Program-made: the position numbers and the translations under genes | The notes under the pieces: generated by a model | The model's input: the letters and a program-made list of their open reading frames with translations, nothing else | Databases searched by the model: none | What the model was told of the DNA's origin: nothing | Part shown: piece by piece, positions 1-35,645 of the stretch | Numbering within the stretch: the first letter of the stretch is position 1 | Layout: every line of letters starts with the position of its first letter | Assembly (NCBI GenBank): GCA_014879675.1 | Contig: JACSRQ010000116.1 | Coordinates: 1-35,645, forward strand | Reading direction: 5' to 3' | Length of the DNA: 35,645 nucleotides | From: Ignavibacteria bacterium | Lineage (GTDB): Bacteria > Bacteroidota > Ignavibacteria > Tepidaquicellales > OLB5

Positions 1-195
1 ATATACTGCAATATCATAATTCCGAATCATCAAGCAATCTCGAATCAGGCGATTCGAGTTACATTTGTATATCCAAAGAAAGTTAATTTCCTTGTTATAA
101 TTTCATAAATAAAGTAAATTTGCTCTCAAACATATTCATTAAATACCGAAAATACAATTTATATGGCATTTCCTACACAGGAAGGAGCGCTTTAA

Positions 196-1392
196 GTGGC
201 AGATCTATTTCAAAAGTGTTATGATTTCACCAGGGCTGATGAAGTCAAAAAATCAGGACTTTACCCCTATTTCAGACCCATTGAAGAGAATGAAGGCCCC
301 GTAGTCCAGATAGAGGGCAAAAAAATGATCATGGCCGGGTCAAATAACTACCTTGGCTTGACTGCTCATCCCAGAGTTAAAGAAGCGGCTATAAAAGCCA
401 TTGAAAAATACGGTACAGGCTGCAGCGGCTCCCGCTACTTAACGGGTACGCTTGACCTGCACATTGAGCTTGAAAAACGCATGGCAGAGTTCTTCGGAAC
501 GGAATCAGTGCTGCTGCTCTCGACCGGATACCAAACAGCGCAGGCTATTATTCCCACACTTGTGCAGAAAGGCGAGTACGTTGTTTCTGATAAAGATAAC
601 CATGCATGTATAGTTGCCGCAGACCTTATGGCAAAAGGCGCCTTTGCGGAATTCAAACGCTACAAGCATAACGAAATGGACGATCTTGAAGCCGTATTGA
701 ACAAGATCCCAAAAGACCGCGGAATACTTATTGTATCTGACGGCGTATTTTCAACCACCGGTGAGATTGTTCACCTGCCCAGAATGGTAGAGCTTGCCGA
801 ACAATTCGGCGCTCGAATACTCATCGATGACGCGCATTCAGTAGGTGTTATCGGCGTTGGCGGAAGAGGAACGGGCTCGCATTACGGACTCATGGATAAG
901 GTTGATATGACAATGGGCACGTTCTCAAAAACTTTTGCTTCGCTTGGCGGATTCGTAGCCGGCAAAGAACGGGTAATAAATTATATTAAACATCATGCCC
1001 CCGCTTTGATATTCAGCGCTTCACCAACACCTGCTTCCGTAGCCGCCGCAATGGCCGCACTGGAGATTCTGCAGGAGGAACCATGGAGAATTGAAAAGCT
1101 GAAGAGCAATGCTGATTACATGCGAGCAGGGCTAAAAGCGCAGGGTTATACTGTCATAGAGGGAATTACGGGTATTGTGCCGGTAGTTCTCGGCGTATTC
1201 GATAAAACATTGATATTCTGGCGCAAGCTTTTCGATGCAGGTGTGTTCACAAATGCATTTGTACCGCCGGGCGTTCCGCCGCATCTATCCATGCTAAGGA
1301 CATCCTACATGGCCTCACACGAAAAGGAACACCTCGATAGGATACTTGAGCTGTTCGGCGAGATCGGTAAAGAGCTTGAGCTGATAAAATAA
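196..1392 (+). CDS. PLP-dependent alpha-oxoamine synthase family acyltransferase (8-amino-7-oxononanoate synthase / 2-amino-3-ketobutyrate CoA ligase / serine palmitoyltransferase-like)
   Basis: 398-aa [38 protein letters not shown] and PLP-lysine region [13 protein letters not shown]. Confidence 0.92.
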
Positions 1393-1445
1393 AGGGGTCA
1401 AATTATAACATCTGGTATATACAGCACTATAATTATTAAACACAG

Positions 1446-1471
1446 CCCACGGCTATAGCCGTGGGTTTTTT
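1446..1471 (+). terminator. Rho-independent terminator after the AONS-like gene
   Basis: Perfect palindrome cccacggcta/tagccgtggg followed by a T run. Confidence 0.8.
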
Positions 1472-1503
1472 GTAAAAATTAATAAATAACCGCATCAGCG
1501 GTT

Positions 1504-1968
1504 TTGAGAACAAACAAAATGAAATTTATACTTCCGTTATTGATACTGGTTTCAGTGATATTCATTTCATGCTCTAAAGAAGAAAAGCCTGTAACACAGC
1601 AGAACCAGCAGAAAGTACAAAACGATGAGAACGAGTCGCCGGGTGATACAAACCTTACACCGGAAGAAAAATTCTCGTCTTCGATACTCATTGATTTCCT
1701 CGGCGATACTGAGGATGAAGACCTGGCCGAGTTCCTCGAAACCGAAATATTTAAATTGGGAGCAAGTTACAACGGCGCATCGGTTGTGGAAATTACCCCA
1801 AGCACATGGCTGGTATCGCTTGAAAAAGACGGGAACATTAAAAACCACCTGCTGCAAAGATATGTTGATTTCAAAACAAACGACTATTATTTCAGCATGA
1901 AGGAAACTACGCTCACATTAACGGATGTGATCTCACGCACCAAACCCAAAACTTCTGCGGGTGAGTAG
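1504..1968 (+). CDS. Putative lipoprotein, unknown function
   Basis: Frame open from 1504 (GTG/TTG or internal ATG start at 1519 possible); N-terminal MKFILPLLILVSVIFISCSKEE signal with lipobox-like ISC. Confidence 0.65.
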   Translation: MRTNKMKFILPLLILVSVIFISCSKEEKPVTQQNQQKVQNDENESPGDTNLTPEEKFSSSILIDFLGDTEDEDLAEFLETEIFKLGASYNGASVVEITPSTWLVSLEKDGNIKNHLLQRYVDFKTNDYYFSMKETTLTLTDVISRTKPKTSAGE

Positions 1969-2091
1969 TTGAGTGGGTAAATAGTTGAGTTGGTGAGTGG
2001 TTGAGTTGATAAGTAGTGAAGCTGGAGAGGCGTTTAGCAATGAACAACATGTAATGGACGATTAACTAAAGAGGTCACTTGAATTGGCTTT

Positions 2092-2310
2092 AGCTCCGTA
2101 GGAGCGTTATGTTTGTAGAGCTTTTGCACCACCAATTCAGAGCTCCATAGGAGCGAAATGTTTGTAGAGTTTTTGCAGCAACAATTTAGAGCTCCGTAGG
2201 AGCGAAATGTTTGTAGAGCTTTTGCAGCGCCGATTCAGAGCTCCGTAGGAGCGTTATGTTTGTAGAGCTTTTGCAGCACTCATTTAGAGCTCCGTAGGAG
2301 CGAAATGTAG
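2092..2310. repeat. 49-bp tandem repeat, about 4.5 copies, palindromic core gctccgtaggagc
   Basis: Unit starts at 2092, 2141, 2190, 2239 and 2288 (exact 49-bp spacing): agctccgtaggagcgaaatgtttgtagagcttttgcagc... Confidence 0.93.
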
Positions 2311-2386
2311 TTGTTTTTTAAAATCCCATTTGTGAGTAGTTGAGTTGGGAAGTAGTATAATTGGATTGGCTTTTTAGGCGGCATTT

Positions 2387-2557
2387 TAAAAATGTCGTGA
2401 AGAAATTATTCGAGTGAGCGTCGCAGGAAAAACTGTCTGAATTCAGACGCCCCGGCGGCTGAATGAGTTTTTTTCCTGCAGCGAAACGAGAATAATTTTA
2501 GACATTTTTAAGAAGCCTTGACTTTTTTGGTTCTTTTTGTGTCAAGACAAAAAGAAC
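2387..2557. repeat. REP-like palindromic intergenic element (long imperfect inverted repeat plus secondary hairpin)
   Basis: Arms aaaaatgtc..aaattattc..gcaggaaaaa and ttttttcctgc..gaataattt..gacattttt; internal perfect palindrome gtctgaattcagac (2435-2448); hairpin gttctttttgt-gtcaag-acaaaaagaac (2530-2557). Confidence 0.75.
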
Positions 2558-2649
2558 AAAATTAATATCTCCAGACTTATAATATGCAACCTTAAAATGA
2601 GTTAATGACTTACTAAAAGTGCTTACACTCCCACAAAATTCTAAATTGT

Positions 2650-3054
2650 TCAGTAAATATTCGCATGCTCAACCATGATGCACCGGTTCTGCACAACTTT
2701 AATCCCCCGCTCTTCCAGCATTTTCGCAGCTTCATCATTATATATGCCAAGCTGGAACCATACATATTTCGGCTGCGGCTGCATCTGCAATATCTCCAAC
2801 GCATGCTCAACCAGGAACTCAGGTCTGCGGAAAATATTGACCATATCTACCGGGTCAATTAGCTGGGTCACTTTTTCTGCCACAGCCTGCCCGAAGAGCT
2901 CCTTGCCTGCGAGCTTTGGATTTACAGCAAAGATCCTGTAACCATGCAGGCTCATGTATAATGGCACCTTATAAGCCGGTGATATCTCATCATCCTTAGC
3001 GCCGATAACGGCTATAGTTTCTGATTTTTCAAGCATTTCTTTGATCAATTCCAT
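2650..3054 (-). CDS. CoA-binding domain protein (YccU-like)
   Basis: 134 aa; ETIAVIGAKDD, YRIFAVNPK, DMVNIFRRPEFL, VWFQLGIYNDEA typical of CoA-binding (Rossmann) YccU-like proteins. Confidence 0.85.
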   Translation of the reverse strand: MELIKEMLEKSETIAVIGAKDDEISPAYKVPLYMSLHGYRIFAVNPKLAGKELFGQAVAEKVTQLIDPVDMVNIFRRPEFLVEHALEILQMQPQPKYVWFQLGIYNDEAAKMLEERGIKVVQNRCIMVEHANIY

Positions 3055-3078
3055 ACTATATTACTCTATTTTATGTTC

Positions 3079-3126
3079 TTAATTGCACTATACCGGTGAT
3101 TAATTGCACAATACCGGTGATTAATT
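3079..3126. repeat. 21-bp tandem duplication ttaattgcac(t/a)ataccggtga
   Basis: Copies at 3079 and 3100, partial third from 3121. Confidence 0.8.
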
Positions 3127-3372
3127 AACGTTTCTATATGTTTTAACAGCCCGTTTGCGGTTATTGTTCTGTTTTGGATAATGATGGAATTTTGTTGCGC
3201 TCCTTATGCATTGAAATTAAGACTATTACAAAGTATTTTTGTTGAGTTATGGTAAAATATTTATCAAAATTTCTCATATCGCCCGGTTTTAAAAAGAGTT
3301 TGCACGGTTTTATAAACACAGTGTCCCGTTAATTACAAAACGGGACATTTTTTTTGCAATTAATTTCTACAT

Positions 3373-4038
3373 TTGAGCACAGCCAAAACTTTAATTACCG
3401 TAAAGAAATATTTCGCCGCTGCCAATATAAAAAGTGTGCAGCATGCCGCTCCGTATTTTCTGCGCAAATATAAAATAGTTGTATTTGTTCCATTAAAAAA
3501 TGCCGATGAGCTTACATTCATAATGGCGTCGCGCGGTGCGGGTTTTATCGGAAAGTATTCGCTCTGCTCATTCCGCACAAAAGGCGCAGGCACATTTATG
3601 GGAAGCCTTTCAAGCAGGCCGGCAGTTGGCAAGAAGGGTGAATTCCAGATCGTGGAAGAGATAAGGCTCGAAATGATCTGCGATGAAGCGGATATTGAAA
3701 ATGTTGTTGATGCTGTTTACAGTAAACATCCCTACGAAGAGCCTGTTTGTGAAGTTTACCCGGTAATGGTAAAAAACACCACACCGGAAGGCAGTACGGT
3801 TTTTGTTGAGCTGAAAAAGTCTGTAACCGTGGGAAGCATACTGGCAAAGCTGAACAAAAAGCTTCTGCCTGAAAACATACCCGTCAAAATTAAGAACCTG
3901 AAAATTAAACAGGCGCTTGTTGACCTGGTTCCTGCAGCCGCAAGGCTCTCGCTTCCTGCTTCAAAGAACAAATCGGTTCATACCAGAACACTGTATATAA
4001 GAAGAGAAAATAAAATAATTAATATCGAAATAATATGA
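3373..4038 (+). CDS. Protein with YqfO/NIF3 PII-like (CutA-like) domain; lacks recognisable NIF3 catalytic lobes
   Basis: YKIVVFVPLKNADELTFIMASRGAGFIGKYSLCSFRTKGAGTFMG...HPYEEPVCEVYPV is the NIF3-insert PII-like domain; exact start uncertain (TTG at 3373). Confidence 0.75.
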   Translation: MSTAKTLITVKKYFAAANIKSVQHAAPYFLRKYKIVVFVPLKNADELTFIMASRGAGFIGKYSLCSFRTKGAGTFMGSLSSRPAVGKKGEFQIVEEIRLEMICDEADIENVVDAVYSKHPYEEPVCEVYPVMVKNTTPEGSTVFVELKKSVTVGSILAKLNKKLLPENIPVKIKNLKIKQALVDLVPAAARLSLPASKNKSVHTRTLYIRRENKIINIEII

Positions 4039-4766
4039 GCATGAAAGAAAGATTAATAGGGCTTTACAAGCTTAACAAAGTTGACCGTGAGCTTCATGAA
4101 CTTATGAGCCTGAGGGGTGATATCCCTTTAAGGATAGAAGACCTTGAATCTGAAAAGCGCGAGCATGATAACCGCGCCGCCGAGCTTCGCAAAGAGCTTG
4201 AAGATATCATTTCGGCAGAAGAAGGCGTGCAGACCGAAAATGATACTTTGCTCGAAAAGATCGAGAAAAACGATGAACGCCTCCGCTCCGGCGCGCTGAA
4301 ATCGAACAAAGAATATGACGCGCTTGCAAAAGAGATCGAAGACGCGAAAGAAAAGATACATCTGAATGAAAAAGCCTCGAAGGAAGATAACTCAGCCCGA
4401 AAAGGTGAAATAGAGAACGAACTCAGCCTGATAGCCGGACAGCTTGATGAAGTTAACGCAGAACTTGAAACAAATAACCATGAGCTGGAAGAGCTTACCA
4501 GGCAAACCGGTGAAGAAGAAAAGGAACTCGTTGCAGAGCGCAATGAAATCCTGAAAAATATAGATCCCGAGGATTTCGCACACTACGAAAGGATCAGCAA
4601 AGTAAAATACGGTGAGGCAGTTGCTATAGTACGCAAAGGTTCATGCCTTGGCTGTTACAGCTCGATCCCGCCGCAAAAGGCTATCGAAATTCGTATGGCG
4701 GAAAAATTCTACGCATGCGAATCATGCGGCAGGATACTTATCGCAGAAGAGCTCATTACCGCGTAA
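4035..4766 (+). CDS. C4-type zinc-ribbon coiled-coil protein (DUF164 / zf-RING_7)
   Basis: Long coiled coil, then CLGCYSSIPPQKAIEIR...FYACESCGRILI; ATG overlaps upstream stop region. Confidence 0.88.
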   Translation: MSMKERLIGLYKLNKVDRELHELMSLRGDIPLRIEDLESEKREHDNRAAELRKELEDIISAEEGVQTENDTLLEKIEKNDERLRSGALKSNKEYDALAKEIEDAKEKIHLNEKASKEDNSARKGEIENELSLIAGQLDEVNAELETNNHELEELTRQTGEEEKELVAERNEILKNIDPEDFAHYERISKVKYGEAVAIVRKGSCLGCYSSIPPQKAIEIRMAEKFYACESCGRILIAEELITA

Positions 4767-4769
4767 CCG

Positions 4770-5261
4770 GTGGCAAGGCTCAAAGTATTTACCGACGGCG
4801 CTTCGCGCGGAAATCCGGGTGAAGCCGGTATAGGCATTGTGGTTTATGACGAAAAGGATTCCATAGTTCGTACGTGGAATGAATACCTCGGCAAAACCAC
4901 TAACAACCAGGCGGAATATATGGCTCTTATTCGCGGCGTTCAGCTTCTCAAAAAGCTGAAGGAATCTATGACAATAGATTTTGTGGAATTCCATGCCGAT
5001 AGCGAGCTGATGGTGAAGCAGGTTAAGCTTGAGTACAAAGTTAAGGATGAGGGTTTAAAGCCGCTCTTCAAAAAATTCAACTCCGAAATGAACGAATTAA
5101 AAGTACCCTACACCATTAAACACGTTGAAAGAAAGCTTAACAAAGAAGCCGATAAGCTCGTGCTTCTGATCACGATAATTGAAAACATAAAAAGGCAAAA
5201 AGGCGAAAACCCCCAAAATACTGCCAACTCTTATTCACGCTATTTGCAAATACTATATTAA
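4770..5261 (+). CDS. Ribonuclease HI-like protein, C-terminus replaced by prophage-encoded residues
   Basis: FTDGASRGNPGEAGIG, NNQAEYMAL, HADSELMVKQ, NKEADKL; after EADKL the typical RNase H C-terminus is lost (VLLITIIENIKRQKG...). Confidence 0.85.
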   Translation: MARLKVFTDGASRGNPGEAGIGIVVYDEKDSIVRTWNEYLGKTTNNQAEYMALIRGVQLLKKLKESMTIDFVEFHADSELMVKQVKLEYKVKDEGLKPLFKKFNSEMNELKVPYTIKHVERKLNKEADKLVLLITIIENIKRQKGENPQNTANSYSRYLQILY

Positions 5262-5378
5262 ATATTGTTCATGTAAGTAAGGGATAATCAAAAACTCTAC
5301 CTTTTTCGCCATTTATATCTACAGTTCTGACATATTTCGACTCGTTTTACTGACATCTGACAACCCTTGACAACATAA

Positions 5379-5702
5379 TTACCATTTTAGCTTCCATTCC
5401 CCATCCTCAAAAACAACCCTTTTTTCCCAATCGTATATCCTTTCGGTTAATTCACGGGCAATATCTACTCCCAGTTGCTCTACCGACTTCGCTGCCAATT
5501 CCGGTTGGCGACAAGCATCAATCAAAGTGCTCACGTGAATCTCATATTGAGCGTATCTACCTTTATGATTTACCTTAAATCTCAATATGTTGTTAGCACG
5601 TTTAAAATACATACCAGGCAAAAGCTCCCATATAATTTTTTGTATCATGACCAATGCTTTCTTTTGCGTCATTATTTCAACTGTCTTCATGATGTTTCTC
5701 AA
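5379..5702 (-). CDS. Hypothetical phage early protein
   Basis: 107-aa ORF, last gene of leftward early operon. Confidence 0.55.
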   Translation of the reverse strand: MRNIMKTVEIMTQKKALVMIQKIIWELLPGMYFKRANNILRFKVNHKGRYAQYEIHVSTLIDACRQPELAAKSVEQLGVDIARELTERIYDWEKRVVFEDGEWKLKW

Positions 5703-5708
5703 ATATAG

Positions 5709-5945
5709 TTATTTTTCTTTTAACTCGGCGGGTTTATTGCGATTTACAATGCTTTCAAATAAGTGCCCCTGATCTATGTGGGCAGACCTTTTTACAACTG
5801 TATCAGGCATAATATATTCTGCACTTTGCCAGCTTGTCAGGCAAACAGTGCATTCAATATAACGATGGTTAAAGGTCTCCGCATCAGCCTTTGTGCCAAT
5901 TGTACGAATGAGAGAATTCGGGGATTTACATTCAGGGCACTTCAT
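5709..5945 (-). CDS. Small zinc-finger protein, Ogr/Delta-like pattern
   Basis: MKCPECKSPNSLIRTIGTKADAETFNHRYIECTVCLTSWQSAEYI: CxxC-x~29-CxxC, ATG overlaps upstream stop. Confidence 0.6.
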   Translation of the reverse strand: MKCPECKSPNSLIRTIGTKADAETFNHRYIECTVCLTSWQSAEYIMPDTVVKRSAHIDQGHLFESIVNRNKPAELKEK

Positions 5946-6520
5946 TTCTTTTTACTTTTAAACTTGTTAGGATTTATCAATTTTGTTCTTACTCTGGTTG
6001 TATGTGAGGCTTCCAAGCAGGCAGAGGCGTACATCGATATATCCATTAAACTGATACCATGATAAAATGCAAGGTTCTTGGTTGTAACAGCCTTCCGGGA
6101 AGCAACATTACAGAGGTCTTCAAACCGATCATCCAAGAATAACTCCTCCGGCAATTTTGACCTTACATTAAAAGACTTCAATATATCCTTCGTTTCAGAA
6201 TCAGCTATCCGGTCATATTCGGAAATATCAGAGTTTATTTCTTCAAACTTCATGAGGCATAATGCCGCGAAGTGTTTTACTTCACCTATATTTTGGGCAT
6301 CACGGGAGGAGCCTTTTTCCACTACGATCTTGCACATCGCATAAAATTTGATGGAACTAAATATCTGTTTTACCTCTTCACGTTTGCTCCCCGCATAAGT
6401 GTGAACTAAATTGATAAGTTTGGGGCTTCCCTTGTACTTTCCAGTTAGAATTAATGATATTGTTGCCTCTGATTTTCTTAAATCCTTTGCAATTTGTCTA
6501 TTCGTGAGCTTGGTTGTCAT
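5942..6520 (-). CDS. Putative HTH-containing phage protein
   Basis: N-terminal LTNRQIAKDLRKSEATISLILTGKYKGSPKLINLV resembles an HTH. Confidence 0.6.
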   Translation of the reverse strand: MTTKLTNRQIAKDLRKSEATISLILTGKYKGSPKLINLVHTYAGSKREEVKQIFSSIKFYAMCKIVVEKGSSRDAQNIGEVKHFAALCLMKFEEINSDISEYDRIADSETKDILKSFNVRSKLPEELFLDDRFEDLCNVASRKAVTTKNLAFYHGISLMDISMYASACLEASHTTRVRTKLINPNKFKSKKK

Positions 6521-6972
6521 TCAGCCTTCCTCATAGTTTTAATTATTTCCGCAAGCATAGCTCCCTCTCCCTGTGACATTGGACGCTCAAGCTCATGTTT
6601 CTTGGGATTGTATTTCAAGGCTTTTGATTTATCCTTTTGTAATTGAGCAATCCTGTATGACTCGCTCTTTGGGTCAGGGCTTTCCATTATAATTTCAAAG
6701 CGAGATACCAATACAGCAAGCTCAAAATCCTTCCTGAGCCATTCAGGAGCGGTTGTGGAGGCTTTATTAAGCCACAGACGGCAGGCAGTGCCCATTTCCG
6801 CAGTAGTGAGCCTCTTTGCCCCGTAGTAAGCCTGCATGTACTTTATAAGCTGTGATACCGCCTTGTTATCCTTCGGCTTCCACAGCTTGATGCCGGGTTT
6901 CCCCTGTTTTTGAAATATCCACTTGTAAGCGGTTAAGTAGTCCTTCTTTATTATTTCCAATAGTGATTCCAA
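6517..6972 (-). CDS. Hypothetical phage early protein
   Basis: 151-aa ORF, 4-nt overlap with next gene. Confidence 0.6.
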   Translation of the reverse strand: MESLLEIIKKDYLTAYKWIFQKQGKPGIKLWKPKDNKAVSQLIKYMQAYYGAKRLTTAEMGTACRLWLNKASTTAPEWLRKDFELAVLVSRFEIIMESPDPKSESYRIAQLQKDKSKALKYNPKKHELERPMSQGEGAMLAEIIKTMRKAE

Positions 6973-6998
6973 CTGTTTATTACCCCCGTAATTTTTAA

Positions 6999-7253
6999 TC
7001 AGATTTTTACTAATTCAAGCGATGTAACTGAGTATATTGGTATCTTTAGAATATCTCCTATCTGAAAGCATTTAGTTATTGAATATTGTAAAAATTTGGA
7101 TGCCAGTAATTCCCCCTGAACATACAACTCAGCTTCCCCCGGGGTCGCGATGTAAACTGGTTCTGTTAATTCGATGTAGCTAAAGAAAAGAGACTGCTTA
7201 ACAATATATCCTTCAATAGTACCCAAGTCGGGATGCAGTAATTTTCGTTTCAC
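6999..7253 (-). CDS. Hypothetical phage early protein
   Basis: 84-aa ORF, overlaps start/stop of neighbour. Confidence 0.55.
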   Translation of the reverse strand: MKRKLLHPDLGTIEGYIVKQSLFFSYIELTEPVYIATPGEAELYVQGELLASKFLQYSITKCFQIGDILKIPIYSVTSLELVKI

Positions 7254-7720
7254 ACCCTGCGCTCCGGTTCGATAAAGCCCACCTTCAGCAAATCAAATAC
7301 AGTCTGTTCATTTTCAACCCTGATAATTGTTCCGTTTTTGAATAAGTAACCATTGTGAGCGGTAACATCGAACTTAGCCAGCCTCATTAACGTGCGCTTA
7401 TTCCAATCAACGGGGCCAGTTCTCATGTAATAAATCCAGCCGAAGTTCTTTTCATCAGCTATATAAACATCGATATTTACTGCTTTGAATCTGAACCGTT
7501 TATTTAAGCTGCCAAAGGAAGTGAATGTACCGGGATTGCTTCGTTTCATTTCAAGCAGAATCTTTTCGAGAAAATACCTGTCAGGGATGCAAACAAGGTC
7601 AATGTCCTTACACTCGGGCATTTTCCTGCGGATGCTTCCGGCTATTTCAATCTGCCTGCATCCCTGTTTCAGAATCTGTAAAATCTCATCGGAATAAATT
7701 TTGATGTAATCGTATTTCAT
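7250..7720 (-). CDS. DNA polymerase X-like nucleotidyltransferase domain protein
   Basis: IEIAGSIRRKMPECKDIDLVCIP, FGSLNKRFRFKAVNIDVYIAD, FGWIYYMRTGPVDWNKRTLMRLAK match the PolX palm GSxRR...DxDL...vDv pattern. Confidence 0.72.
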   Translation of the reverse strand: MKYDYIKIYSDEILQILKQGCRQIEIAGSIRRKMPECKDIDLVCIPDRYFLEKILLEMKRSNPGTFTSFGSLNKRFRFKAVNIDVYIADEKNFGWIYYMRTGPVDWNKRTLMRLAKFDVTAHNGYLFKNGTIIRVENEQTVFDLLKVGFIEPERRV

Positions 7721-7791
7721 TTCTTGTAGGTCACCAAATTAAAGTTACAGCGAAAAACAAAGTAGAACGCCAAAAAATTATATTGAGAAAA

Positions 7792-8343
7792 TCAGTCTAT
7801 AAGAGTTAATCCAAACTCAACCATTTTCTTTTGCATTTTTGCCCGATAAGCCAGATAAGCCCGATAAGCCCGATCAGCCCGATAAGCCAGATCAGCCAGA
7901 TAAGCCCGATAAGCCAGATAAGCCAGATAAGCCCGATCAGCCCGATAAGCCCGATAAGCCCGATCAGCCCGATAAGCCCGATAAGCCCGATCAGCCCGAT
8001 AATTTTTCCTTGCCTCGTTAAGAGCTTCTAAATTTTTCTCGGAGGGATTCCGGACTGCCGCCTGTATTTTTTCAATCAACGGCTTGGAGTCAGTGTCATT
8101 CGGGTATTTTTCGGCAACATACTCAGCCCATAAATCCATAGCATAGCAGGTGTATTTTTTCAATTGCTCTTTGTTGAACATCCTGACAAACAGCCAGTTC
8201 ATCCAGTCGTATCTCTTGCCATCATAGAGCTTTTGAGCGAACTCATTTGCCGGAAGTCCGCACATCATTCTTTTTGTTACCCAATCAGTGCCCTCTTTGC
8301 AGGCATCTTTTGATCTAAGCCATTCTGCTGTAATGATTTTCAT
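7792..8343 (-). CDS. Phage protein with (Y/D)(R/L)A tripeptide repeats
   Basis: 183 aa; unique N-terminus, then 18 x [YD][RL]A encoded by a 9-bp repeat. Confidence 0.75.
   Translation of the reverse strand: MKIITAEWLRSKDACKEGTDWVTKRMMCGLPANEFAQKLYDGKRYDWMNWLFVRMFNKEQLKKYTCYAMDLWAEYVAEKYPNDTDSKPLIEKIQAAVRNPSEKNLEALNEARKNYRADRAYRAYRADRAYRAYRADRAYLAYLAYRAYLADLAYRADRAYRAYLAYRAKMQKKMVEFGLTLID
7841..8002. repeat. 9-bp minisatellite, 18 units of GCC(C/A)GAT(A/C)A
   Basis: 162 bp = 18 x 9, two variable positions per unit, inside the 7792..8343 CDS. Confidence 0.95.
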
Positions 8344-8588
8344 TTTAATTTTGTATTTAAGTTATGAATGATTTGTTTGTTTACTGTAATCCCGCCGCAC
8401 TCCCTGCACTTGAAGTCATATTTATTGACCCGGTCAAATACTGAATGCTCGCAGGTAAATTGTGTTGTGTAAAGAATCTTTGAACTGTAGAAGCCACCAT
8501 CAATAGTGTCGTAAAACGTGCGCATAACATCCAGCTTCAAAAGCCGTGCCCTGATCTCCGCAGCATTATTATTTCCGAAGAGATTCAT
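8340..8588 (-). CDS. Hypothetical phage protein with CxxC motif
   Basis: 82-aa ORF, CEH...CRECGG, abutting neighbours. Confidence 0.55.
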   Translation of the reverse strand: MNLFGNNNAAEIRARLLKLDVMRTFYDTIDGGFYSSKILYTTQFTCEHSVFDRVNKYDFKCRECGGITVNKQIIHNLNTKLK

Positions 8589-8788
8589 CAGTTCTCAGTT
8601 ATTATTGTTATAGGCATGTTGCTTGCTGCTGTTTTCCTGCGGCGTTTTGAGCCGTCAGGATTACGGATTACTCCGATCAGGTTAATTTTATGTTGCCGGG
8701 CTGTGCTATCAAAAGGTATAGCTTGAACTACACCCGTTTTCATTGCTACAGGTGTATCCTTACCTAATTTGATTTCTATTTTGTACAT
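8588..8788 (-). CDS. Hypothetical phage protein
   Basis: ORF track gives 8588..8818; MYKIEIK start at 8788 looks more plausible. Confidence 0.5.
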   Translation of the reverse strand: MYKIEIKLGKDTPVAMKTGVVQAIPFDSTARQHKINLIGVIRNPDGSKRRRKTAASNMPITIITEN

Positions 8789-8802
8789 TGATTTCCTTTC
8801 GT

Positions 8803-8913
8803 TTAACAACAAAACCAATAAGCGGTAAGCATCAGAGCCACTAAAGCACCCCCTATGAGCCTACACAGCCTGACGTTACCGCTTATATGGTTGTATTTAT
8901 ATGATTCTTTCAA
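8803..8913 (-). CDS. Candidate 36-aa single-TM microprotein (TTG start)
   Basis: Not in the ORF track: LKESYKYNHISGNVRLCRLIGGALVALMLTAYWFCC* in an otherwise unassigned gap of the early operon. Confidence 0.35.
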   Translation of the reverse strand: MKESYKYNHISGNVRLCRLIGGALVALMLTAYWFCC

Positions 8914-8914
8914 T

Positions 8915-9433
8915 TTATTCTATTGCCGCTGCCTGCGCAATTAGTGAGTTGATGAATTTATCTACCTCGCTATCCACTGTGGAAATATACACCTCATCTC
9001 TTCCTTTTATCAGCTTGCATTTTATCAGCTTCAGCTCATCAGCCTCTAAATCCTTTATAGCAGTCTTTACAGGTGATTCAGTGATTTTTACAAGCTCCTC
9101 GACCTTTTTCTTATCGAAGGTATCCTTGATCAACTGTACAGTAATTTTAGGCTTCTTAATTTCAACGGTATCCTGTGACTTCATAAACCCACCACGGACT
9201 CCGTGAAATATCAGGGTTTTGGATTCAGTAAATAAATCCTTGTTTTCCAAGATTACCATTGCCAGCGAATTGTTCTTGGTAACAACAGCATCAATAGCCT
9301 GCTTTACTTTACGGTAAAACTTAGACCTGATGGCTTCGATCTCGGACTCCATATCAGACTTGAGTTCATCTAATCTCGCATTGGCTTCAGAATATTCCTT
9401 ACAGGCATTTTCAAAATCATCTATTCCTGCCAT
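8915..9433 (-). CDS. Host-nuclease inhibitor Gam-like protein
   Basis: 172 aa; N-terminal coiled coil and LIFHGVRGGFMKSQDTVEIKKPKITV resembling Mu Gam; early-operon context. Confidence 0.6.
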   Translation of the reverse strand: MAGIDDFENACKEYSEANARLDELKSDMESEIEAIRSKFYRKVKQAIDAVVTKNNSLAMVILENKDLFTESKTLIFHGVRGGFMKSQDTVEIKKPKITVQLIKDTFDKKKVEELVKITESPVKTAIKDLEADELKLIKCKLIKGRDEVYISTVDSEVDKFINSLIAQAAAIE

Positions 9434-9786
9434 TATTTCTTACCGCCTTTCCTGCTTGCAGCTTTCTTTTTGTTCTTGAGGAAAGCCTTATCCCTTTTAT
9501 TGATTTCTGCCTTATAGGCTTCGTCACCCAAAATCATTATGGGGGCTTCCTTGCCTTCAGCTTGGAGAGCTCCTTCAGTTTCGGCAACTGATTTCGGCAT
9601 ATTAAAGCCCGGGATTTCCTTTGCTTCAACCTGTGCGCCGCCACCGGGGTAACCTATAATCTTTGTCGCTTTATAGCCCTGAGCCTCGGCATCCTTTTTG
9701 ATTAGCTCTTTGATCTCAGCCAAGCTGTAATACTTTGCAATAACTTCTTTCGGAACTGTTTCTTTAATCTGTTTTTTATGGAACAT
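9433..9786 (-). CDS. Hypothetical phage early protein (basic C-terminus)
   Basis: 117-aa ORF overlapping the Gam-like start. Confidence 0.55.
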   Translation of the reverse strand: MFHKKQIKETVPKEVIAKYYSLAEIKELIKKDAEAQGYKATKIIGYPGGGAQVEAKEIPGFNMPKSVAETEGALQAEGKEAPIMILGDEAYKAEINKRDKAFLKNKKKAASRKGGKK

Positions 9787-9831
9787 TTTAATTTTCCCCT
9801 TTCTGTGGGTTTAATTTATTTGAAGATTTGC

Positions 9832-10104
9832 TCATAACTTCAATTCCTTCCTTTCTGCTGTTGGTGGAGTGATCCAAATTTTAACATTCTTTTCATCAGG
9901 GAATTCTTTTCGCAAGTCTTTCTTTTCAGCTTTTAATTCTGAATAACCTTCCTTGCCGATCTTGGTATTAATAATCTCAGGCTCTTTGCCTGTCTGCTGC
10001 TTCCGAAGCTGATATATTATTTCCAATTTCAATGATTTTATTGTTTTCAAATTGTACAGGAATTGCAAATACATCAACTCCCATTGTGAACGGGGTCTCG
10101 TCAC
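9832..10104 (-). CDS. Hypothetical phage early protein (start uncertain)
   Basis: 90-aa maximal ORF overlapping 9977..10246 by about 128 nt; true start probably internal. Confidence 0.4.
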   Translation of the reverse strand: MTRPRSQWELMYLQFLYNLKTIKSLKLEIIYQLRKQQTGKEPEIINTKIGKEGYSELKAEKKDLRKEFPDEKNVKIWITPPTAERKELKL

Positions 10105-10246
10105 AGACCTCTTTTACAAATTGCAGGAGCTCAGCGATGTTCTCAAACAGCAGGGCAGATTCCAACTCGTTACCCTGATCGTCATACGCACTTTGGATTT
10201 CGTAAACCCCTTCACGCACAAGCCACATCAGTAAATATTTAATCAT
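9977..10246 (-). CDS. Hypothetical phage early protein
   Basis: 89-aa ORF abutting 10248..10478. Confidence 0.55.
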   Translation of the reverse strand: MIKYLLMWLVREGVYEIQSAYDDQGNELESALLFENIAELLQFVKEVCDETPFTMGVDVFAIPVQFENNKIIEIGNNISASEAADRQRA

Positions 10247-10247
10247 G

Positions 10248-10478
10248 TTACAGCCCCTTTCCTTGTTTTACCATTTCCAGCCTTTTGGCAAGCTGCCTGT
10301 ACTGGTCAATGGTGAGCTTTTCTTTAAGCCGGGATAACCGCCCCCGGGAGATGTCATCCGGAGTTACACGGTCACCAAGCTCTTTGAATGTTTGCAGGGC
10401 AAAATTGAAGAGCCTCTGATTGCTCCAGCCGAGCTTGAACTTAATAGCGGAGACCACGCTCCATACTGGCTTAGCCAT
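10248..10478 (-). CDS. Hypothetical phage early protein
   Basis: 76-aa ORF, overlaps neighbour. Confidence 0.55.
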   Translation of the reverse strand: MAKPVWSVVSAIKFKLGWSNQRLFNFALQTFKELGDRVTPDDISRGRLSRLKEKLTIDQYRQLAKRLEMVKQGKGL

Positions 10479-10797
10479 TATTTGCCTCCTTGTAAAATGG
10501 GCAATCCTTATGCCGATAATTTACATCTGTTATGGGCATACGACCCATTACAGAGCCGCTTAGATGGGAACAGTAAGGAAAGGATACCCGAAAATGCCCT
10601 AAAGGGGTATTATCCCTCTCGGATGCTATATATTCGCACTTGATACAGCATAATGGCTTAGCTTCCCCCGGGTACAGGTTAATTGAGCTATCAATTAATT
10701 GCCTGGTCTGGTTCAGGGTCGCAGGGTCAACTGGCTCAAGCTGAGCGAGAGCCAGTTTAATTACGAATAACTGTTTTGCATCAAGGTCAACGTTCAT
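10471..10797 (-). CDS. Hypothetical Cys-rich phage early protein
   Basis: 108-aa ORF, CCIKC...C...C. Confidence 0.55.
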   Translation of the reverse strand: MNVDLDAKQLFVIKLALAQLEPVDPATLNQTRQLIDSSINLYPGEAKPLCCIKCEYIASERDNTPLGHFRVSFPYCSHLSGSVMGRMPITDVNYRHKDCPFYKEANNG

Positions 10798-10798
10798 A

Positions 10799-11164
10799 TT
10801 ACTTACCCTCCGATAACAACTTTGACTGAGCTATCTCTTTTGGGACTTCCAGTTTCAGCCTTCTTGCTGAAAGAAGCTGGCTCTGGAGCATATCCTGTAC
10901 CTTCTGAAATCTCTTCTTATCGGACGAGCTTTTTTCCTGAACTTTTTTAACCTGCTTGCCTTCGGGAGTTTCAAACATTTTCTTTTTAAGAATCTTTTCC
11001 GCAGTTTTATTATTATTGAGGCTGAAAGCCAGCTTCCCAAGTTCAGTGTAAAGCTCTGTAACTAAGTCAAGGGTCACAGATTCCGGCTTGCTATCTATTT
11101 TACCGCCGCGCAGTGCCTGTTCTACTGTTTTTGTTCCCTTAGTTTCTTTGATCAGTTTTTCCAT
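10799..11164 (-). CDS. Hypothetical coiled-coil phage early protein
   Basis: 121-aa ORF between flanking early genes. Confidence 0.55.
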   Translation of the reverse strand: MEKLIKETKGTKTVEQALRGGKIDSKPESVTLDLVTELYTELGKLAFSLNNNKTAEKILKKKMFETPEGKQVKKVQEKSSSDKKRFQKVQDMLQSQLLSARRLKLEVPKEIAQSKLLSEGK

Positions 11165-11165
11165 T

Positions 11166-11378
11166 TTAGCTCCTTTTGAGATATTTTTTTAATTCTGTAA
11201 AAAGTTCATTGTCAATTGTGTAGCTCACATCATAAGTCCGGTTAAGCATTTTTATATCGATCTTTATGAAACCCTTGTTTAATCCGGTTGTATAACTTTC
11301 TGATTTACCTATGTCATCAAGTATCACCCGAATCAAGTCCTTTGCCTTCACGAGGCACTGTCTATTTCGTTCCCGCAT
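11166..11378 (-). CDS. Hypothetical phage early protein
   Basis: 70-aa ORF overlapping the transposase 3' end. Confidence 0.5.
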   Translation of the reverse strand: MRERNRQCLVKAKDLIRVILDDIGKSESYTTGLNKGFIKIDIKMLNRTYDVSYTIDNELFTELKKYLKRS

Positions 11379-13413
11379 TCTGTATTACCTCTAATACCTC
11401 GTCGTCAGTCATAGGATTTGGGTTGAAAGCCTCTGTGATCACATCCTCAGCGGCAATATGGATCACCTTAGCCGCTTCATTGTACTTGCCTTCTACAATA
11501 TCCTTAGCCTGTTTCTGTATTTTCTTGCGGATGTTTACAAGCTCGTTATTGGAATTAACCTCTAAGCCTGCAATAAGCGGATTCTTGGCAACCACTGCGT
11601 TCACTATTGAGCTTTCGACTGCTTTCAGTGCTTTGCGCTTCTGTTTGTTGAGCCGTACCTGTAAAGCCTTGCGTTCGTCTTTTTCCATCATGCCCAAATT
11701 CACAAGTGTTACTACTAATTGCCCTTTTTCGTAATAGAATTCCTCCCCAGTGTATCTATCCACTCCGCTGATTCGTGTTAAAGCATACAGGTCGAGAGTC
11801 CTTAAATTGTTGGAAAGGTATTTTGCCAAAAACTGTTTGCCGTCAAAAATGTAACTGAAATAATCCTGCGCAACCCATACATGCTCAACGCGGTTGATCT
11901 TAATTTTTACCTGTGCATTGTAGGTGATAATTTTGCTTTGGCAATAAGCTGAGCGGATAGTAGAGTCATCAATCCTTAAAAACTTGTATTCCCGCGAGTG
12001 ATTTTTGAACAGTTCATTGTACGAACACTGTATAAACTTCCCTTTTCTTTCAAGGTCACGCGGACGGTCTAAGAAATACCCTTCAAAATAATTTGTATAG
12101 AACTGTTTCAATTCCTCAATGGTGTTTTCGCACTCTTCAGGTGAGAGCTTTGCGGTGGAGTGCCTGCCGTTTTCCCTCCTGCCGGAAGTAAAGTTCTTAA
12201 TAAACGGAGAGGCTTCGCGTTCCAGTATGGAGTGGAATAGCTCAATGTTGGATTTTTCTGTTGGACTGTAAGCGCGGCAGGGCTCAAATGCCTCGGTAAG
12301 TACTTCATGCTGATATACATCAGGATGCCTTTTCAGGTCTTCTACAAATTTCACAACGTTGCTGGCGGTTACAACCCTGCCGTTATCGAACAGGATAGCC
12401 TTCTTTGGAAGCCCGTAACCCTGAATTGCCTGTATCAGCAAATTAATGATGTCTTCACTGGTCGGGGCTTCGGTTAAAAATACATAAGCAAGGGGCTTCA
12501 TGGTGTACATATCAATACAACTCCACATCTGCAAATCTTCCATTTGAAGGTTTCTAAGCAGTTCATCCCATTGCTCGCCTCCCGAGACGTGAAATTTATG
12601 GTCATCAATAGCCCAATAATCCATGAAATTAATATCATTCGTGAAGGCTCCTTTACTTCGCACTTCAAACTTATCACGCCATGCATTGTAATGGTTAGCC
12701 ATCAATACAACCTGCTTAATGCCATTGTTATCGATCCACTTCAAAAACCACCTGTAAGTTGCCTGCCTCACGGAAGGAACTAATAACTCTACGCGCTGGT
12801 CGTTTCCCTTTTCAAGTTCCAGCTTCACATTGTATAAAAGCAGATCAACAGCATTCCTTGCTGAACTGACCTGCATGTCATCACCCATACCGCCTTCAAG
12901 CGTAGCGTTTGAATAGTAATTATAGCAAATTTCAGGTAGAATATTACTTCTTAAGTCATCATTCTTGAGGATACAATTCCTGACACTTCCCTGATCGCTT
13001 CTCGTTTTGCGCTTTATCTCAAGGTATTGCCCTTTAGCATTTTTAATCCTTAACTCTTCGTATTTTTTCCAACCGTTGGAAAACGAAAAGCCCTTTACCG
13101 GGGGAACGCCAATACTTTGCAGATATTCCTGGCTTTTTTCGATTTGACTATGAATGCTTGCCCATTGAAGTTCTTTACTAAAACCATCAACAATCATTTG
13201 GTAATATTCCGCCTTGTAGGATGCATGTATAGTCTTTAACTCTTTGTTGTTGAGTCGCAGTGTATGGGTTTTGCTGTCAAATGAAAACACGTAAGGCTTC
13301 CGGTACAGTACCTTCCCATCCCTTACCCACCTGTAAAAAGTCCTTTCAGTAATATCATTGGCTGCAATAAATTGCTGTAGGGTTGCGCATTTTGGAAGTT
13401 TTTGTGTGTGCAT
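11362..13413 (-). CDS. MuA-type DDE transposase
   Basis: 683 aa; N-terminal HTH (TLQQFIAANDITERTFYRWVRDGKV); catalytic motifs WAIDDHKFHV (D), ILFDNGRVV (D), YSPTEKSNIELFHSILEREA (E). Confidence 0.9.
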   Translation of the reverse strand: MHTQKLPKCATLQQFIAANDITERTFYRWVRDGKVLYRKPYVFSFDSKTHTLRLNNKELKTIHASYKAEYYQMIVDGFSKELQWASIHSQIEKSQEYLQSIGVPPVKGFSFSNGWKKYEELRIKNAKGQYLEIKRKTRSDQGSVRNCILKNDDLRSNILPEICYNYYSNATLEGGMGDDMQVSSARNAVDLLLYNVKLELEKGNDQRVELLVPSVRQATYRWFLKWIDNNGIKQVVLMANHYNAWRDKFEVRSKGAFTNDINFMDYWAIDDHKFHVSGGEQWDELLRNLQMEDLQMWSCIDMYTMKPLAYVFLTEAPTSEDIINLLIQAIQGYGLPKKAILFDNGRVVTASNVVKFVEDLKRHPDVYQHEVLTEAFEPCRAYSPTEKSNIELFHSILEREASPFIKNFTSGRRENGRHSTAKLSPEECENTIEELKQFYTNYFEGYFLDRPRDLERKGKFIQCSYNELFKNHSREYKFLRIDDSTIRSAYCQSKIITYNAQVKIKINRVEHVWVAQDYFSYIFDGKQFLAKYLSNNLRTLDLYALTRISGVDRYTGEEFYYEKGQLVVTLVNLGMMEKDERKALQVRLNKQKRKALKAVESSIVNAVVAKNPLIAGLEVNSNNELVNIRKKIQKQAKDIVEGKYNEAAKVIHIAAEDVITEAFNPNPMTDDEVLEVIQNAGTK

Positions 13414-13429
13414 TTAATATGATTATTGA

Positions 13430-13609
13430 TTAATTGGATTTACTTTTTTTTAGCAAATTGTCAAGCTTTTTCCTCAACCTCGGGGGCACAGGGCGTTTGC
13501 CGTTCAATATTTGATTAATCATTGGTTGGGTAACACCGAGAAGCTGGGCTATTTTAGTCTGGGTGAGTCTCTGTTTACGATGTTTTTTATATTTGGTAAG
13601 TAAGTCCAT
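13430..13609 (-). CDS. Cro/Ner-like XRE-family HTH regulator, 59 aa
   Basis: Not in ORF track (<60 aa): MDLLTKYKKHRKQRLTQTKIAQLLGVTQPMINQILNGKRPVPPRLRKKLDNLLKKSKSN; clear XRE HTH. Confidence 0.85.
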   Translation of the reverse strand: MDLLTKYKKHRKQRLTQTKIAQLLGVTQPMINQILNGKRPVPPRLRKKLDNLLKKSKSN

Positions 13610-13699
13610 TTTGGTTATATTTGCTTATAGAAATATTACTACAAGTATAACCAATTTGGTTATATTTGTCAAGTCTCTTTTATAACCAAATCGGATATA
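13601..13699. promoter_or_regulatory. Divergent operator/promoter region with 19-bp palindromic sites
   Basis: TATAACCAA-T-TTGGTTATA at 13646-13664 (perfect), TATAACCAA-A-TCGGATATA at 13681-13699, half-site TTGGTTATA at 13611-13619. Confidence 0.85.
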
Positions 13700-13703
13700 C
13701 AAC

Positions 13704-14447
13704 ATGAGCCGAGATTCTATCGACTTCCCAGCAATTACGAAACGTGTAAGGCATGTGAAAACTTTGCACAATCTAAGCGACTATCGGATAGCAAAGGACT
13801 GTGACTATCCCTATACTTCCCTGAGAAGAAATTTAGCAGGTGACTCTAACTGGGATCTGAATTTCCTTGTGAAATTTGCTATGAAATATGAAATAGCACA
13901 GGATTGGTTATTTTACGGAGCGGGGGATATGAATTTTCAGGGGAGCCCCGAATATTTAAGGATCAAAGTAATTGAGCTTGAGAACAAGGTTGATAATCTC
14001 GAAAACAATAAATACAGTTTAATACCATACCTTACTGTAGCGCAGGCTGGATTAGCTCCGGTAAGATGGAATGATGCCAGCTTAGTTAAACAACATATCC
14101 CCGCCATGAATGCCAAATCCTTAAATGACCCATTTGTTGTTTCTGTTGAGGGGGATAGCATGAGTAATTATCTATTAAATGGAGATAAGATTCTTTGTGC
14201 GGATGCACCGGAGAAAATCAAAAAGAAAAAACTGGTAATGGTAGCTTTCAAATCTGTACCGGATACTACCGAAAATAGTGTTAAACTGATTACCTGGTCT
14301 GGCAATAAGGATTTCGACAAGTTGACTATTCATGATACGATAACTCTTTACAGTATCAATACAAAGTACGAGCCCAGTTCATATAAATTGAAGGATGTCC
14401 ATAAAGTGTATAAAGTAATACGGTTAGTAGAACGTAATATAAATTAA
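13704..14447 (+). CDS. LexA/CI-like phage repressor with S24 peptidase domain
   Basis: 247 aa; N-terminal HTH region; VVSVEGDSMSNYLLNGDKILCAD S24 serine motif; divergent from early operon. Confidence 0.88.
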   Translation: MSRDSIDFPAITKRVRHVKTLHNLSDYRIAKDCDYPYTSLRRNLAGDSNWDLNFLVKFAMKYEIAQDWLFYGAGDMNFQGSPEYLRIKVIELENKVDNLENNKYSLIPYLTVAQAGLAPVRWNDASLVKQHIPAMNAKSLNDPFVVSVEGDSMSNYLLNGDKILCADAPEKIKKKKLVMVAFKSVPDTTENSVKLITWSGNKDFDKLTIHDTITLYSINTKYEPSSYKLKDVHKVYKVIRLVERNIN

Positions 14448-14522
14448 TTTGGAAATCACTCCCTTTATGTGTTATATTTACATCCTCAAAATTGTATAAA
14501 ACTAACTTTCAAATAACGTGAT

Positions 14523-15008
14523 ATGAAAAACTCAATCTTACATCTTATTTTCCTCTTTGCCATCATCCTGTATAGCTGTGGAAGCGATGACAATCCAACA
14601 GGCGGCAACAATAATCCGCCAAGCTCAAATACTCTTTTTACTTTCAGTGAGCTTACATTAAATGTACCTACGGGCTCTGGAGTAAATGTACTTATGGATA
14701 GCGTTGTTTATAATTTTACGGATACTACTATAAATACTATAAAAATTGAATTCAACGTTACAAGCAATATAGATACTATGGCAAATGGTAACTGGGCTTG
14801 CTGGCTTAACGAGCGTGATTCAACCACGAATATCTACAGCGTGACGGGCTATATTACAGATAGCCTTGATACAAATTTTACAACCACAGTAGATATCGCT
14901 GGCAAGAGTAATGTATTTGCGATGTTCCGGCTTCAATCTGTAGTTAACAATTCCGGCAGCAGTGTATTTATCCGCTTCCGCAATATAAAGATCACCAAAC
15001 TAAGTTAA
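14523..15008 (+). CDS. Putative lipoprotein, candidate lysogenic-conversion gene
   Basis: MKNSILHLIFLFAIILYSCGSDDNPTGG: signal peptide and lipobox; co-oriented directly downstream of repressor. Confidence 0.75.
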   Translation: MKNSILHLIFLFAIILYSCGSDDNPTGGNNNPPSSNTLFTFSELTLNVPTGSGVNVLMDSVVYNFTDTTINTIKIEFNVTSNIDTMANGNWACWLNERDSTTNIYSVTGYITDSLDTNFTTTVDIAGKSNVFAMFRLQSVVNNSGSSVFIRFRNIKITKLS

Positions 15009-15104
15009 TGTTCCGGCCCCGATTCCATAACAACAGGGTCATAGCTTATTTCCTTTGGGGAGTAATAATTTTAACCATCATAAAATTCATATTCTTCTAA
15101 ACAG

Positions 15105-15131
15105 AAAACCCCGGCTCTCACCGGGGTTTTT
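15105..15131. terminator. Bidirectional intrinsic terminator between convergent lipoprotein and terminase genes
   Basis: aaaaccccgg-ctctca-ccggggtttt, perfect 10-bp stem. Confidence 0.88.
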
Positions 15132-15151
15132 AATTGAATCCTATCAGATGT

Positions 15152-16690
15152 TTATGCTCCGCTCATCCTGCCGCCTCTTCCGGCTCTCCCGCCGTTGCTT
15201 AAATTGCTCACTCCGCTATCATCAAGGTTCTTTGCATCATACAGGGGGCGTGTATTCATGCATCCATATCCGCAGGCATCGCTTAAATGCGTTAAATCCT
15301 TCTTGCTTTTATCCAGATTAAAGCCTTCCTTATCCTTCCAAGCAACAAGGTCAAAGTCACGAATCAGGTCTTCGCATCTATCGTTAATGGTCAGCCTCTG
15401 CTTTTCAAACAGGTTGTTCATGAAGTTTACACGGTCATGCACAAACGGGTTCTTTTTATTTTTGGGAACACTGACAATATAGGTTAATGGCTTACCAACA
15501 ATACTTTCAGCGTTATCAAATACATCTTTTATCAGCATAAAGTCATGGTACTCGCTTCTTGTACCTTCCCTTTGCCCGGTAGCATCACCCGTAACAATAA
15601 AGCTTGTTTTGCTCAGGTCATACCTTTTGGAAATCCTGTACAATACAGTCCTCGCAAGCTCTTTTGTATTTGAAGAGCCGATCTTATATTCATCAATTAC
15701 GTTTAGCTCTCTGTCGTGTATCAATATTTCCACAGCGCACATAGGGTTAACGTTGAAATCAAAGGTCAAACATACTTTCTTTTGTGGTATGGATTTCAAA
15801 AGCTCATCTGTATCAGCATTTGAAACAGTATTTTTCCTTTCATCAAAAGCATAATATGCCGCGTCCTCGCCCAGCTTCAGGCATTTTCCGAGCATAAATA
15901 CTTCGCGCATCTTTGTATCGTATGTTTCTTCAAGCCCGTTTATATAATCAGCGTCGAGATATTTATTGCCGTATGTAATTATGGTATCGGTGTACAGCCT
16001 TTTAGTACTAACTGACTCTTCCTTAAAATGCTTCCAGCCCCATTTCATGGTTTTAGGCTGGGCTGTTCCGCCCCATATCCTGTGAAGCATCCTGCTTTTA
16101 GGGTCACTAATACGCTCATACCACTGGATATATTTTTCCTCTTTTAAGCTGAACGGCTCGTTAGCCGAGCCTGATGCGGCAGTTACTCCAAGCCAAAAGG
16201 AGTCCTGACCGTGTATAAGTATCCGCGCCCAGTCCTTTTCATCCTCTCCCCAGTAGATGTAAAAAAGGTTCTTTGATTCAATCCAGTCATAATACAGATT
16301 ATTATGGTCGCAGTGAAACTTCAGGTCTTCAACCACAGTCTCACAGGCATTATCAAATGTGGGTGATAGCGAAAAATGAAAATAGGGTCTGTTTATAAAG
16401 CTCAGTTTTATATCCTCGGCAGTGAGCGCGAACGTTTTTCCGGAGCGAACGCCTCCCTTCAGGCCCTTTTCCTTTTGCGGTGCATCATGCCATTTGCGCA
16501 GGTTTCCATCCCGGTAAGCCTTTCCGTTCCACTTCACAGGCTTTCCATTGTGCATATCCATATCGTAATTAGGCAGCAGAGCCGTTATTATGTGACTGCC
16601 TTTAGCTTTGCCGTCAATCAACTTTATGCGGTCATAGCTTCCCCGCCTCAAGTCGGTGTGTGCTTCCTGCAATAATGTGAAGTCTGCCAT
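15152..16690 (-). CDS. Phage terminase large subunit (Mu gp28-like)
   Basis: Walker A GGVRSGKT; nuclease region LTFDFNVNPMCAVE and VTGDATGQREGTRSEYHDF. Confidence 0.88.
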   Translation of the reverse strand: MADFTLLQEAHTDLRRGSYDRIKLIDGKAKGSHIITALLPNYDMDMHNGKPVKWNGKAYRDGNLRKWHDAPQKEKGLKGGVRSGKTFALTAEDIKLSFINRPYFHFSLSPTFDNACETVVEDLKFHCDHNNLYYDWIESKNLFYIYWGEDEKDWARILIHGQDSFWLGVTAASGSANEPFSLKEEKYIQWYERISDPKSRMLHRIWGGTAQPKTMKWGWKHFKEESVSTKRLYTDTIITYGNKYLDADYINGLEETYDTKMREVFMLGKCLKLGEDAAYYAFDERKNTVSNADTDELLKSIPQKKVCLTFDFNVNPMCAVEILIHDRELNVIDEYKIGSSNTKELARTVLYRISKRYDLSKTSFIVTGDATGQREGTRSEYHDFMLIKDVFDNAESIVGKPLTYIVSVPKNKKNPFVHDRVNFMNNLFEKQRLTINDRCEDLIRDFDLVAWKDKEGFNLDKSKKDLTHLSDACGYGCMNTRPLYDAKNLDDSGVSNLSNGGRAGRGGRMSGA

Positions 16691-17514
16691 TACTCTTTGA
16701 TAGGTTTAAATTCTTCAATGTAAGCTGCCACCTCTTCTTTTGTGGCATCAGCTTTATATTTGTTTGTGATAACCTTGTACATTACAGCAAAATTCGGATT
16801 ACAATTCTTAAGGTCTGCGGCAATATCAAGCCTCTGAAGGATAAGGCTGATTTGCCCGATCGCTTCAAGGCTGTTATTTTCGGATGCTATGAACATCTGT
16901 TCGTGAAGCATTAATTTCAGCATCTCCCTTGTAAAAGCGTCACCGTCAAATTGTATTTTTTTGGTTTCCTGAATCTGGTTCTTATTTATCTCTACAGCGA
17001 TAACATTTTTAATATGATCAATTGCGCTTCTTGAGAGTTTCACCGGGATCTTGCCGCCAAGTCTCATTTTTATTTTCATGCCGGGCGCGATCTTATCCAG
17101 CTTCCATATTTTCTCAATGTCTTTTTTGACCTCGCTGCCAAACGATGTTTTATCTGATTCAGGCAGAGCTTCAAGTTTTTTACTCATCTTTGTTTTTGTA
17201 CGTTCTGAAATTTTCTTATTATGCTCCTCGGCTATGATGCTGATCGCTTCGGCTTTGGTTTTGCCGGCTTTGATAAGCTCATTGAACATTATCAAATCCT
17301 TTTTCGGCGGCTTAACCTTATCCTTTCCGGCATCAGACCGTTTTTTGCGTACCCCGATATTGTTAACCTTCTTCCGCGCGTCACGCATTATTGTTTCATA
17401 GCTCGTTTCGTGCTTCCGGGCAAAGTACTCGGCAAGCTGCCTGCGTTCTGCGGAGCGGGGCATTGATTTGATTTTCATAACATCCTGAATGTAGCTCTTG
17501 CTTTCTACTTTCAT
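16690..17514 (-). CDS. Probable terminase small subunit / DNA-packaging protein
   Basis: Position immediately upstream of TerL; HTH-like N-terminus (AEYFARKHETSYETIMRDARKK). Confidence 0.5.
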   Translation of the reverse strand: MKVESKSYIQDVMKIKSMPRSAERRQLAEYFARKHETSYETIMRDARKKVNNIGVRKKRSDAGKDKVKPPKKDLIMFNELIKAGKTKAEAISIIAEEHNKKISERTKTKMSKKLEALPESDKTSFGSEVKKDIEKIWKLDKIAPGMKIKMRLGGKIPVKLSRSAIDHIKNVIAVEINKNQIQETKKIQFDGDAFTREMLKLMLHEQMFIASENNSLEAIGQISLILQRLDIAADLKNCNPNFAVMYKVITNKYKADATKEEVAAYIEEFKPIKE

Positions 17515-17532
17515 TTATCGTGGTATTAAAGT

Positions 17533-17943
17533 TTACGGGTTCACCCTTTTAACTGCCTGTGCAATTGTAGCCGCTATCCTCGAATAATCCTCTTCGGCAA
17601 ATTTCATATACGGACGGGCAGGGATAACAATATCATATCCGGTTCGTGATATTACACCGCCCTCCTGGTGTATCCTGCCGTAAACAAGGTCATTGCCAAT
17701 AATGACCTGCCCCTTTTCAAAATCTACTGTAGCGGTTGTTCTCTGCTGGAGCTTTCCGGTTCTAAGCAGAGTTGCATTGCCATCCTTCCGTTTCTTCGGC
17801 TTCCATTTGGGGCGTCCCTCGGCGGCAAAGTTCTTATCCTTGCTGATCTCTGCCTCAACCGCTAAGATTTTGAGCACTACGGTTTTGAGCTTCCCCTGGT
17901 ACTGGTTGAATTTATTTAAAAGGTCGCTCCAGTTATTTGCCAA
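17533..17943 (-). CDS. Phage virion morphogenesis protein (Mu gpG-like)
   Basis: LLRTGKLQQRTTATVD...GNDLVYGRIHQEGGVI...IPARPYMKFAEED. Confidence 0.85.
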   Translation of the reverse strand: MANNWSDLLNKFNQYQGKLKTVVLKILAVEAEISKDKNFAAEGRPKWKPKKRKDGNATLLRTGKLQQRTTATVDFEKGQVIIGNDLVYGRIHQEGGVISRTGYDIVIPARPYMKFAEEDYSRIAATIAQAVKRVNP

Positions 17944-18751
17944 GTTGGTAGCCCCCCGACATCTTTTTTATCTTAGCCACCACATCAGGGGGCATGTTTT
18001 TAAATTTCAGGTCAAGCCATTTACCGTAAATACTGTTCTCTTTGCCGGGGTTACGCTGGAAATCAGGAGGCACGGATTTTATTACTTCCTTCATTTGCCC
18101 GGTAACACGCGCTACAGAAGTCTTGTTTAGCTCATCAATGCTCACGGGGATGGTATAGCATCCGCAGTTCCAGCCGTTGGGCGGGTATATGGTATCCCAT
18201 ATAGGGTCATCCTTCATGAATACTTTGTTATGGAATACACTGTGCTCAACCCTTTTATTCTTTTTCTGCTTTTGCATATACCGCAAGGCGGGGTACAGGT
18301 CTGTAATGTCCGGGTCGTTTATCTTATTCCATTGCGCGGCAGAGAAGCTCGAAGAGATAGCAGTATTGATATTTGTTTTTATCCATGCCTCCGGCGGCTG
18401 GTCTTCAAGCTTGATGCCGTAGTTAAGCATTTCATTTGAAACGTACTGCGCGAACTCTTCGGGGTCAAGGTTCTGCCATTTGTTCACGGCATAATCCTTC
18501 AGCTTCTGCATCAGCTCATACTCGCCAACCCCGGCAACCTGTAGAGCTTCACGCTGGAAGGCTTCTATTGCATCAAGGTCGCGGCGGTTGTAATCGATCT
18601 TAACAAGCTCTTTAAGCGCGTCACCCTTATCAGAAAACAGAACAGGCTTGTAAGGCTCGTTCTTCAGTACTGTTTGCGCGCCAAGTATATACCCGCTAAA
18701 GATATGCGGGGATATTGCATTAAAGATCGTATTTACGAAAATGCTGTTCAC
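17933..18751 (-). CDS. Phage head morphogenesis protein (Mu gpF-like)
   Basis: LYPALRYMQKQKKNKRVEHSVFHNKVFMKDDPIWDTIYPPNGWNCGCYTIPVS. Confidence 0.88.
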   Translation of the reverse strand: MNSIFVNTIFNAISPHIFSGYILGAQTVLKNEPYKPVLFSDKGDALKELVKIDYNRRDLDAIEAFQREALQVAGVGEYELMQKLKDYAVNKWQNLDPEEFAQYVSNEMLNYGIKLEDQPPEAWIKTNINTAISSSFSAAQWNKINDPDITDLYPALRYMQKQKKNKRVEHSVFHNKVFMKDDPIWDTIYPPNGWNCGCYTIPVSIDELNKTSVARVTGQMKEVIKSVPPDFQRNPGKENSIYGKWLDLKFKNMPPDVVAKIKKMSGGYQLGK

Positions 18752-19243
18752 TTACCTGCGGCCCTTTAAGGTATAATCAATTGTGACTTCATGTATTCCT
18801 ATAAGGTCAGGGGTTGGCGAGACAAATGCAAGCAGCCTGATGGGACACTCATCAACCAATGCATATCCTGAAAGTACTCCGTCAGAAAATTCTGTTATAG
18901 AAGATGTTTTTTCAGTCCCGGTTAAAGCTATAACTGTTGTTTGCAGTACGTTATTGGGATTTAGATTGCTTGCGGTTGTATCACCCTCATTATTTAAAAG
19001 CAGGGAGTCGGGCTCATCCATTATGGAAAATATTTTTATCGCACTGATGAATGATACGGTGTCAACTCTAAAGCCAATTACAATATTACTCCAAACTCCG
19101 TTTAAGGTTACATCAAAAATTTTCGAATCAATTGGGCCCGTTATTGCAATAGTTACGCTTCCGCTTGTCGAGTAGAGTACATCCTGCGAGTAAATAGTGG
19201 TTGAAAACAAAGTCAATATTGCTGCAAAGATTAGTTTTTTCAT
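18752..19243 (-). CDS. Secreted protein of unknown function within head operon
   Basis: MKKLIFAAILTLFSTTIYSQDVLYS: classical Sec signal peptide. Confidence 0.65.
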   Translation of the reverse strand: MKKLIFAAILTLFSTTIYSQDVLYSTSGSVTIAITGPIDSKIFDVTLNGVWSNIVIGFRVDTVSFISAIKIFSIMDEPDSLLLNNEGDTTASNLNPNNVLQTTVIALTGTEKTSSITEFSDGVLSGYALVDECPIRLLAFVSPTPDLIGIHEVTIDYTLKGRR

Positions 19244-19264
19244 TTTGATTGAATGATTAAGTTA

Positions 19265-19693
19265 TTAAAAAGAATTCTTCCCGAATATCGCCTGAGTCGT
19301 TTCAGCCCAGATCGTGCCTTCTATCTGTGTATCCGGTATATCAATAGGCAATTGAGCTTTGCCAGTCGCGATGGCTTCAAGCCATTTGATAGTGCCATCA
19401 TACTTCTCTTTGATCTTATCCGGTATATCCACCGATGTCTCACGGTCATAAAGATAGTAGAGAGTAATATCATAACTCGCTCTCTTGATAACTGGCGGCG
19501 GTACTTCCAGCGGGAGCTCTGTTATAACCCCGCGCAGGTAAGTATTTATCTTGTCATCAGCATTAGTAATTGCCTCTTCCAAAATCTCTGCGGCTGTTGT
19601 TTCCGCATCGCCATCCCCCGGCTTCGTTAAATCCTCAAGCTCGCCTTTGCGGATACCAAACTTGAGCATTTCCGCTTCTGTGATATAAGCCAT
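19265..19693 (-). CDS. DUF1320 family protein (Mu gp36-like)
   Basis: MAYITEAEMLKFG...AITNADDKINTYLRG...ASYDITLYYLYDR. Confidence 0.82.
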   Translation of the reverse strand: MAYITEAEMLKFGIRKGELEDLTKPGDGDAETTAAEILEEAITNADDKINTYLRGVITELPLEVPPPVIKRASYDITLYYLYDRETSVDIPDKIKEKYDGTIKWLEAIATGKAQLPIDIPDTQIEGTIWAETTQAIFGKNSF

Positions 19694-21133
19694 TTATTGA
19701 GCCTTCCTTTCTTTTGATTCAATTGCCAGCTTCCATAGTTCCTCAACCTGCTTTTTTATTTCACGGTCAAGCCTGCTGTTTTCCGAGAACCTGTACTTAT
19801 CCATAAACGCTGAAGGCGCAGGAACAGGAACAGGCTCAAGCTCTGTATCGAATACCTCTTGCAGCTTTTCAAGCTTCGGCCTGTAGCCAAGCCCGTGTAC
19901 TTCGGTATAAACCGAGGCAAGTGCTTTCATGAAGTCAGTATCAAGCTCAGCCAGAAAGCCAAAGCCCGGATACTCAGCCTGCTTGCCAAAGTTCATATCA
20001 ATAAGCCTGCGGTCAAATGCGCGGCAGGTCTTTTTAATTGCCATCAGGTCGCCAAACTTTATATCGATCCTTACATTCTCGCCAACGGTTGACCCGGTCT
20101 TTTGTCCGTTGGTTACCTGCGCAGTTAAGTTGTGACCTATAGTTCTGATCGAGATCTTGTTATCCCAGTAGTCATCAACGTAACGTTTGAACAAATCGCT
20201 TGTAGAGCCCTTGCTTGAATCGGATTTTATATCAAGCTCCTTATCATTGCTCAATACTACCTTTACAACAGAGCCAACATCCTTTAAAAGGTTTTCCATA
20301 TCCTCTTTGCCCCCGGTCATCGGGTCATACTTTCCAACTATGCTGGGGATGGCAAACCGTTCAAGGTATGAAGCCCAGTCTTTAATGGCTGAAACTTTGA
20401 ACAGGTATCCCCACATGATAGCCCACCAGCTTCCGTTCATAAATCCGTTAACAGCCCTGCCGTCTAAGCTCTTGGCTATGAGTATCTTTCTTGGATCAAC
20501 ATCCGGTATAGCGTACTCATCGATATCTATTCTATCCTGCATGATGGATGTTGCAGAAGCCATTTGCATCTTAAGCATATCGGCTTTATCGGCTCTAAGA
20601 AATTTATACTCGCGTGTGCGGTCATCGAACAGGGTCATGTGGAGCGGAACATAATCGATGCTTGTAGGCATTATATATTTTCCTTCAGGCGTGTAACATA
20701 TTTCAAACGGGGCAACCCCTTTAATGTTACAGCTTGCGGCATCAACAAACATCCGGTCAGTTTCAAACGAGCCATATACTTCCCGAAGGAAAGCAAGGAT
20801 GTTATCCTGCGTAGCTTTCGGGACCGGGGAATCAGGTTTGTACGTATGCTCCCACTCTTCACCAAGCGGCGCGTAACTCCTGGTCTGCATTACCCCCCCT
20901 ATATGAAGGTCGCGCCTTACCATCTCTTCAAAGTAGAGATCATTCAGGAAGGGTGAGCCTTTACGGGTGAAATCAAATCCGCCGTGCAGTCTTTCCGGCG
21001 TGAGCCCGGACATCTGCCCAGCGTAGAAGTCGAACAGGTTGGATACATTGTTAACCTGTACTACTGCATGCTCCCTGTTTACCTCTTTTGAAGGCTCTTT
21101 GAAATAGTTTACAACCTTCTGATATAAATTCAT
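19694..21133 (-). CDS. Portal protein, DUF935 family (Mu gp29-like)
   Basis: GLTPERLHG..., FEEMVRRDLHIGGVMQTR, FEICYTPEGKYIMPTSIDYVPL, SIVGKYDPMTGGKEDMENLLKDVG. Confidence 0.85.
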   Translation of the reverse strand: MNLYQKVVNYFKEPSKEVNREHAVVQVNNVSNLFDFYAGQMSGLTPERLHGGFDFTRKGSPFLNDLYFEEMVRRDLHIGGVMQTRSYAPLGEEWEHTYKPDSPVPKATQDNILAFLREVYGSFETDRMFVDAASCNIKGVAPFEICYTPEGKYIMPTSIDYVPLHMTLFDDRTREYKFLRADKADMLKMQMASATSIMQDRIDIDEYAIPDVDPRKILIAKSLDGRAVNGFMNGSWWAIMWGYLFKVSAIKDWASYLERFAIPSIVGKYDPMTGGKEDMENLLKDVGSVVKVVLSNDKELDIKSDSSKGSTSDLFKRYVDDYWDNKISIRTIGHNLTAQVTNGQKTGSTVGENVRIDIKFGDLMAIKKTCRAFDRRLIDMNFGKQAEYPGFGFLAELDTDFMKALASVYTEVHGLGYRPKLEKLQEVFDTELEPVPVPAPSAFMDKYRFSENSRLDREIKKQVEELWKLAIESKERKAQ

Positions 21134-21325
21134 AGCGATACCTCTTTTGTGCGCACATAAAAACTGCCATTTTTAAACGGTTTAAACCCCTCAACCTGCA
21201 AAATGGCTTTCACAGGTCGTTTATACGGGGTTTTGATTTTTGGCATTTTTACGTTAAGCAATTAATTAATCAATAGTTTGTTAACTTCAAGGGTACACCG
21301 ATGTACCCCCCTTTTAAAATGAAGC

Positions 21326-21448
21326 ATTACAAAACTTTTCTGTTTTTTTACAAAACTTTTTACAAAACTTTGCCCCTCTAAATTCAGCATTTTTTAAAGT
21401 TTTAAAGTATTACAAAACTTTTCTGTTTTTTTACAAAACTTTTTACAA
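21326..21448. repeat. 40-bp direct repeat attacaaaacttttctgtttttttacaaaactttttacaa, two copies
   Basis: Identical copies at 21326-21365 and 21409-21448; ACAAAACTTT sub-motif repeated about 5 times. Confidence 0.93.
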
Positions 21449-21629
21449 TACAAAATTTTTAGTTTGAGTGCCCTCACAGCCACTTTTACTGTTATTCCGG
21501 CATATTTGACACGAGTTAGTGCGGAAAAACCCCGTATAACGCATTTTAAAGCCTGTTTTTTGTGTGATTTGAGCACTTTTTTAATAACAGTCCGGGGGCA
21601 GTTTGATATGCCCCCGGTAACTGGGTTAA

Positions 21630-22475
21630 TTATATTTTATAATTCCACCACAGAACCTCTGTTCTGCGTGGTTTGGTCTTCTTGTTTTTGGAATACGAAG
21701 CAAAGCAGCTTATTTCAATTTCCCTGCGATACCATTTCTTCAGGTATTTGTCATACAGCTTTGTTGGATACCCGCTGATCAGTATCTTGGCAGGTGAGGC
21801 AACGGCAAGCTCCAGCATCTCTTTATGCTGCCTTTCATCCATTTCAAATTCGTAGTTATCTTTTGTAACCCTTGTCTCAGGCATATACGGCGGGTCGATG
21901 TAAACAAAAGCATCCTCGCGCTTCCCGTAATGTTCTATCATGAAATTAATATCCTTGTTCTCGATCTGAACATTTCGCAGACGCTCGGAAACATGTACGA
22001 GCGACTCAACACGGTTCCTGAATGTAGTCGCCTGGTTCTTGCTTACAGCAAAACCGTAACTGTTGCCAGCCCCGGCAAATGACTGCTGATGCTTTACAAA
22101 AAACTTCCTTGCTTTTTCTACGTCACAGCTTTCAAAACTTATGTTCCTTCTTGCGGCAAGAAACTCATCCCTGCCGTAAGGCGTAAATTTAAGCAGCCTG
22201 ATAAGCTCGTCAGGTTTGTTTCGCAATACCCTGAAGAAATTTACTACCTCGCTGTTTATATCGTTTATAACCTCAACCTTAGTTACAGGTTTATTCAGGG
22301 TGTAAGTTGCAGAGCCGGCGCAGGCTTCAATGGTAATGTGGCTTGGAGGGGTCATTGCTATGAGCACAGGCAAAAGCAGGTGCTTCCCTCCGTAATACGG
22401 AAATGCCTTCAGCTTGTTGCTGATTCGTTTCACGAGCGGAACGTCTTTTGAAATATCTTTTTTTGTTGTGGTCAA
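21630..22475 (-). CDS. D12-class (Dam-like) N6-adenine DNA methyltransferase
   Basis: AFPYYGGKHLLLP, EACAGSATYTLNKP, VYIDPPYMPETR, FAGAGNSYGFA. Confidence 0.9.
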   Translation of the reverse strand: MTTTKKDISKDVPLVKRISNKLKAFPYYGGKHLLLPVLIAMTPPSHITIEACAGSATYTLNKPVTKVEVINDINSEVVNFFRVLRNKPDELIRLLKFTPYGRDEFLAARRNISFESCDVEKARKFFVKHQQSFAGAGNSYGFAVSKNQATTFRNRVESLVHVSERLRNVQIENKDINFMIEHYGKREDAFVYIDPPYMPETRVTKDNYEFEMDERQHKEMLELAVASPAKILISGYPTKLYDKYLKKWYRREIEISCFASYSKNKKTKPRRTEVLWWNYKI

Positions 22476-22501
22476 AAATGCTTTCCTTTCTGATTGGTAT
22501 T

Positions 22502-22990
22502 TTAATTTAGTTCGACCTTAACAGGAACATTGTAATAGACTACTTTCTTGAAGTAGCCCAGCTTAGTCACTCCCTCCTCTCTGATTGTCACACTGAATAC
22601 AAACTGTTCCTCTTCAATTTGGATTTGTATTTCAGTGCCATCGAGCGCGTCCCGCACCTGCTCAACGTAGTTTAACTTCATTGTGTTATCTGACCTGAGT
22701 GCTACAAGAACATTCAGGTATAAAAAATTATTATCCGTTTCACCGTCTGCCCCGTAACCTTCGGGCTTATCGGAAACAAAATCTATGAAGACAAAAGGGA
22801 ACTTTGGGATATCCCAGTTAGCTCCCTCGTTATCAAGCTCGCCCTTGTACAGAGAATACCCGGCTAAACCTTCAATATTGGTTTTTAGATAGCTTCCCAA
22901 ACCGCTTACAAATTCATCAAGCATAATCCAGCCCTCTCCGTTTTTCCCCTGCGGCGTTCCAGCCGCAGGGCTTGGATCAACGGCAACCAT
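22502..22990 (-). CDS. Gp37/DUF1834-like phage protein (start may be internal at MLDEFV)
   Basis: Tail-terminator-like size and pattern; position in Mu-like head operon. Confidence 0.5.
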   Translation of the reverse strand: MVAVDPSPAAGTPQGKNGEGWIMLDEFVSGLGSYLKTNIEGLAGYSLYKGELDNEGANWDIPKFPFVFIDFVSDKPEGYGADGETDNNFLYLNVLVALRSDNTMKLNYVEQVRDALDGTEIQIQIEEEQFVFSVTIREEGVTKLGYFKKVVYYNVPVKVELN

Positions 22991-23075
22991 TATTTTTAAA
23001 TTATCCCCCTCGGCGGGGGCAGTAAGTCAACGAGGCAAAGATAGAAAACAAACCCCCTATAATAAGGTGCATGCC

Positions 23076-23096
23076 GTCTATTACTGGGTAATAGAC
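23076..23096. promoter_or_regulatory. Palindromic dyad in divergent late intergenic region
   Basis: gtctattac-tgg-gtaatagac, perfect 9-bp inverted repeat, 45 bp upstream of protease ATG, no T run. Confidence 0.6.
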
Positions 23097-23140
23097 GCGT
23101 TAGAATGTTAAATCCTTGCAATACCGTTTAACTTCGCAGT

Positions 23141-24175
23141 ATGAAATTAAGTAAGTGGATAAAAGCATTTATTCTGGGTGAGCATTCAAGGGGGGTTACT
23201 CTTGAAATGCTCAGGGAAATGGTCGATGAGTACGACCCTGATTTCCATGAAGCTCCGCTGATCGTGAGGCATGACTACGAGGAGACAAAGGAGCCTGAAA
23301 AAATTGCGGATGTAAGCGATATAAGGCTTGACGGCAATCAGCTTTATGTTCGCTTCAAAAACATTGCATCCAACGCCTCGGATGTAACGAGTAAGTTTTC
23401 GCGCCCATCAATCGAGATCGGCAAATACAAAAAGAACGGCAAAGATGTAACCTACCTCCGCGCCGTTGCCTGTACAAACTTTCCGCAGATCAAGGGAGTC
23501 GACAGAATCCCCTTCGGTGAAAGCGGTTACGTTGCATGCTTTTCTGAAAATGTAAAATTCACTTTTTCCGATAACAATAAATCAAAAAACACAATGAACA
23601 AATTCGTTGAAAAACTTGCCAAGTTTCTTGGCTTGCAGTTCACAGAGAAAACCACACTCGAAGACCTTAACGCAGAAAAGGTTGTCGCCAAGTTCGAAGA
23701 GATGACTGGTGACATGGCTAAGCTCAAAAAAGAAAATGAAGAGCTTAAGGCTGGCAAAGCTCCTGCTAAAAAAGAGGACGACTTAGCCGATGACACAAAA
23801 TATTCCGAGCTCAAAAAGGAAATTGCAGACCTCAAAGCAAAGGGCAATAAAGAAAAAGCCCAGCTTCTGGTTGATACCGCTTTTTCCGCCGGAAAGATCG
23901 AAGCCACGCAGAAAGAAAGCTTGCTTGCGTTTGCAGAAGGCAACTTTGAAGGTGCGCAGAAGTTCATAGAAGGACTTCCGGTTAACCCTCTCTTTAAAGA
24001 AAAACAGGTACAGGGCAAGGATATCAAGCTTGATACCGGGGCCGAGAAATTCAAGGATTCCGAAGGCAAGCAGATAACATACCAGTCAATTCTTGAAAAG
24101 CCGGAGCTTGCTTTACGCTTCAGCGAAGCAGAGATTGGCGAGCTTGAAAAAGAGTGGAAGAAAAATAACGGTTAA
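23141..24175 (+). CDS. Phage protease (Mu gpI-like) with C-terminal scaffold region
   Basis: N-terminal protease-like region; C-terminal Lys/Glu-rich coiled coil and AEIGELEKEWKKNNG; precedes capsid gene. Confidence 0.72.
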   Translation: MKLSKWIKAFILGEHSRGVTLEMLREMVDEYDPDFHEAPLIVRHDYEETKEPEKIADVSDIRLDGNQLYVRFKNIASNASDVTSKFSRPSIEIGKYKKNGKDVTYLRAVACTNFPQIKGVDRIPFGESGYVACFSENVKFTFSDNNKSKNTMNKFVEKLAKFLGLQFTEKTTLEDLNAEKVVAKFEEMTGDMAKLKKENEELKAGKAPAKKEDDLADDTKYSELKKEIADLKAKGNKEKAQLLVDTAFSAGKIEATQKESLLAFAEGNFEGAQKFIEGLPVNPLFKEKQVQGKDIKLDTGAEKFKDSEGKQITYQSILEKPELALRFSEAEIGELEKEWKKNNG

Positions 24176-24240
24176 GCAATTAGCCGTTCGCGCTTGTCGC
24201 TTTATTTGAAAAGTCATTTCAATAACTAAATTATAAACAA

Positions 24241-25050
24241 ATGTTCACAATAAGTTTTTTTGCAAACTCAGTCCTGAGAAAGAATTACGAGAATAAGGCA
24301 ATTCATAACAGGACAAATAAAGCCTTCAATGGCTTTATGCAGGCAGGCGCGGACACGGTAACTATACCCGCTTTATCTGCCGTGCAGATACTTGATTTGG
24401 GCACTGACCCGGATGCTAACGCCGGAGTGGACGTTAAAGGTGATACAGGTACTATCACCATAAACGTAGTCTCTAAAATGGTAAGGATCAAGGAAAGCCT
24501 CGTTTCTAAGTTCAACTCAAAGAGCGGGCTTAACCTGTTCAACCATTATGTTGACGAATCCAACCGTAAGCTCGTGCGCGAGTATAACAAGCTGGTGATC
24601 GAAGCCGCTTTCGGAACAGCTAACAAATTCCCATTCAGCGGCGCGTCGATGGTGCTTAACGATATTATCGATATGAAGGAATTCTTCGATAATAACGAAG
24701 TCCCGGAAGAGGGCAGGATACTTGTAGTTGACTCCAGGCTCCAGAAAGAGTTATGGGCTATCCCGTTTGTTCAGCAGGCGGCAGTGTTCAACTCTGCTAA
24801 CCTGAAGTCGGGTGTATTCGTGGAGTTCTTTGGCTTCACAGTATATGTATCCGCACTCCCCCCGCAGTACAACGGCAAACGCGCAATGGTTGCATGGTGG
24901 GAGCCTTCCAACGCATTCCTGCTTGGCTCTGAAACAAATATTGAAAGTGTTTACATCCCGAAACTGGGCGGTAAGATACACGATATTTACACCTTCAGCG
25001 CATACAAGCAGCTTGATGACTCAATGGCTTGCGTGAAGTATCAGAAGTAA
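24241..25050 (+). CDS. Major capsid protein
   Basis: 269 aa following protease/scaffold; ADTVTIPALSAVQI...GRILVVDSRLQKELWAIPFVQQAAVFN...GFTVYVSALPP. Confidence 0.78.
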   Translation: MFTISFFANSVLRKNYENKAIHNRTNKAFNGFMQAGADTVTIPALSAVQILDLGTDPDANAGVDVKGDTGTITINVVSKMVRIKESLVSKFNSKSGLNLFNHYVDESNRKLVREYNKLVIEAAFGTANKFPFSGASMVLNDIIDMKEFFDNNEVPEEGRILVVDSRLQKELWAIPFVQQAAVFNSANLKSGVFVEFFGFTVYVSALPPQYNGKRAMVAWWEPSNAFLLGSETNIESVYIPKLGGKIHDIYTFSAYKQLDDSMACVKYQK

Positions 25051-25134
25051 GTTTTATCGGAATGGGTGAGATGCCTATTGCAGGCTCTCTCCATTCCCCC
25101 ACAGGGGTATTCCAATAATTTATTCTTAACCAAC

Positions 25135-25392
25135 ATGCAGAACGATAAACCGAATTCAAAAGCCGAAGCTGATGCAAATTCAAAAGCCGAAGCTGATGCA
25201 AAAGCAAAAGCCGAAGCGAAAACCGTGGTTACTCATACCATAAAGTTTACAGTGGATACTTTTATCACGGTTCAAACTGATAACACAGACCCCAACGAAG
25301 CAAAGGAAAAGGCTGTGGAAAAATTCAGGGAGATCATAGACCCGCTAAAGTATGCACGGTATGATGGAAATAAGATCGATATCATAAAATAA
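25135..25392 (+). CDS. Small phage protein with KAEADA-rich N-terminus
   Basis: ATG at 25135 within longer ORF 25066..25392; 24-bp direct repeat at 25153-25200. Confidence 0.6.
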   Translation: MQNDKPNSKAEADANSKAEADAKAKAEAKTVVTHTIKFTVDTFITVQTDNTDPNEAKEKAVEKFREIIDPLKYARYDGNKIDIIK

Positions 25393-25503
25393 TAAAACCT
25401 ACACTGACAGATGAGGTTTCCGGTTGTCCTTGGTCTTTGGCTGAATAAAACAAAGCAAAAAACCGGATTTATTTTAAAACTAACTGAATTCACAAAATAA
25501 TTT

Positions 25504-25764
25504 ATGGAAAGTTTGCAGGGCTATTTAGAAGTATTACAGCTTATCGGCGGTACTAATAGCATCTTTAATGTCCTCACTCTTGTTGGTGCGTTGTTCCTCT
25601 ACAAGAAATTAACAAAGATGGACAATAAATTCGATTTGATGAAAATAGACCAGGACTCTATGGACTATGCCATCGAAAAAAGTTTTGGCAATGGTTATGC
25701 AGGCTACCGTAAAGAAAAAAAAGTAGAACTTCTCGGAGATAGGGAAGTCGAAAAAGGAGAGTAA
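25504..25764 (+). CDS. Small membrane protein, holin-region
   Basis: 86 aa with one TM segment (SIFNVLTLVGALFLYKKL). Confidence 0.55.
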   Translation: MESLQGYLEVLQLIGGTNSIFNVLTLVGALFLYKKLTKMDNKFDLMKIDQDSMDYAIEKSFGNGYAGYRKEKKVELLGDREVEKGE

Positions 25765-25766
25765 TT

Positions 25767-26072
25767 ATGAAGGAATTTCTTAAACAGGCTTATTCAGATA
25801 ATGCAGGCGGTTACAGTATGCAGCGTATCGGTACTTCTGTTTGCTTGTTTGCGTTCTTGCTTTTAGTGGGAACGGTTATTTACATCGCACTGCATACATT
25901 CAGCCCGGTTATCGTTAACAATGTACCGATTACCCCGGATACTAAAGTTCAGGACTCATTGATCTATTTCGGACTTGGTACTTTGGGTCTCGGGCTTGGC
26001 ATCAAAGCTGTTCAGCGTTTCGGTGAAAAATCAAGTGAGACCGAAGCAAAGCTCCCGGAGGTAAAATCATGA
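25767..26072 (+). CDS. Membrane protein, candidate holin
   Basis: 101 aa, two hydrophobic segments, followed by candidate lysin. Confidence 0.5.
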   Translation: MKEFLKQAYSDNAGGYSMQRIGTSVCLFAFLLLVGTVIYIALHTFSPVIVNNVPITPDTKVQDSLIYFGLGTLGLGLGIKAVQRFGEKSSETEAKLPEVKS

Positions 26073-26851
26073 ATAAACTTTTAGATGTTCTTGGTACTCT
26101 GACTTATTCAGAATTGAAGTCCCTCTGGGCACGGCATCTTTTATGGTCTAAAGAAAATGACCGTGTTTCAGGAAAGCCCAAATGGTATGACGAGCCGGGC
26201 ACTCTGAATATAATCGGCATCCGTTGTAACTCCGAGGTCGATTTCAACTATGGAGCGTACAATGATTACCTTATTCTAATCATGAACAAAGCTGATGGCT
26301 GTTACGATCAGGTTATTATCCCCGTTACTGTTGACCCCAACCATGACGAATATGGCAGGGGCCACTTATCGCAGGGTGTTTATGATTCATACTGTATCGG
26401 CATTCACGGGTTAAGCTCGGGCAATACCTCAACCCTCGTTGCAGAGAAAAAAGAATATATTCCCCGTTACGCTATCAGGCAGGATAGAGGCCCGGTATTT
26501 GTAACCCGTACAGACGGCAAAGGCAAAGTTATTAAGCGTGAATGGTGTATGGCTTATATTAATATTCACGACCCCAATAAATATAGAGATTCCGGCATTG
26601 CCTGTACTGTAATCCAGACCGTTAAACTGTGGTTCTATAGTTTCCTTCCTTATATATGGAATTACTCATCAAACGAGATCGTGCCTTCAAACGCTGCATC
26701 ACTTGTTTACTGCCTCATCAATCACACTCAGCTTGAAACATATCTCGGCGAAGAGCTTGAGCGTGTTCAAATAGCCGAGGCGATTGAGGGTGAAGACAAA
26801 TCTGTTTCTATTGAGCCTAAAGGTGCAACACGGGAAGGGGTGGTTAAATAA
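26069..26851 (+). CDS. Putative phage cell-wall-active protein (peptidase/transpeptidase-like, tentative)
   Basis: NIIGIRCN...YNDYLILI...VDPN...GVYDSYCIGIHG...YINIHDPNKYRDSGIACTVIQ; H...S.xxC pattern; between holin-like and Rz-like genes. Confidence 0.45.
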   Translation: MNKLLDVLGTLTYSELKSLWARHLLWSKENDRVSGKPKWYDEPGTLNIIGIRCNSEVDFNYGAYNDYLILIMNKADGCYDQVIIPVTVDPNHDEYGRGHLSQGVYDSYCIGIHGLSSGNTSTLVAEKKEYIPRYAIRQDRGPVFVTRTDGKGKVIKREWCMAYINIHDPNKYRDSGIACTVIQTVKLWFYSFLPYIWNYSSNEIVPSNAASLVYCLINHTQLETYLGEELERVQIAEAIEGEDKSVSIEPKGATREGVVK

Positions 26852-26852
26852 C

Positions 26853-27497
26853 ATGAGCATGAAGATTATATGGACTTTAAGGATTGCAGGAATTTTACTG
26901 TTGCTCGCTCTTGCATGGTTCTTTTTATTTTCCCCCTGGTCTGGTTGTAACAGGCCGGATGTTCCGATCACCCCGTTAACGGTTGTCAACCCGGCATTGC
27001 AGGGTACATTCACACAAGTGCAGCATACCGATACTGTTAAAATTCCTTTTATCAAAACCGTGTACATAAAAGAAGTACAGCCCGAGTACATTCAGGTTGT
27101 TAAGGTCGATTCTGCAACACGGCTGATCATAAAAAATTGGGATGTGATGACTAAGGTTGATAAGCAGGGTCGCATCTTGAAAATCTATACTTACAACGAA
27201 AATGATTCACTGCTTAAATACAGTGAATATGAAGTGGCAAACGACTTCACCGCCACCTCAGCAAATCACAGGATCGTTGTAAGGTATCAACGCTTTGGAT
27301 ATGAGAGTCCGTTTTTTACTGCGGAGTATGTAAATAATGCCGCATGGAATAACCAGCGTGCTTATCTCGGCTTTGAAACGGGTGTCAATTATGATGAAAG
27401 GCTTTTTCTGAATCTCAACCCAAAATACAACGTGCTTGGCAAAGGTTCATTCATTGAGAACCTTGACTTCTCGCTTAAGGCATCGCTCAAATTTTGA
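26853..27497 (+). CDS. Membrane-anchored phage protein (spanin-position)
   Basis: N-terminal TM IIWTLRIAGILLLLALAWFFLF; ATG at 26853 inside ORF 26784..27497. Confidence 0.55.
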   Translation: MSMKIIWTLRIAGILLLLALAWFFLFSPWSGCNRPDVPITPLTVVNPALQGTFTQVQHTDTVKIPFIKTVYIKEVQPEYIQVVKVDSATRLIIKNWDVMTKVDKQGRILKIYTYNENDSLLKYSEYEVANDFTATSANHRIVVRYQRFGYESPFFTAEYVNNAAWNNQRAYLGFETGVNYDERLFLNLNPKYNVLGKGSFIENLDFSLKASLKF

Positions 27498-27530
27498 ACT
27501 AACTTTTTTATAAAACTTAATTTCTTAACA

Positions 27531-27761
27531 ATGAAAGCAGACCAGATTAAAGAGGCTATTAAAAACAAAACCCCGCTTTTCTTTTTGAGCAACAAAGGCG
27601 TTACAAAGGATATTCCCGTCAGGGTTGTAGAGACCACTGACGAGAACGGGACATCCGCTTTGGTTTACACTGCCAATACAGGCTCTACCGCAAGGTCGCC
27701 TGAAAAATTCTTTGAATCACAGGCAGAGCTTGGAAAGCATATTGCAGGCGATACAGAATAA
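27531..27761 (+). CDS. Hypothetical phage protein
   Basis: 76-aa ORF with conserved upstream leader. Confidence 0.6.
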   Translation: MKADQIKEAIKNKTPLFFLSNKGVTKDIPVRVVETTDENGTSALVYTANTGSTARSPEKFFESQAELGKHIAGDTE

Positions 27762-27795
27762 TTAACGATTTTTTTTAAAACTAACTTTCTAAAAA

Positions 27796-28305
27796 ATGGC
27801 TTTAGGTAAGAACAGAAACCGCCGTAAAAAATGGTCTGGAGACGATACCAGGATAAAACTCGGGTCAACCTGGACTAATATCGGCAAACAGCTAAAGTGG
27901 ACTCTTGAGTATATGTACGAAGCTGAAGAGGATACTTACGCTGATGGCACAACAGACCTGATAGAAAGCAAACAAAAAGCTGTGTTAAAGATTGAAGGTG
28001 CTCAGACCTCAATCGAGGAGCTTGGTTTGCTTGATCAGCTTATCGCGCTCGGAACTGTTGAGGTTGCTTTATTAGGACACTCGAACATTGACGGCAACGT
28101 GCAGTATTTCTATATCCCCGCTGCCGCGCCTTCAGGCGGATGGTCACTCGAAAGCGGCAACAGGAAAACCGATCTTGTTTTAAGCTGCTCTCCGCAGCCG
28201 GATATATTCGAAACAACCACTGAACAAATGCCGGCTGACTTTGTTGTAGCGGATACAACTTCAACGAACCGTTTCTTCAACATGATGGAAACGGCAATTG
28301 CATAA
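27796..28305 (+). CDS. Probable major tail (tube) protein
   Basis: 169 aa; position upstream of tail chaperone; followed by strong terminator. Confidence 0.55.
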   Translation: MALGKNRNRRKKWSGDDTRIKLGSTWTNIGKQLKWTLEYMYEAEEDTYADGTTDLIESKQKAVLKIEGAQTSIEELGLLDQLIALGTVEVALLGHSNIDGNVQYFYIPAAAPSGGWSLESGNRKTDLVLSCSPQPDIFETTTEQMPADFVVADTTSTNRFFNMMETAIA

Positions 28306-28313
28306 TTAATTAA

Positions 28314-28345
28314 CCCCTGCGGGCTTATTCCCGCGGGGACTTTTT
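28314..28345 (+). terminator. Intrinsic terminator after probable tail tube gene
   Basis: cccctgcggg-cttatt-cccgcgggg then acttttt. Confidence 0.78.
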
Positions 28346-28366
28346 AAACTATATTTCAAAAAAACA

Positions 28367-29005
28367 ATGAGGCTAAAAAATTTATTTTCATTTAGCGTGT
28401 TTCTTCTGGTCTTCGCATTTGCGCAGATCTGGACTCCCCCTGCCGGTGGTCAGGAGCTTTATCCATCCAAAAAGCTCGCAATTGGGGACTCCTCACTCTG
28501 GGCTAAGACGGGCGGTTACTCCCCCGTGCATGTTGAGCTTGGGGATTCTTCTGATTCGAGAGTAGATACCTTTAAAGTGTATGTTGGTATTCCGAAACCG
28601 GGTACGCTTGCAACTGATACGGGCTATATATGGAAGCAGGTATTCGTAAAAGTTCAAAACGACACGAACACTACAAATCCTGTGGCTGTGTATAAGGATG
28701 TTCTCTTCCCCGGTGATGGGGCAGTAGGTATCTATGAAGTGCTCTACCAGAATCCGGCAGCGGTTAAGATCGTCAGAGTCAATTCCGGCGGCGGGTTAAC
28801 AGGAAACCGTCCAAGCTGGGTATCTATTAAGGGTATAAAGAAATATGGCTCGCTTAATAGAAATGATTTTGGATTGAGAGTGGATTTGAAATCCGCAAAC
28901 AATAAGAAATCGATCTATTCAGGACTTTCCACAATGGTATTGAATGGCTCTAAGAGTTCATTGGTTTACCAGGGTAAGAAGTTCCGGTACAATTTAAGGA
29001 TGTAG
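28367..29005 (+). CDS. Signal-peptide-bearing protein in tail module
   Basis: MRLKNLFSFSVFLLVFAFAQIWTPPAGGQELYPS: Sec-type N-terminus. Confidence 0.65.
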   Translation: MRLKNLFSFSVFLLVFAFAQIWTPPAGGQELYPSKKLAIGDSSLWAKTGGYSPVHVELGDSSDSRVDTFKVYVGIPKPGTLATDTGYIWKQVFVKVQNDTNTTNPVAVYKDVLFPGDGAVGIYEVLYQNPAAVKIVRVNSGGGLTGNRPSWVSIKGIKKYGSLNRNDFGLRVDLKSANNKKSIYSGLSTMVLNGSKSSLVYQGKKFRYNLRM

Positions 29006-29094
29006 CGTTTTCCATGTTAACGCTCCCTATCCCCCAATATTCCTGCAAAGGTGAGGGGGATATTAAATTTTAATAACTACAAAAAAATAAGAAC

Positions 29095-29616
29095 ATGGAA
29101 CTGATTATAATTATTGTTTTATCCGCTTTAGTAATTACTATCCCTTCAATACTTTACTTTAAATTCAAGAAGCGTTCTGTTCCCGGCAAAGCGAACCTGT
29201 TCAGCAACTCCGGAAGGCGCGAATACCAGTTTGCAAATGGGCTAAAATGCGCAATGGAGTGGCTTACTATTGCACAGGAAAAGGCACTGCTTGACCTTCT
29301 GGTTAAGCTCGATCTTAAAGACTGGAGCGACCTTGCAAATATTGATTTCAATAAGCTGCATAAGGTTCTTGTTGAAGCTGATGGGCTGTGTAAATTTCTC
29401 GATATAATATTGCTGGATAAGGAATTTTCCGGCGCGTATGTTGACCCCGATACATATTACAACACACTTCATACCCCTGAAGTGGAGGTAATTATAAAGG
29501 ATTTTTTTTCTTTAAATCCCTCGAAGCTGGCGATCTTGCAGAACACCGTATTAACTGCGGCTTCACAGATGCTGAATACGATCCCGAGTATGGGTGGGGA
29601 AAAGAAGAGGGATTAA
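29095..29616 (+). CDS. Tail assembly chaperone, short (G-type) product
   Basis: 173 aa immediately upstream of tape measure; overlaps -1 frame extension. Confidence 0.75.
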   Translation: MELIIIIVLSALVITIPSILYFKFKKRSVPGKANLFSNSGRREYQFANGLKCAMEWLTIAQEKALLDLLVKLDLKDWSDLANIDFNKLHKVLVEADGLCKFLDIILLDKEFSGAYVDPDTYYNTLHTPEVEVIIKDFFSLNPSKLAILQNTVLTAASQMLNTIPSMGGEKKRD

Positions 29617-29861
29617 AAACATCAGATTATGACCAGTGGGTTGAGGAAAGAACTCCTGAATTTATATCAAACCACTCACCCCTTGAAAATGAATTGATGT
29701 TGAGAAAACAAGGCTACGCTAAAGATGAGATCGAAAACATGAAAGCAGTTGAGTTACAGAAAATACAGTTTGCTTTATACAAACAAAATTATATGGACTG
29801 GTACGGTTATCAAAAATTTGCTCCGGATAGCGATGCCGGAGATTACGAGGATGAAAACTAA
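29095..29861 (+). CDS. Tail assembly chaperone, -1 frameshifted (GT-type) product, about 255 aa
   Basis: T_TTT_TTT slippery run at 29502-29509; -1 frame open to TAA 29859-29861, encoding FFKSLEAGDLAEHRINCGFTDAEYDPEYGWGKEEGLKTSDYDQWVEERTPEFISNHSPLENELMLRKQGYAKDEIENMKAVELQKIQFALYKQNYMDWYGYQKFAPDSDAGDYEDEN; tape-measure ATG at 29862. Confidence 0.85.
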
Positions 29862-32027
29862 ATGTCAACTTTAGGGGATGTAAAAGTAATTCTTTCTCTC
29901 GACATAGTTCCTTTTACCGAAGGAATGAAATCAGCTTTGCGTATTGGTGAAGCCGGGGGAAAACAATTGCAGGATATTTTATCCCTGAAGCCCGGTGCAT
30001 CTGCCGAGTTCACCGTTTTTGATGCAGAGATAAAAAAGCTTGCCGATACACTCAAAGACGAGGTGGCTCCCGCGGCGCAGGAAACCGAAGCTAAACTTAA
30101 CGATCTTGCCGATCAGCTTGAAAACAATTCCGGCAATGCTTTTAAGACTCTCAACGGCGCGATAAAGCAAGCCAAAGCAGATGTGCTCGAGTTCGGCGCG
30201 AATACAGTTACAGCTTCAGACTCTACTAAAACATACGGGCAGGTGCTCCGCGGACTTGTTGAAGAGAAAAAAATTCTTGCCCGGCAAACCAAACAGGCAG
30301 GTGAACAATTTTCCGGCTTCGCATCCTCACTCGGTATAGCCGGAATGAATGTCCGTAATATCATTACCGATATCCGTAATCTCAACGCTGAAGAGCAATC
30401 AACCTCAGAGTTTGCGATGTCGGTTGCCCAGATCGGTGTAAGTGCTCTTGCCGCCGCACCCGCAATATCGCAGTTAAACATCCAGTGGAAAGCTCTCGGA
30501 GGTACAGGAATGTTCCTCGGCGGCTCGGTACTGCCAACTATCCTTTCGGGAGTGGTAGCTGTTACCTCTGCTTATGGTATGATGATCGGTCATATTGTGC
30601 ATCTTAAGGACGAATTAGGCAGGATAGGTCAGGTTCTTTCCGGGCAGATGTCTTACTGGGATGCGCTGAAAATGAATCTGCGTGATGTTTCTTTCGGGTT
30701 GATAGACCTCACCGATAACGCCGATAATGCCACGCGCTCACTGCAACAGTTGTTATCACTTTCGGTCTCTTCCGGTAAGCAGTTCCAAAACCAGCTTGAC
30801 CTGCAAAATTATGAAGCGAAGTTCCAAAAGGGCGGTGAGTTTTTTAATGCCGGATACTCCAAAGAAGAGATCAAGGCGTTAATTGATAATTACAAAGCTC
30901 TTCAGAATGTTAAAACGGAATACGAACAACAGCAGGAGCGTGAAGATCAGAGCAAAAAGAACCAGACTGAATTAAACTACGAGCAAAGCAAGAAAAAAAA
31001 TTCGGGCAGTTCTTCACGATACAAAACTGAATCAGAGGAGCTCGACCAGGTTGCGCAAAAACAAAAGGAACTTATTAAGATTCAGGCAGAGTATGACGAT
31101 GCCGTAGCGAAGGGATATAAGGGTTATGCTGATGACCTGAAGATCAAGCTCGATGAGATAAAAAAGCAGATCGAGTACCTTATTAATGGTGCTAAAGAAA
31201 AATCTTTTGATGGCTTTGAGCCTAAAAGGATAAAAGATGAAACGGGTGTACTCGACTCAAGCCGTGGCGCGCAATTGATAGCAATTGAAGAGTTGCTCTC
31301 CGAAAAACGGATCGGGCTGATACAGAACGAGTACGATAAAAAGATAGAGCTTATCAATAAAGCATATTTTGAAGAACTCCGGCTCATTAATACACGCGGC
31401 GGAAAGTACCAGGGGGCAACCGATGGACAGCTTGAGCGCGCGAAGGGGATGGTAGAGCTTGAGTTCATGCAGCAAATCGCTGATCTTGATGCCGCAAGGT
31501 GGACAAAGTCAATCAATGGCGCAACACAGGTGTTCCAGATACTTTCTAAAAGACCAACGAACCTGTTTGGTTATTTAGCGCAGGCGATATCAATGGCGGC
31601 AACCTTCGCCTCGCTGATGGGCTTGGCATCCGCGGGCCCGCTTGGTGCAGTTGCCGGGCTGTTCGGCTTTCTTGGAGGCTTGTTTGATGGCGGCGGACAC
31701 ACTGGAGGTACTAATCCAAGGCGCGCTGCCGGAATAGTACACGAACAAGAGTGGGTTGCCCCGGCATGGATGCTTAACAGTATGCCGCAGACCTTTGCAA
31801 TGCTCGAAGGAATGAGGCGTTCAGGTTCAGTTGGAAGGTCAAGCTCTACGCCGGGTTATTATGGCGGCGGAAGGGTTTCTTATCCCTCCAATTATACCAG
31901 TAATACCGGAGACGGGAATATTACTATTGAGCTTTACAGTGAAACAACAGACCACCTTTTGGCTAAAAATACCTCAAGAGGTAACAAAAAATTGTTAAAG
32001 ATAAATACAAAAGCAAAGCTGAAATGA
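29862..32027 (+). CDS. Tail tape measure protein
   Basis: 721 aa, coiled-coil N-terminus, hydrophobic Gly/Ala-rich stretch AAGIVHEQEW region typical of TMP C-termini. Confidence 0.82.
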   Translation: MSTLGDVKVILSLDIVPFTEGMKSALRIGEAGGKQLQDILSLKPGASAEFTVFDAEIKKLADTLKDEVAPAAQETEAKLNDLADQLENNSGNAFKTLNGAIKQAKADVLEFGANTVTASDSTKTYGQVLRGLVEEKKILARQTKQAGEQFSGFASSLGIAGMNVRNIITDIRNLNAEEQSTSEFAMSVAQIGVSALAAAPAISQLNIQWKALGGTGMFLGGSVLPTILSGVVAVTSAYGMMIGHIVHLKDELGRIGQVLSGQMSYWDALKMNLRDVSFGLIDLTDNADNATRSLQQLLSLSVSSGKQFQNQLDLQNYEAKFQKGGEFFNAGYSKEEIKALIDNYKALQNVKTEYEQQQEREDQSKKNQTELNYEQSKKKNSGSSSRYKTESEELDQVAQKQKELIKIQAEYDDAVAKGYKGYADDLKIKLDEIKKQIEYLINGAKEKSFDGFEPKRIKDETGVLDSSRGAQLIAIEELLSEKRIGLIQNEYDKKIELINKAYFEELRLINTRGGKYQGATDGQLERAKGMVELEFMQQIADLDAARWTKSINGATQVFQILSKRPTNLFGYLAQAISMAATFASLMGLASAGPLGAVAGLFGFLGGLFDGGGHTGGTNPRRAAGIVHEQEWVAPAWMLNSMPQTFAMLEGMRRSGSVGRSSSTPGYYGGGRVSYPSNYTSNTGDGNITIELYSETTDHLLAKNTSRGNKKLLKINTKAKLK

Positions 32028-33352
32028 GAATCTTAATATGGAAATATAAAATTACAAGTTTAACCGGCGGCTATAAGTATAATTATTTCCAGCAGCCCCA
32101 GTATTATGATTTCATAAATATTGAAAATATTCTCTATAAGGATTTTCCGCTTTATAAAGAGGCATACAATGACGACGAGGATGGGGTTAATGGATTCAAC
32201 TTCGGATATCAGTCCATATTTTTCAGCATGAATCAGCCGGAACGCTCAGCTTTTGGTAACAGTGATATATACAGCTTCCTTACTTCTAAGCCCGGTGGTT
32301 CTGATCCACTGTTCTTATTTGTTATCGATAACGGTTCACGGATTAGCGCCGGAACTGCACACATCGATGATATCGAAGTAAACAAAATGTGGGGGCAAAA
32401 AGGCATAACCGTTGACCTGACCAGTATAGAAAAAGAAGCAACAGACTATCTTGCAAGTATAAATTTGGCATACCATCCCACGGGAGACCAGCCTTTACTT
32501 GAAACGTACCTGCGGGTTCATCATTTCAAAGATGTGGGAGCTCTGTTAACATTAAAAAGTGAGATCGCTGATATCCACCAGAGGGTAAACGGTAACGTAC
32601 GGATCAGCAGTGACAATTATAATGGGATGTGGGAAGGCGGATTAAACAGGGGTTACAGCGTTTGGGAGGGCTTGAAAAGTATAATTAAATTGATCGGCTG
32701 TAGGTTTCGTGTTACCCTGAAAACATTCAATGGGCAATATCCTACTTTCAATTTTGTGCTGCACTGGAGAACTGCCTCAACGAACCGGATCGAAAATTTA
32801 ATATACAAGCCTGTTAAAGAAAGGTATATCGCGCCATCGCATGAAAACCTTTTGATACTTACCGCACTACAGGCGGGTCCCGCGCCCGATACCTACAAAG
32901 GCATACTCATTATGAAAGACCGGGTTGTAATTTACGAGGAGGGTGATGGCGGCGCGTTCCAGTTGAACTACCAGGGCACGGGAAAACTGTATGTTAACGC
33001 TCTGGGTGGAGTGCTTCCTGAAAACCAGTTTACAAGAATTGATATCCCCATGCATGCGAACAATTGGCTGGCAGCATCGTACGAAAATACAATCTTTGCA
33101 AGAATACTTCATCAGGAAGGTCGCACTCCATTGTTCTGGTACAACAATGATATTCTTGAAAAAGTGACGGCTGTTGAGTACGGGTATCTTCTTGCCGGAT
33201 CGAAAAAAAGATTTGAGATTGAAAGTTATTATGATGATTCATTGCGCGTAGGAACTGAAGCTGATATTGAAGGGGTAACCTGCATTTGTGAAGAGATCTC
33301 GGAGAGCTCTGAAGTAAGAAAGATTCAAAAAGGCTACTGGATCGAAAAGTAA
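32024..33352 (+). CDS. Distal tail / baseplate protein
   Basis: 442 aa overlapping TMP stop. Confidence 0.55.
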   Translation: MRILIWKYKITSLTGGYKYNYFQQPQYYDFINIENILYKDFPLYKEAYNDDEDGVNGFNFGYQSIFFSMNQPERSAFGNSDIYSFLTSKPGGSDPLFLFVIDNGSRISAGTAHIDDIEVNKMWGQKGITVDLTSIEKEATDYLASINLAYHPTGDQPLLETYLRVHHFKDVGALLTLKSEIADIHQRVNGNVRISSDNYNGMWEGGLNRGYSVWEGLKSIIKLIGCRFRVTLKTFNGQYPTFNFVLHWRTASTNRIENLIYKPVKERYIAPSHENLLILTALQAGPAPDTYKGILIMKDRVVIYEEGDGGAFQLNYQGTGKLYVNALGGVLPENQFTRIDIPMHANNWLAASYENTIFARILHQEGRTPLFWYNNDILEKVTAVEYGYLLAGSKKRFEIESYYDDSLRVGTEADIEGVTCICEEISESSEVRKIQKGYWIEK

Positions 33353-33364
33353 TCTAATATTCTA

Positions 33365-33895
33365 ATGGCAAAACAGTATGTAAATGGATATGATAAACCC
33401 CGCTTCCTTGTAGAATGGCGGGAAAACGGTGTTCCTCAATCAGAGTTGATTGAGATCAGCTTTAAGTATAAAGCATTGCGTGAATTTTACGAGGCAATTG
33501 GCACTGTCGAAGTGTTCAAAGGCGGGCGCAGGATTATTGATATTGACCATGTGGAATATGAGTGGAGGCTTATATTTAACAACATCGAAAATCCTGACAC
33601 ACTCGCACTCGGCAGGCTTGAAAACCATAGTATTCTTAAAAGGCGCATTACAATGTGGCCCCACAGGGAAATTGAAGCAAGGAAATTTGTAGTGGGAGTA
33701 CTGCCTGAAAAGAGAGTGATAGATACCAATCCGCATCTTATGGGATATGATTGGGTCAAAAACAGAGGTCTTGAAATGACGTTTATCAGCTTAGAGCCCA
33801 TCAGTGAAGTAGATATACTTGATCCCAATACTTACTACGCAGGCATGGGCGGTTCATCAGAGCCCACTGGCCCGGTGAAAGGGGTGGTGCAGTAG
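33365..33895 (+). CDS. Hypothetical tail protein
   Basis: 176 aa, directly downstream of distal tail gene. Confidence 0.55.
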   Translation: MAKQYVNGYDKPRFLVEWRENGVPQSELIEISFKYKALREFYEAIGTVEVFKGGRRIIDIDHVEYEWRLIFNNIENPDTLALGRLENHSILKRRITMWPHREIEARKFVVGVLPEKRVIDTNPHLMGYDWVKNRGLEMTFISLEPISEVDILDPNTYYAGMGGSSEPTGPVKGVVQ

Positions 33896-33898
33896 GTT

Positions 33899-34510
33899 TT
33901 GGATAACAGTTCAAAAATAATTCTTGATTTATGTGGTGGGACGGGCTCCTGGTCTAAGCCATATAAAGATGCGGGGTATGATGTTAGAGTGATTACACTT
34001 CCCGAATACGATCTGCAAGATGAAAGAACTGTTGAATACTGTATAAGTTTAAAACCCTATGGAATATTGTTTGCCGTTGACTGTACCGTCTGGGCAAATT
34101 GCGGAGCTTGCTGGTTTAAAGGTAGAACCTCTGACGAAATCTTCTATTACAGCAAATTACTGGTAAAGGGATTGAGAATTATTTATGCAACAAACCCAAG
34201 TTTTTATTGCATAGAAAATCCGGTAGGGAAAATGTCTCAGTTTTTGGGAGTTCCGAATTTTAAATTTGACCCGTTTGAGTTCGCTGGTTATTCAGTTAAT
34301 CCCGAGAGTGAAGCCTATACAAAAAGAACTTATTTGTGGGGCAGATTTACCCCCCCCCCTAAGAACCCAGTTGTATGTTTATTCAAGTCAAATGGAAATT
34401 CCCCAAATGCTTGGTACAATAAAGTAGGTGGAAAATCTCAAAAGACAAAGGAACGCCGGAGTAAAACACCATCAGGTTTTGCAAAAGCATTTTTTCAAGC
34501 AAATCAATAA
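33899..34510 (+). CDS. C5-methyltransferase-like phage protein (Rossmann SAM fold; atypical catalytic motif)
   Basis: ILDLCGGTGSWSKPYKDAGYDV (SAM motif), VDCTVWANCGACWF, CIENPVGKM, YTKRTYLWGRF; start TTG at 33899. Confidence 0.65.
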   Translation: MDNSSKIILDLCGGTGSWSKPYKDAGYDVRVITLPEYDLQDERTVEYCISLKPYGILFAVDCTVWANCGACWFKGRTSDEIFYYSKLLVKGLRIIYATNPSFYCIENPVGKMSQFLGVPNFKFDPFEFAGYSVNPESEAYTKRTYLWGRFTPPPKNPVVCLFKSNGNSPNAWYNKVGGKSQKTKERRSKTPSGFAKAFFQANQ

Positions 34511-34517
34511 TAAATTT

Positions 34518-34961
34518 ATGGAAGCAATGAAAGCTACAAATAACAGATTTGAAACATGCGTTAACTTCGTGCTTGAAAGCGAAGGCGGTTTCGTAAACGA
34601 TAAGTATGATGCCGGGGGAGCGACTAAGTATGGTATATCCTCTGCCGCTTATCCAAAGCTCGATATAAAGAACCTCACTCTCGAAGCCGCTAAGGAAATA
34701 TACCGCAAAGATTATTGGGATAAGTGTGGTTGTGGTGAGCTTCCCCCTGGTATCGACTTGGTTGTATTTGATACTGCTGTTAACATGGGGTGTTCCCGGG
34801 CTAAAGGTTGGCTTGAGCAAACAGAGAATGTCAATATTTACCTTTCACTCAGGGAGTTGAAGTACGGTGCGATTGTTGATGCGAAGCCAAGTCAGAAAAA
34901 ATTCCTGAAGGGCTGGCTCAACCGCATTAAAAAAATAAAATCATTCTTAAATTTAAAATAA
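34518..34961 (+). CDS. Endolysin, GH108/N-acetylmuramidase-like
   Basis: FVLESEGGFVNDKYDAGGATKYGIS...YRKDYWDKCGCGELPPGIDLVVFDTAVNMG; ATG at 34518 inside ORF 34428..34961. Confidence 0.88.
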   Translation: MEAMKATNNRFETCVNFVLESEGGFVNDKYDAGGATKYGISSAAYPKLDIKNLTLEAAKEIYRKDYWDKCGCGELPPGIDLVVFDTAVNMGCSRAKGWLEQTENVNIYLSLRELKYGAIVDAKPSQKKFLKGWLNRIKKIKSFLNLK

Positions 34962-34968
34962 TCCTATT

Positions 34969-35190
34969 ATGGAAAACAAGACAATCACATTCAAAGATTC
35001 AGACGGCTTAGGGATTCCAAATGTAACGGTTATTTCTGATATACACGGCAGTCAAACTACCGGGTCGGATGGCTCTGTAGTATTCAGGCCAGATAAAGAT
35101 CAGAGCTTCACGCTGGATGAGACCACAGCCCCTCCAACAGAGATCGCCAAAGTTGAAACCAACTTTGTTTTCAAAACTATTTATTCATAA
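34969..35190 (+). CDS. Hypothetical phage protein with Ig/carboxypeptidase-regulatory-like pattern
   Basis: ITFKDSDGLGIPNVTVISDIHGSQTTGSDGSVVFRP. Confidence 0.5.
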   Translation: MENKTITFKDSDGLGIPNVTVISDIHGSQTTGSDGSVVFRPDKDQSFTLDETTAPPTEIAKVETNFVFKTIYS

Positions 35191-35207
35191 ACATAATTCA
35201 CACACAA

Positions 35208-35645
35208 ATGACAAAGCTCAAAATAATAATTCTTAGTTTATTCATCCTCTGCACGGCGGTATTTGCACAGGAGGAGGTTAACCTACAGCTTGAAAGCTCG
35301 CCGGGCGTGTACATTAATAGTCTGACAAGCTCCAATATCAAATTCCACAGGTCTCCATACGGCTCCGGCGATGAGGTATCCGGTTTGACGGTCACTCATC
35401 CAACGGGAAACACTCTTGGCAATTACACTGTAACAGGCTTTAGCACTTGGGAAAAGGTGCGGCTTTATATAAACAACGTGTATCAGGAATGGTGGGGTAC
35501 GAAACAAGTTGGCAATCCTTCTACAAAGTTCGTTGATGCCACTGGTGATGTTGATGAGTCTATTGATGGAGATAAAACTTATACGGGAATTGTAAACACT
35601 GCTACAATTGTGTCAACGAAACCATATATAAGCACAGATAGTCCG
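35208..35645 (+). CDS. Signal-peptide-bearing protein, incomplete at window end (tail-fibre position)
   Basis: ATG at 35208: MTKLKIIILSLFILCTAVFAQEEVNLQLESSPGVYINSLTSSNIKF..., open to window end. Confidence 0.65.
   Translation, partial: MTKLKIIILSLFILCTAVFAQEEVNLQLESSPGVYINSLTSSNIKFHRSPYGSGDEVSGLTVTHPTGNTLGNYTVTGFSTWEKVRLYINNVYQEWWGTKQVGNPSTKFVDATGDVDESIDGDKTYTGIVNTATIVSTKPYISTDSP

Follow-up and report, generated by a model that had tools for sequence, protein, structure and literature searches.

Probable programmed -1 frameshifting on a conserved T run produces G and G-T tail-assembly chaperone candidates in Ignavibacteria prophages

It is almost certain that the prophage of an Ignavibacteria host derives two helper proteins for tail building from a single gene. 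The window, that is, the whole stretch of 35,645 nucleotides analysed here, has two overlapping reading frames, G and T, just before the tail tape-measure gene. Programmed -1 ribosomal frameshifting from G into T would yield G (173 aa) and a fusion G-T (255 aa), the tail-assembly chaperones of a transposable siphovirus-like prophage, and we hold this reading with high confidence. The slippery site has the right phase, both frames are conserved as protein, the gene order is kept in 12 further loci, and the core of the family has no start codon for a full-length T. The original prediction had proposed a programmed -1 frameshift on a T8 run from a single sequence; the comparison of 13 loci, with the run in each of them, now speaks for the same reading.

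Results

G is a 173-aa frame from the ORF list (29095..29616, + strand), has a family in relatives and is a candidate tail-assembly chaperone. Its codons around position 29500 are GAT TTT TTT TCT TTA AAT, and they contain the heptamer T_TTT_TTT at 29502..29508 (+ strand), inside the T8 run 29502-29509. This is a heptamer of the X_XXY_YYZ kind; its codon phase within G was checked, is as predicted, and is right for a -1 shift. The -1 frame is open from 29481 to 29858, and its stop TAA at 29859-29861 abuts the tape-measure ATG at 29862, exactly where the extension had been expected to end. The T extension (29508..29861, + strand) consists of 117 codons plus the TAA and is conserved as protein. 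A slip on TTT TTT would join 138 residues of G to these 117, and the fusion, estimated earlier at about 255 aa, is computed at 255 aa; the zero-frame tail of G past the slip site has 35 codons. In the window ORF list there is no ATG/GTG/TTG ORF of at least 60 aa on the + strand of 29617-29861, and the -1 extension accounts for this otherwise blank stretch.

How unusual is the T8 site in its own surroundings? As a control, all in-frame X_XXY_YYZ heptamers with Y = A/T were collected from 41 ORFs of the window. There are 45 of them, two of which belong to the T8 site. The others open the -1 frame for at most 43 codons and carry it at most 47 nt beyond a zero-frame stop. The T8 site opens 117 codons in the -1 frame and reaches 242 nt past the zero-frame stop; it is an outlier among the in-frame heptamers of the window.

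The tape-measure protein that follows has 721 aa (29862..32027, + strand) and matches the tape-measure family phrog_24 with E = 6e-4; in the relatives, the next long ORF matches tape-measure PHROGs with E down to 6e-14. Two overlapping ORFs are thus found directly upstream of a tape-measure gene, as in the G/GT class. The ORF at 27796..28305 (+ strand) has no informative PHROG match and is taken, from its position, as a putative major tail protein; in locus L049 the counterpart of this ORF lies directly upstream of G. Between it and G, the window has an ORF with a signal-peptide-like N-terminus (28367-29005), which is absent at the corresponding place in L049. Signal-peptide-like starts are also seen in other ORFs among or beside virion genes, possible tail-fibre genes included (window 18752-19243, - strand, and 35208-35645; L046 9354-10712 and L049 7294-8325, both in reverse-complement coordinates).

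Terminase and major head protein are present in the prophage too. Its portal is of Mu type (162.8 bits against PF06074, over the cut-off) and shares only about 25% identity with those of the nearest cultured phages, FP_Mushu and Rhodobacter RC1; its transposase is likewise of Mu type (phrog_310, 7e-17). By these two matches the element belongs to the Mu-like transposable phages, which have the Portal_Mu portal protein and the Mu-type transposase in one prophage. Since no sheath gene was recognised in the prophage, it looks like a transposable siphovirus. Two further features of the window may be recorded. One is a C10 homopolymer at 34350-34359, a possible phase-variation tract, in an ORF (33899-34510) that reads like a methyltransferase. 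The other is a protein with a long run of repeats of the YRADRAYRAY type in the early region (7792-8343, - strand).

Is the arrangement kept in other prophages? IMG/VR and 297 genomes from the phylum were searched directly with G and T and yielded no relatives; the capsid protein was used as an anchor instead. The anchored search gave eight prophages in the class, and in four of them the ORF before the tape measure is homologous to G. With a G profile, the protein was next detected in 9 of the order's 44 genomes, in one IMG/VR contig (L045) and in three distant loci of the class (L041-L043). Cultured phages searched had no recognisable homologue of G or of the capsid protein. The same arrangement was found in 12 further loci, nine from the same order or the one IMG/VR contig and three more distant. 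With the window there are 13 members, ten of which form the core family; L011, L014 and L016 are the same loci as L022, L019 and L021. L044 was rejected as a member: the match is spurious and lies in the region of a cytochrome-like gene.

Each of the 13 loci carries a slippery run, in frame, at the same pair of Phe codons. It is T8 in the window, L021, L020 and L030, T7 in L022, L019, L013, L029, L031, L045 and L041, T9 in L043, and TTTTTTC in L042. The 12 relatives also have a -1 extension of 92-109 codons upstream of the tape-measure gene, so that the run and the extension are both kept in related prophages. The codons GAT TTT TTT are used in 12 of 12 loci with Asp-Phe-Phe; from local codon use the joint chance of this is 10^-7.6 under independence, a figure which shared ancestry weakens. 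In four loci a TGA of the -1 frame lies directly before the run, so the shift cannot occur further upstream there. In some relatives, as in the window, the tape-measure ATG directly follows the T stop or overlaps it; in others the distance is 17 nt to 1.66 kb. The largest distance, about 1.66 kb between T stop and tape-measure ORF, is in L013 (reverse complement 9865-11528), where the tape-measure ORF is shortened to 524 aa, against 790 aa in the close relative L014; this prophage may be decaying. A fourteenth locus, L015 (4267-4925), shows the same device with another protein: its G, apparently unrelated, contains T_TTT_TTA (TTTTTTA at 4641), and the -1 extension there is followed by a 1007-aa ORF.

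Could the frame break be an artefact, the true run being T9 and the gene one continuous frame of 255 aa? The window comes from a fragmented assembly of 255 contigs, and homopolymers are error-prone. Such an indel is contradicted by the zero-frame stretch that follows the run (LNP..., 22-40 codons in core members): this tail is conserved between loci, for example with 26/40 and 14/25 identical residues, and the frame breaks at the same codon in all the independent assemblies. The -1 extension is conserved in the same nucleotides as this tail, again across independent assemblies. The coding nature of the extension is also borne out by the closest pair, L013 and L019. Past the G stop they differ at 6, 7 and 23 sites of the first, second and third -1-frame codon positions, with dN 0.16 and dS 2.3 (dN/dS about 0.07); more diverged pairs are near saturation. 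This points to protein-level constraint on both products, as in the G/GT class.

Another possibility is that T is a gene of its own, with its own initiation or with re-initiation after G, and the overlap of the G stop with T is what coupled genes would show. Such a gene would need an early start codon, but the first ATG/GTG/TTG lies beyond the conserved N-terminal part of the -1 ORF in the ten core loci, where it leaves at most 27-59 of 92-117 codons (55 in the window). In four loci, moreover, the -1 ORF begins exactly at the T run. By this comparison T has no independent start in the core family; the distant L041 and L043, the only members with start codons early enough for most of the -1 ORF, are ambiguous. 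Since both frames are conserved and no full-length start exists in the core, the indel is effectively excluded and a separate T gene is very unlikely. Homologues with a separate start and without a slippery run, which would have spoken against the original prediction, were looked for among the 13 members, and none was found.

What might stimulate the shift? An internal Shine-Dalgarno-like site, GGAGGT (29484..29489, + strand), lies 12 nt 5' of the run, and the 16S 3' end of the same genus is CCTCCTTT. SD-like pairing upstream of the run is stronger than in synonymous shuffles, with z -2.3 in the window and a mean z of -0.97 across loci (Stouffer -3.5, the loci not being independent); L020 and L030 are without the element. 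SD sites are present in about a third of the window genes. GGAGGT is thus a plausible stimulator by its sequence and place. A 3' stimulatory structure conserved across the family was considered and rejected. Folding downstream beats shuffled sequence in five loci (strongly in L022 (=L011), L021 (=L016) and L030, moderately in L013 and L019 (=L014)), and no structure better than shuffled was found in the window, L020, L029 or L031. The window has a weak 7-bp stem (29523..29564, + strand; 29523-29529 with 29558-29564), which does not exceed shuffled sequence (z about 0.3).

Three codons downstream of the run there is a second in-frame heptamer, T_TTA_AAT (29511..29517, + strand), found in several, not all, relatives. 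The shift might occur mainly there, with T8 as a by-product of the protein sequence; the heptamer has the right phase, and the weak stem that begins at 29523 would follow after 5 nt. It is missing in L013 (ATC TTA AAT), L030 (TCA TTA AAT) and L022 (ATT TTA TCT), but the T run is universal. We consider this quite improbable and the second heptamer a secondary site at most.

The same two proteins would also arise by transcriptional slippage, if RNA polymerase added one U on T8 and put some mRNAs in the T frame. A homopolymer of eight is long enough for polymerase slippage to be possible, and T8 or T9 runs, which would suit it, are found in 5 of 13 loci. Some IS elements and type III secretion genes make use of slippage of this kind (PMC5009743). 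Yet seven loci have T7 only and one has T6 followed by C, too short for efficient polymerase slippage by current knowledge. The phase of the run always fits tandem tRNA slippage, though the DFF motif alone would fix that phase, and the upstream SD-like element fits ribosomal shifting. Polymerase slippage is the weaker explanation because more than half of the loci have T7 or less, and we regard it as unlikely.

To what family do G and T belong? Neither has a match in Pfam or PHROG, and no sequence similarity to any described chaperone family, lambda G/T included, was detectable. A fold search with the AlphaFold2 model of G gave nothing in the PDB; in BFVD its matches, none of them significant, include several annotated as tail assembly chaperone. 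The structure model of T is of low confidence and its fold matches are meaningless. As judged by these searches, G and T are an undescribed protein family, with a mechanism that is itself of the textbook kind.

The G of the window starts with a membrane-helix-like segment, residues 2-23 followed by KFKKR (29098..29163, + strand), seen in hydropathy and in the AlphaFold2 model, which has a helix at 2-23. Its Kyte-Doolittle value is 2.72 over 19 residues; values of 2.5-2.7 over 19 residues are reached in the window, L029, L031 and L045, and at most 1.7 in the other members. These four form one clade (100/99), and the hydrophobic helix followed by basic residues is common to their G proteins only. 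No ATG/GTG/TTG separates the helix from the conserved core in the window, so the two must be translated together; at this place L029 has ATGs and L045 a GTG. The positive-inside rule would put the core on the cytoplasmic side. It is possible, though somewhat less than an even chance in our judgement, that in this clade the N-terminal helix anchors G, and with it G-T, in the inner membrane while the core lies in the cytoplasm, and that tail assembly starts at the membrane.

Discussion

Programmed -1 ribosomal frameshifting would work as follows. Most ribosomes would read through to 29616 and make G of 173 aa. A minority would slip one base back, the two tRNA-Phe on TTT TTT of T_TTT_TTT re-pairing with TTT TTT, and would continue in the -1 frame to 29861 to make G-T of 255 aa; the internal GGAGGT might stimulate the shift. 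The site is most simply read as one where two tRNA-Phe slip in tandem on U_UUU_UUU. The junction peptide would be ...KDFFFFKS... / ...KDFFFFKSLEAGD... for a slip at the first heptamer and ...KDFFSLNS... / ...KDFFSLNSLEAGD... for one at the second heptamer, T_TTA_AAT. If the two proteins act as gpG and gpGT do in lambda, G would coat the tape-measure protein encoded by the next gene, and the rarer G-T would recruit the major tail protein. The shifting on the ribosome, its efficiency and the chaperone roles are what we infer from the sequences. In E. coli constructs U_UUU_UUU is less shift-prone than A_AAA_AAG (PMC5009743), so a low fraction of G-T is expected, as in lambda, where G to GT is about 30:1 (PMC5009743).

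A conserved frameshift of dsDNA tailed phages has been described (Xu et al. 2004, as cited in PMC2628397; reviewed in PMC5009743). The system here is likened to lambda G/GT for its gene order, for the phase of its slip site and for the constraint on both products. In both, two overlapping frames lie ahead of the tape-measure gene and behind tail genes, here a putative major tail protein gene, with a slippery run near the end of the first frame, a -1 shift, and a fusion that ends at the tape-measure start. The identity as G/GT tail chaperones, which had been predicted, thus draws its support from gene order and the shift; similarity to lambda G/T is not detectable. Unlike lambda, the run here is T_TTT_TTT, the zero-frame tail after the slip site has 35 codons, the window clade has a membrane-helix-like N-terminus, and no chaperone-family similarity is seen. 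The Mu-like phages are a second system for comparison. A -2 shift was reported for Mu and none was found in KS10 (PMC2628397), whereas the shift here is -1, and no sheath gene was recognised.

The third system for comparison is E. coli dnaX, in which an SD-like element about 10-14 nt upstream precedes a phased homopolymeric slippery run, the same order of elements as here. It differs in that the run here is U and not A_AAA_AAG, that the window has no clear 3' stem-loop, and that the gene is a phage structural gene. In the literature we found no relevant paper on a T7 slippery run in tail genes or on membrane-anchored chaperones; if the membrane-helix-like N-terminus is real, it would put tail assembly in an unusual place.

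The finding extends the tail-chaperone frameshift to divergent Ignavibacteria prophages, and none of the family libraries searched contains their G and T. Automatic gene prediction is likely to overlook T throughout this set, and the alignment with its conserved slippery site is supplied as an aid to their annotation.
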